This document shows positions 1 through 64,000 of a stretch of 64,000 bases of DNA, piece after piece; position 1 is the stretch's first letter; each line of letters opens with the position of its first letter. Made by a program: the position numbers and the translations under genes. The stretch lies in NCBI GenBank assembly GCA_020186115.1, contig WSYJ01000141.1, positions 62,001-126,000 of the forward strand, written 5' to 3'. The DNA is from Histomonas meleagridis (Eukaryota > Parabasalia > Tritrichomonadida > Dientamoebidae). The notes under the pieces were generated by a model, which was not told the origin of the DNA, made no database searches, and saw only the letters and a list, made by a program, of their open reading frames with translations.

Positions 1-2
1 TC

Positions 3-503
3 AGCGGCAGCACGCGCGCGGCGACAATCATTGCAGACGGTCCGTGCCAGTGCTGGGCGATTGACCAAACGACATATCTGTACTTGCTAAAGGAGCAGCA
101 CAACAAGAAGAGGCAGCGCTACAAGTCTCTGCTAAGGAATGTTCCGTTCTTGAAGGTGCTACAGGACTATGAGATATTGTTAGTTGCGGACGCGCTACAG
201 CCAGTGAACCCGAAGCCGAACGAAGTCATAATGAAACAGGGAGACAACGGCGACGAGTTCTACATAATATTGGAGGGTGAGTGCGCAGTGCTGAAGAGAG
301 ACGACAAAGGTGTGAACCACGAGGTATGCCACTTGAAGAGCGGAAGCTACTTCGGAGAATTGGCTTTGATGCAAAACACACCGAGAGCTGCAACAATTGT
401 GGCATTGGAGAACTGTAAGCTGGTGAAGTTGGATAGAGCATCGTTCCATAGGCTCCTGGGACCATGCTCAGAGATATTTAAGGAAAATATGAAAAATTAT
501 TAA
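3..503 (+). CDS. cAMP-dependent protein kinase regulatory subunit, 3' part (5' end outside window)
   Basis: The reading frame is open from the first complete codon, so the gene begins upstream of the window. The first residues (STRAATI) are the end of the first cyclic-nucleotide-binding domain: the RAAT of its phosphate-binding cassette. A linker and a complete second domain follow, with the cassette FGELALMQNTPRAAT that contains the Glu and Arg that contact the cyclic phosphate. The C-terminal run LDRASFHRLLGPCSEIFKEN matches PKA regulatory subunits closely. In that family the protein holds the catalytic subunit inactive until cAMP binds. The first 100 bases are much richer in G+C than the flanks. 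The stop TAA is followed by A, making the TAAA signal. The dimerisation and inhibitor regions are not in view, so a generic two-CNB protein is possible, but the match favours PKA-R. Confidence 0.9.
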   Translation, partial: SGSTRAATIIADGPCQCWAIDQTTYLYLLKEQHNKKRQRYKSLLRNVPFLKVLQDYEILLVADALQPVNPKPNEVIMKQGDNGDEFYIILEGECAVLKRDDKGVNHEVCHLKSGSYFGELALMQNTPRAATIVALENCKLVKLDRASFHRLLGPCSEIFKENMKNY

Positions 504-1369
504 ATTATTTAAGAATAAATTAAATTGATGATTGGATAAATAAAATGAACATTGATAACGTTCTCTTTCTGTTTATACTTAAAATGTGACACAAAGTGAA
601 GTTTACAATTGGCAATTTTCGAATAAAGTATCATTCGGATGAAATTTGATATCAGTCTGTACGTATGTTAATTTTTATATTTAGATTCATGCGTAATCTA
701 TTTCACAGTGATGTATATATGCTGATTTGATTTAAAAAGCATTTTAAATAAATTTTAAGTAAAAGAATTTGTTGTTTCGCGATAATAAGTCATTAATTAA
801 TTATATAAAATATTCAAATGATCGTTTTATCAAGACACGAATTTGATTCTTTAATATAATACATAATGTGAGCATTTTTTCCAATATATAGTGTAAAGAT
901 AAATACAATCTAAAGGTTTAGCTTGTTGGATCATATCTTACTCTAAAACAAACATGCCATATTACGGAGGAATCAAAAACTTTGGAACCCATTGTAATAC
1001 ATACAATGTATTTGATGAGATAAATAAAAAAACTGTTACTTTAATGACTTATTACAGAATGAATAATTACCAAATGTTAAGAAATCAACATCTTTCCATT
1101 CTTTTAAAGCAAATTGTAATATACTATTGAACGGATATAATTAATTGTATCAAATCCATCTAATGGTGATAATTCATCATTAAATAATAACACTAAACAT
1201 ATGAAATACAATCAATTAATGAATTCTGTGAATTATGAAAATAGAAACATTAAAAAAAGCGTTTTGAATTTGCAAATTTTATAAAAGACAAGCATATTAG
1301 CTACGAGATAATTAAAAAAAAAAAAAAAAAACAATTTAATGATTTATTACAAGATGAAAAATTAGCGAA
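504..1369. other. AT-rich intergenic region with a possible gene remnant
   Basis: About 870 bases lie between the PKA regulatory subunit and the next minus-strand gene. No full gene is seen. A 58-codon open frame (954-1130) and, after a frame change, a further protein-like stretch (about 1150-1275, rich in Asn and Ser) are listed separately. A long A run lies at about 1314-1331. Confidence 0.5.
954..1275 (+). pseudogene. possible decayed hypothetical gene
   Basis: An ATG at 954 opens a 58-residue frame starting MPYYGGIKNFGTHCNTYNVF, which looks protein-like rather than random. It stops at 1128-1130. A second open stretch from about 1150 in another frame (SNPSNGDNSSLNNNTKHM) continues the same strand. 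Together they look like one small gene broken by at least one frameshift. No family is recognised. It could also be chance in a 30% GC region. Confidence 0.25.
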
Positions 1370-1777
1370 TTAGGAAGAATAGAAGCTGATTAGAGCAAAT
1401 AAAACAAATGGTGCCATGGCTGAGAGTGATCTGATGGCAAGCGAAAGTGGACTATCATCACCTTGGGGTGGAGTGCTGTTTAACATTTCTGTTGTTTTTT
1501 GTAGTTCTTCCTTTGAAATGGCATTATCTTTTTGAATTTGTTTAAGTTGCTCAATTTCTCCTTCTATCTGTTTCACACAGTTTTCAGATTGTTGACAAAA
1601 TCCGATTCTTGTTTGTTGTATTGCATTTGATAATGCTTTAATAGGTTGGTAATATTCTTGTGATTTTTCTCTTCTTTTCTTCATGGAAGAATAAGTCTGA
1701 TAAATTGCGTCTTTTGTGTCTTTGACTTCGGATGAAAGAACTTTGATTAATGTTGCTGTGATTTGTTGCTCATTCAT
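1370..1777 (-). CDS. hypothetical coiled-coil protein with hydrophobic C-terminus
   Basis: A 135-residue protein starting MNEQQITATLIKVLSSEV. I chose this ATG because upstream codons in frame begin only with TTG. The body is Lys/Glu/Gln-rich and helical (SSMKKRREKSQEYY, then IEGEIEQLKQIQKDN), typical of a coiled coil. The last 15 residues (MAPFVLFALISFYSS) are hydrophobic, which suggests a tail anchor; that is an inference. No family is recognised. It is arranged in tandem with the next minus-strand gene, about 260 bases apart. Confidence 0.55.
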   Translation of the reverse strand: MNEQQITATLIKVLSSEVKDTKDAIYQTYSSMKKRREKSQEYYQPIKALSNAIQQTRIGFCQQSENCVKQIEGEIEQLKQIQKDNAISKEELQKTTEMLNSTPPQGDDSPLSLAIRSLSAMAPFVLFALISFYSS

Positions 1778-2036
1778 TTTGTGGAGAATAAATAAACCAT
1801 TCAATAAAAATGTGTAATTTACATTATAAACTTCATAAAATTGTGATATCAGAAAATTTGTTTAGCGAACGTTAACATAAAATAAAAATAAACGGCAACG
1901 AAGAAAATTTATCAGCTCTTAATGACACATGTCCTATAATTCATATAATGTCTTTACACGAGGACAAATACACATAAGCTCAAATACCAAAATTATAACT
2001 TTGACTTTTTAAAATAGATGAAAATTGAAATGTAAT

Positions 2037-2603
2037 TTATGCGGAGTTGGTTCCTTTATTATCTAACACTTGTGGCTTCAAATTTTCTTTCCACCTTTTG
2101 TTGAATTCTTTAGAATTTGTAAATTGGGTAATATATTCCGAGTTTAATTCAATTGTTGGCCTTCCTTTCATATCTAATCCATCCGGTAATATATTTGTTA
2201 GCAGTGATCCTGTATCAAGAAATTGTTTTTCATCATTTAATTCTGATTCAATTTCTTTATTATTTGTATTTTCCAATTTCTGTGAAGCGGCACTCTTTGA
2301 TAAATTTGATTTTGATCCACTAGGTGTTATCTTTTTCGTTTGTTTTAATTTTTTCTTTTTTGGAGTTCCTTTCTTCTTTTGAATTTGAATATTTGACTCA
2401 TCTACATTCTCTTTGCTTATTTGAGCTTCTTCAACATCATCGTTTTTTTGATCTTGAGGAATTGAAATGGAATCTAATTGAAGTTCAATTTGAATTTTTC
2501 GAAGCCATCTAAAATTAAACTTAGCGAATGCATCCATGCTTTTTTGCTTCGCATTCATTGCATCTATGTAATTAGAATATATTTGTTGGAAGGATTCTGT
2601 CAT
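2037..2603 (-). CDS. hypothetical lysine/asparagine-rich protein
   Basis: About 188 residues from MTESFQQIYSNYIDAMNAKQ. An upstream in-frame ATG at 2678 would add 25 hydrophobic residues that look like translated leader, so the inner start is preferred but not certain. The N-terminal third is helical. The centre is a very basic tract (KKKGTPKKKKLKQTKKI) that could act as a nuclear-localisation or nucleic-acid-binding segment, and the C-terminus contains a short ordered-looking segment (GRPTIELNSEYITQF). The stop TAA is followed by A (TAAA). No homologous family is recognised. Confidence 0.5.
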   Translation of the reverse strand: MTESFQQIYSNYIDAMNAKQKSMDAFAKFNFRWLRKIQIELQLDSISIPQDQKNDDVEEAQISKENVDESNIQIQKKKGTPKKKKLKQTKKITPSGSKSNLSKSAASQKLENTNNKEIESELNDEKQFLDTGSLLTNILPDGLDMKGRPTIELNSEYITQFTNSKEFNKRWKENLKPQVLDNKGTNSA

Positions 2604-3080
2604 TGCAAAAATAAAAATATAAACGTACGGAATCGTTAGATAATCAGAAAAACAAATTTTAATCAGTGTTATGTCCATGCAAATGTTCTTGTTTTAGTAC
2701 TCAGCAACTTTCAATTCGAGAATTTTAATTTTTTCATTTTCGTTATATGATTACCTTAAAAAGATTAACAAAATTAAACTTTGTAAACATTATTACAAAC
2801 GCATCCATTAAGACATGATTTTTTTTTAGTTACTTACAAGTTATAATTTTTCATTTTTTTTGACGATACGTTCATAAATAATGAAGTTTTCGTAAAAATA
2901 CATAATAAGCCATTAAGCTACTTAAATGCGTCCTTTATGTTCTTATCTTTGAATTGAGGAATAAAAAACAATAAAAAATTTGATCGAGAATTTGTTTCAG
3001 GAAAACTACAAGTTATTTTGTCACATCACTTTTGTTAATTCAATGAAATGTATTGAAAATTTTGTGCACAGTATTTAGCG
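2604..3080. other. divergent intergenic region
   Basis: About 480 bases between the minus-strand Lys-rich gene and the plus-strand ubiquitin-like gene, presumably holding both promoters. A TCACTT element lies at about 3025-3030. Nothing else is recognised. Confidence 0.4.
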
Positions 3081-3662
3081 ATGCGGTATTCAATTCAAAT
3101 CAGCGTTTTTGGTCTGGTCAACTCAAAAATATTGATGTCCGTCTTTGATAAAGATTCACGCAGAGTCGATTTATTGGTATGCACACCTTATCAGCCAGTA
3201 AGAATGATATCAGCAAAGCTTTCTGGTCAAATATCAGCATTACAAACATTATGGCCTGAAAATCCAAAAAAGTTCATCTACAACGGTACAGAACTATTGG
3301 AAAAAATGACTTTCGATTTCTATGGAATCAAAAGTGGTGATTCTATTATCGCATTACCTCAAGAACAGAATACAAATCTCTACTACAAAACACAATGGTT
3401 AAGCTTAACAAAAGATTCAGAGGCATTCCGCGAAAATATGGAATGGATGATGAATCCAAAAACAGCTGGAGAAGTTTCAAGACTTCGTGATCTTCACTTA
3501 TTGAAAATGGAAAACAAGCCAAAAGTCTTCACAAGGATGTGTTCAATGCGTCCACTCAATGAATCACCAAACACAATGAAAATACGGTTAAATACTCAAT
3601 ATAAATCAAATCAAGAACCATCAACAGAACCTCTTCCGATATTTTGGGAGAATGAAAACTAA
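3081..3662 (+). CDS. protein with ubiquitin-like domain
   Basis: 193 residues from the first ATG; an alternative start is Met19 at 3135 (MSVFDKDS), and the sequence does not decide between them. Residues about 45-100 look like a ubiquitin-like fold: VRMISAKLSGQISALQTLWP, then KFIYNGTELLEKMTFDFYGI and KSGDSIIAL, matching the beta-grasp pattern in which the 'F.YNG..L....T...Y.I..GD.I' motif follows the helix. There is no C-terminal Gly-Gly, so it is not a conjugated modifier. The C-terminal half (residues 110-193) is helical and then disordered. The role is unknown; possibly an adaptor in ubiquitin pathways. Confidence 0.65.
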   Translation: MRYSIQISVFGLVNSKILMSVFDKDSRRVDLLVCTPYQPVRMISAKLSGQISALQTLWPENPKKFIYNGTELLEKMTFDFYGIKSGDSIIALPQEQNTNLYYKTQWLSLTKDSEAFRENMEWMMNPKTAGEVSRLRDLHLLKMENKPKVFTRMCSMRPLNESPNTMKIRLNTQYKSNQEPSTEPLPIFWENEN

Positions 3663-3954
3663 TTGCGGCCGGAAAACTCATTGTGTATGATAGAAAATTT
3701 AAAAATTTATAGAATAAATAATATATATGTCGATTTTATCAGCTTTTAAATACTATTGAAAAACTTGTGTAATCGACACAATTTCGGTGTTCATTGCATT
3801 CAAAATTCAATCCAACCTCCTCTTCTCTATTGAAGTTAATCGCGAAATCTCTAGCGGCTTTTTTGGGAAGAATTCTGTGATTAAATTTTACGGTGTTTTT
3901 TAACTACACGATAAATTTAAACGTTTTTTGATTGTTTTGTCAGATTTTAGTAAA

Positions 3955-3960
3955 TCACTT
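3955..3960 (+). promoter_or_regulatory. Inr-like element (TCACTT)
   Basis: TCACTT fits the trichomonad initiator consensus TCAYTW. It sits 11 bases upstream of the ATG at 3971, the usual spacing in trichomonads, and so supports that ATG as the true start of the following gene although it is one base out of frame with the long reading frame. Confidence 0.5.
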
Positions 3961-3970
3961 AATTTATTTT

Positions 3971-6317
3971 ATGGAAAAAAGTGACTATCCTATCTCGTGT
4001 TTTGAAAACTGGTGGTTTTGCGAGTTCTGAGTTAAATACTCGATTTCGCAATGCATCCATTAATGAGCCATCTAAAAGGCCATCAAGTACCTTTCATATC
4101 AAAGAAAAAATTCAAATTGTTCGAAATGTTTCATTTTTACTTTCAGCATTTTTACTTTTGGTTGCTTTAATTTATCCATGGGCAAGAATAAGAGGATTTA
4201 CAATGCAAACTATTAAAATGATATTAAAACAACATTTAAAACATCATGCTGATGCAATTTCTTCACTTGCAAAAGGTAGACTTTCTAAGATCGAAATATC
4301 ATCCAAATTTCTTTCAGGTATTATTTCGCCTGATCTCGTACAATGTAATCGAGATGGTCTTTATCCTTTTATCAAATATTCCAAATTAATCAGAAAAAAA
4401 ATTTCGTCAAGTCCATATCGGTTCTACATCAAAGAAAAAAATGACAATTATTGTGATATAATTTTTTTTAATAGCGAAAATTATCTCATTCATTTTATTA
4501 CCTCCAATATTTGTTATCAATTCAATCAAAGTAGTATTCTAAACACAACATATGAAGGCCACATTACAGAGTGTCCACAATTTACAAATATATATAAATC
4601 ATATGAAATCCATATCATCGATAACACGACCATTCTTACTATTGAATCCGAATCCATATTCAATAAATCACTCACAGGCACCAGTATTAATCTTGACACG
4701 TATATCCAAGAACTTACTAAATCTTTTGAATGCAAATTTGTATTCCGAGTACCAAATGGCGGAGTTATAATGGAAGACGAAAATGGTACAGTACCACCAC
4801 TATCGATTGATTCCAATGGTATTCCTAAGTATCCAACGCTTCAAGAACTCAATTCGAGTTTATGGAATCAGATATCATATGAAATTTCGGATATGGAATT
4901 TGGGGACATCAAAGAGGCGGACATTGATGGGGAGCCATATTTACTCTATTTCCAAAGGATTTCTTTACATAATGTCACAGTTTTTGAGGTCATTTCAGCG
5001 ATAAGTGTTGATGATTCATTAACACAATTTTATCGATGGATCTCATTAACGTTTATTATATTTACATTAATTTTATTATTGTTATCATTAATCTTCATCA
5101 TATTAATGAAGAAGAACAAAAACGAACGCGAAAAACGTATTAAAAGTATTCAAACAACACAATCATCAACAGTTGGAATTGGGTTAAGTCAAATAATATT
5201 ACAATTACGTAAGTTACAAATTCAGTTTTCGGATGACTCAAAACTTAATCAGGCGCTCGACTCGATTGTTTATGATTTATCTGAGCAAAAGCCGAAGTTA
5301 TTTAGTGTCGAAACGATTGGCCAAACGAATTGCGAATTTTGTCCATATTTAACAACAAAAGAACAAAATGAAGTCGAAGATAACAAAGATGAATCATATC
5401 TTAAATGGATAAATTATATATCGGTGAAGTTTAAGGATTATGGATATGAACTTGGGACATTACAATTTCCATTAGGAAGACATGAAAACGATTTAAGTAA
5501 TTCGATAATAACTTTATATATAACTATTTTGAAACGAGAAAATTTAATATTTAAACAATTCGATCCCGATTTATTAATACAATTTATATATAAAATAGCA
5601 AAAAATTGTATTAATAATTTGTTGCATACGTCGCAAATTATGTTTTCGTTGTATTATTTGTTGAATGGTCCTTTTAAATATTGGATAAGAAAGAAAATCG
5701 ATTTGTTCATAATGTACTTCGTTGCTTTTATTTATCATATAGACTTCTTGGAGATAATAAAGAATATAGAATTGAACAAGAAAAATTTCCATTTCGATAA
5801 AGATGAAATTCAATTGTTATTAGAAATGAAAAAAAATTTAAACGTTTTCAAGGACGATAGGTCAAAAGTGAACCAAAACATTCAAACGATAATAGATTTG
5901 TTAAGTGTAATGTTATCAAAAAATAACGATGAAACCGTTGAGTATTTCATATCAAATGTCAGGGAAATTTATGTTGAAGTTCAAAATAAAAATCAATTCC
6001 AATTGTTCATAGAATTCGCTGCTAGAATTGAATCACCTGCATTTTCAATAGTAGATGAACATAATGATAAGTTATTGATGATGAAGGCAATGTTGAAATT
6101 ATGTGATTATTGCGTATATTGGTTACCAAAAGATATAATGATTCGAACATTTGAACTGAATTCTCATGAGAAATTGATACCAGAATTCCATTTTGAGCAT
6201 TGTTCTGTTGTGGTTTCAAATTGGCTAATGAAATTTGTAACGTTTAACCCAATGGATGAAATAATGAAAAACTTTAATGAAAATGTGGAATATTGGAAAA
6301 GCGAAATGAATGAATAA
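3971..6317 (+). CDS. membrane-anchored cyclic-nucleotide phosphodiesterase-like protein, catalytic site degenerate (frameshift at start)
   Basis: The long frame runs from 3963 to 6317 but has no early ATG. The ATG at 3971 joins it if one A is removed from the A6 run at 3975-3980, giving about 781 residues. A first membrane helix (about residues 50-72), an extracellular domain of about 280 residues with N-glycosylation sites, and a second helix (about 352-376) precede a cytoplasmic domain. That domain resembles the class I PDE fold: NNLLHTSQIMFSLYYLL matches the YHNxxHA...YYLL motif, and KLCDYCVYW matches the late metal-binding Asp helix. The first His of HNxxH is Asn and the HD pair reads HI, so catalysis is doubtful. 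Many trichomonad PDE/cyclase genes share this two-helix layout. The PDE assignment is an inference from pattern. Confidence 0.55.
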
Positions 6318-6683
6318 ATGTTTGTAATTATTTTTTTTATTTGAAATGTTTCCTTAATTTTGTTTGAATTCTTTTCTTGGCGATGGAAAGGATTTGGTGA
6401 CACGTGTCAGCAAAAGATATATTTTCTTCAAGGAACAGGTTGAATGGTTGTAAAAAATTGGCTGCACTATTCGATCGGTTTTGATAGAATCACGTCCAAA
6501 AAGTGAAACCGATACTGTTGATTTTTTTCCACCAGTTTATGTAACTGTCGTCATAAAAAGACGATAAGTATTCAAACAGTTGAAATGTGTGAAAGGCATT
6601 TTTTAAGCCCCCGTTTTGATAGAAAGGGATTCGGTTTTTGTATGCAACTTGAACTGATGGCTTTTGAATTTTTTTGAACAAAA
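6318..6683. other. intergenic region upstream of BspA-like gene
   Basis: 366 bases. It contains CGGTTTTGATAG (about 6475-6486) and CCGTTTTGATAG (about 6610-6621), two Myb-type half sites in near-identical context that may be promoter elements for the following gene. A 67-codon minus-strand frame here shows no protein features. Confidence 0.35.
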
Positions 6684-8630
6684 ATGACAACATTCCATCA
6701 CAAAAAAGTTTGTTCGAATCACTTGTTATTCGTTCCTCATAAGTTCATGACCGCAACAAATATTCAAACATTTCTCCTACTTTTGTTGATTCAGACCTGT
6801 ACATCTTGGTTTCGAGTTGATTCGGTTTGTTTATGCAAAATGATCACGCACCAAAATTATTATCATGTTTTTATGCAGAATACTCAATTCACCCAAAAGA
6901 AATTATTAAACATTGAACAACACTTACACTCACTTGTATGTTGCCCTAATAGATTTAATTTTGGCAATATAAATGATGCAAAATACAACATATTCAAATT
7001 TGTTTCGGGTATTTTTGTATCCAAAGATGTTGGCATAATGTCTTTATTATTATTTTCAATCTTTATTTTGCTCTTGATCAAATTACTATGTCATTTTATA
7101 AATATCATAATTCAAAGCGTTCATAATAAATTTAAGATTAATAATCATTTTGTTCCAATTTTGTTTGTTTTCTTCATTGCACATTCTTTTGAACTATTTG
7201 ATACAACGAATAATACACTTACAATTACTAATTCTGAAGAATTTAACAATATGTATACCTATAAAAATGATGCAGAGCATCTTATAATTAAAGATGGTGT
7301 TGACATTATATCTGAAGATGCATTTGAAAATTGGCTTTCATTAGTCACAGTTGAAATTGGGAATTGTGTAACAGAAATTGGTGAAAATTCATTTTATAAT
7401 TGTAATAAAATCAAACATATTTATATTGGAGAAAATGTTGCTAAAATCGATTCTTTTGCATTTCAATATTGTACTTCACTTGAAAATATTACAATTCCAA
7501 AATCAGTTACTACAATTAATGCGAATCCTTTTACGGGATGTTCAGCACTTCAATTTATTAAAGTTTCAGAAGAAAATGAATATTTTTCGAATTATGCAGA
7601 AGATGGCGTTCTTTATGACAAAAACATCACTAAACTTATCAGTTATCCCATTGGTAAAGCAGATAATTCATATAATATTCCATCCACAATTACAGCGATT
7701 GAAAATTTTGCATTTTATTCATGTTCAAATATTCAGTGTCTTTATTTTTATGGTAACAAATCGCCATCTGTCGCTGGTATGGGATTCGATGAGTTTAACC
7801 TTGCGTCAGGTAAAGTTATGGTGCTAACAACATATGAAAATAAAACATTTGGTTCTTTTAAAGTTAGCAAAGGAACACCTGCTGAAGGGTGTGCTCCAAT
7901 GAGAACATATACATTTTCTCAAACAAATGCATTTACGCAATCTGATTCATTTTCACCATCACATTCATTTTCACCATCACATTCATTTTCACCATCTAAT
8001 TCATTTACTCAATTTAATACATTTTCACCATCTAATTCATTTAATCAATCTAATACATTTTCAAAGTCAAATGCATTCACCAAGTCTGATACATTTAATC
8101 AATCAAATACATTCACAAATTCAAATTCATTTTCTAATCATTATCAAACAGATGAAACATCAATCAGTTTTACACAGTACACCATGTCTCACAGTTACCT
8201 AGTCACATATACATTAATATACTCTGAAACGTTGGCAATATATAATTCATTCATATTAAACACAGTTTCTCTCACGTATAGTGGTTCTGCAATTATTTAC
8301 ATAAGCACGCAAATGATATATTATGAATACACTGTTATCCAATTTTCATTATACACGGAATATTATTCAAACTTTTATTTCTATTTTGAGCATAATGAAC
8401 ATCCAAATAACAAAACTCTTGGCAAAGGTGCAATGATTGCTATTATATGTTGTTCAGTTGCATTAATCTTATTGATAATCAGTTTAATTATTTTTATGGT
8501 TCGTCATCATAAACGCAACAAGGAAACGGAGGAATCAAGCGAAATTGAAGAGAATGAACAAATCGAATTTGAAACTCTTGATAATGATCTTAAAAAATAT
8601 GTAAGTAATGAAAACGATAAATGGATTTGA
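6684..8630 (+). CDS. BspA-like leucine-rich-repeat surface protein
   Basis: 648 residues. The first 160 residues are an unusual hydrophobic extension. A signal-peptide-like stretch (NHFVPILFVFFIAHSFE, about 156-172) leads into TpLRR/BspA repeats (about residues 185-370) with the unit 'F..C..L..I.IP.SVT.I...AF'. A Ser/Phe/Asn stalk of SFSPSH- and NTF-type repeats (about 410-500) follows, then a variable segment, one membrane helix (about 583-606) and a 42-residue acidic tail. Trichomonad BspA proteins of this build sit on the cell surface and are proposed to mediate contact with host cells or bacteria. The stretch 7091-7987 is nearly identical to 16198-17096 on the other strand. The cytoplasmic tail differs from the two other BspA genes here and lacks their DPFAKDF motif. 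Confidence 0.85.
   Translation: MTTFHHKKVCSNHLLFVPHKFMTATNIQTFLLLLLIQTCTSWFRVDSVCLCKMITHQNYYHVFMQNTQFTQKKLLNIEQHLHSLVCCPNRFNFGNINDAKYNIFKFVSGIFVSKDVGIMSLLLFSIFILLLIKLLCHFINIIIQSVHNKFKINNHFVPILFVFFIAHSFELFDTTNNTLTITNSEEFNNMYTYKNDAEHLIIKDGVDIISEDAFENWLSLVTVEIGNCVTEIGENSFYNCNKIKHIYIGENVAKIDSFAFQYCTSLENITIPKSVTTINANPFTGCSALQFIKVSEENEYFSNYAEDGVLYDKNITKLISYPIGKADNSYNIPSTITAIENFAFYSCSNIQCLYFYGNKSPSVAGMGFDEFNLASGKVMVLTTYENKTFGSFKVSKGTPAEGCAPMRTYTFSQTNAFTQSDSFSPSHSFSPSHSFSPSNSFTQFNTFSPSNSFNQSNTFSKSNAFTKSDTFNQSNTFTNSNSFSNHYQTDETSISFTQYTMSHSYLVTYTLIYSETLAIYNSFILNTVSLTYSGSAIIYISTQMIYYEYTVIQFSLYTEYYSNFYFYFEHNEHPNNKTLGKGAMIAIICCSVALILLIISLIIFMVRHHKRNKETEESSEIEENEQIEFETLDNDLKKYVSNENDKWI
7915..8140 (+). repeat. 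Ser/Phe/Asn stalk-coding short tandem repeats
   Basis: Imperfect 18- to 24-base units such as TCACCATCACATTCATTT encode alternating SFSPSH, SNSF and SNTF motifs in the stalk. The paralogue at 16.2 kb has fewer units. Identity between the copies ends within this tract, as expected if slippage or recombination changes the stalk length. Confidence 0.75.
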
Positions 8631-8989
8631 TCCTTTCAGACTTATTAGTAAACACAAATATTATTTTATGAATGCCTAACACTACCCTTATGAGATCACA
8701 TTCTATAAGAAATCGTGTTACTAAAACACTGAAAAAACAAAAACAAGATTAATATGATAATAATTTTGAGATTTATTTCTTGAAATTTTTCTAGCAGTTG
8801 AGCGACTACATGAAATGCCTCATGTTTCATAATGGGGAAAAAATCAAAGAAATTTAATAATGCGATATTTATATTTTTTTATATACCAATACTAAGTGAG
8901 GGCATTAGCTTAACCATTGTGTTGTAGATGATGTTATATATAAATAGCAGATAATAACGGTCAGATAATTAACGGTCTCTGGGTATTGA
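8631..8989. other. intergenic region with two AACGGT sites
   Basis: About 360 bases without a gene. Near its 3' end TAACGGTC and TTAACGGTC occur 16 bases apart (about 8956-8980), just upstream of the ankyrin gene, and are candidate Myb-type regulatory sites. Confidence 0.4.
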
Positions 8990-9637
8990 ATGCAAATTGA
9001 ATATGAAAACTGTCGTCAAATCATGAGCTCTCGACAAAACATTGAACAGGCTTGGAAAGCCGCACAATTAGATAATTTAGACGAATTAAAAGAACTTGTT
9101 CCAGCATTAGTTTCACCAAACGCGTCAACATTCAGCTCAGAAAATCATGCACATACACTTTTGATGTGTGCTGCTGCTCATGGATCATTAACATGCGCTC
9201 GCTATCTTGTCGAAAAAGGAGCTAATGTTAATGCAAAAAATTTTGCTGGCTATACAGCACTTCATTGGGCAGCATATACTGGTCGTGATGAAACACTCCT
9301 TTTATTAAAACAATCTGGAGCTAACATTGAAGCTAGAACAGAAGATGGGAAAACGCCACTAATAATGGCTGCTTTTAGAGGAAACATTGATTTTATTTCT
9401 GAATTATTGAAACTTAAGGCAGACATAAATGCTGTATCGTGCGATGGATGGAATGCAATGCATTATGCAATTATGTCAAACCAAAAAGCAACATGTAACT
9501 TTCTTTTTTCTCATAACATTGATATCTCACCAAGCGATTCAAAAGGAAGAACCATGAAGGAATTTGCGGCATTATACAAGAGGAATTGGTACCCACCACT
9601 TGAAGAAAAATATTCGAAAGTACAAAATAATGAATAA
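8990..9637 (+). CDS. short ankyrin-repeat protein
   Basis: 215 residues, or 204 if translation starts at Met12 (9023, MSSRQNIEQ), which looks the more natural N-terminus. About four ankyrin repeats are visible: NHAHTLLMCAAAHGSLTCAR, GYTALHWAAYTGRDETLLLL, GKTPLIMAAFRGNIDFISEL and GWNAMHYAIMSNQKATCNFL, each with the TALH..A..G signature. Unlike the cassette arrays elsewhere in this window, the repeats are divergent and the frame is intact, as in an ordinary binding or scaffold protein. Two AACGGT elements precede it. The stop is TAAA. The next gene follows within 130 bases on the same strand. Confidence 0.85.
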   Translation: MQIEYENCRQIMSSRQNIEQAWKAAQLDNLDELKELVPALVSPNASTFSSENHAHTLLMCAAAHGSLTCARYLVEKGANVNAKNFAGYTALHWAAYTGRDETLLLLKQSGANIEARTEDGKTPLIMAAFRGNIDFISELLKLKADINAVSCDGWNAMHYAIMSNQKATCNFLFSHNIDISPSDSKGRTMKEFAALYKRNWYPPLEEKYSKVQNNE

Positions 9638-9766
9638 ATAGACATTTTTGTTAATTTCTTTTACTTAAATAACAATAAGTTTTTGTTGCACTTGTTATAT
9701 TGGTTTCATGTAAAAATATTTTGTTATTTCTTTTTAATTGAAGAAAAGAATGAGGCACCCCATCAT

Positions 9767-11749
9767 ATGCCTGGTGAAATTTTCTTGTATTTTTACGGGA
9801 AGATTTCATGGCAGGCAAGAACTAAGATAAAAGAAAATCAAAAGATTTCATACAAAACTTTAGTTCAAGGTTTTTTATCATTTTTAAATCATCAAAATAA
9901 TCTATCAATTTCAATTGATGAAGTTACAGTATGGAGGTGTACTTCCGATCTTTGCGATATGCAAGCAATCAAAAGTTTAGATGATTCAGTTCCAACAAAA
10001 TTATATGTTCCAATCGAATTAGTTGTACGTTCCATCAAACCAGAACCCATATCAGATGCTGTTCATTGCACTATTGAAACGCTTGATAAACTTATCGAAA
10101 TAGGCGATAACTTTTTTTCACAAAAACGATATCGATCTGCATTTACTTTTTATAATGAATCTGGTACATATGGTGTGTGGCGTCTATTCCATCTTTTATA
10201 CAAAATTAAAGCATGGAAAACCATCACTGACAAACACAACAACATTATAGATTTCATTCCTAATACCAATGAAACTAATGTCATGATTGCAGAAGCCTAT
10301 GAACACATTGGTAAAACGAACGAAGCATTTGAAATCTACAAAAATTGTCTTATTAATGGATTTGCTTCATGTGAAGTTCAAACAGGACTTTCCCGCTGCT
10401 TTACTTCCAAACAAAACTTTACATCAGCTGCTGTTTCTATTATGAATGCCCTTAACATCGATAGCCAAAATCCCGAAGCTATTCTTCAATCTGCGAAAAT
10501 TTACTTGTTGTCATCAAACTACGATTCCGCCGTTAAAACGCTTTTGAGGTGCCCCGCGATCTATAAGCACATTCCACAATTTTTCCAAAGTGATCTTTCT
10601 TTCATGAAACAATTTCTTGGTACGGTGACTGTATTATCTGTTAATACCAAATCTTTGTTATCATTATGTCGGACACTTTATAAGCATGGATCAGTTGCAG
10701 AGCCATTAAACATCTTGAAAAGCGCATATTTTAGCACGAAACATAACATTGATGTTACACTTTTATTTTTTTCGATTTTGCTTGAGCAAAATCAATTTAG
10801 TTTGATTCTTGATCATAGTTATGAGTTCGCACGAACATATATTCATACGCCAATTCGTGGAGTTGGATTAACAAAATTTTATGAAATTCTGACCGATTTA
10901 TATGAGAAAGAAATCGACGATCAAATCACTGATATTCCATTTGAGTCATTTTCAACCGAATCTTATTTAGGTTGTATTTTATGTATTTTAATTGCTCTTT
11001 TTCTTGAGGGAAATATTTCCGGATTTGCAAATGGTTTCCTCGATCCGAAACTTGGCTTTTATTCGTATTATGAAACTCTTTTCTCGAAGAAAAGAACAAG
11101 TTCCATTACTGAAATGTATATTTTTTGTGAAAGGGCTTCAATTTTAAATCAATCAGAATCGATAAAAAAGAAAAATAATAAAACAATAATGTGCATTGGC
11201 GATCATAATGTTATCCATTCGAGTTTTCTTAAAATGAAAATCAAAAATACAAAATTCACAATTATGCCACATCCTTTCTATAATTTGTCTATCTGGAAAT
11301 TAAGAAAGGCTTCAAACTCACCACAAAAAGAACGTTTCTTTTCGTTGTTACAAACATTGCCTGACTATAATAGCGTGATTTTCGTGTTGGGAACTTACGA
11401 CTGCGAAATCGAAATTCCGAAGTTTATCAACAAGTGCCTATGGAACACAGTTTCAAAGGCAATCGCTGCTGTTGTGGAAATTTACGTTTCTTTACTAAAA
11501 ATAATAATGGAAAGAAACCCGGGAATAACAATTTACGTTCACCCGGCTCTATCAAGGTTCATTTGGTCTGCACCAATAGTAAATAGTTTTAATGCTGAAC
11601 TTGAAAAGGCTCTTCCAGAATCTGTTGTTTACTTAAAAAAAATGGAGGGAACTTCTAGAGGACCTTTGACTTTGACACAGATTGATAATTTCGGTATACC
11701 AAAGGGATATAGTCAATTATTGATAAAGGCTTTCCCAGGAAATGAATAA
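9767..11749 (+). CDS. TPR-repeat protein with possible SGNH/GDSL-like C-terminal domain
   Basis: 660 residues from the ATG at 9767; the frame is open further upstream but only from a TTG. Residues about 95-340 form helical pairs with TPR spacing (AEAYEHIGKTNEAFEIYKNC; TGLSRCFTSKQNFTSAAVSI; SAKIYLLSSNYDSAVKTLL). The C-terminal 200 residues contain TIMCIGDHNVIHSSFLKM, then VIFVLGTYDCEIEI and ITIYVHPALSRF, a pattern like the GDSH...FGEIDCR blocks of SGNH-fold proteins, but the nucleophile Ser is replaced (GDHN). TPR scaffolds commonly serve in complexes such as APC/C or transport; the C-terminal assignment is tentative. The stop is TAAA. Confidence 0.55.
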   Translation: MPGEIFLYFYGKISWQARTKIKENQKISYKTLVQGFLSFLNHQNNLSISIDEVTVWRCTSDLCDMQAIKSLDDSVPTKLYVPIELVVRSIKPEPISDAVHCTIETLDKLIEIGDNFFSQKRYRSAFTFYNESGTYGVWRLFHLLYKIKAWKTITDKHNNIIDFIPNTNETNVMIAEAYEHIGKTNEAFEIYKNCLINGFASCEVQTGLSRCFTSKQNFTSAAVSIMNALNIDSQNPEAILQSAKIYLLSSNYDSAVKTLLRCPAIYKHIPQFFQSDLSFMKQFLGTVTVLSVNTKSLLSLCRTLYKHGSVAEPLNILKSAYFSTKHNIDVTLLFFSILLEQNQFSLILDHSYEFARTYIHTPIRGVGLTKFYEILTDLYEKEIDDQITDIPFESFSTESYLGCILCILIALFLEGNISGFANGFLDPKLGFYSYYETLFSKKRTSSITEMYIFCERASILNQSESIKKKNNKTIMCIGDHNVIHSSFLKMKIKNTKFTIMPHPFYNLSIWKLRKASNSPQKERFFSLLQTLPDYNSVIFVLGTYDCEIEIPKFINKCLWNTVSKAIAAVVEIYVSLLKIIMERNPGITIYVHPALSRFIWSAPIVNSFNAELEKALPESVVYLKKMEGTSRGPLTLTQIDNFGIPKGYSQLLIKAFPGNE

Positions 11750-11761
11750 AATAAAAATTTA

Positions 11762-12091
11762 CTAGAATATACTACTTAACAGATTTGAAATAGATGAAAA
11801 AGTATTGGATATAACTCGTTTGCTCATGTTTTCTTGATATGTTTTATACAATTCATCGAGAAGTTTTTCTTGTTCTTTCTGTGATTTGTGTGATTTAAGA
11901 GCTTCACGGTATGCTGATACTTGGTCCATACAATCTTCATTTAAAACTTTGAGTGAAGTTGTAAACATTATGCCTTCTTTAGTAAGCCATTTAATCTTTT
12001 TCTTGTTCGTTGGATCTTCTACTACAGCTGTGTGTGCTTCTTTTGTAACTCGTCTTGCATCATTTAAATTCCAGTCGATGTAAAAGTTCAT
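11762..12091 (-). CDS. hypothetical small helical protein
   Basis: 109 residues starting MNFYIDWNLNDARRVTKEAH. The ATG at 12091 is the first in frame; codons upstream begin with TTG. The protein is rich in Lys and Glu, apparently all-helical, with a C-terminal hydrophobic/Ser patch (NTFSSISNLLSSIF). It converges tail to tail on the TPR gene, only 12 bases apart. No family is recognised. Confidence 0.5.
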   Translation of the reverse strand: MNFYIDWNLNDARRVTKEAHTAVVEDPTNKKKIKWLTKEGIMFTTSLKVLNEDCMDQVSAYREALKSHKSQKEQEKLLDELYKTYQENMSKRVISNTFSSISNLLSSIF

Positions 12092-12454
12092 GAATAGCAA
12101 AAAGCAAAGAGGCCGTTATTTCCCATTGGGAAAACAAGAGTTTTGAAAAGTTTACTCATGAATTTATTACCTAAACTTTTGATCAATGCTTCCTTCTTTT
12201 ATCATATTGTTAAATTTAAAACATTAACCAAAATATTTAGTTATATGGGAGTAAGTAACTAAATTTTATCAAAGAGTTTTACATATACTATATAGAAAGA
12301 GTAAAACGGGATCTCAATTTTCGGTTTGCAGCAAACCTAAAGCTATTGCAGTTGCTCTGAAAAATTTGTATATATTTGATTGGTAGCCTTCCTTCCAAAT
12401 ATCATATTAAAATAACAATTATTAAAATATATTTTTATTTCTACCATTAACATC
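12092..12454. other. intergenic region
   Basis: About 360 bases. No coding or RNA signal is seen. In particular there is no ankyrin N-terminal coding sequence ahead of the cassette array that follows. Confidence 0.4.
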
Positions 12455-13111
12455 AATAATTTTATAGTATTTCAAAATAATGTTTGGAAATGATTTAAAT
12501 CATTTGTAACAGCACTTATGATTGCATCTTATTATGGTCATACAGAAATAGTTAAATTACTTCTTGAACAAGAAGGAATTGATATTAATGATAAAAATAT
12601 TTATTTGTTTTATTTAATATTTATTTTAATAATCTGATATTTGAAAATAATATTTGGAAATTATTTAAATTATTTATAACAGCACTTATGGTAGCATCTT
12701 CAAAAGGTTATACAGAAATAGTTAAATTACTTCTTAAACAAGAAGGAATTGATATTAATGCTAAAAATATTTATTTGTTTTGTTTGATATTTATTTTAAT
12801 AATTTGATAATTCAAAATAATATTTGGAAATTATTTAAATTATTTGAAACAGCACTTATTGAGGCATCTTATTATGGTCATACAGAAATAGTTAAATTAC
12901 TTCTTGAACAAGAAGGAATTGATATTAATGCTAAAAATATTTATTTGTTTTATTTAATATTTATTTTAATAATTTGATATTTGAAAATAATATTTGGAAA
13001 TTATTTAAATTATTTATAACAGCACTTATGTATGCATCTTCAGATGGTCATACAGAAATAGTTAAATTAATCACTAAAAGGAAAAATTATATGGAAAAAA
13101 AAAACATGTAG
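12455..13111 (+). pseudogene. orphan ankyrin cassette array (4 units, 170-bp period)
   Basis: Four units start at 12509, 12679, 12849 and 13019, exactly 170 bases apart. Each has an 87-base ankyrin part (variants TALMIASYYGHTEIV, TALMVASSKGYTEIV, TALIEASYYGHTEIV, TALMYASSDGHTEIV, then KLLLEQEGIDINAK) and an 83-base AT-rich spacer. Since 170 is not a multiple of three, the units fall in shifting frames and stops occur in the spacers. The last unit diverges into KLITKRKNYMEKKNM and a stop. The DUF3447 N-terminal part found at the other three loci is absent, so this is a detached array or 3' remnant. Confidence 0.7.
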
Positions 13112-13478
13112 TTTAGTTCATTGAGTTTTAAATTGAAATAGAATTAATGTTTTGACTCTACCTTTGTGCCATTAAGCTTTTCCATGACTTCATAAAAACA
13201 CTTTTGTATCAATTATTTTTAAAATTTTAAAATTAAAAAAAATTCCCTTTACACATGATTTAGAGCGGCTTACTTAACATAAATTGAATATATTAAATTA
13301 AATATAATTTTAATGGATTCCATTTCTCTTGTGCAAAACAATTTGAGCTAAAACCATCATAAAAACCGTTTTTATGAAACAATTAGCTATTGAAAATTTG
13401 AATTCATGTTTATCCGGTCATTTTGTTGCGGACTTTTCTCTCAATTTCTTGTCGAAGTTACGTCACTTCATTTTTATT
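13112..13478. other. intergenic region and promoter of the MLF gene
   Basis: About 370 bases. It holds AAACCGTTTTT at 13363-13373 and an Inr-like TCACTT at 13463-13468; the rest is featureless AT-rich DNA. Confidence 0.45.
13363..13373 (+). promoter_or_regulatory. AAACCGTTT Myb-type motif
   Basis: AAACCGTTTTT lies about 100 bases upstream of the TCACTT initiator of the MLF gene. The same palindromic core AAACCGTTT (AACGG on both strands) lies at 50556-50566 ahead of CDC48 and at 32960-32968 ahead of an ankyrin gene. AACGG is the core of classical Myb sites; function here is inferred. Confidence 0.4.
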
Positions 13479-13976
13479 ATGTTTGGTTTATTTGGCGATC
13501 CATTCTTTGGATATAATCCTTATGGCTCATTTGCCTTTCCTAGAAAAGCATATAAAATGTTAGACTTACTTAATGATATGATTGAAAATGATTCTTCAGA
13601 CGAAGAGGAAGCAGAAGAAAAGCAAAAAGATGCAAAAGACAAATCAAAACCCGCTAAATCCAGCTCATACAATAAGTATAGTCAAATCAAAAAGTCTTAT
13701 TATGATGGTGGAAATGTAATCGAAGAATTACGTGAGAAAACATGTGATGGCTCTTCTGGTTCAGTTAAAGAAACCACTACAAGAAGAATTGGTAACAAAT
13801 GGTGCACAATCGAAGAAGAAACAAATAACAAAGGTGAAAAGACAACTCGTGAGAAGTGGCATAATGTACCAGAAAACGAAGTAGAAAAGTTCAAGGCTAA
13901 GTGGGAAAAGCATAAAGGCAGCTTCGGATTTGAACATCTTAGTCTTCCAGCTCCAAAAGAAGAGAAAAAGGAATAA
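13479..13976 (+). CDS. myeloid leukemia factor (MLF) family protein
   Basis: 165 residues starting MFGLFGDPFFGYNPYGSF. This ATG was preferred to the one at 13374 because an Inr-like TCACTTCATT lies 16 bases before it and because MLF proteins begin close to the DPFF motif. An acidic linker (SSDEEEAEEKQ) is followed by the conserved MLF core: the Tyr/Ser strand YSQIKKSYYDGGN, SSGSVKETTTRRIGNKW, and NNKGEKTTREKWHNVPENEV with KFKAKWEKHKGSF, corresponding to the 'R.T.GD.EE...N.....AE.FD.EW' end of the family. MLF proteins are small adaptors linked to 14-3-3 binding and proteostasis in other eukaryotes, including other anaerobic protists. The stop is TAAA. Confidence 0.85.
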   Translation: MFGLFGDPFFGYNPYGSFAFPRKAYKMLDLLNDMIENDSSDEEEAEEKQKDAKDKSKPAKSSSYNKYSQIKKSYYDGGNVIEELREKTCDGSSGSVKETTTRRIGNKWCTIEEETNNKGEKTTREKWHNVPENEVEKFKAKWEKHKGSFGFEHLSLPAPKEEKKE

Positions 13977-14276
13977 ACAAAAGAAATAAATGATTAACTT
14001 AATTAAATATATGTTGTTTTCATATTGAATGAGATAATGTTATTTTTTGAATGAACTAATATATAAAAGAATATCATATTTTCAGGCAAATATTCGTATG
14101 ATTTGAAAAAGCTTGTGGAATTTGTTGTGCCAAAGACAAGAAAATAAAAAATTTTTTTGTAAGATGAAGCAATTAAGGCTTAGATTGGTGGATTTGAAAT
14201 TGATAAAGTCTGTTTAGTTGGAAAGTGATATTAACGGTCGTCTTAACGGACTTTTGTTGTGGCCGGCCTTTTTGAA

Positions 14277-14450
14277 ATGGCAAAAAGAAGCAACACATCA
14301 GCACATAACAGGAGCCACCAATGGCATCGCAACGGAATTAAGAAGGCAAGAAATGTCCAACTTTGGTTCACAAAAGGAATGAACAGCAAATTCCTTAGGA
14401 ACGTAAAGCGAGCCAAAGCAGGATTGAACAAGAAAGAAAAGAAAGAGTAA
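14277..14450 (+). CDS. RPL29: 60S ribosomal protein eL29
   Basis: 57 residues starting MAKRSNTSAHNRSHQWHRNG, with NGIKKARNVQLWFTKGMNSK and FLRNVKRAKAGL, the defining eL29 pattern (HNQS..WHRNGIKKP...KG...KFLRN.R.AKK). Six upstream in-frame codons from a TTG are ignored because eL29 begins with MAK. The upstream region carries TTAACGGTCGTCTTAACGGAC (two AACGG elements at about 14231-14250) and a GGCCGGCC palindrome just before the start. The stop overlaps TAAA. Very basic and complete, it should be a functional ribosomal gene. Confidence 0.93.
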   Translation: MAKRSNTSAHNRSHQWHRNGIKKARNVQLWFTKGMNSKFLRNVKRAKAGLNKKEKKE

Positions 14451-14950
14451 ATGTCAGTTCTTTTAATAAACGCCCGTAAGTGTATATGCAACATTTGTAC
14501 TATTTCATAGAATTTTAAGGGAAACAAAATTAATTTTGTTAAATGAGTTTTTCAAAAAAAAATTATTCAATTAATATTTTTCTTTCTAATTTTTGCAATA
14601 AACGCATGTACTCTTCCTGTGGTGTATTAAAATAATAATTACTTATTTTTTTCCTTCAAAATTTTTTAACAAAATAAAAGCGATGATAAAAAATATGTAC
14701 TGAAAAGAATATTATGATGATGCTGAATTATTTCATTTAATACGGATAACATCCAAGTAAATTTTTAACGTTCTCATAAAGAATTTTCTTAATCATGTTC
14801 CATCACTCCTTGGTACAAAAAAAAAAGAATTCCATCATTTCCTAGAAATGCAAATTTGTATCCAGCGCTGCTGTTCATTATCCAAAATTATTTTCCTTTG
14901 CGATGAAAATCAAAGTTTTCATTTCTTTTCATATCAAATGTCATAAACAA
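14451..14950. other. intergenic region with HP1 promoter
   Basis: About 500 bases of AT-rich DNA. The only recognisable element is the initiator TCATTTCTTTTCAT at 14919-14932, with a two-codon upstream ORF (ATG TCA TAA, 14938-14946) before the chromodomain gene. Confidence 0.4.
14919..14932 (+). promoter_or_regulatory. Inr-like element of chromodomain gene
   Basis: TCATTTCTTTTCAT is identical to the element immediately preceding the CDC48 start (minus strand, 50543-50556). This shared 14-mer next to two unrelated start codons supports a trichomonad-type initiator. Confidence 0.5.
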
Positions 14951-15466
14951 ATGAGCGACATTTTGGAGGAAGAAACATCAGGAGAAAAAAAAGAAGAAAA
15001 AATCGAACAAGTCGAAGAAGAAGTAAAAAAACCTGAAGAAACGAAAAATAATGAAGAAGGCGAAGAGGAAGAAGAAGAAGATCCAGATGTTTATGAAGTT
15101 GAAAAAATTCTTGCGCACAAAATTGGCACCAATGGGAAAAGGCGTTTTTTGTTAAAGTGGAAAGGATATGGTTACGATGATAACACATGGGAAGCAGAGG
15201 AAAATCTTAATTGTCCCGAATTATTGGATGAATATCTTAAAAAGCACAAATTGTTTAAAGAAAAGTTAGCGCCAAAAGGCAAGCTATTAGCTCGCCCAGA
15301 AGAAATAATCGATGTCTCACTTTCAGGAAAGGAATTAAAATACGAAGTTAGATATCCTGACAATCAAATCAGTACCATATCTTCCAAAGAACTTTACAGG
15401 ATTGAGCCATCCCTAATGATCAGGTTTCTTGAATCTAAAGCAAACTTTCCTATAGAAGAATTATGA
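14951..15466 (+). CDS. HP1-like chromodomain protein
   Basis: 171 residues from [14 protein letters not shown]. The upstream ATG at 14903 lies before the initiator element, so 14951 is preferred. An acidic N-terminal tail (residues 1-45) precedes a chromodomain (about 47-102): [12 protein letters not shown], then [20 protein letters not shown] and [10 protein letters not shown]. The aromatic cage Tyr/Trp/Tyr positions are present (Y in VYEVE, W in LKWKGY, and the residue before DDNTWE). The C-terminal 60 residues ([20 protein letters not shown] and [12 protein letters not shown]) look like a short chromoshadow domain. In this family the chromodomain reads methylated H3K9 and the shadow domain dimerises, building heterochromatin. 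The gene ends TGAATAAA. Confidence 0.85.
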
Positions 15467-15641
15467 ATAAATCATTGGTAATGTTACTCGAACCATTCAC
15501 CATCGCAATTCATTTTTTGAATCAGGTTCGTTTGTTAAATTTGAAATAAAAATTAAAAACAAAATCAGATATATAATAATTCAAATTTGAAAAATTTCCA
15601 AACAAACACAGTTTATTTAAAAAAGTAATTGAAAGATTTTT

Positions 15642-17386
15642 TCATATTTTAATGATAGCATTATCCTCACTAAAATCTTTCGCAAATGGATCTTCTTCTG
15701 TGATTTTACTGGAAAATTCAATCGAAAAATCGTTATTTTCATTCTCATTACAAATAACATCAACAGACTCTTCTTCTTTAATTCGTTTATTATGTTGAAT
15801 ACGTATTAATATAATGATAATTATTAATATTATTACGATTGCTGCAATAATAGGGAAAATTATGATGTAAATGTTGAATTTATTGTTGTGTTCTGATTCG
15901 CTTTGGTTTTGATATACTAAAAATGTGCCTGAATAAAAACTTAAAAGAGTATAATGCATAACATTCGTATATTCATAATAAATAAATTCTGTTTCTGTAG
16001 ATGAAATTAATTGTGTTTTGGATAAAAATGTTTTTATTGTAATTGTTTCTGTTATTGAATACGTATAAGTTAGAAGAAAAGAGTGCGTCAATGTACAAGA
16101 TTTAATTGAATTTGTATTTGTATATTGAATATACATATTTGATAATGTATTTGATTGTGAAAATGTGTTTGATCGCGAAAATGTATTTGATTGATTGAAT
16201 GAATGTGATGGTGAAAATGAATGTGATGGTGAAAATGAATCAGATTGCGTAAATGTATTTGTTTGAGAAAATGTATATGTTCTCATTGGAGCACACCCTT
16301 CAGCAGGTGTTCCTTTGCTAACTTTAAAAGAACCAAATGTTTTATTTTCATATGTTGTTAGCACCATAACTTTACCTGACGCAAGGTTAAACTCATCGAA
16401 TCCCATACCAGCGACAGATGGCGATTTGTTACCATAAAAATAAAGACACTGAATATTTGAACATGAATAAAATGCAAAATTTTCAATCGCTGTAATTGTG
16501 GATGGAATATTATATGAATTATCTGCTTTACCAATGGGATAACTGATAAGTTTAGTGATGTTTTTTGTCATAAAGAACGCCATCTTCTGCATAATTCGAA
16601 AAATATTCATTTTCTTCTGAAACTTTAATAAATTGAAGTGCTGAACATCCCGTAAAAGGATTCGCATTAATTGTAGTAACTGATTTTGGAATTGTAATAT
16701 TTTCAAGTGAAGTACAATATTGAAATGCAAAAGAATCGATTTTAGCAACATTTTCTCCAATATAAATATGTTTGATTTTTATTACAATTATAAAATGAAT
16801 TTTCACCAATTTCTGTTACACAATTCCCAATTTCAACTGTGACTAATGAAAGCCAATTTTCAAATGCATCTTCAGATATAATGTCAACACCATCTTTAAT
16901 TATAAGATGCTCTGCATCATTTTTATAGGTATACATATTGTTAAATTCTTCAGAATTAGTAATTGTAAGTGTATTATTCGTTGTATCAAATAGTTCAAAA
17001 GAATGTGCAATGAAGAAAACAAACAAAATTGGAACAAAATGATTATTAATCTTAAATTTATTATGAACGCTTTGAATTATGATATTTATAAAATGATTTA
17101 ATGATTTGAGTAAACAAAAAATAAAAAGTAATAAAATGATTTGGTTGAAAAAATATGAATTGCCTTCGCATAATGTTTCACAAAATTTGTCAAATAAATT
17201 TTTAAGAAACAAAAAGTTTATCTTGTTTAGAATGCTATTGTTAGCAAGCATTGCAAGATAACCTTTATACGTTTGATTAATTTTTAGAATAAAAAGCTGG
17301 GATAATGCTTGAAATCTGGTATTTTGTGTAATTTCCAACGAGATCAAGGGAAAGTTTTTGAACTTTTTTATTTGTGTACTTTTCAA
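15642..17386 (-). pseudogene. BspA-like surface protein gene, frameshifted paralogue of the 6.7-kb gene
   Basis: Three overlapping open frames (17386-16742, 16809-16552, 16760-15642) together encode one BspA-like protein. The stretch 16198-17096 is nearly identical to 7091-7987. Two single extra A residues break it: AATAAAAATC instead of AATAAAATC near 16780, and GACAAAAAACATC instead of GACAAAAACATC near 16560. Joined, the product would be about 580 residues: hydrophobic N-terminus, signal-like FVPILFVFFIAHSFE, BspA repeats, a shorter SF stalk, a different post-stalk region, a membrane helix and a tail ending EEDPFAKDF-containing. Both breaks are in A runs, so either true pseudogenisation or sequencing error is possible. 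Two AACGGTTT sites (about 17431-17472) lie just upstream. Confidence 0.8.
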
Positions 17387-17977
17387 TATTTCAATGATAC
17401 GATCAAATTGTATAAACAGCCGTTTTGTTACAGTTACAGAAAAACAAAAACGGTTTTAGATAAACGGTTTCTGAAGTTAATAACAAGGAACATGAAAAGA
17501 GTAAGTGTTTATGATGATGTTTATTTCAAGCATCTTTTACAGTCGAAATATCAGGCATGAGTGACAACATAAGTGCATAATATAAATAAGAATAAATAAT
17601 TTTAAAATATAAATAACAATAAAATTAAAATTGACACTGTACCAAAGCAAATAACATTTAATTTCGCTTATTTGAAAGTCAACTATATTTAACATACATT
17701 TCAATAAGTTTTATCATATTTTGATTAAATATCAAAATGATTTATGCGAAACAATAATTGTTGTAGTAAAAAGATAAAATTAAATAATTCTTTATATGTA
17801 CCAAATTATTAAATATTAGGAATTGGAAACAAAAATATTATTGAATTTTTCTCAAGCTTGATTAAAAATCGAACAAGTTCATATTCAAAAACCATTAAAC
17901 AATCATATTGAAAAAAAATATCAAAAAATAATGTTTTCGTTTATTACATGATGTTAACACAAAAAAATTGGAAATAT
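17387..17977. other. intergenic region between two BspA-like genes
   Basis: About 590 bases. It holds ACGGTTTTAGATAAACGGTTT near 17451-17472, likely regulatory for the minus-strand gene ending at 17386, and TTATGCGAAACAATAATTG at about 17741, which recurs with one change at about 23028 on the far side of the next gene. No gene is seen. Confidence 0.4.
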
Positions 17978-20900
17978 TTAAATATTTCGAATGAAATTTT
18001 CTTCTTTGAAATCTTTCGCAAATGGATCTTCGTCAATATTTGAAAAATCAATGACATTATTCATCGATAAATCATTGTTTTTATCATTTGCATCAATTAC
18101 ATTTTCTATCGAACTTTCTTTGTTTTGATTACGTTTATATATAATAAAAAATATAATTATAATTATAATAACTATAACAAAAACACAAACGATAATGATA
18201 ATAATTTGTGTGATATTCATATCATTATTATTATTGGGTTCATCTTGTGAAATAATTGTATAAAAACCTGAATAATATGTAATATAAGAAAGATATGGAG
18301 CAGCAGTATATTCATATGAAATTAAAACAGTTTCAATATATGAATATAATGAATTAATCATAGAAATTGTAATAGTGCTATAAAATATCGATTTTTGGAT
18401 AATAGTTTTTGTGATCGTTTTTCCAAATGTTATTGTATTTATAAATGTCATTCCGAATGATAATGAAATTGTAAATGAATTTGATTCAGTAAAAGTATTT
18501 GAAAATGTATTGGAAAATGAATTTGATTTAGTAAATGTATTTGACCTTGTAAAAGTATTTGAAAATGAATTAGATTCACTAAATGAATGTGTTGGGAAAT
18601 AATATTGATTACATTCATCAACATATGATCCCTTTGAAACATTTAATGGACCAAATGTTTCATCTTGATATAAAACTGATGTCATAACATATTCTGCTTG
18701 TACATTACCAAATGCGTTCACTTGTATTGTTGGTTGTGCAAAACCTGTAAAATAAATACATGTGAGATTCGTGCAGCTTTGAAATGCAAATCTTAAAATA
18801 CTTGTCACATTTTTACCAATTATAACTGTTTTCATATTTGTGCAATATCTAAATGAATATCCTCCGATTCTAGTTACTGAATCTGGAATCGTTATATTTG
18901 TTAAAGATGCACATGATTGAAATGCATAATTACCAATTGTATCTACCAAATTTGGTATTGTCATATTTTGTAATGATGAACATTGTTGAAATGCATAATT
19001 ACCAATATATGATATATTATCACTTAATATTACTGTTTCTAAGTTATAACATTCATCAAATAAATAATTTTCAATCTCACTTATTGAAAATGGAAGGATA
19101 AATTTCTTAAATGATTCACATGAACGAAATGCAGAATCATCAATTAATGTTACTGTATTTGGAATTATTATATTGGTTAAACTATAACATGAACGAAATG
19201 CAGAATTACCAATTTCTGTTACTGTATTTGGAATTGTTATATTGTCTAATGATGTACATGTATGAAACATAAAAGCAGGAATTAATGTAATTGAATCGGG
19301 AAATGTTATATTGATCAATGATGTGCATGAATAAAACATAGCACCACCAATTGATGTTAAATTATTTGGAATCGTTATATTAATTAATGATAAACATGTA
19401 CTAAATGCATAGTAACCTGTTGATGTGACTGAATCCGGGATTATTATGTTTGTTAAGTTTGAACATGAATCAAATGCATTATCACCAATTGATGTTATTG
19501 TATTTGGAAGAATTATATCAATTAATGATGTACATGAATAAAATAAAGAATCAGATATTGATGTAATTGAATTAGGGATTGTTATATTAATTAATGATGT
19601 GCACTCGGCAAATGCAAAATTACCAATTGATGTTATTGTATTTGGAATTATAAAATTAATTAATGATGTACATGAATAGAATAAATAATCAGATATTGAT
19701 GTAATTGAATTAGGGATTGTTATATTAGTTAAAGATGTGCACTCGGCAAATGCAAAAGGTTCAATCAATGTTATTGTATCTGGAATTCTAAAATTAATTA
19801 ATGATGTACATGAATAAAATAAAGAATTTGAAATTGTTGAAACTGAATCAGGAAGTGTTATATAATTTAATAATGAACATGAATCAAATACAGAAGATCC
19901 AATTAATGTTACTGAATTTGGTATTGTTATATTGTTTAATGATGAACACTGAGCGAATGCATAGTTGCCAATTGATGTCACTGAATCTGGAATTGTTATA
20001 TTTATTAAGTTAGAGCAAAGACGAAATGAAGAAATACCAATTGATTTTACTGTATTTGGTATTGTTATATTAATTAAAGATGAACATGAATAAAATAAAG
20101 AATCAGAAATCGTTTGAAGTGAACATGAAATTGTTATGTTAACCAATGATGAACACGAATAAAATGCGAAAGATTCAATTGATTTTACTGATTCTGGAAT
20201 TACTATATTGGTTAAATTTGAGCATGAGCGAAATGCTGACGATCTAATTGTTGTAATTTTATTTGGAATTGTTACATTAGTTAATGATGAACATGATTCA
20301 AATACTGAAGATTCAATTGTACTTACTGAGTTTGGAATCGAAAAATTAATTAATGATGAACATGAATGAAACGTATACGATCCTATTGAAGTAATTGTAT
20401 TTGGAATTATGACATTAGTTAATGATGAACATTGATAAAATAAATAGCTGTTAATTATTTTAATATTATTTGGAATGGTTATTTTGACTAATGAAGAGCA
20501 TCCACGAAATGCATAAGATCCAATAAATGTAACTGATTCTGGAATTACAATATTTTCTAAAGAAGAGCAATAATAAAATGCATAATTTTGGATATTTGTT
20601 ATCGAGTCAGGAATTTCAAATGTTGTTTTAGAATTTCCTGCTGGATAACATATAATGGTAGTGATATCTTTATTATAAAGAACTTCATTGTTGTCATAAT
20701 TGGAATAAACAGTGTTTCCTTCAGATACTTTAATAAATTGAAGAAGTTTACATTGAACAAAAACATTTTGTCCAATTGAAGTAACTGATTTTGGTATTGT
20801 AATATTTTTCAATGAAGAACATGAATAAAATGCTTGAGTTCCAATAGTTGTTACATTTTCTCCAATGATAATATTTTCTAATTTCGAACATAATTGAAAT

Positions 20901-22414
20901 ATATAATTTCCAATTGATATTACTGATTCTGGAATAATAATGTTTTCTAATTTAGAACATGAATAAAATGCATAATCTTTAATTATTGTGACTGAATTCG
21001 GAATAATAACATCTATTAATGATGTACATGAATAAAATGCATAACCTTCAATTGTTGTAACAGTATTCGGAATTTCAAATGTTTTATTTGAACTTATTAC
21101 AGGATAAAATAAAATTGAAGAATGATTTTTGTTATAAAGAATTCCATTATTTCCAGCAGAATAATAAATGTTTTTCTCAGATACATTAATAAATTGAAGA
21201 AGTTTACATCCAGCAAAAACGCCTGTACCAATTGATTCAACCGATTCTGGAATATAAATAATTTTTAACGAAGAACATGATTGAAATGCATTGTTTCCAA
21301 TTGATTTGATTGAATCCGAGAAGTTAACATTTTCTAATTTAGAACATGTTCTAAATGCATAACTTCCAATCGATATAACTGAATCTGGAATTATAATGTT
21401 TTTTAATGAATTGCAATAATAAAATGCCCAATCTTCGATTTTAGTTACATTTTTACCAATTTTGATAGATACTAATGATTTACATTCTCTAAATGCATTA
21501 GATTCGATTGTTTCCACTTTATCTCCCATCAAAACTGTTTTTAAATTATCACAAGAACCAAATGCATAACTTCCGATTGAAGTGACTAAATCACCAATTT
21601 CAACTGATTGTAATAAATTCCAATCATAGAAACTTCGAGATGGAATATTTTCAACTCCATCATAAATTATAAGGTGAAATGCTTGACTTTTATATGTGTC
21701 CTTATTATTAAATTCATTAGAATCAGATATATTAAGTGTTCTATTTATAGAATCATATGTTTCAAATGTTTGAGTAAAGAAAAATATAAACAAAATAGAA
21801 AGATTAGAATGTTTTGATTTTGCTTTCTTATGAATACATTTAAAAAATAAATTTGTTGAATTATTTATCTTCTTTATGAAAAATAAAGTAAAAATAAGAA
21901 ACAAATTCAAAGAAATAATTTTCGAAAAAAATAAAGACCCCCATAAATATGAACAAGGATATTTAAATTTTGAACGGATGAATTCATAAAAATAAAATCC
22001 ATGACTAAAAATGGGGATATTAAAAAAACATGCTGAATTTTGGTAAAGCATATCCTTAGGCATTGCCTTTAAAGACAAAGCTGAGTAGTTTAGACGTGAA
22101 TCACATTTGAAAAGATCAAGCATATATTGAATTAAAACATAAATATAGAAACTAAAGAAATTATGAATAGAAAAATAACTACACATTGTTTTATGCAAAA
22201 AATTTAGTGATTTTTTGCATTTTCCAAATAATTTTGAGAAAATATATCTGAAATTATTATGAATGATATTACTGTCAAACAACATGTTTGAAGCTACTCG
22301 TGGAGTGCTGGTAAATAGATTTATGAGTAGCAGAGGATGGTGCATATTCAGAATGATCTTTCTTGTTTTGCTTTGGGAATAGATTATATCAAATAAATCA
22401 TTGATTTCATTCAA
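17978..22414 (-). CDS. large BspA-like leucine-rich-repeat surface protein
   Basis: 1478 residues, intact. Residues 1-200 are an unusual extension with several hydrophobic stretches. A signal-like segment (SNLSILFIFFFTQTFE, about 202-217) precedes over 40 TpLRR/BspA units of about 23 residues with the consensus 'SIGSYAF..CSSL.NITIPNSVT' up to about residue 1270. Two inserts (ILYNKNHSSILFYPVI... and VLYNKDITTIICYPAG...) divide the array into blocks. Then come a Ser/Asn/Phe stalk (SNSFSNTFTRSNTF), a membrane helix (about 1400-1424) and a 53-residue cytoplasmic tail containing DEDPFAKDFKEENFI. The family is surface-exposed in trichomonads and expands by repeat duplication. The stop is TAAA. Start choice is uncertain because no Inr is obvious. 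Confidence 0.88.
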   Translation of the reverse strand: MNEINDLFDIIYSQSKTRKIILNMHHPLLLINLFTSTPRVASNMLFDSNIIHNNFRYIFSKLFGKCKKSLNFLHKTMCSYFSIHNFFSFYIYVLIQYMLDLFKCDSRLNYSALSLKAMPKDMLYQNSACFFNIPIFSHGFYFYEFIRSKFKYPCSYLWGSLFFSKIISLNLFLIFTLFFIKKINNSTNLFFKCIHKKAKSKHSNLSILFIFFFTQTFETYDSINRTLNISDSNEFNNKDTYKSQAFHLIIYDGVENIPSRSFYDWNLLQSVEIGDLVTSIGSYAFGSCDNLKTVLMGDKVETIESNAFRECKSLVSIKIGKNVTKIEDWAFYYCNSLKNIIIPDSVISIGSYAFRTCSKLENVNFSDSIKSIGNNAFQSCSSLKIIYIPESVESIGTGVFAGCKLLQFINVSEKNIYYSAGNNGILYNKNHSSILFYPVISSNKTFEIPNTVTTIEGYAFYSCTSLIDVIIPNSVTIIKDYAFYSCSKLENIIIPESVISIGNYIFQLCSKLENIIIGENVTTIGTQAFYSCSSLKNITIPKSVTSIGQNVFVQCKLLQFIKVSEGNTVYSNYDNNEVLYNKDITTIICYPAGNSKTTFEIPDSITNIQNYAFYYCSSLENIVIPESVTFIGSYAFRGCSSLVKITIPNNIKIINSYLFYQCSSLTNVIIPNTITSIGSYTFHSCSSLINFSIPNSVSTIESSVFESCSSLTNVTIPNKITTIRSSAFRSCSNLTNIVIPESVKSIESFAFYSCSSLVNITISCSLQTISDSLFYSCSSLINITIPNTVKSIGISSFRLCSNLINITIPDSVTSIGNYAFAQCSSLNNITIPNSVTLIGSSVFDSCSLLNYITLPDSVSTISNSLFYSCTSLINFRIPDTITLIEPFAFAECTSLTNITIPNSITSISDYLFYSCTSLINFIIPNTITSIGNFAFAECTSLINITIPNSITSISDSLFYSCTSLIDIILPNTITSIGDNAFDSCSNLTNIIIPDSVTSTGYYAFSTCLSLINITIPNNLTSIGGAMFYSCTSLINITFPDSITLIPAFMFHTCTSLDNITIPNTVTEIGNSAFRSCYSLTNIIIPNTVTLIDDSAFRSCESFKKFILPFSISEIENYLFDECYNLETVILSDNISYIGNYAFQQCSSLQNMTIPNLVDTIGNYAFQSCASLTNITIPDSVTRIGGYSFRYCTNMKTVIIGKNVTSILRFAFQSCTNLTCIYFTGFAQPTIQVNAFGNVQAEYVMTSVLYQDETFGPLNVSKGSYVDECNQYYFPTHSFSESNSFSNTFTRSNTFTKSNSFSNTFSNTFTESNSFTISLSFGMTFINTITFGKTITKTIIQKSIFYSTITISMINSLYSYIETVLISYEYTAAPYLSYITYYSGFYTIISQDEPNNNNDMNITQIIIIIVCVFVIVIIIIIIFFIIYKRNQNKESSIENVIDANDKNNDLSMNNVIDFSNIDEDPFAKDFKEENFIRNI

Positions 22415-23177
22415 TGCTTTGAATATCTGGTGGAAAAATTGTCAAATCTTCCCAGTAATTGAATATGTATAGTAGTCATTTGTCAAACACCAATGATTAT
22501 TTTTAAAAAATTGAATTATTACAGGCAAAATGTGAACCAAAAACGATTATATCATATTTAATCTTGTTTTGAATGGTATTGTGATGATCAAATTTTTTGG
22601 GTTGATTTTAAATACTTTACAATGAAAAGCAAGCTTTTAAGAACATAACATTTCCTTCAGGCGAATGTATTGAAAGATTAAATAAGTTCAAGGAAAATCG
22701 AATCAACAATTTTTCGAAAAATTGAGTAATTTATGTAAATTAATTGATTATTCAATTTAAATTGAACAAAGTCGAATTTGACATGATATTTGATGATAAT
22801 GAAAAAAATGGCTTTGTCACCGTTAATACAAAGTATTGGTGTCTTTAACAAATGTTTCGATGCTTAAGCATCAAAATGAACAATGTTGATAGAAAAGTTG
22901 ATATTTCTGATATCAGGTAAAAATACCATGATAAAAATATTGCATAATTTATAAAATAACTTCAATTTATTAATAATACATTGCTGAAAGTATTATCATA
23001 TGATTATATATAATTAATTTAACAATTTATGCGAATCAATAATTGTTGTTCAGTAAATAGATAAAAAATTGAAATGAAAACGCCAGATGATTTTTGAAAA
23101 CTAAAGCAAGTGCACCCTCCTGACCGATTGTTTTTAATTTAAAAAGTGGATTGGAGAAAAATTTTTTTCACAAACAA
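22415..23177. other. intergenic region between divergent BspA-like and rhomboid-like genes
   Basis: About 760 bases, AT-rich, presumably holding both promoters. TTATGCGAATCAATAATTG at about 23028 repeats a sequence found downstream of the BspA gene at 17741. Nothing coding is seen. Confidence 0.4.
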
Positions 23178-24113
23178 ATGGCTGAAGTTTCAGCAGCAGA
23201 CGTTCCTTTTCTAGATTTTCGAACTACACGCTTTGCTGTCAATGTAAATCAACTTGATTCAATATCAAATGAATTTCTCAACATCCCACCAGATCTTTGC
23301 AATAATTTTTGGTCAACTAACACAGAAAATCAAAAAATGATCACTCCTTCTGATACGATAATAAATCCATGTTGTCCTCTTCTTGTTGGGCCATGTTGTT
23401 CACCAATTCGAAGGAATGATTTTAAGAAAATGTTTTTATCTTTCGTCATATGGCAAATAATAGCCCAAGTAGTTATGTTTTTTCTTACCAAAACCAAAGA
23501 TATCACTCCACTTCAAGACTATATTATTGATGAAAAAACATTAATTTCTTATGGAGCCCTTTCTTTCTCAAAAGTTAGGAAGGAAAATCAGTATTGGCGC
23601 TTTCTTAGTTGTATATTTTTACATAGCTCACTTCCACATTTTATCATCACAATTTTAATTGAAATGTTTTTTTTATTTGGCATGGAAAAATCATGGACAT
23701 TTTTGAAGTTTTTCCCAGCATTTATTATATCTAGTATTATCGGGTCGCTATGTATTATTTCTATTCGACATGATTTAGTTGTAGTCGGCTCTGGGTTTGG
23801 AATATTTGGTATTTTTGGTGTATTTTTAATTACATACTTCTTTAGTTTCTCGAACTTAATTTGGAGGCATAGAATTGGAATGTTATTTTTGATAATGTTT
23901 ATCATTGGAATGTTAATTTTATATGTTACTCAATCAGCTGACGGAAACTTGGGATATGTTACTGGCTTTTTATTCGGCTTATCTTTTGGCATTATTTTGT
24001 TTTCAAAAAAGATTACTGAATTTAAGAAAAGAGTAATTTATATATTTTTTGCCACTTTAGTTTCTCTAATAATAATTACTTTTTCTGTGTTCCTTTATAT
24101 CAGAGAAAAATAA
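23178..24113 (+). CDS. rhomboid-like membrane protein, predicted inactive
   Basis: 311 residues starting MAEVSAADVPFLDF. The upstream frame has only a TTG, and a TCACAAACAAATG context surrounds the chosen ATG. A cytosolic N-terminus of about 90 residues with CCPLLVGPCCSP precedes six or seven membrane helices. YWRFLSCIFLHSSLPHF matches the L1 loop/TM2 of rhomboids (WR..t..flH....H). TM4 reads VVGSGFGIFGIFG where active enzymes have GxSGxxFG, so the nucleophile position is Gly. TM6 reads NLGYVTGFLFGLSFG where active enzymes have AHLGGFLFG, so the catalytic His is Tyr. Both dyad residues thus appear lost, as in iRhom/derlin-type pseudoproteases, which bind and route membrane clients. The family call is firm; inactivity is inferred by alignment in my head. 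Confidence 0.75.
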   Translation: MAEVSAADVPFLDFRTTRFAVNVNQLDSISNEFLNIPPDLCNNFWSTNTENQKMITPSDTIINPCCPLLVGPCCSPIRRNDFKKMFLSFVIWQIIAQVVMFFLTKTKDITPLQDYIIDEKTLISYGALSFSKVRKENQYWRFLSCIFLHSSLPHFIITILIEMFFLFGMEKSWTFLKFFPAFIISSIIGSLCIISIRHDLVVVGSGFGIFGIFGVFLITYFFSFSNLIWRHRIGMLFLIMFIIGMLILYVTQSADGNLGYVTGFLFGLSFGIILFSKKITEFKKRVIYIFFATLVSLIIITFSVFLYIREK

Positions 24114-24517
24114 AAAATAATTTGATTTCCAGCAACAAACATGTGAAGCACGATAGTATTTATGATGACTTTTTCATATGATTTTGATCTTCGTTTCACA
24201 GAATTTTCACCACTACGATAGAAATTAACGTATTTGTAAATACAAATAAATATTGTATAGTTTACAAAAAAATTCTCATACATATTTTTCTTTTAATTAT
24301 ATCAACTCGTGTACGAAATAAACCAAATTAAATGATCATTGTTAAGATTTTACAACCTATATTTGCCAATGAGGATCTTTTTTGAAAGAATTTTAAGTTT
24401 TTGTATTTTATTGCATTTATGTAAAAGTTATATATATATATATATATCGCATTAACTTATTTTATAATATTTTAGTGCATAAAAAATATAATCTTAAGGA
24501 TAGAAATTTTATTAACT
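24114..24517. other. convergent intergenic region
   Basis: About 400 bases between convergent genes, containing an (AT)n microsatellite at about 24430-24447. No gene is seen. Confidence 0.4.
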
Positions 24518-27496
24518 TTACACATTGTTATACTCTTTTTCTTCTTCGTTTTTTGTTTCCAGTGCTTTTCTCGCCACCAAATTTACCACAATTGTTATTA
24601 AATCATGGACTAGAGCGGCTGCGATCATAATATATGAACCTTTTAATAAAACTGTAACTACGTCAAAACATTTTTCGTGACCTTTAATATAATTTTCTTC
24701 GTTAAAATATTTTTGTATAATTGGGTCGATCAATTCGCATTTATCGCCGACCATAAATTGAGCGAATTGTGATATTTCAAGCACTGCTGCTATTACTCCT
24801 ATCACGAACACGTCCAAACAACTCCAAGCATACATTACTTCGCACGCCTTATATAAGCCTTTTTGGATTTTATACTTAAAAGGTACTAACCATAAGACGA
24901 TCATTGAAATAATATGAACCATTGGCATAACAATAGTTATAATAATATATAAAACTTGAGTAAATCGAACGCCAAAAGAATTCGGATATTCTGCAGCTTC
25001 TGGTAAATCGATGGCTAAGTTTAATACTGAATATTCATTATAATTAGGTATTGGTATTAATGTCATTGCCCAACCTAATAATCCCACGAAATTAAATGAA
25101 AATGACTTGAAATAAATTCCCGCAATTATAGCAAAAAAGACACCAAATAACATAATTGTTGTGAACCATCTTAAAACATTATTTTTACAAAGTTTGAATA
25201 AGTTGGTTTTCTCTTCATTTTTATGATTTAATTCATTCATTGAATTGTCAACATATCTATCAATAGCTAAAATTATATGAGAAAGTAATAATGAAAATAA
25301 TGTGCCAATCATTAATGCAATAAATCCATATGCAGGATAAACCCATAAAAATATATTTAAATCTTCTTTAACATCTGGATTAACCTTTGGTATATTAATT
25401 TTTAAATTAAATGCCACTAACATTAATATCATTACGTATGAATCTAATAATGACCATTTACCTAACGCATCAAGTAATTTCAAAAAACTTTCTCTAAGTT
25501 TTTTACTTAATATTTTCGTTGGCAAAACCCAAATTAATAACATCATAACAAGTTTGATATATGGCCAAGCACATGACATTATAGCAACAAGTATAGATAA
25601 TGCATAAGCTTTAGCTTTCCACATATCGACAATAGAATTAATTAAACCAAAATCAAACATTGATGGTAATGAAATAATTTTTTCACCAATAGAAAATTTT
25701 ATAAATACTGATGCGCCAATTCCTGTATTAGCAGAAACAAATAATGAGACATTCATTAATATTAAAAATGGCATTAATATTCTAACAAATAATGGTAAAC
25801 GTGAAGACATTAATAAGCTTTGTTCTTTAATAATTTCTTCGTTAATATTAACATTATTATTTTCATTATCATTTAATGTTATCATTAAACTTGAATCAAG
25901 TTTTCTTTTTGGTTTATTCTTTTCAATAATTAAAACAACAATTAACATAATAATAATTATTACAACACTAATACCTATAGATAATAAAGTTGTCCAAGCA
26001 ACAAATTCATTATAAGGAGGATCAATTAAATTTGGACAACTATTATCACTTAATAATAAATTATTAAGTTTATTATTAACAATTTTTAATACATATGTAT
26101 TAATATAAGAATTTAAAAATAATGGAATAATTCCTCTATAATTTTCTATAAATAATTTAATAATATTATTAATAAATTCTCTAATTTTAACTTCAATATC
26201 TTGTTTCGTAGCAACTAATCCAATTTTCTGAATTGATGTGATAAAATTCAAATATGTTGAGCCTGTTCCTTTTGAAGAAATTAAATTCTTTATACAATTT
26301 ACATTCATACATTGAGAATTAGTATAGTTAATACCTGCACCTTTAGGTGAAGCAAGTTGAAGTCTCATGTTCAATGAATTATTTAATAATATCATATCAA
26401 GATCAGCTGTTTCAGATAAATAAATATCACCGGTACTTATAAATGAACCATTAGCACTTACGTTTAACGTAAAACTAAGATTAATTCCTAATTCATTCAT
26501 TCCTGTATTGGAATCAAGTGTATAAGCATCAATAGGATCGAAGAAATTGAATTCATTCCATGTATTCATTCCGGAAAAATTAAGTTCATTAATCGAAACA
26601 TTAATTAAAGAACTTAATGGTTGTAATGGAATTGAAAATTTAAAAGGCATGTCTATACCAAATTGTTTTATAAGTTGTGACGTTGATATAAAACCGGTAT
26701 TATATGAAAACTTGTTCATTAAAGCATTTAAATTTAATGGACCATTCATTCCCATTAATTTAACTAAAACAAAACGTAATGTATTAATTATTGGCGAATT
26801 ACGTAAATCATACATATTTGTTCCTATTGGTATAGTAATTGGTTTTGTTTCTTTAAGAAATGGACGAATTATTTTGTTAGTCATGTTAAACACTTTAGTT
26901 ATTGCTTCGCTTATGGCTGTGGGTGCCATTTTACATACAATAGAACTAATGTTTTCTTTAAGAATATCAATAATTATATCTTTCAGAAGTTGTATTAACC
27001 ATTCAAGAAATTCCTCTGTGCTAATATGAATGTCTGCTTGTAAATCACCGATTTTAATATTACATGTATCAGAAATTGATGTAACATTTTCTATAAGGCC
27101 ATCAGGACCTTTATTAAATTCGAATCCTAATTGTATAGATGTATCTTTTGCTATGGCATCAAAAGTTCCGGCTTCATTGAAGTCACCGCCTTTAGTTTGA
27201 TTAAGTTTGATTTTACCTCTTGCTTCGGCTGAAATAACAAAATTGATTATTATTCCTGTTTCAACTTTTTGAGGATCAGGTGTGAATGTAGCCTTTATAT
27301 CAGTAAGATCAAGGTTGTTAATAAGAAGATCTTGAACAGTAAAATTAAATCCAAAATCAATTCCTAAAAATGATTTTGAAAAATTTGTATGAATTTCATC
27401 AATTGTGATATTTAACTTCCTAATCCAACACTTAAAATCGCATTCTTCATTTATTAAATCTAGTGAACATGTGAAAAAAAGCAAAAGATGAAACAT
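24518..27496 (-). CDS. BPI/LBP (TULIP) lipid-binding ectodomain fused to PqiA/LetA-like membrane domain
   Basis: 992 residues. Residues 1-15 form a signal peptide. Residues about 20-490 look like the two-barrel BPI/LBP fold: SDTCNIKIGDLQADIHIS and LEWLIQLLKDIIIDILKE with ISSIVCKMAPTAIS align with the 'C..HI..V.V.IS....WLIQLF...I...L......VC.K.....S' block of BPI, including the disulfide Cys pair (145, 188). A membrane helix follows (502-524). Then come two homologous multi-helix halves (about 570-745 and 776-980), each with the PqiA hallmark: LGKWSLLDSYVMILMLVA (678-695) and MYAWSCLDVFVIGVIAAV (888-905). PqiA/LetA proteins work with MCE proteins in bacterial lipid transport; BPI proteins bind lipids in a hydrophobic groove. 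A surface or endomembrane lipid-handling role is inferred. The start context is TCATCAACGATACAAAAAATG-like. The stop is TAAA. Confidence 0.75.
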   Translation of the reverse strand: MFHLLLFFTCSLDLINEECDFKCWIRKLNITIDEIHTNFSKSFLGIDFGFNFTVQDLLINNLDLTDIKATFTPDPQKVETGIIINFVISAEARGKIKLNQTKGGDFNEAGTFDAIAKDTSIQLGFEFNKGPDGLIENVTSISDTCNIKIGDLQADIHISTEEFLEWLIQLLKDIIIDILKENISSIVCKMAPTAISEAITKVFNMTNKIIRPFLKETKPITIPIGTNMYDLRNSPIINTLRFVLVKLMGMNGPLNLNALMNKFSYNTGFISTSQLIKQFGIDMPFKFSIPLQPLSSLINVSINELNFSGMNTWNEFNFFDPIDAYTLDSNTGMNELGINLSFTLNVSANGSFISTGDIYLSETADLDMILLNNSLNMRLQLASPKGAGINYTNSQCMNVNCIKNLISSKGTGSTYLNFITSIQKIGLVATKQDIEVKIREFINNIIKLFIENYRGIIPLFLNSYINTYVLKIVNNKLNNLLLSDNSCPNLIDPPYNEFVAWTTLLSIGISVVIIIIMLIVVLIIEKNKPKRKLDSSLMITLNDNENNNVNINEEIIKEQSLLMSSRLPLFVRILMPFLILMNVSLFVSANTGIGASVFIKFSIGEKIISLPSMFDFGLINSIVDMWKAKAYALSILVAIMSCAWPYIKLVMMLLIWVLPTKILSKKLRESFLKLLDALGKWSLLDSYVMILMLVAFNLKINIPKVNPDVKEDLNIFLWVYPAYGFIALMIGTLFSLLLSHIILAIDRYVDNSMNELNHKNEEKTNLFKLCKNNVLRWFTTIMLFGVFFAIIAGIYFKSFSFNFVGLLGWAMTLIPIPNYNEYSVLNLAIDLPEAAEYPNSFGVRFTQVLYIIITIVMPMVHIISMIVLWLVPFKYKIQKGLYKACEVMYAWSCLDVFVIGVIAAVLEISQFAQFMVGDKCELIDPIIQKYFNEENYIKGHEKCFDVVTVLLKGSYIMIAAALVHDLITIVVNLVARKALETKNEEEKEYNNV

Positions 27497-28328
27497 TTTT
27501 TGTATCGTTGATGACGCAATTCTACGTCATAAGTGTCTTCAGAAAAATTGTGCATAAGTTGGATAAAACGCTTTTGACATGATTTTTTTGTACAACAAAA
27601 AAATTCAATTTTTTTACATTTAAAGCTCAACATAACAAATTATATGAAAATAAATAATTCATGAATAATCTCAATATTATTGTTAAACAAAAATAACATT
27701 TGATAAATATTATGATGATTTATTTTTGTTTTTTTCTATTCTGACTATGATTTATTGAAAAAGTTCAGAATTTGTGTTGCATACAAAATTGAATATATTA
27801 TGTATCGTGTTTTTATGACAAAATGAAGAAATCTGCGTCTCCTAATGATCATTTTTTTAACATTAATAATGCTTTCTTTTCACTGGTAAAAAACATTTCA
27901 ATGTATTTGTTACAAGAAAAGTTGGAATTTTTTAACATTTTTTAAATCATTTCAAGCAATGCATAAAAAGCAAAATAAAGATGTAAGTACTTACACAAAT
28001 TTAAACATTAGCGTGTGTTAACTTTTCAATTTATTATTAATAATTAAAAGATAATTAGTAATAATTAATTTTATATCCTTAATTAAGAAAACTATTAATT
28101 ATAAAATCATCCTAAAATGATTCTAGTATGTTATTTGAACGTACTTCAACATATAAATTAATTGAATCAATAAAAAAGCAATCAGCTTAAACTATCCATT
28201 TATTTTAATGAGAATTTTTACTGTGTTTAAAGTCCTTTATTTATGGAATCACAAAGAACTTTGATCACAGTATTATAGGGTGTTTTGCTTTCAAGCAATA
28301 CTAATTAATAAAGTATTCAAAAAAGTTA
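27497..28328. other. divergent intergenic region
   Basis: About 830 bases, strongly AT-rich, between divergently transcribed genes. AACGATAC lies just upstream of the minus-strand gene and resembles the TAACGATA Myb site described for trichomonads. No open frame or RNA gene is apparent. Confidence 0.4.
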
Positions 28329-31103
28329 ATGGAAAAAAGGAAACACCACAAATTCAACATAAAACCAGAAAGAATTGCAGATCATGCTCTTTTTGTATTC
28401 AAAGACTCTGATGCTGTTGCATACAGGGTATGCCAAAACATGCTTGAATCCTTAAAAAATGTTCAATTACAATCATTCAAAAGAATCTCACAAATCGAAT
28501 ATATTCTTTCTATTGCTACATACCCTTTTTACTGTGCTTCTCTTTATGATTTACGAAAGGATACTATTTCTTTTTTTTATGATTTAATCAACGCAGGTCT
28601 TCCTTGCGACGACCCAGAGGGTTATAATAGGGTTATACAAGAAATAGTGTTCCTTTTTGGGAATTATTTAGAAAATCAAAGTAACTTTAAAGATTCAACC
28701 AATTTATTTCAAGCCTTATCCAAAATTGTCTATAAAAGCAAAACCCAATATACTGAGAAAACATGGGTTAGGATCATTGGTCTTTCGTTTGAATTTGGCA
28801 AAATGATTTTTAACAAAGATTCCATGATAGCCGAGATTCCAAATGAGATCGCCACCTTAGCACTTCAAGTCGTACCAATTTCGGGGATCGTGAACAGTGT
28901 CACTATGGAAAACATATACGAATTTTCAAAGTCATGTTTAAGTGATCAATTATTATCCAAAGTTTGGGGAACATTTTTAACATCCATATGTAACGTATTG
29001 CTACCATTAATATTACCATATAATGTCACTGTTAACTTAGACTTAGCTATTTCTTCACGTACGAAATTCAAGATTTCGTTTGAAATTTTATATAATCTCT
29101 ATAAAGATCTTAAACAATTTGCACTTCGTTTAATGAAGATCACGAATTCACAGATAATACGTAAATGTGTTATTGAGTCAATGATTGATACTGTTTTGAC
29201 TGGGCTAAAATCATTTTATAAAGTTAAATGGCACGTTGATACATTATTAACAAACTTTTCTGATTTTATTCCAACGAAATTCGATAATGACAACATTCAA
29301 TTGTTTTATAAATTCATGCAATTCTTTAGCTGCGGATTCTTTGGGCCTGATTCCAAATGGAGAGAAATCTTTAAGAACATAATAATATCTGCGTTCTATA
29401 ATTCGAGTGAAACAATTTCATTGTTTTCATATCTTTCATGTGTATTTCCTGAGTTACCGAATGACATTTATTCGGTAATACCAATAATTTTTTATTATGT
29501 TTATAAGCCAAATAAAATTGAAAACGCGAAGGTATTTAATCCAATAACACAAAATCAAAAGAAAGATATAGCTGGATTAACCATAAACATAATAAATTAT
29601 TTGAAATCATTAATTCATGATAAAGAACTTCAAATTTTATCCAAAGAGAAAATTATCATAACTACAAAAGTTGAAAATTCTTATGAATTTTTATTAAATA
29701 TTTATAATGTATTAAACACATTAGTTAAAGAGAAATTATTTGAAAAGAGTGATGATGATATATATTATTCGGAATTAGGTTATATTTATTTATTATTAAA
29801 AGATTATGATAAATATTATTTATATATAACAACTGAATATAAAAGTTTATCGAAAGTTAAAACATATTTATTTTATACATTAATACAATTGCCGAATAAT
29901 CAATTAACAAAAGATTTACTTAAAAAATTGATTTGTTTTATGATTGAATTCTTTGATGATAAAATCGATTCTAAAATTATTATAAGATATCTTTCGATCT
30001 TTTTACGTTTATCTTATAAACAAATGTTACCATATGAAACAAAAGAATTATGTGAAAAGATTAAAGTGATATATTCCAAAGATAAAAACATACAAATCAT
30101 TTGTAACTTATTAATATCACAAATTATAATTCCACCAAATTCTAGACTTACTGAAGATCAACTTGAAAAGGTCGAAAAGTTTTATGATGATTATGAAATG
30201 TATTATTACAATGAAAATATATTATCATTTTATAAGAACTTATTTTCGATTCGTAACTTATATGGAATTTTATTATTTTCTTTGAATGAAAATAACATTG
30301 TTGAGAATATTAACAATGAAAATGACGTGTCTAATTTCAATTTACCTGATAAATCGCCTTTTCCAAAATGTAATGAATATGATATTAATTCTTATCATTC
30401 GATTACAAGTTCATTTTTATGTAATTTCCAAATTTTACGATCCGAAAATAGGAAATCATTTGTTAAAATTAAAAACAAAGAAAAAGTATTAAACGCGTTC
30501 CAAAAACATTATAAAAAACATTATTTTCACGTCGGATTATTTAGAGTTAATTATGAATCAACTTCTGTTTTCTCTTGTAATAAAATTTCCGAATCATTTA
30601 AACAATTCGTAAATGATTTTTCGAACATTGTTTTCGATTATGAAATTGGTAATAATAAAATTATTAAATTGCCCGGAATCGAATCGTTTAATATTTCGTT
30701 TGTATTTGTATCAAATTTATTCGGAGATTTTAATTTCGACTTTAAGAAATGTAAAATTTTTATCATTTTTAATGAAACTGATAATAAAATTAACAATGAC
30801 ATAATTAAAGAATTCGATTTCTTGGATTTGATTTTGGGCATTTCGAAAATTAATGAAAATTTATATAAAACACAAATTATTAAGGAGCCAAAAAATTTCA
30901 TATTCCCTTTCGGTATCGATTGCTGCAGATTGTTCACAATGAGCGAATTGTTGCAATTCTTCGACATGATATCTTTCGCGGTGGTGGTAAACGAGGCACC
31001 AAAAATTATCGAAAAGAAAATTAGCGAACTGTTGGAAGCGTTTAAAGATATACAACAAAATGGTTCAACTCTAACGAATTTGGTTGAAAGTGCAATTTTG
31101 TAA
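28329..31103 (+). CDS. large helical-repeat protein, possible RalGAP/tuberin-like C-terminus
   Basis: 924 residues starting MEKRKHHKFNIKPERIADHA, intact. Residues 30-640 are helices of HEAT/ARM type without clear internal repeats. The C-terminal 220 residues are alpha/beta: HYFHVGLFRVNYESTSVFSC, SFNISFVFVSNLFGDF, KCKIFIIFNETDNKINND, FDFLDLILGISKINENLY and NFIFPFGIDCC. That order of strands faintly resembles the Rap/RalGAP domain at the end of tuberin and RalGAP-alpha, but the catalytic Asn helix is not clearly identifiable. I therefore name only the architecture with modest confidence. Codon use becomes very AT-rich in the middle (29.5-30.8 kb). The stop is TAAA; a triplicated short repeat lies right after it. 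Confidence 0.5.
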   Translation: MEKRKHHKFNIKPERIADHALFVFKDSDAVAYRVCQNMLESLKNVQLQSFKRISQIEYILSIATYPFYCASLYDLRKDTISFFYDLINAGLPCDDPEGYNRVIQEIVFLFGNYLENQSNFKDSTNLFQALSKIVYKSKTQYTEKTWVRIIGLSFEFGKMIFNKDSMIAEIPNEIATLALQVVPISGIVNSVTMENIYEFSKSCLSDQLLSKVWGTFLTSICNVLLPLILPYNVTVNLDLAISSRTKFKISFEILYNLYKDLKQFALRLMKITNSQIIRKCVIESMIDTVLTGLKSFYKVKWHVDTLLTNFSDFIPTKFDNDNIQLFYKFMQFFSCGFFGPDSKWREIFKNIIISAFYNSSETISLFSYLSCVFPELPNDIYSVIPIIFYYVYKPNKIENAKVFNPITQNQKKDIAGLTINIINYLKSLIHDKELQILSKEKIIITTKVENSYEFLLNIYNVLNTLVKEKLFEKSDDDIYYSELGYIYLLLKDYDKYYLYITTEYKSLSKVKTYLFYTLIQLPNNQLTKDLLKKLICFMIEFFDDKIDSKIIIRYLSIFLRLSYKQMLPYETKELCEKIKVIYSKDKNIQIICNLLISQIIIPPNSRLTEDQLEKVEKFYDDYEMYYYNENILSFYKNLFSIRNLYGILLFSLNENNIVENINNENDVSNFNLPDKSPFPKCNEYDINSYHSITSSFLCNFQILRSENRKSFVKIKNKEKVLNAFQKHYKKHYFHVGLFRVNYESTSVFSCNKISESFKQFVNDFSNIVFDYEIGNNKIIKLPGIESFNISFVFVSNLFGDFNFDFKKCKIFIIFNETDNKINNDIIKEFDFLDLILGISKINENLYKTQIIKEPKNFIFPFGIDCCRLFTMSELLQFFDMISFAVVVNEAPKIIEKKISELLEAFKDIQQNGSTLTNLVESAIL

Positions 31104-31142
31104 ATTTTTTGAGTAAAAAAATAATCTCGGAAAACATCTGTT

Positions 31143-31228
31143 TAAAATAATTTCTTCAAAAAATTTTGTTAAAATAATTTCTTCAAAAAAAAATTTTGTT
31201 AAAATAATTTCTTCTTCAAAAAATTTTG
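31143..31228 (+). repeat. three tandem copies of an about 30-bp AT-rich repeat
   Basis: TTAAAATAATTTCTTCAAAA followed by AATTTTG is present three times in a row with small length changes, 40 bases after the stop codon of the 924-residue protein. It is probably a minisatellite in the 3' flank. Confidence 0.7.
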
Positions 31229-31688
31229 AAAAAAAAGATTTTTATTTGATTTTAGTAAGTTTGAAACTCTTTTACATGTATTTAAAATGGCGATATATAG
31301 GAAAAAAAATTGAATATTATATGATATTGAACATGTATTGCATTGAATATGCTGGTTCACTATTAGATGTTTGTGATATTCTTGGTATAACATTATCGCA
31401 ATTACGGGATAAGTTGATCATTGTGTATCGCATATTGAAATGAAATGAGTATTACAGGTTCACGACATCCAGTTGTATTATACGTAACAGGAGGTTGTGT
31501 TGCGCGAAATGGAGATCGTTATAATATTTTTGGAAAATCAATTGACATTGCAAAAGGCATTTGTATTGATCTTTTTGGCCTCTTCTTTGGAATTTAGAAT
31601 GATTAGACGCAAGGTAAGAAATATATTGTGATTCCACATGTAGTTAAAGGTATGTTTCATTTTCAGGTATTTAACGAAAGTTGAAGAA

Positions 31689-32215
31689 CTATGTGAATAT
31701 TGTGTTGAAGATCTCAGTTTCTTTGGTCAAGAGAGTCTCTTCAATATGTCTTCTTTGCATTTCAATAGACATGTCTCTTGATGGCTCGTTTACCCATTTT
31801 TCTAATTCAATAAATATGGTGAGTTCAGCTTGTTGCCGACCTGTATCTATTTTTGGTTCTATTTTCCGCGACATTATTTCTCTATATCGAATTGGACGAA
31901 TGTCAACAAGTGTGAGTGGAATTGTTGAACAAAATCTTCATATTCTTTATTTTTTGTATTGGACGTAAATGAAGAATGAAGTGTTATAATTGACGTAGAT
32001 TGTTCTGAATTTGGTGGAGGCATTTCCCCTGGTCAATTTGGTTTGAACATTATTTTTCTTGAATTTCTCCTCGAGCCTCAAAACGAAATTGACGTAGTTC
32101 GATGCCATTGATCTACTTTAGTTTGAAAATCACCCATGACATCACGTACTTGATCTTCGGAACATACAACCGATGTCAATTTGAATAGATTCATGAATGG
32201 TAGTTTATTAAGTAG
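31689..32215 (-). pseudogene. unidentified decayed gene
   Basis: Reading the minus strand from about 32215 downward gives coherent, charged, protein-like segments in successive frames: SEDQVRDVMGDFQTKVDQWH, ELRQFRFEARGEIQEK, PPPNSEQSTSIITLHSSF, NKEYEDFVQQFHSHLLTFVQ, and IRYREIMSRKIEPKIDTG with ELEKWVNEPSRDMSIEMQRR, ending at a stop at 31689. At least three frame changes separate them. It may be the 3' part of an old gene of any kind, a transposase included; I do not recognise it. Confidence 0.4.
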
Positions 32216-32959
32216 CGTTAATGAGGATATAAAAATAAAAGTTCATCCATTTTATTATATGAAAGTATACAAACAAGTTGGAGCACTTGCTTTTCCATTT
32301 TGTTTTGTATTTCTTGATTTTGTTTGAATTTATTTGATTTCTAGCACTACAAATGGACAGATTTTCATGTTAGGTACTGTAAACAAGAACTGGTCCTATT
32401 ATCTAAACGGTCGTTTGACGCCAAATAGAATATAATTATCTCGTTGTATTCATTATATTAATAATTAAAAAAAATATTCCAAAGATCAATAATAGCAGTA
32501 TATAATATTCTTATATATTTATAAGACAAAAACTTATATTTAAAGATTTGTTAGAACTTGACTTAAAATAAAAATATCTTTTTAAAGATATCTTTATAAA
32601 TATATCTTTATAAATATATATTATATATGTCATACATTCATATATATTTTAATATCTAATTATTTATTTATTATAGTTGATAAAAAATTATGCTTTATTG
32701 AACTAAAATAATTTAAAATCATTTCATGCAAAAGGCTCTAAGTAAATTGACTATGAATAAAATATTTAAAATTCATAAGAAAATTAGAATAGGACCCGTA
32801 CTCTTTAAGAGTCATGAAAAATTTTACATTGGTAATTTCTCTCCTAGGGTGAAAAAAATCAACCATTTACATCATTATTATGATATTTAAACTTTGAAAA
32901 AAACGATTACTTGTTGTTTATGGTTTGATATGAATTTTTTAATTTCCCATTTTTTGAAG

Positions 32960-32988
32960 AAACCGTTTAATATCAATACAATTCATTT
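32960..32988 (+). promoter_or_regulatory. AAACCGTTT motif plus Inr-like TCATTT
   Basis: AAACCGTTT (32960-32968) is followed 14 bases later by TCATTT (32983-32988) and then ATG at 32997. The same pair, in the same order, precedes CDC48 and, with wider spacing, the MLF gene, so this is probably an intact promoter even though the gene behind it is broken. Confidence 0.5.
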
Positions 32989-32996
32989 ATCATAAA

Positions 32997-35262
32997 ATGG
33001 GTTTACCTCCTCTTAGGCGGGTGATTAAAAGAAAAAAAAGAATAGAATGGGAAAGAGAAAATATTTATCATGGTTTCCAAACTCCAAGTGAGAAAGAATT
33101 CTTAGCAAAATCTTTAAGACTTGAACAAATTTTTATGAATCTACAGATTGAAAATGTTGAAAAATCAGTTGAATCTTCATTAATTTATTATGATAATCGT
33201 TATCCAGAAACATTTCTTTATATTATTTGTGGTTTATTATATTTATCATATAAAATTCACAATAAAAATCCAAGTTTATATATAATTTTTTTAAAATTAT
33301 TTAAAGTAAAAGTTCAAGAAAGTAATAAAAATCCAAAGAATATTAATATTTTTGAATATTTCTCACAGCTTTTAATTAAATTACATACACAAGAATCAAA
33401 TTTTCTTTTGGAAAAATTGATTGAAGAACAATTAATCGATCCGAGAATAACTAAAAATTCTGGAACATTATATTTTTGCACACAATTGGCCCACTAACGA
33501 AATTTTGCAAAAACGATACACACTGTTTTGGGAACATTTTGATAAAAATCGTGAAGAACTTTCAAAAAACAATTGGAAGCTTCATAGGAAATATGTGAGA
33601 GAAGGAGTTAACCCAAATAGTATTGCAAAAATAATTCGGAATGATGAAATAGAAAAACTTCAAGAAATAACATCACAAACAAACTTTGATTTTAATCAAA
33701 CAATTGAGCCATCACTCTATGAAAGATGTTCATTTGTTAATAAAAAAAATGTTACATTAATTGATTATGCAGCATTTTTTGGAGCAGTTCAATGTTTCAA
33801 ATATTTGCTTATCAATGGTGCAAAAGTAGAAAAAACAGGTAAATATGCAATTGCAGGTGGAAATCTTGAAATCATTCATTTATGTGAACAAAATCATTCA
33901 TCATTTGAGAAAGCATATAAAACAGCAATCGAATATCATCGAAATGATATCTTTAAATACATTTACAATAATTTTAAATATCCTTATGAAAAATTAAAAA
34001 AATTAGGAAAGAAATGTATTTTATGTCATAACTTTGAAATTTTATCATTTTTAGAAGAAAATAACATGAAATTAGATGATATACTTATTGATGAATCAAT
34101 TAAATGTGGTAACTTATATATAATCATGCATTTTACTGAAGGAAATCAGATATCAAATTATTTGCAAATTTCGGTTGTTAAAAAAAATAATTTTGAAATT
34201 TTTAAATATTTTTTAGAGCAAAAAGGATTGAATATCAACATATGTGATATAAATTTTTTTTATATGATGTTTATGATAATAATTTAGAATATTACTTAAT
34301 TATTTGGAATTAATTTAAAGTATTTATAACACCTTTAATGTATGCTTCTATAAGTGGAAACATAGAAATTATAAAACTGCTCCTCCAGCAAAAAATTATA
34401 AAGATAAATGCTAAAAGTATTACTTTTTGTCTTTCGAAATTTATAATACTCATTTAAAATTTATTCATGATATGTGAAAATTATTTAAATGTTTTAAAAC
34501 GGCACTTATGTTTGCATCTAAAAATGGTCGTACAGAAATAGTTAAATTACTTCTTGAACAAGAAGGAATTGATGTTAATGCTAAAGATATTGATTTGTTT
34601 TATTTAATATTTATTTTAATAATTTTATATATCAAAATAATATTTGGAAATCATTTAAATTATTTTGGACAGCACTTATTAGAGCATCTTATAAAGGTCA
34701 TACAGAAATAGTTAAATTACTTCTTGAACAAGAAGGAATTGATATTAATGCTAAAAATATTTATTTGTTTTATTTAATATTTATTTTAATAATTTTATAT
34801 TTCAAAATAATATTTGGAAATGATTTAAATTATTTCGAACAGCACTTATGTATGCATCTAAAAATGGTTATACAGAAATAGTTAAATTACTTCTAGAACA
34901 AGAAGGAATTGATATTAATGCTAAAGAGAAAATTTATTTGTTTTATTTAATATTTATTTTAATAATTTGATGTTTCAAAGTAATTTTTGGGAATTATTTA
35001 AATTATTTTGGACAGCACTTATGTATGCATCTTCAAATGGTAATACAGAAATAGTTAAATTACTTCTTGAACAAGAAGGAATTGATATTAATGCTAAAGA
35101 TATTTATTTGTTTTATTTAAAATTTATTTTAATAATTTTATATTTCAAAATAATATTTGGAAATGATTTAAATTATTTCGAACAGCACTTATGTGGGCAT
35201 CTTATAAAGGTGATACAGAAATAGTTAAATTAATTCTTTCATATATGAAACAGAAAAAATGA
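32997..35262 (+). pseudogene. DUF3447-type ankyrin gene, frameshifted, ending in a cassette array
   Basis: The first frame (32997-33497) encodes MGLPPLRRVIKRKK and an N-terminal helical domain homologous to the ankyrin genes in the inverted repeat. A one-base frame change near 33480 leads into a second frame (about 33485-34287) with the DUF3447-like region: NWKLHRKYVREGVNPNSIAK, TLIDYAAFFGAVQCFKYLLI, GKYAIAGGNLEIIHLCEQNH. Thereafter come divergent and then near-identical ankyrin cassettes in shifting frames, the last ending KLILSYMKQKK and TGA at 35260-35262. Its promoter looks intact. If repaired, the protein would resemble the abundant ankyrin proteins of trichomonads, whose roles are unknown. 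Confidence 0.75.
34318..35250 (+). repeat. ankyrin cassette array B (6 units)
   Basis: Units: TPLMYASISGNIEII (divergent), TALMFASKNGRTEIV, TALIRASYKGHTEIV, TALMYASKNGYTEIV, TALMYASSNGNTEIV, TALMWASYKGDTEIV, separated by AT-rich spacers of 83-86 bases. In the five similar units the DNA outside the variable codons is almost identical. Confidence 0.85.
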
Positions 35263-35863
35263 ACACATCTAAAAATCATCATTGAGATATCGTTACATTA
35301 TTAAGTAACTACAAAGTTTCAAGAAAAAAAAAGGGTTTTACAGAGAAATATATTTGAAAGTCATATGACCAACCATATGGTTAATAATAAAGATATGGCT
35401 CATTTTCATCAAATTTTTGAGAGCAAGTACGATGATTTCTCATTCATTTATTTCTATCGTTGTGTGATATTTAGTCTTTTTTTAAAACAAAAAATGCGTT
35501 TGCTATTGTTTCTAATGTTGTTATATTGGAACAAATTTGTGGTATATAAGAATATTCAAATGATACGAGTGATATTATCAATTGTTAATGATATTCAACA
35601 AACACTAACAATGTTATGTATATATATATGAATGTTTTTAGTACTAATATCAGTTCTTTCTTTAACTATTTCTTTGCATTTATGCTCAAATAATCAGATA
35701 AGTGCTATCACAATTAAATGAATATAAAATAATTTTATTCTCAAATTATTTATTATATTCAATAAAAACGAATTTATAACAGTTTCACACTTCGTAAGGA
35801 AATTTTATTATTAAAATTCGAAACTATTTCACTTTTGTTTATGTTATTGATATCTTTCATATT
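35263..35863. other. convergent intergenic region
   Basis: About 600 bases between the ankyrin pseudogene and the 3' end of the hydrogenase gene. An 88-codon frame (35365-35631) has no recognisable features. Nothing else is seen. Confidence 0.35.
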
Positions 35864-38800
35864 TTAGAAAGATTCTACGTGATGCTTATGCTCATTTGTA
35901 AATTTCTCAGCCTCTTCGCGCGACATGTTTCCCTTTTCCATTGATATTTTCACCAATATTTCATGCAGTTGGTCAGGAATACCTCGCGCAGGTCCGCAGT
36001 AGAAGAATTCGGTGTCGATGTTACTGCCAGTACTTCCACACCACGTCCGGATTTTGCAACATTAAATCGGTGATATAAGTTTTCGTTTTCCCGCTTCTCG
36101 AGTACGCGACGAACAAATCCTGCATTGTGTTTGTGTCTCTGTAATCCTCGAGCATCGAGTCGAGTATCGGATACGTATCTCTATATCTACATCCGAAGAA
36201 CAATGCTGCGTCGCCAATTGGCTTCTCAATACTGTCTCTATGTTGAAGTAATGATAACATTGGAGCTATACCACATCCAAGTGCTGCCATAAATATCGGA
36301 TGCGATTTGTTTTTTGGATATACGAAACATCCCTTTTGCGTATGAATTGGTACTTTCGTTAGACCGAATCGACGTAAGAATGAAGTACATAATCCATTTC
36401 TTTCACCTTTTACTCCGAACATATTATCAGTGATTATTAAATCAATTGAATATGAATTCGCTTCAGGTGCAGAAGCAATGGAATATAAACGTGGCTTAAT
36501 TGGTGGGATTGCTGTGACTAAGATATCTAATGGCGGATGATTCGATTTTCCATATTTTATGATGAATTCGGATATATTTATATCCTTTTGTAAGTCTTCG
36601 AAATATTTCGGCTGTGATATGTCGAGAATGTTCTCAAGTTCTTTCTTAAGTTCTTCGTTTGTTATATATTGTTTATAAGCACGGCATAGATTACGTGTCG
36701 GCCTTCCATTTAAGTCAAGATATTGTGCGAATAATTCGTGTATTGTAACTCTTTCTGGTATAGAATTAAGACCTTCAGTAAGTGTTGTTTCTACTTTATA
36801 TATATCATTTGGATTTAATTTGAGTTCATTTATAATTGTCTTAACTACTTCTGGATTGTTTTGTGGTAATATTGCAACATGATCACCTGTATCATACTTC
36901 ATACCTTTCGGTAATTTAATTTGATATCGATGCATCGCTGGTTGATATCCTTCAGGTGTTAATTTTGTTGATGATAACATTACTCCATATTCATAGCCAA
37001 TTGGATTTAATGGATATTTATATATTGGATCATTCTCATCAATGTTTTCTTCTTTGGTAAGTGTATAATTTGGTTTGATAATGATTTCAGGCATTTTAAG
37101 TCCAAGTGATTGAAGGATTTCAGGGCACCATGACTCGAATATACCTTCGCCTTTATCTGATGTGTTGGAATCTAATTCAATTATATTATGAATTCGATGC
37201 GCGCCTTTTTCTTCAAGTAATTTATCAATTAAATGTCCAGCCGCACAAAACTTTGGATATAAATTTGATCCAAGTGCACATACTGAATAACGTAACTTAC
37301 TTAAATCGTTGTTACTTTCTCTTAATTCATTTACAAATTTTTCGGCATTCGATGGTAATTCGCCATCACCAAATGTTGAACAAAATATTATAATTGTTCC
37401 TTGCTTAATCATTCTATTTAGATTGACCATTGATAAGGCACTTGTTGTAGTTCCAATATATTCTGCAAATGTTCTTGCTAATCGTGATGCTGTACCTGAC
37501 ACAGAACCATATGCAACAAGTGGCAAATTTTCGGATTTTCGTAGTTGTTCAAGGAATGGAGTTGTTTGTATTTCATAACTTGTATGAAGGAATTCATGTG
37601 ACTTTTCATTTCCTGGAGTACCGAAATATGATTTATATAATGTTTTCAGTTCTTCATTATCATTTGAAGTTATTTTCTTTGTGTTACGATCTAATTCATA
37701 AATTGTTTTCGCACGTTTTTGTGCTTCTTTATGTGAACGTGTCTTAGGTTGTCCGCCACCACCAATACAACCACATGGACAAGCCATTACTTCAATGAAT
37801 GTATAATTTAAATATTGTCCACTTTCGATAAATTCACGAGCATTTGAAATACCATTACATACTGCGATCTTCATATTAATTCCAGCAATTGTAGTACTTG
37901 CTGTTTTAATTCCTTGGAATCCTCTCCATTGAGTATATTCGACTTTACCTAATTTTTCATGATTAAGTTGTTCATGTGCAAAACGAAGTGCTGCTTCCAT
38001 AACACCTCCTGTAACACCGAATAATGCTGCAGCGCCTGTTGATTCACCAAGTAATGAATCATATTGTGCATTATTATCAAGTGTATCCCATTTAACACCA
38101 AACATTTTACATAATTCACCAAACTCTACAACAGATAAAACTGCATCAACAATACCTAATATTTGTTTGCGTTGAATTTCATCTTTCTTAGCTACACATG
38201 GCATTAATGAAACAGTGAAAATATTTTCTTTTGGAATATTCATCTTCTCGGCCCAATAAGTTTTAATTGCTGTCCCTGCCATCATATGTGGCGATTTAGA
38301 TGTAGATAAATTAGGAATAATTTCGGGATGAATCTTTTCAACAAAGTTAACCCATCCAGGACAACATGATGTAAACATTGGAAGAACTCCACCATTATTA
38401 ATTCTATCAATGAGTTCAGTTCCTTCTTCGACTATAGTCATATCAGCGCCAAAGTTTGTATCAAAAATATATTGGAATCCCATTTCTTTAGCTGCTGATA
38501 TAATTTTTCCAGTGCATAATGTACCAATAGGATCACCAAAACATTCTCCAACTGAAACTCTTGCTGACGGCGCTGTTTGTAGAATGCATACTTTACCTCC
38601 TGCCATTGCATGTATAACTTTTGGAATATCATTCTTTGGACGTAAAGCACGTGTAGGACATACAGTGATACATTGACCACATGAAATACATGGGCCTTCA
38701 CATAATTTTGCTGATAATTCATCAATTGCATTTATTGTTTGTTCATCACTACAAGCTCGAGAACAACGTGTACAATTGATACATAACTTTGGATCAAATG

Positions 38801-39176
38801 TTAACGAAGTAGTTTCTTCATGGCCACGCAAACGAATGGTTTTCGTTGGTACTAAATAATCAATGATGTCCTCTATCTCAGGAACTGCTGGCATCACACC
38901 CATATCATTGAATTTATTTAACGCTTCCATTGCCTTTTCTTTGATTTCTGGTGTGTTTGTTTCAATGGTCATTCCATCAACAACTTTTGTTGAGCATGAT
39001 AATGAATAATTTGAGCCATTGATTTTTACAACACAAACACCACATTTTCCGGCTGGTGGTAAATCAGGATGATTGCATAGAGTAGGGATATAAACACCAG
39101 CATCAGTACACGCTTGTAGAACTGTTGAATGTTCTGGAACTTGAATTTCTTTTCCATTTATTTTAACTTTAATCAT
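35864..39176 (-). CDS. [FeFe]-hydrogenase fused to NADPH-cytochrome P450 reductase/CysJ module (one frameshift)
   Basis: Residues 1-78: 2Fe-2S ferredoxin domain (CNHPDLPPAGKCGVC). About 128-175: two 4Fe-4S motifs (CINCTRCSRAC, CISCGQCITVC). H-cluster motifs: TSCCPGW (269-275), MPCVAKKDE (325-333) and MACPCGCIGGGGQ (464-476). About 552-690: flavodoxin-like FMN domain (AYGSVSGTASRLA, STFGDGELPSNAEKF). After about 720: FAD/NADPH reductase (RLYSIASAPEA, ALGCGIAP). The first frame stops at 36021 after VWKYWQ, but a +1 shift continues GSNIDTEFFYCGPARGIPDQ to a stop at 35864, restoring the family's C-terminus (about 1103 residues). The fusion is known from trichomonads and some other anaerobic protists and would couple NADPH to H2 production. 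No hydrogenosomal presequence is visible, so a cytosolic site is inferred. One extra base near 36030 is mutation or error. Confidence 0.92.
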
Positions 39177-40283
39177 TAAATGTGAAATAAGGAATCATCC
39201 GCTAAATTTTGAATCATTTTAAAATCTCTTTGCTTTTATATGAAGAAACGCGGAACTTTTGGCTATTGAAAAAAAAAAGGTATTCATTTTTAAGAATCAA
39301 TTTTTGAGGCGTTTAACCAAGATTTGAACGAAACATTCAATTTTATCGGAAACCCCGATAAATTTTCAATGAAATAAAGTTAATTTCATTTTCAATGAGA
39401 CAAAAATGGAAAACGAAGATGATCATATTCAACTCAATTATTTTTCAAAAAGTTCTATTTCATTTCCTTTTTTTGTCTGAAATTCCGATTGTTGAAATTC
39501 AAAAATTACATTGTTTTTATATACAATGACATTGTATAATGGTAAAATTGGAATTAGTATTGGTTTGTATAAGGATAATTAGTTGTATTTAATGTTTAAC
39601 ATTTTACAATTGACTTCAGTTCTAAAAATAATATAAAAATTTTTTTAATTTTTATGATTTTTATTTGAAGTGATATAATTCATGCCAAATTTATAATTTT
39701 TTATTCAGGTATAATAATATCTTTAGATACGATGAAAAATATAGTGAAAAATCATTAATTTAGTATATATGCAGTACTTTAGTCAGAATTCTTTTTGTTA
39801 TTATTATGACATTTAAAATAATCAACATTTCTCTTTTTATATGAATTTTATACGTGTCCATTCTACTGATTCAAACGATAAAAGAGAAACTATGTGATGT
39901 TTTTTAGAATAGAGTAAGATAATTGATATTCAAGTGAAGCAATTGTAATATATTTTTTTTTCTTTCTTGCTCTTTATTTATGAATTCTTTTGAACAATAT
40001 AAAATTACAGTTTTTTACATTCGATGAATTACATCATAATGATCAATAATAATCGCAAAGAGAAATTTTCTGTCAATAATTAAAACATGTGCGGACACGA
40101 TTCGAAAAAACAGGATGTGTGAAGGCAAGTTCACATTTCAAGATTCATCGTAACGTACTGAATTTTGTTAAGTTTACGTCTGACAATTTTTTTGACACTT
40201 GGCATTTTGGCGGTTCTTCGATACAATTATATTTAAACGTATAGTGATTTGTTTCGATTTCCCGCGAATTCGCATTTTTCAAA
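39177..40283. other. intergenic region containing outer edge of the left inverted-repeat arm
   Basis: About 1.1 kb of AT-rich DNA between the divergent hydrogenase and PCNA-copy genes. Identity with the right arm starts at 39849 (TATACGTGTCC...). The part from 39177 to 39848 is unique and shows no gene. Confidence 0.5.
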
Positions 40284-41050
40284 ATGGAAGCTCGTCTTTC
40301 TGCACCAAAAAAAAAAAAAAAAATTCTTGACGCATTAAAAGAACTTGTTGATGAAGCTAATCTTGAATGTAATGAATCACATTGTGCGTTAGTTAGCATG
40401 AATTTGAACAGCAAATCATTTGACAAGTTCACATGTGCCGACAATGAAACGTTAGGTGTTAACTTAGTTTCTATACAAAAAATTCTTAAGTGTGGAGATA
40501 GTCAAGACACGTTAACATTATCTACTAATTCTGACCATACACAACTTAAGTTTCAATTTGAGAATGGTGGACGATTTTCTGAATTTTCGTTAGCTTTGAT
40601 GGACATTGACACAGATAAGTTATCTATTCCAGAAGCAGAACCAGAAGTTCGTATTACTTTATCATCCAGTGATTTCAATAAGATTTGCCATGATTTAACA
40701 CAGTTTGGGGATACTGTTAAAAATTTTTAGTTAAGTCTAAAACAGTTGTTTTCAATGCGAGTGGGCAACTTGGCAACGGCAGCATCACGCTGAGTTCATA
40801 TGATTCCGTCGAAGATCGTCCAGTTGATATTGAAATGGATAGTTCTATTGATAAGTTAGAGTTATCATTTGCGCTTAAATATTTGAATTATTTCACGAAA
40901 GCATCGCCGTTATCAGATAAAGTTATTCTGGAACTTTCGACAGGCCGTCCGCTGATTGTGTTATATCAATTGGATGATGACACTGGTTACATCAAATATT
41001 ACCTTGCACCTAAAGTTGAAGATGACGAAGATGAAGACGAAGAAAATTAA
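40284..41050 (+). pseudogene. PCNA, damaged copy
   Basis: This is the left-arm copy of the intact PCNA at 60658-61452. Three defects are visible. The 17 bases at 40307-40323 are all A where the other copy has ordinary sequence of exactly the same length. Twenty-seven bases are missing near 40377 between TCA direct repeats, removing GLSLQAMDS, a conserved PCNA segment. Near 40722-40729 one A and one T are added, giving a +2 frameshift and a stop at 40728. The rest, to DEDEDEEN and the stop TAAA, is nearly identical. It may be a true decaying duplicate or partly a consensus error. Confidence 0.85.
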
Positions 41051-41250
41051 AATTTACGACAAAGATTCAAACATATAAACAATTTTTAAACAATTTTTTA
41101 TTTATTTATTTATTTATAATGAAGAAGAACATTTATTAATATTTGACTTCATTAATTTTGTTGAATTTATTCAATTTCAAGAATCATTCACACATTTAAG
41201 TGCGATAAATTTTGTTGGAATGATTCTGAATTCATTCATTTTAAGAAATC

Positions 41251-42266
41251 ATGAAACTAAAACAATTATATAATGATGTAAAAGATTATTATTCAAAAGA
41301 TGTTCAACAAACAAATGATTTCAAATTTTCTGCATGTGTTTGTACTTCATATAAAAATGAAAAAAAAGTAAAAACTTTAACAAAAATTAACCAATTGTTA
41401 TAGAGAAATATTATGGATGTAGAACATCAATTCCAGAATCAATTAAATGGTTGATGATTCTTGATTTAGGATGTGGTACATGACGATATTTTTTTGTAAC
41501 ATCAGTTCTAACAGGTAAAGAAGATCATCTTATTGGTATTGATATAACACCAGAACAACTAAAAATTGCGAATGATTTACTTGATTATCATTATTTTCAA
41601 TTCTCAAATTCATTAAAAATCGAATTTAAAGAAGGTTTTGTTGAAGAATATTGGAATTTTAGATTCAACAATTAATATATTTATTTCGAATTATGTTAAT
41701 GATTTAAGTACCAATAAAATAAAAGTATTTGAAGAAATTCATCGAGTATTAAAAGAATGAGGAGAGGTTTATATATCAGATATCTTTTCAAGCAAACCAT
41801 TTAATGAAGAAGCACGACGAAATAAAATGTTATTTGGTGAATGTATTGGAAATTTTTTATATTTAACCGAATTTGTTAATATTATGAATAAAACAGGATT
41901 TTCAGAGATATAACCAGTTGAAATTCGAGTTCTTGTTATTCAACATGAATTAATTGATCCTTATACAAGATTTTATTCTAATACATTTCGCGTATTTAAA
42001 ATATCTCAAATAATATATTTGAACATGATGTTGGAATTTATCAAGGAGGAATTGATGATAATGAAGAAGAATTGCAATTTGATTTAATACACAATTTTAT
42101 TCGAAATCAAGCAATTCCAATCTTATCTAAATTAAAAGAAATTCTTCAAAAATAACGTTTTTGTAAATATTTTACATTTAATAAAGATGAAAATATCAAA
42201 TCTTATCAAAGTGAATTAATTCTTGATATATTAAATGAATGTTTATTGAAGAAAGGAAGTGAATGA
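41251..42266 (+). pseudogene. ArsM-like arsenite S-adenosylmethionine methyltransferase pseudogene (left arm)
   Basis: From MKLKQLYNDVKDYYSKDVQQ the frame reads as an ArsM homologue broken by a frameshift before PIVIEKYYGCRTSIPE. ILDLGCGT is followed by TGA then RY (family: GCGxGR), and DHLIGIDITPEQLKIAN, FEEIHRVLKE, TGA, GEVYISDIFSS, RNKMLFGECIGNFLY and TGFSEI, TAA, PVEIRV follow. This order (SAM motif I, IGID, LGGALY-like) is characteristic of ArsM. The two TGA codons sit where Gly (GGA) is expected. The same stops occur in the right-arm copy, so the gene died before the duplication. This arm has an additional TAA (42153 region). A TCATTT initiator-like element precedes the ATG. Confidence 0.75.
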
Positions 42267-42839
42267 TATGCTTCATCATGTTGTTTCAATAATAATAGCA
42301 AATGAAATAAAAATTCATCAAAAAATCAAAATCAATAAAAACAAAATTGAAATTTTTCTTTATCTTATGACATGCTAGGATATATAAACAGTCAGAAATT
42401 GTATTTTAATTTAAAAATAATATAAAATAAAATGAATTTTTTCTCAATGGTTATCAAAGCAAAAGTATTTTCGAATTTAATAATATTATTGACCAATTCA
42501 AACATTCATCAGTTTAAATTTTTTCATGTTTTGCAAGAAGAAAAGTTTAAAATGTATAAAATACTTTGTAACTAATATTTTCAATAAATTTATTAATAGA
42601 ATATATCATAGATCAATATTTATATTTTATCAATTTAAAATATGATAGACCATGAAATAACTTACATTAATATGCATAATTAATTTATTTTTAAGACATC
42701 ATTAGATTAATAAAAGAACATTAATAAAAGAATCTTTGAATATAATCAAATGTATGTATAATATTTAATGATTGTTATAAATTTTACTCCACTTGTATAT
42801 ATATATAATTATCATACGATACTTTGTTGTATTTAAAAC

Positions 42840-43950
42840 TATAAAAAATGTTGGGAGTTCTTATCAAAAATATACGATTTTGAATGTATAATTGTTCAAG
42901 ATGGGGAAGATATTATTTTTAGACAAAGGAAAACGAATATATATGGATGAAAATTTTTAAAGGAATATATTTCAACATTTTTAATACTTTATATAGATCA
43001 AATTTAATAAAATTATACATACTTACAAGAAAAAGATGTCATATTAATGGGTAATGCAAGATGTAATTGTTTAGAAGAAATTTTAAGAGCATATGGGTCA
43101 TTACATATCCATCCCACACTTCTCACATCTTTCAAACACTAGATTTATCCTTTTTTTTTTTTTTTTGAGTTTTAAAAAAAAAATATAAATTAATGGAAAA
43201 TCAAAAATTTTTATTTTGTGGCATTACAAAAACCTTACTCAATATACTGCAGTTGTATTAAAAAAAAAAAAGCTACATCTATAATTATTAGAGGTTCATT
43301 TAGAGTACCAAGTATTAATGTTACACCAGCTGACTTCCCCAAAAGGGTAGAAATTAATGAAAATGCACATTTTAAAGAATTATATAATTTAAGGCTGTTA
43401 AATTTATAACAAATTGTTTAGATTATATTTTATATCATTTTTCATTCAAAAACATTCAAATAAAGTTTGTTGGAGGCGATGCAGATCCATGTTATAGAAA
43501 AAGATTTGATACAGAATTTGATAATATTAAAAGTTTATGGAATAATGAAATTGTAAATATTAGTCAAATACTTGATAATGTATTTTTTATATTCAAATGA
43601 TGTTTATCATTGTTTAAAAAGATTACATAAAAATATTATTAATAATGGACTTCTTTATTTACAACCCTGTGATTTTCAAATTATAAATTGTATTAAAAAA
43701 ATTAATGAAGCAATACCTGCAAATATTCCATAAATTTAATTACTCTTTTTATCATATATTAATGGAGCAAATATATGGTATTGATATTGATGAACTATTT
43801 TAAGAAATTAGCGGAAAAGACGGAGAAAAAAAGATAAATTATAAATGCAACATAATTAAGTGTCAGTGGAAGATGTGGAGCATCATTAAGAGATACAGCG
43901 CATCAGCAAAACCTGATAAAAAGTAAAGCTAAGATTAATAAAATTCCAGT
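42840..43950 (+). pseudogene. unidentified decayed gene (left arm)
   Basis: Protein-like fragments in changing frames: LDKGKRIYMDENF, MGNARCNCLEEILRAYGSLH, IIIRGSFRVPSINVTPADFP with KRVEINENAHFKELYNL, VGGDADPCYRKRFDTEFDNI, LHKNIINNGLLYLQPCDFQI, and SGRCGASLRDTAHQQNLI. The order and the right-arm copy suggest one ancient gene of about 350 codons, possibly a second methyltransferase-like enzyme (inference only; spermidine-synthase-like was considered but not supported). Confidence 0.4.
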
Positions 43951-44430
43951 AACATTTTGATATTTGTAATTACGAGTTTTCGTATAGGCTGTGACAAGTA
44001 CATTTATCTTTTCAAGTTTTTGACAAAATATCTTTTCTTTTTAAGATGTTATAGCTATGTTGTTGGTCTGACAAATGTTTTTATTTGTTACACTTTATCA
44101 TTTTATATATTTGAAATAAAACATAAATATTTTTATATAAAGATGGAATAACAAAAAAATTTTTATGTAAAAAGAAAAAAAAATTTATTATTCTTTATAA
44201 ATTTAGAGCATGAATAAATTTTATCAGGAAATGCCGAGTCTTATATGTTTTCTCTACATTGACAAACACCGTGTGCTCTTGCCCTTTACCACAAAAAAAT
44301 TTTCGGTTTACTAGTATATAAATATTGAAAGTGTGACATTAAATAGATAATATTAACAAATGCTCGTTAGAATAAAAAACCATTATATAGTTAATGTTAA
44401 CTTTTATGAATAATTAATGGTTTCAATATT

Positions 44431-46971
44431 TTATAAAATATCTTTATCATTAATATCAATTCCTTCTTGTTCAAGAAGTATTTTAACTATTTCTGTATGA
44501 CCATTAAAAGATGCCTCAATAAGTGCTGTATTAAATAATTTAAATAATTTTCAAATATTATTTTCAAATATCAAATTATTAAAATAAATATTAAATAAAA
44601 CAAATAAATATCTTTAGCATTAATATCAATTCCTTCTTGTTCAAGAAGTATTTTAACTATTTCTGTATGACCTTTATAAGATGCTCTAATAAGTGCTGTC
44701 CAAAATAATTTAAATGATTTCCAAATATTATTTTGAAATATAAAATTATTAAAATAAATATTAAATAAAACAAATAAATATTTTTAGCATTAATATCAAT
44801 TCCTTCTTGTTCAAGAAGTAATTTAACGATTTCTGTATGACCATTTGAAGATGCAAATATAAGTGCTGTATTAAATAATTTAGATAATTTCCAAATATTA
44901 TTTTCAAATATCAAATTATTAAAATAAATTTTAAATAAAACAAATAAATACCCTTAGATTTAATATCAATTCCTTCTTGTTCAAGAAGTAATTTTACTAT
45001 TTCTGTATGACCATTATAAGATGCACACATAAGTGCTGTATCAAATAATTTAAATAATTTCCAAATATTATTTTCAAATATCAAATTATTAAAATAAATA
45101 TTAAATAAAACAAATAAATATCTTTATCATTAATATCAATTCCTTCTTGTTCAAGAAGTAATTTAACGATTTCTGTATGACCATTTGAAGATGCAAATAT
45201 AAGTGCTGTATTAAATAATTTAGATAATTTCCAAATATTATTTTGAAATATAAAATTATTAAAATAAATATTAAATAAAATAAATAAATATTTTTAGCAT
45301 TAATATCAATTCCTTCTTGTTCAAGAAGTAATTTAACGATTTCTGTATGACCATTTAAAGATGCAAATATAAGTGCTGTATCAAATAATTTAAATAATTT
45401 CCAAATATTATTTTGAAATACTATAAAATTATTAAAATAAATATCTTTAGAATTAATATCAATTCCTTCTTGTTCAAGAAGTATTTTAACTATTTCTGTA
45501 TGACCATTTGAAGATGCAAATATAAGTGCTGTTTGAAATAATTTAAATAATTTCCAAATATTATTTTGAAATATAAAATTTTTGAAACAAATTTTAAATA
45601 AAACAAATAAATATCTTTAGCATTAATATCAATTCCTTCTTGTTCAAGAAGTAATTTAACGATTTCTGTATGACCATTTTGAGATGCCCACAGAAGTGCT
45701 GTATCAAATAATTTAAATAATTTCCAAATATTATTTTGATATATAAAATTATTAAAATAAATATTAAATAAAACAAATAAATATTTTTAGCATTAATATC
45801 AATTCCTTTTTGTTTTAAAACGTATTCAACAAGTTCAATATTTCTTGATCCTGCTGAAAATACCAATATATCATGCGGAATTGAATGCTCTTTAAGGAAA
45901 TATTCAACTAAAAAAATATTTCCAATAATTGCTGCTTCATTAATAATATCATTATTGATTTCCATTCCTTCTTTAAGTAAAAATGAGAATATTTCGGAGT
46001 TATGATATGAAATACAAAGATTTCCTAATTCTTCTAAAATGTTGATTTCTTTTAATTTATTATCATAAAAATATTTAAAGATATCATTTCGATGAAATTC
46101 AATTGCTGTTTCATATGCATCTTCAAATGATGAATGATTTTGTTCACATAAATGAATGATTTCTTCATTCCCTCCTGCAACTGCATATTTACCTGTGTTT
46201 TCTACTTTTGCATTGTTAATAAGTAAATACTTATAACATTTAACTGATCCAAAAAATGCTGAATAATCAATTAATGAAACATTTTTTTTCATTAATAAAT
46301 GAACATATTTCATAGAGTGATGGCTCAATTTTTCTGGTTAAAATCAAAATTTGTTTGTGATGATATTTCTTGAAGTTTTTCTATTTCATCATTTCGAATA
46401 ATTTTAGAAATTATATTTGGATTATTTCCTTCTTTAATATATTTCTTATGTAATTCCCAATCATTCTTTGAAAGTTCTTCATAATTTGGTAAGGCACTTA
46501 CATATTCCCTTAAATGAATTGATAAATTATCTTTAGACATATAATGTACAAAATAAGCATTATGATTGTTTTTTTACAATATTTGGTTCAAGAAAATTAT
46601 GTTCAATCATCGATTCAAGAAGATAAGATGATTCATCCGTATTTTTTATTATTAAGAAATTGCCCAAATATATCAAATATATTGGATTTGATTTTATTAC
46701 TTTCTTCAAATGCTCTTATTTCTTTTATAATATTCAAAAATAAATTTGCATTATTATTTTTAATTACAAAGGAATAATATATCATTTGAATAATAATTAA
46801 ATCATAAGATAAAGGATGGATTTCATCAAAATTATTGATTATTAAACCTAAAGTTTTAGTGAAATTTTCTTCATTCAAACCGAAAATTGCTTGATTTATT
46901 GATAGAAGTGTTTCCCAGTTGCAATGTTTTGGATTCATATTTAATAAATTCATAAGAGACCGTTTTTCCAT
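44431..46971 (-). pseudogene. DUF3447-type ankyrin gene with 8-unit cassette array (left arm), frameshifted
   Basis: It starts MEKRSLMNLLNMNPKHCNWE at 46971, preceded by AACGGTC inside its first codons. Compared with the right-arm copy, single extra A/T bases occur near 46650 (A6 instead of A5), 46330 (T5 instead of T4) and 46285 (T8 instead of T7). These split it into frames 46971-46633, 46540-46325 and 46328-45594. The N-terminal helical domain, DUF3447-like region (YKYLLINNAKVENTGKYAVA, EEIIHLCEQNHSSFEDAYET) and degenerate ankyrin units lead into eight near-identical cassettes ending at a TAA at 44431. Four of the breaks are in homopolymers, so part of the damage may be sequencing error; the 170-bp cassettes are not. 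Confidence 0.8.
44450..45775 (-). repeat. ankyrin cassette array C (8 units)
   Basis: In transcription order: TALLWASQNGHTEIV, TALIFASSNGHTEIV, TALIFASLNGHTEIV, TALIFASSNGHTEIV, TALMCASYNGHTEIV, TALIFASSNGHTEIV, TALIRASYKGHTEIV, TALIEASFNGHTEIV. Most units are 170 bases. One spacer (near 45421-45450) is the short 66-base form, which keeps the frame open (DIYFNNFIVFQNNIWKLFKL). Confidence 0.85.
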
Positions 46972-47866
46972 GATCGGTTGTTCCCTTTCAATCGTCGGAG
47001 GACGTTTACTGCTTGTTCGACAAGAACGATACAGTAAACTTTGCTACGTAGAGTACCTGGAAGCCGCGAAAAACCCCTTCAAGGGTCACTCTATGAAAAA
47101 CTGGAGTAAATTTCACAAAAAGTAATAAAAAGCGCACATCGTCATAATTTATATATTGTGAATATTTTCTATGAGTCTATTCAATTATTAATCTTGAGGA
47201 TAAGATCACAAATACAAACAGACTTTGTCAATAATTTTATGGACTTGGATTATCTAAAGATAATTCCGAATTATTATTGTCACATTTCTTCCTACGTTCC
47301 GATGCACTCTCTCACGCTATTGGGCAGCCTTGAAGATTACGTATATTTTGATCACTTCTTCGGAGTAATCGCACATTACAAATTGATCCGGTTCCACTAC
47401 CAATTCGCTTAAGAACTCGTTCATTTTGTGATATTTTACATTTAGGAAAATCGAAACAACTTAAATCTCAAATCCATTTCACATAAAAAGACCAAAAAAT
47501 TTCAAAATTCCGGTCAATTCTTTTGATATTACAATTGCTCTAGCAATATCACGAAAAACATAATTTCGAGCGTTCGAGTGATTTTTTTCTGTAACATAAA
47601 TGATGTAATGCCATAGAAAACAACGAAATCGATTTTAATACATAGTGTATATCAGACAATTGTGAAAGAAATTCATCTATCGAATTAATCCAATTCAAAA
47701 TGAATGTGACCAGGTAACACTATTTAATTTTAAATATAACAAAGTCAATATTTTAAAAAGCCTGTTTGTGTTACCCCTTTTTTCTGCTACCTATACAATC
47801 AATTAATTGCTTATTCTAAAAAATCAAAAATATTGTGTTTTTAATAATTTTTTTTTCATTTCGAAA

Positions 47867-47901
<35 letters not shown>

Positions 47902-48144
47902 GCAAAACATGATTTCGAACTATTTACTTCATGTAAGAGATTGATTAAAATGAAAATATTACAAAAAAGCGACAAAGGATTTCTAATTTCTAGTCTTGAT
48001 GATAAACATAGTTATTCGATTTAAAAAGTTTTTAGCTTCTCTGATTGCTAAGTAGAGTAAACGTTTTTGCATCGTTATCATATATAACGAATTTGGAAAT
48101 GAAATTCGCTTCTAAACAGCTTTAGTTAGCTTCACTTTTATTAT
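46972..48144. other. intergenic region, inner end of left arm plus unique DNA
   Basis: About 1.2 kb. 46972-47709 belongs to the inverted repeat; its opposite strand carries a short frame (MNEFLSELVVEPDQFVMCDY, ending ...IFKAAQ, about 47310-47423) that might be an old exon or gene start. An (AT)n microsatellite lies at about 47869-47897. No complete gene is seen. Confidence 0.4.
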
Positions 48145-51054
<2,910 letters not shown>

Positions 51055-51991
51055 TTCTTACATATTTCTTGATATAATTATTTTTTTATATTTTTCGAGT
51101 AAATTTATGATTTCGATATTTCCTTTTTTTGATGCATATGTGAAAGCTGTTTCATTTAATTATAATTAATTCCAAATTATATTTTAGCATTAATATCAAT
51201 TCCTTTTTGTTCAATAATTATACATAATATTTCCTAATTTATTAACATAAAAATATTTAAAGATATCATTTCGATGAAATTCAATTGCTGTTTCATATGC
51301 ATCTTCAAATGATGAATGATTTTGTTCACATAAATGAATGATTTCTTCATTCCCTCCTGCAACTGCATATTTACCTGTGTTTTCTACTTTTGCATTGTTA
51401 ATAAGTAAATACTTATAACATTTAACTGATCCAAAAAATGCTGAATAATCAATTAATGAAACATTTTTTTCATTAATAAATGAACATATTTCATAGAGTG
51501 ATGGCTCAATTTTCTGGTTAAAATCAAAATTTGTTTGTGATGATATTTCTTGAAGTTTTTCTATTTCATCATTTCGAATAATTTTAGAAATTATATTTGG
51601 ATTATTTCCTTCTTTAATATATTTCTTATGTAATTCCCAATCATTCTTTGAAAGTTCTTCATAATTATTTAAAGTTGATTTTAGAAATTGAGATTTTATT
51701 TTCTTAATTTCGTTTTTTCTTTGATAATGAATAAATAATAACGAGTTTATATATTTGATCTTTTTTGCTTCAATTATTTTATTTTCTATTAATCTTTGGA
51801 ATATAATTTAATTTTTGTGTTTTAAAATTAAAAAGAAAATATGTAAAAATATTAATGATATTATCTTCTTTCGTTTCATTATTTATATCTTTATTTTGAT
51901 TATATAATTCTTCTTTTATTTTAAAAAATTTTATATATTCAAAAATTAATTGAATATTTCGATTTTCCATTATAAAATATGAATAAAGCAA
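51055..51991 (-). pseudogene. ankyrin (DUF3447-type) pseudogene in the loop
   Basis: The stretch 51241-51665 is almost identical to 46071-46490, the DUF3447-like part of the arm genes (NDWELHKKYIKEGNNPNIIS through HRNDIFKYFY), and is also in the minus direction. Its N-terminal part is different: MENRNIQLIFEYIKFFKIKE from 51991, with a frameshift near 51800. After a truncated region comes a single old ankyrin unit (TAFTYASKKGNIEIINLLEK) and an end near 51060. It is a third, chimeric copy showing that this sequence moves or converts between loci. Confidence 0.75.
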
Positions 51992-52654
51992 TTGACAAAT
52001 TATAAGCTTAAATGAATATGGATATTGCTGAATTTTAAAACGTAATGTGTTGATTCAACTGTTTCTTGAATGTTACTTTAATGCAATTTCAAGATATTAT
52101 CTTCTATTTGTTCCAACATTCCGATAAAATCTATATTTTTTTCTTTGATTTGAGCTTGACTATTTCCCATTAATCCTTTCTTATAAAGTTCTTATAAAGA
52201 GTATTATTGCACTTGCCCGGAAAGTGCAAAAATGTTTTTGAAAAAGATCTAACCAGAATACGAGGTGGCCACAGAAAATACCGACAGAGATCTCGTCTCG
52301 TCTAAGACTAAAGTGAAAAAGTCGTATCGGACACTTTATTGGTACCAATCTAAGTTATTTATGTATGAGCAAAGATACCTGGTGATTTATGATACCAGCA
52401 GATGATACTTTACGAGTTTACTAAAAACAGCCTTCGAAAAAGTTTTAAGATTTTTAAAAGGTCTTTTATTTGTTAATGACCTATAATTAAAGTAATGTTA
52501 CAATTTTATTTAATTAACAGAAAACATAATTTTTCAATTCCAAATTATTAATAACATTTTCATTCTAAAACAATTGCAATGTTAAAATTTAAAATGAATA
52601 TTTAATAAAATAAATATATAAAATTATTCATTGTATTACATTTTATTCATTCAT

Positions 52655-52985
52655 TTAATCGACTTCTTCAACACATGGTCCTGATGAATGTCCATTTCCT
52701 CCTTGCATGTTCGCACCTGGCATTCCGCCTTGTGCGCATCCTGCTGCATGTTGATAAGCTGCTTGCATAATTGGAATCAGTTTGCCCTCGAGTTCCTTCT
52801 GCTTTGAAAAAACGTTTACTTTACTTAGCAATTACGTAGCAAAGTTTTAGATGATGTGGCGATCGTCTTAAGTCGCATTTGAAATTCTTTTGAAAACGAT
52901 CAAAGAAATTAACAATACAATTATCAAAGTGTTCACCGCAAAGGTGCGCATCACCTGCTGCAATCCTAAAGCGCAACTTCTTTTC
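52655..52985 (-). pseudogene. cytosolic HSP70 remnants
   Basis: 52655-52803 encodes the tail of a cytosolic HSP70: KQKELEGKLIPIMQAAYQHA, then GGMPGANMQGGNG and PCVEEVD followed by TAA (with TAAA), the EEVD co-chaperone motif. Directly upstream, 52828-52985 encodes RIAAGDAHLCGEHFDNCIVN, which matches the ATPase-domain block 'AGDTHLGGEDFDNRLV', with poorer matching onward. The roughly 330 residues that normally lie between them are missing. It is therefore an internally deleted, decayed HSP70 gene. A 74-codon frame at 53020-53244 just upstream is not recognisably HSP70. Confidence 0.8.
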
Positions 52986-53840
52986 TTATAACACATTTTC
53001 TTTAAAGAATCTTATGGAATTAAGTGGTTGCATCGAGTGATGTTCTCTCACAAAAAAACAAAGTTGTTTCGCATTTTGATGTAATTACTCGATCTAAAAT
53101 AGTCCAATTCTCCAAATAACTTGATACTTGGATGGAATATTTCGTTATAGGAAAGATGATGAGAAATTGTAACCTGTAGCCTTGGACAGCAGCTTTTCCT
53201 TTTGTGAGTTCGCGTTGGAACAACAATGAATCAACATCGTTCAATGTACAAAGAGAATGCGTGGGAAAAGATTATAAAGCGACGGTTATCAAAAGCGCCT
53301 CCAATAAACATTGGTTGGTTCGAAAATAGTTCAAAGATCTGAATACGAACAAATTTAGTTTTGGACAAATTATAACATTTTTGTATCTTGACTTTATTCG
53401 TAGTAACGACTTTATCAAGGTAACATCAAGTTTCTTATCTTCGCTATTAAGTGATTTATCATTCTTTGTTCGAAATATTTCATGCTGGGATCACAGTCTT
53501 CATCATATGATGTTTTTACTTTCCATGTACAAAGGAATGAAAGATATGGTGGTTGTACACTGAATCCAGTCATACGGATAGGATATGGTAATAGAAACTT
53601 TACTTATTCATTAGTTGTCGAGTAATTAGAAAAGATTACTTGTTAAATATTTAATTAATGACAATTCTATTTTTATATTATATGAATCATTACTTAATTT
53701 ATCAACAAAACATTTCATTAACATAATAAATTAATTTATTAGTTGAATTTTGTATTGATGAGCTAAATTGGAAATGTTAACAATTATTCATGACCTTATA
53801 ATGAACAATTCTTATGAAAATCACTCAATTTCTTCATGTT
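52986..53840. other. unassigned loop DNA next to the right arm
   Basis: About 850 bases. Short open frames exist (53020-53244 minus, 53381-53563 plus) but none has family features. Possible gene debris. Confidence 0.35.
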
Positions 53841-54576
53841 TCACATTCATTTTGAATTGGATTAATTCGATAGATGAATTTCTTTCACAATTGTCTGATA
53901 TACACTATGTATTAAAATCGATTTCGTTGTTTTCTATGGCATTACATCATTTATGTTACAGAAAAAAATCACTCGAACGCTCGAAATTATGTTTTTCGTG
54001 ATATTGCTAGAGCAATTGTAATATCAAAAGAATTGACCGGAATTTTGAAATTTTGTTCTTTTCATGTGAAATGGATTTGAGATTTAAGTTGTTTCGATTT
54101 TCCTAAATGTAAAATATCACAAAATGAACGAGTTCTTAAGCGAATTGGTAGTGGAACCGGATCAATTTGTAATGTGCGATTACTCCGAAGAAGTGATCAA
54201 AATATACGTAATCTTCAAGGCTGCCCAATAGCGTGAGAGAGTGCATCGGAACGTAGGAAGAAATGTGACAATAATAATTCGGAATTATCTTTAGATAATC
54301 CAAGTCCATAAAATTATTGACAAAGTCTGTTTGTATTTGTGATCTTATCCTCAAGATTAATAATTGAATAGACTCATAGAAAATATTCACAATATATAAA
54401 TTATGACGATGTGCGCTTTTTATTACTTTTTGTGAAATTTACTCCAGTTTTTCATAGAGTGACCCTTGAAGGGGTTTTTCGCGGCTTCCAGGTACTCTAC
54501 GTAGCAAAGTTTACTGTATCGTTCTTGTCGAACAAGCAGTAAACGTCCTCCGACGATTGAAAGGGAACAACCGATC

Positions 54577-57267
54577 ATGGAAAAACGGTCTCTTATGAAT
54601 TTATTAAATATGAATCCAAAACATTGCAACTGGGAAACACTTCTATCAATAAATCAAGCAATTTTTCGGTTTGAATGAAGAAAATTTCACTAAAACTTTA
54701 GGTTTAATAATCAATAATTTTGATGAAATCCATCCTTTATCTTATGATTTAATTATTATTCAAATGATATATTATTCCTTTGTAATTAAAAATAATAATG
54801 CAAATTTATTTTTGAATATTATAAAAGAAATAAGAGCATTTGAAGAAAGTAATAAAATCAAATCCAATATATTTGATATATTTGGGCAATTTCTTAATAA
54901 TAAAAATACGGATGAATCATCTTATCTTCTTGAATCGATGATTGAACATAATTTTCTTGAACCAAATATTGTAAAAAACAATCATAATGCTTATTTTGTA
55001 CATTATATGTCTAAAGATAATTTATCAATTCATTTAAGGGAATATGTAAGTGCCTTACCAAATTATGAAGAACTTTCAAAGAATGATTGGGAATTACATA
55101 AGAAATATATTAAAGAAGGAAATAATCCAAATATAATTTCTAAAATTATTCGAAATGATGAAATAGAAAAACTTCAAGAAATATCATCACAAACAAATTT
55201 TGATTTTAACCAGAAAATTGAGCCATCACTCTATGAAATATGTTCATTTATTAATGAAAAAAATGTTTCATTAATTGATTATTCAGCATTTTTTGGATCA
55301 GTTAAATGTTATAAGTATTTACTTATTAACAATGCAAAAGTAGAAAACACAGGTAAATATGCAGTTGCAGGAGGGAATGAAGAAATCATTCATTTATGTG
55401 AACAAAATCATTCATCATTTGAAGATGCATATGAAACAGCAATTGAATTTCATCAAAATGATATCTTTAAATATTTTTATGATAATAAATTAAAAGAAAT
55501 CAACATTTTAGAAGAATTAGGAAATCTTTGTATTTCATATCATAACTCCGAAATATTCTCATTTTTACTTAAAGAAGGAATGGAAATCAATAATGATATT
55601 ATTAATGAAGCAGCAATTATTGGAAATATTTTTTTAGTTGAATATTTCCTTAAAGAGCATTCAATTCCGCATGATATATTGGTATTTTCAGCAGGATCAA
55701 GAAATATTGAACTTGTTGAATACGTTTTAAAACAAAAAGGAATTGATATTAATGCTAAAGATATTTATTTTAATAATTTTATAGTATTTCAAAATAATAT
55801 TTGAAAATTATTTAAATTATTTAATACAGCACTTATTGAGGCATCTTTTAATGGTCATACAGAAATAGTTAAATTACTTCTTGAACAAGAAGGAATTGAT
55901 ATTAATGCTAAAAATAAAATTTATTTTAATAATTTCTTATTTCAAAATAATATTTGGAAATTATTTAAATTATTTAAAACAGCACTTCTGTGGGCATCTT
56001 TTAATGGTCATACAGAAATAGTTAAAATACTTCTTGAACAAGAAGGAATTGATATTAATGCTAAAGATATTTACTTGTTTTATTTAAAATTTATTTTAAT
56101 AATTTTATATTTCAAAATAATATTTGAAAATTATTTAAATTATTTAATACAGCACTTATGTTTGCATCTAAAAATGGTCATACAGAAATAGTAAAATTAC
56201 TTCTTGAACAAGAAGGAATTGATATTAATGCTAAAAATATTTACTTGTTTTATTTAAAATTTATTTTAATAATTTGATATTTGAAAATAATATTTGGAAA
56301 TTATTTAAATTATTTGATACAGCACTTATATTTGCATCTCAAAATGGTCATACAGAAATCGTTAAATTACTTCTTGAACAAGAAGGAATTGATATTAATG
56401 CTAAAAATATTTATTTGTTTTATTTAATATTTATTTTAATAATTTGATATTTGAAAATAATATTTGAAAATTATTTAAATTATTTAATACAGCACTTATT
56501 GAGGCATCTTTTAATGGTCATACAGAAATAGTTAAAATACTTCTTGAACAAGAAGGAATTGATATTAATGCTAAAAATATTTATTTGTTTTATTTAATAT
56601 TTATTTTAATAATTTGATATTTGAAAATAATATTTGAAAATTATTTAAATTATTTAATACAGCACTTATTGAGGCATCTCAAAATGGTCATACAGAAATA
56701 GTTAAAATACTTCTTGAACAAGAAGGAATTGATATTAATGCTAAAAATATTTATTTGTTTTATTTAATATTTATTTTAATAATTTGATATTTGAAAATAA
56801 TATTTGAAAATTATTTAAATTATTTAATACAGCACTTATTGAGGCATCTTTTAATGGTCATACAGAAATAGTTAAAATACTTCTTGAACAAGAAGGAATT
56901 GATATTAATGATAAAGATATTTATTTGTTTTATTTAATATTTATTTTAATAATTTGATATTTGAAAATAATATTTGAAAATTATTTAAATTATTTAATAC
57001 AGCACTTATATTTGCATCTCAAAATGGTCATACAGAAATCGTTAAATTACTTCTTGAACAAGAAGGAATTGATATTAATGATAAAGATATTTATTTGTTT
57101 TATTTAATATTTATTTTAATAATTTGATATTTGAAAATAATATTTGAAAATTATTTAAATTATTTAATACAGCACTTATTGAGGCATCTTTTAATGGTCA
57201 TACAGAAATAGTTAAAATACTTCTTGAACAAGAAGGAATTGATATTAATGATAAAGATATTTTATAA
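54577..57267 (+). pseudogene. DUF3447-type ankyrin gene with 9-unit cassette array (right arm)
   Basis: ATG at 54577 (MEKRSLMNLLNMNPKHCNWE). One extra T near 54664 (T5 instead of T4) shifts the frame, after which an open frame runs from about 54668 to 55801 with the N-terminal domain, the DUF3447-like region and three degenerate ankyrin units (ENTGKYAVAGGNEEIIHLCE; NDIINEAAIIGNIFLVEYFL; HDILVFSAGSRNIELVEYVL). The frame closes at TGA 55802-55804 in the first spacer, where the in-frame short spacers elsewhere read TGG. The cassette array follows to a TAA at 57265-57267. With TGG and one T fewer, this copy would be open into the second cassette. Confidence 0.8.
55826..57255 (+). repeat. ankyrin cassette array D (9 units)
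   Basis: Unit starts: 55826, 55979 (153 apart), then 56149, 56319, 56489, 56659, 56829, 56999, 57169 (all 170 apart). Units: TALIEASFNGH, TALLWASFNGH, TALMFASKNGH, TALIFASQNGH, TALIEASFNGH, TALIEASQNGH, TALIEASFNGH, TALIFASQNGH, TALIEASFNGH. The order differs from the left arm although the flanks are nearly identical. Confidence 0.9.
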
Positions 57268-57759
57268 AATATTGAAACCATTAATTATTCATAAAAGTTA
57301 ACATTAACTATATAATGGTTTTTTATTCTAACGAGCATTTGTTAATATTATCTATTTAATGTCACACTTTCAATATTTATATACTAGTAAACCGAAAATT
57401 TTTTGTGGTAAAGGGCAAGAGCACACGGTGTTTGTCAATGTAGAGAAAACATATAAGACTCGGCATTTCCTGATAAAATTTATTCATGCTCTAAATTTAT
57501 AAAGAATAATAAATTTTTTTTTCTTTTTACATAAAAATTTTTTTGTTATTCCATCTTTATATAAAAATATTTATGTTTTATTTCAAATATATAAAATGAT
57601 AAAGTGTAACAAATAAAAACATTTGTCAGACCAACAACATAGCTATAACATCTTAAAAAGAAAAGATATTTTGTCAAAAACTTGAAAAGATAAATGTACT
57701 TGTCACAGCCTATACGAAAACTCGTAATTACAAATATCAAAATGTTACTGGAATTTTAT

Positions 57760-58870
57760 TAATCTTAGCTTTACTTTTTATCAGGTTTTGCTGATGCGCT
57801 GTATCTCTTAATGATGCTCCACATCTTCCACTGACACTTAATTATGTTGCATTTATAATTTATCTTTTTTTCTCCGTCTTTTCCGCTAATTTCTTAAAAT
57901 AGTTCATCAATATCAATACCATATATTTGCTCCATTAATATATGATAAAAAGAGTAATTAAATTTATGGAATATTTGCAGGTATTGCTTCATTAATTTTT
58001 TAATACAATTTATAATTTGAAAATCACAGGGTTGTAAATAAAGAAGTCCATTATTAATAATATTTTTATGTAATCTTTTTAAACAATGATAAACATCATT
58101 TGAATATAAAAATACATTATCAAGTATTTGACTAATATTTACAATTTCATTATTCCATAAACTTTTAATATTATCAAATTCTGTATCAAATCTTTTTCTA
58201 TAACATGGATCTGCATCGCCTCCAACAAACTTTATTTGAATGTTTTTGAATGAAAAAATGATATAAAATATAATCTAAACAATTTGTTATAAATTTAACA
58301 GCCTTAAATTATATAATTCTTTAAAATGTGCATTTTCATTAATTTCTACCCTTTTGGGGAAGTCAGCTGGTGTAACATTAATACTTGGTACTCTAAATGA
58401 ACCTCTAATAATTATAGATGTAGCTTTTTTTTTTTTAATACAACTGCAGTATATTGAGTAAGGTTTTTGTAATGCCACAAAATAAAAATTTTTGATTTTC
58501 CATTAATTTATATTTTTTTTTTAAAACTCAAAAAAAAAAAAAAAAGGATAAATCTAGTGTTTGAAAGATGTGAGAAGTGTGGGATGGATATGTAATGACC
58601 CATATGCTCTTAAAATTTCTTCTAAACAATTACATCTTGCATTACCCATTAATATGACATCTTTTTCTTGTAAGTATGTATAATTTTATTAAATTTGATC
58701 TATATAAAGTATTAAAAATGTTGAAATATATTCCTTTAAAAATTTTCATCCATATATATTCGTTTTCCTTTGTCTAAAAATAATATCTTCCCCATCTTGA
58801 ACAATTATACATTCAAAATCGTATATTTTTGATAAGAACTCACAACATTTTTTATAGTTTTAAATACAAC
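57760..58870 (-). pseudogene. unidentified decayed gene (right arm)
   Basis: Reverse-oriented copy of 42840-43950 with the same broken frames, including RGSFRVPSINVTPADFPKRV and the T-run/A-run near 58519-58545. It confirms that the decay preceded the duplication. Confidence 0.4.
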
Positions 58871-59435
58871 AAAGTATCGTATGATAATTATATATATATA
58901 CAAGTGGAGTAAAATTTATAACAATCATTAAATATTATACATACATTTGATTATATTCAAAGATTCTTTTATTAATGTTCTTTTATTAATCTAATGATGT
59001 CTTAAAAATAAATTAATTATGCATATTAATGTAAGTTATTTCATGGTCTATCATATTTTAAATTGATAAAATATAAATATTGATCTATGATATATTCTAT
59101 TAATAAATTTATTGAAAATATTAGTTACAAAGTATTTTATACATTTTAAACTTTTCTTCTTGCAAAACATGAAAAAAAATTTAAACTGATGAATGTTTGA
59201 ATTGGTCAATAATATTATTAAATTCGAAAATACTTTTTGCTTTGATAACCATTGAGAAAAAATTCATTTTATTTTATATTATTTTTAAATTAAAATACAA
59301 TTTCTGACTGTTTATATATCCTAGCATGTCATAAGATAAAGAAAAATTTCAATTTTGTTTTTATTGATTTTGATTTTTTGATGAATTTTTATTTCATTTG
59401 CTATTATTATTATTGAAACAACATGATGAAGCATA

Positions 59436-60451
59436 TCATTCACTTCCTTTCTTCAATAAACATTCATTTAATATATCAAGAATTAATTCACTTTGATAAG
59501 ATTTGATATTTTCATCTTTATTAAATGTAAAATATTTACAAAAACGTGATTTTTGAAGAATTTCTTTTAATTTAGATAAGATTGGAATTGCTTGATTTCG
59601 AATAAAATTGTGTATTAAATCAAATTGCAATTCTTCTTCATTATCATCAATTCCTCATTGATAAATTCCAACATCATGTTCAAATATATTATTTGAGATA
59701 TTTTAAATACACGAAATGTATTAGAATAAAATCTTGTATAAGGATCAATTAATTCATGTTGAATAACAAGAACTCGAATTTCAACTGGTTATATCTCTGA
59801 AAATCCTGTTTTATTCATAATATTAACAAATTCGGTTAAATATAAAAAATTTCCAATACATTCACCAAATAACATTTTATTTCGTCGTGCTTCTTCATTA
59901 AATGGTTTGCTTGAAAAGATATCTGATATATAAACTTCTCCTCATTCTTTTAATACTCGATGAATTTCTACAAATACTTTTATTTTATTGGTAATTAAAT
60001 CATTAACATAATTCGAAATAAATATATTAATTGTTGAATCTAAAATTCCAATATTCTTCAACAAAACCTTCTTTAAATTCGATTTTTAATGAATTTGAGA
60101 ATTGAAAATAATGATAATCAAGTAAATCATTCGCAATTTTTAGTTGTTCTGGTGTTATATCAATACCAATAAGATGATCTTCTTTACCTGTTAGAACTGA
60201 TGTTACAAAAAAATATCGTCATGTACCACATCCTAAATCAAGAATCATCAACCATTTAATTGATTCTGGAATTGATGTTCTACATCCATAATATTTCTAT
60301 ATAACAATTGGATAATTTTTGTTAAAGTTTTTACTTTTTTTTCATTTTTATATGAAGTACAAACACATACAGAAAATTTGAAATCATTTGTTTGTTGAAC
60401 ATCTTTTGAATAATAATCTTTTACATCATTATATAATTGTTTTAGTTTCAT
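59436..60451 (-). pseudogene. ArsM-like arsenite methyltransferase pseudogene (right arm)
   Basis: Copy of 41251-42266 on the opposite strand. It carries the same TGA after LDLGCGT, the same TGA after HRVLKE and the same TAA after TGFSEI, plus the frameshift before the PIVIEKYYGC segment. Where the left arm has TAA (ILQK, stop, RF) this arm has TCA (ILQKSRFCKYF), so that stop is younger. The C-terminus ends KKGSE. Confidence 0.75.
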
Positions 60452-60657
60452 GATTTCTTAAAATGAATGAATTCAGAATCATTCCAACAAAATTTATCGC
60501 ACTTAAATGTGTGAATGATTCTTGAAATTGAATAAATTCAACAAAATTAATGAAGTCAAATATTAATAAATGTTCTTCTTCATTATAAATAAATAAATAA
60601 ATAAATAAAAAAAATTGTTTAAAAATTGTTTATATGTTTGAATCTTTGTCGTAAATT

Positions 60658-61452
60658 TTAATTTTCTTCGTCTTCATCTTCGTCATCTTCAACTTTAGGT
60701 GCAAGGTAATATTTGATGTAACCAGTGTCATCATCCAATTGATATAACACAATCAGCGGACGGCCTGTCGAAAGTTCCAGAATAACTTTATCTGATAACG
60801 GCGATGCTTTCGTGAAATAATTCAAATATTTAAGCGCAAATGATAACTCTAACTTATCAATAGAACTATCCATTTCAATATCAACTGGACGATCTTCGAC
60901 GGAATCATATGAACTCAGCGTGATGCTGCCGTTGCCAAGTTGCCCACTCGCATTGAAAACAACTGTTTTAGACTTAACTAAAATTTTAACAGTATCCCCA
61001 AACTGTGTTAAATCATGGCAAATCTTATTGAAATCACTGGATGATAAAGTAATACGAACTTCTGGTTCTGCTTCTGGAATAGATAACTTATCTGTGTCAA
61101 TGTCCATCAAAGCTAACGAAAATTCAGAAAATCGTCCACCATTCTCAAATTGAAACTTAAGTTGTGTATGGTCAGAATTAGTAGATAATGTTAACGTGTC
61201 TTGACTATCTCCACACTTAAGAATTTTTTGTATAGAAACTAAGTTAACACCTAACGTTTCATTGTCGGCACATGTGAACTTGTCAAATGATTTGCTGTTC
61301 AAATTCATGCTAACTAACGCACAATGTGAGGAGTCCATCGCTTGTAAAGAAAGACCTGATTCATTACATTCAAGATTAGCTTCATCAACAAGTTCTTTTA
61401 ATGCGTCAAGAATTTTACGTAAGGTTTGTGGTGCAGAAAGACGAGCTTCCAT
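60658..61452 (-). CDS. PCNA: proliferating cell nuclear antigen (sliding clamp), intact copy
   Basis: 264 residues, full family length. Starts MEARLSAPQTLRKILDALKE. Conserved features: LVDEANLECNESGLSLQAMD, HCALVSMNLNS, LGVNLVSIQKILKCG, the Asp/Glu-rich interdomain loop, and the C-terminal LAPKVEDDEDED segment next to the PIP-box-binding pocket. PCNA forms a trimeric ring tethering replicative and translesion polymerases to DNA. The gene lies head to head with DNA polymerase kappa 1.3 kb away. The first 1.5 kb upstream is shared with the other arm, so both copies should have the same promoter. The stop is TAAA, followed by a TTTA tandem tract. Confidence 0.97.
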   Translation of the reverse strand: MEARLSAPQTLRKILDALKELVDEANLECNESGLSLQAMDSSHCALVSMNLNSKSFDKFTCADNETLGVNLVSIQKILKCGDSQDTLTLSTNSDHTQLKFQFENGGRFSEFSLALMDIDTDKLSIPEAEPEVRITLSSSDFNKICHDLTQFGDTVKILVKSKTVVFNASGQLGNGSITLSSYDSVEDRPVDIEMDSSIDKLELSFALKYLNYFTKASPLSDKVILELSTGRPLIVLYQLDDDTGYIKYYLAPKVEDDEDEDEEN

Positions 61453-61890
61453 TTTGAAAAATGCGAATTCGCGGGAAATCGAAACAAATCACTATACGTT
61501 TAAATATAATTGTATCGAAGAACCGCCAAAATGCCAAGTGTCAAAAAAATTGTCAGACGTAAACTTAACAAAATTCAGTACGTTACGATGAATCTTGAAA
61601 TGTGAACTTGCCTTCACACATCCTGTTTTTTTCGAATCGTGTCCGCACATGTTTTAATTATTGACAGAAAATTTCTCTTTGCGATTATTATTGATCATTA
61701 TGATGTAATTCATCGAATGTAAAAAACTGTAATTTTATATTGTTCAAAAGAATTCATAAATAAAGAGCAAGAAAGAAAAAAAAAAATATATTACAATTGC
61801 TTCACTTGAATATCAATTATCTTACTCTATTCTAAAAAACATCACATAGTTTCTCTTTTATCGTTTGAATCAGTAGAATGGACACGTATA

Positions 61891-62759
61891 CAATTGAGGT
61901 GTGTTATGTCTTATAAGAATTAACAATTGATTTACAAATCTTTGCTTCCTATTATGCTTTTACTTAATTATGAATTTCAGAAAACAATAGAAACAACGTA
62001 CAACACTCATTTGTAAAATCATATCCAAATATATTGGATTTCGAAATCCAAAATGACTCAACAATTTTAGAAATCACAGGATTAAGCTTGTGAATTCCAC
62101 AAAAAATTCTTTCTGACATGAGACAATGTCTTCTTACATAAAAAATAAAACCATTCAGTTTATTTAATGATTTAAACATTGTTTATTGGCGTTACTGAAA
62201 TCAGAATAAAAGTTATTGGACATTTGAAAAAACAAAAAGTTAAATATTATCCCCAAGAGATACGTATCATTTAACACATGTTTTTGAAACATTTATGATG
62301 ATAAAATATGATATTGATCTCCGTAGATCGAATAGGCATAAAAATTATTTGAGAATACTTTGGTGATAAATTTTTATCAATTGCTTAATATATATATATT
62401 AAAGTGGTTTCCCAACGATAGAATCGAATGAATGAAAAATCATCGGATTTATATTCAAAAACTGAAGTGTTTGCAAACCTTTCTGCAACCACTTTATCAT
62501 GGTGTCATAATTTTTTATTTTTTTGAAGTACATTTCGATGAATTTTTAATAGTTAAGCCCAAAGTTTGAATTTAGTGGAACTTTTTGGAGTTATTTTTAT
62601 TTTTGTTTGACAAAAAATGTTGAAAGAACTTATAAAACAATTCCAACAAGAATTCCCTTTTTTGATGTTTTCCTGCTATCAAAGAGTATCGTCTTTGTGA
62701 CATGCCGATCAAATCATATACAAAAGTGATATCAATGAAGGAACTTCCCCTCAAACAAA
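61891..62759. other. unique intergenic DNA between right arm and polymerase kappa
   Basis: About 870 bases outside the duplication. Small open frames (61964-62179 minus; 62572-62754 minus) lack features. The last 30 bases before the polymerase start (CCCCTCAAACAAAATG) resemble the rhomboid start context (TCACAAACAAATG). Confidence 0.4.
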
Positions 62760-64000
62760 ATGACCAACGTTCCTGCGGATGGACTTCTTTATAATCAAGT
62801 TAAAGCTGGCCTCCAAGACATAAATCCGCACACGATATCGAAAAAAATCACAGAAGTTTCCAAAAATACAAAATATTTCGAAAGGCAATCTGAAAGGTCA
62901 AAAGTAATTGATGACATGAATGAAGAAATGTCTAAGAAACTCCGTGAAGCAGATGCAAATGATTTACATTTAGCAAAACTTCAAGTTGATTCTTATATTG
63001 AAAAACTTGAAAAAAAATTATCATTTGATCGTATTTATTTCCATGCTGATCTTGATGCCTTTTTTGCATCCGTTGAAGAAGTTGATGATCCTTCTCTTGT
63101 TGGGAAAGCATTTGTTGTTGGAGGATCAATTCGTCATGGGGTTGTTTCAACATCATCTTATGAAGCACGCAAATATGGAATTAGGTCTGGGATGGCAATT
63201 TTTATTGCTCTTTCATTATTTCCTGATTTAATCATTGTTGATCATCATGGAGATAGATATGTCGAAATGTCGAAACAAGTTCAGGCCATTTTTGCTAAAT
63301 ATGACCTGGACTATGTTTCTGGAGGCTTAGATGAAGCATCTCTTGATGTTACTGAGTACATAAAAAATCAAAATATTTCACCAGAAAATCTTGCAAAAAC
63401 GATACAAGCCGAAGTTTTCCAAAACACTAAACTTACAATTTCCATTGGCATTGCGCACACTCGCCAACTCGCGAAGATTGGAAGTGATATCAATAAGCCA
63501 AATGGAATTTTTTCTGTGCCTCGAAATGCCGATGAGTTGAAATCCTTTATGAATTCCCTTAAGATTCGTAAGATCCCTGGCATTGGAGGTGTTACTGAAA
63601 GGAAATTACAATCATTAAATATCAATACGGTAAAAGATGTATTTGATAAGAAGGCCGAAGTTTGGTTTCTTTTCAGCCGAAAGTTTCGTGAATTTCTTTT
63701 TCATGCTGTAGTTGGGGTTCCATTTGAAAGAATTAAAAATGATAAGCGTAAATCGTATAGTACAGAAGGGACATTTGACGCAACTGATGACATTGTCAAG
63801 CTAATGGATTATGTAGAGCCCATGTGCCAGAAGATCTCTAATAAGATGCAAAGAGAAAATTTGCTATTCAAAACAATAACCGTTAAATTCAAAAGTGCCG
63901 ATTTTAAGAACTTTACAAAGGCGGTTACATTAAATCAGTTCACCAACAAATATTCTGATTTATCTGCTGCTGCATTGAAGATACTTATGGACGAACATAA
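62760..64000 (+). CDS. DNA polymerase kappa (Y-family translesion polymerase), 3' end outside window
   Basis: 413 codons are visible and the frame is still open at the window edge. Residues 15-85 match the kappa-specific N-clasp (KAGLQDINPHTISKKITEVS, KNTKYFERQSERSKVIDDMN, LAKLQVDSYIEKLE). Catalytic carboxylates: FHADLDAFFASVEE (Asp97; Asp99 adjacent) and GLDEASLDVTEY (Asp191, Glu192). Nucleotide contacts: STSSYEARKYGIRSGM. Thumb/helix-hairpin: KIRKIPGIGGVTERKL. The little-finger domain begins with KSYSTEGTFDATDD. Polymerase kappa bypasses bulky minor-groove lesions and is recruited by PCNA, whose gene is its divergent neighbour. Confidence 0.93.
   Translation, partial: MTNVPADGLLYNQVKAGLQDINPHTISKKITEVSKNTKYFERQSERSKVIDDMNEEMSKKLREADANDLHLAKLQVDSYIEKLEKKLSFDRIYFHADLDAFFASVEEVDDPSLVGKAFVVGGSIRHGVVSTSSYEARKYGIRSGMAIFIALSLFPDLIIVDHHGDRYVEMSKQVQAIFAKYDLDYVSGGLDEASLDVTEYIKNQNISPENLAKTIQAEVFQNTKLTISIGIAHTRQLAKIGSDINKPNGIFSVPRNADELKSFMNSLKIRKIPGIGGVTERKLQSLNINTVKDVFDKKAEVWFLFSRKFREFLFHAVVGVPFERIKNDKRKSYSTEGTFDATDDIVKLMDYVEPMCQKISNKMQRENLLFKTITVKFKSADFKNFTKAVTLNQFTNKYSDLSAAALKILMDEH

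Follow-up and report, generated by a model that had tools for sequence, protein, structure and literature searches.

The locus at 24518..27496 on the minus strand of the window (the whole 64,000-nucleotide stretch of Histomonas meleagridis DNA analyzed here) raises the question of whether a eukaryotic cell can combine, in one polypeptide, a lipid-binding ectodomain of the TULIP type with a membrane part resembling the bacterial transporters PqiA and LetA, and what such a combination might do.

Architecture of the Gene and Its Product

The limits proposed for this gene from its letters proved exact, enclosing a single uninterrupted reading frame of 992 amino acids from ATG to stop, with in-frame stops upstream. 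The reading frame, Pfam matches, a structure model of the whole protein, and the paralogues agree on a TULIP–TULIP–TM–PqiA–PqiA architecture, which is near certain. All features lie on the minus strand. The hydrophobic N-terminus (residues 1–15, 27452..27496) is a likely signal peptide, judging from its composition, and is modeled with low confidence as a helix over residues 2–9. Behind the ectodomain, both hydropathy and the model place a single transmembrane helix, TM0, at residues 500–527 (25916..25999). It is followed by a linker (residues 528–568, 25793..25915) that is probably cytosolic and is partly modeled with low confidence (pLDDT below 50 at 531–552).

The TULIP Ectodomain

The first barrel, TULIP-N, spans residues 18–213 (26858..27445). 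The Pfam model of the LBP/BPI/CETP N-terminal domain (PF01273) matches residues 29–191 with an E-value of 1e-6 and 29.0 bits, barely above the cut-off of 28.8, and the model of the BPI C-terminal domain gave no match in the Pfam search at E-values up to 1. The single sequence found no match among the PDB sequences; only the family profile reached BPI (1bp1, 2.2e-14) and, weakly, LetA. The N-terminal half of the whole-protein model matches BPI, LBP, and CETP, and TULIP-N also matches arthropod TULIPs in fold. The sequence-only reading had placed one TULIP module in this half of the protein: the fold stands, the single barrel does not, as the half consists of two barrels, the second of which, TULIP-C, covers residues 214–494 (26015..26857). 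TULIP-C is less well tested and less firmly supported than the N barrel; it is recognized by a helix–sheet–helix pattern in the model, by fold alignments to LBP and BPI that extend to residue 429–430, and by the family profile. CETP/BPI proteins are described as two-barrel tandems, of which one-barrel variants exist (PMC5507252), and the Histomonas protein shares with that family both the tandem of TULIP-N and TULIP-C and a conserved cysteine pair in the N barrel. Superpositions of the whole ectodomain, at rmsd values of 23–27 Å, count against a rigid boomerang like that of BPI.

The cysteine pair noticed in the sequence corresponds to C145 and C188 (span 26933..27064), which in the family profile fall on the human BPI cysteines of SSCSSHI and SQVCEKV. 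In the alignment, 61 rows cover both positions; cysteine stands at both in 25 of these, at neither in 36, and never at only one. A probable disulfide in the second barrel, C401–C487 (26036..26296), has cysteine at both positions in all 70 rows in which both are filled. An outside pair, C19–C23, is looser (both in 26, neither in 31, and a single one in 5 of 62 rows), and C396 is a cysteine in 53 of 71 rows.

The PqiA/LetA-like Membrane Part

The Pfam PqiA model (PF04403) matches in two stretches, with 6.4e-15 and 55.8 bits for the whole protein against a cut-off of 23.8. These belong to two halves assigned by Pfam, the model, and fold matches, namely half 1 at residues 569–749 (25250..25792), with four helices and an outer β-sheet, and half 2 at residues 773–978 (24563..25180). 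Each half contains, as had been pointed out, a motif of the form W-S-x-L-D-x-F/Y: WSLLDSY at residues 681–687 (25436..25456) and WSCLDVF at residues 891–897 (24806..24826). The pattern WSxLDx[FY] occurred twice in none of 20,000 shuffles of residues 559–992, and of 213 relatives in which both halves are nearly complete, 194 keep the motif of half 1 and 193 that of half 2. The anticipated similarity of the C-terminal half to LetA is seen in the whole-protein model, which matches LetA and in which the fold of the two halves is that of the LetA/PqiA transporters. In the last outer loop, C920 and C943 (span 24668..24739) are both cysteines in 71 of 72 rows, with neither present in the remaining one, and C893, inside a membrane helix, is a cysteine in 64 of 72.

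The protein lies well outside the bacterial PqiA/YebS (LetA) subfamily as defined by TIGR00155, scoring 26.6 bits where the cut-off is 260.35. The CxxC pairs of the bacterial zinc ribbons, two each in E. coli PqiA and LetA, have no counterpart in the window protein, which has no CxxC at all, and a CxxC pair occurs in just 1 of 241 proteins that contain both halves. A six-frame search of the available stretches of the genome containing the window (43.3 Mb in 121 contigs) for the MCE domain (PF02470) gave 0 matches, with a positive control of 4/14; a gene that is spliced, absent from the assembly, or strongly diverged could escape such a search.

Topology

Loops assigned to the inside have mean K/R fractions of 0.13–0.27 vs 0.045–0.105 in those assigned to the outside (72–73 rows), the pairs C145–C188, C401–C487, and C920–C943 all fall outside, and 14 of the 15 N-glycosylation sequons are N-terminal of TM0. 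The barrels are therefore placed on the side of the membrane where the PqiA halves have their outer sheets, the face on which bacterial LetA meets LetB. The sequence-only interpretation is, taken as a whole, partly supported; its proposal that a TULIP module takes the place of MCE fits both the signs of topology and the negative MCE search of the genome.

Paralogues, Selection, and Genomic Surroundings

In the same genome, an intact paralogue of 74% identity lies on C78, and other copies show 58% (C40, seen in part), 48% (C120), and 33% (C57). Compared with the 74% paralogue, the overall dN/dS is approximately 0.13, indicating purifying selection, with synonymous sites near saturation. By region, dN/dS is 0.14 and 0.13 for the barrels and 0.10 and 0.08 for the PqiA halves, while residues 495–568, comprising TM0 and the linker, evolve fastest (0.31). 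Identity between the two paralogues is 85% and 82% in the PqiA halves vs 74% in each barrel. A decayed copy with many stops lies at C83:297240-297795. A further Histomonas paralogue, P0002 (GPJ56_010050, on a 53 kb contig), has no close counterpart in the genome of the window (G000), where its best match is 67%, and Histomonas P0013, of 811 amino acids, shows C-P1-P2 only.

Within the 9.5 kb compared at C78, the gene resembles that of the window and its neighbors do not. Because the surroundings thus differ, the neighbors give no hint of function, and a rhomboid gene lying tail to tail beside the window gene, considered as a processing partner, was dropped as this neighborhood is not common to C78. 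Elsewhere the window contains an [FeFe]-hydrogenase in fusion with a flavodoxin and an FAD-binding part (36021-39176, minus strand) and, by eye, a CDC48/VCP-like ATPase gene (48145-50544, minus strand) in a stretch of 48% GC vs 26–27% in its neighbors. Also by eye, BspA-like leucine-rich-repeat membrane proteins are encoded at 6684-8630 (plus strand), 15642-17386 (minus strand), and 17978-22414 (minus strand), the second of which is split over two frames and resembles the first.

Relatives and Barrel Number

The proposed search for the same fusion in other protists found it: the order of parts seen in the Histomonas protein recurs in 122 of the 247 proteins examined, from Trichomonas, Tritrichomonas, Entamoeba, and Balamuthia among others. 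The named relatives are Histomonas, Trichomonas vaginalis, Tritrichomonas musculus, Entamoeba histolytica and invadens, Chrysophaeum taylorii, and Balamuthia mandrillaris. Most of the remaining entries have only a dataset label or no label; “Opistho-2” and “m51a1” we take to be a Pigoraptor and Mastigamoeba, respectively. The PqiA halves stand alone in 31 of the 247 proteins, which are not claimed to be TULIP-less because most come from a search admitting only short proteins and often lie on short contigs; T. vaginalis TVAG_025310 and TVAG_047860 start within the first PqiA half.

The relatives carry 2, 3, 5, 6, or perhaps 7 barrels per chain, the tube being lengthened by added TULIP-C modules or by a repeated N-C-C block, and in the longest array the distance between the first barrel and PqiA reaches 1,711 residues. 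Five, six, or perhaps seven TULIP barrels precede the PqiA pair in P0166 (Balamuthia), P0119-P0122, and P0169.

Three records stand apart. P0092 (1346 amino acids), a single transcriptome entry, has a PTEN-type phosphatase with a C2 domain (PTEN_C2, 1.7e-26) N-terminal to TULIP-PqiA, a fusion that, if real, would link the transporter to phosphoinositides. In P0163 (1556 amino acids), a single gene model contains a sterol reductase (ERG4/ERG24, 1.4e-105), TULIP-C, and PqiA; this may be a model fusion, yet hints at sterols. P0099, labeled “archaeon”, groups in a three-barrel clade with eukaryotic transcriptome entries and probably comes from a mislabeled bin.

Proposed Model of Transport and Its Alternatives

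Sequence and structure model together support a protein that combines two predicted barrels of the BPI/CETP type, one tether helix, and a pair of PqiA halves with a joint likeness to LetA. That this protein is a lipid transporter in one polypeptide is, on balance, the reading we favor, and lipid transfer by it is likely, as a prediction. In this model, the barrels would reside in the extracellular or phagosomal space and, by analogy with their family, might take up a phospholipid, a sterol, or bacterial lipid A, which would be handed to the LetA-like cavity and inserted by the LetA-like part into the membrane, with the TULIP barrels doing the work of the separate MCE tunnel of bacterial LetA and PqiA. 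In protists that feed, as these do, net uptake appears more likely than export.

An alternative that we regard as unlikely is export, in which the LetA-like part would extract lipids from the membrane and pass them to the barrels for outward delivery, to a surface coat or a facing membrane. The anatomy of the protein does not fix the direction, and the longest arrays would suit the bridging of two membranes; against this, no outer membrane that could receive the lipids is known to us in these organisms, and the named carriers are, apart from one alga, cell-feeding parasites or amoebae, but both arguments are weak.

In a second alternative, which we find distinctly improbable, the PqiA part would be a mere anchor or scaffold and the TULIP part would act by itself on the cell surface, binding bacterial lipids in the manner of BPI and LBP, in defense or in the killing of prey. 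The loss of the zinc ribbons would agree with this, as does the binding of LPS by BPI and LBP (PMC5507252), which among solved structures are closest to the N barrel. Anchoring, however, takes only one helix, which TM0 already provides, and by both identity and dN/dS conservation is strongest in the PqiA halves, whose motifs are kept in the great majority of near-complete relatives. An artifact, whether from chimeric gene modeling or from chance similarity, has a next to negligible probability and in our reading is already refuted, for despite the marginal Pfam score and the empty PDB search of the single sequence, the frame is uninterrupted, the 74% paralogue is intact, the same order recurs in the relatives, and the model matches known structures in both parts.

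Returning to the single-chain transporter, there is perhaps an even chance that it is a eukaryotic counterpart of LetAB and PqiAB, i.e., a LetA-class transporter whose TULIP tunnel, built into the same chain, has been repeatedly lengthened as MCE tunnels have, reaching lipids away from the membrane. If so, a LetA-class transporter needs no MCE ring and can work with an unrelated tube, so that LetA's own role would become testable in a single-chain protein, and the naturally occurring range of barrel numbers offers a ready check on whether a longer tube reaches further. Trichomonads and Entamoeba probably rely on host and bacterial lipids, and the TULIP-PqiA protein is a concrete, purifiable candidate for the crossing of lipids in these organisms.

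Comparison with Known Systems

Proteins of protists and amoebae in which CETP/BPI domains precede a PqiA domain at the C-terminus were mentioned in two sentences by Wong and Levine in 2017 (PMC5507252), who called PqiA a plasma-membrane anchor and suggested that the two parts may handle the same lipids. In the portion of their account available to us, there is no structure and no mention of more than two barrels, lost zinc ribbons, or the LetA fold. Among the matches listed for the literature searched, whose coverage leaves out most subscription journals, neither a report of more than two barrels nor a functional description of such a protein was found, the latter in agreement with the sequence-only reading. 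The two-barrel fusion has thus been in print since 2017, and the lengthened versions are, as far as found, new.

TARP/stargazin four-helix membrane subunits were absent from the matches in sequence searches of solved structures, and a likeness to them is in our reading a repeat of the LetA–TARP resemblance, which has reportedly been noted in work on LetA. BPI, LBP, CETP, and PLTP share with the Histomonas protein the TULIP-N/TULIP-C tandem and the N-barrel cysteine pair, the latter in the 25 of 61 family rows given above, but they are secreted and soluble, whereas the Histomonas protein is membrane-tethered and has relatives with extra barrels. For MCE proteins, domain numbers of one, three, and seven are described (2017, PMC5561183). 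In E. coli, LetA/LetB and PqiA/PqiB/PqiC combine an MCE tube with zinc ribbons, whereas the Histomonas protein has a TULIP tube, a single chain, and no zinc ribbons.
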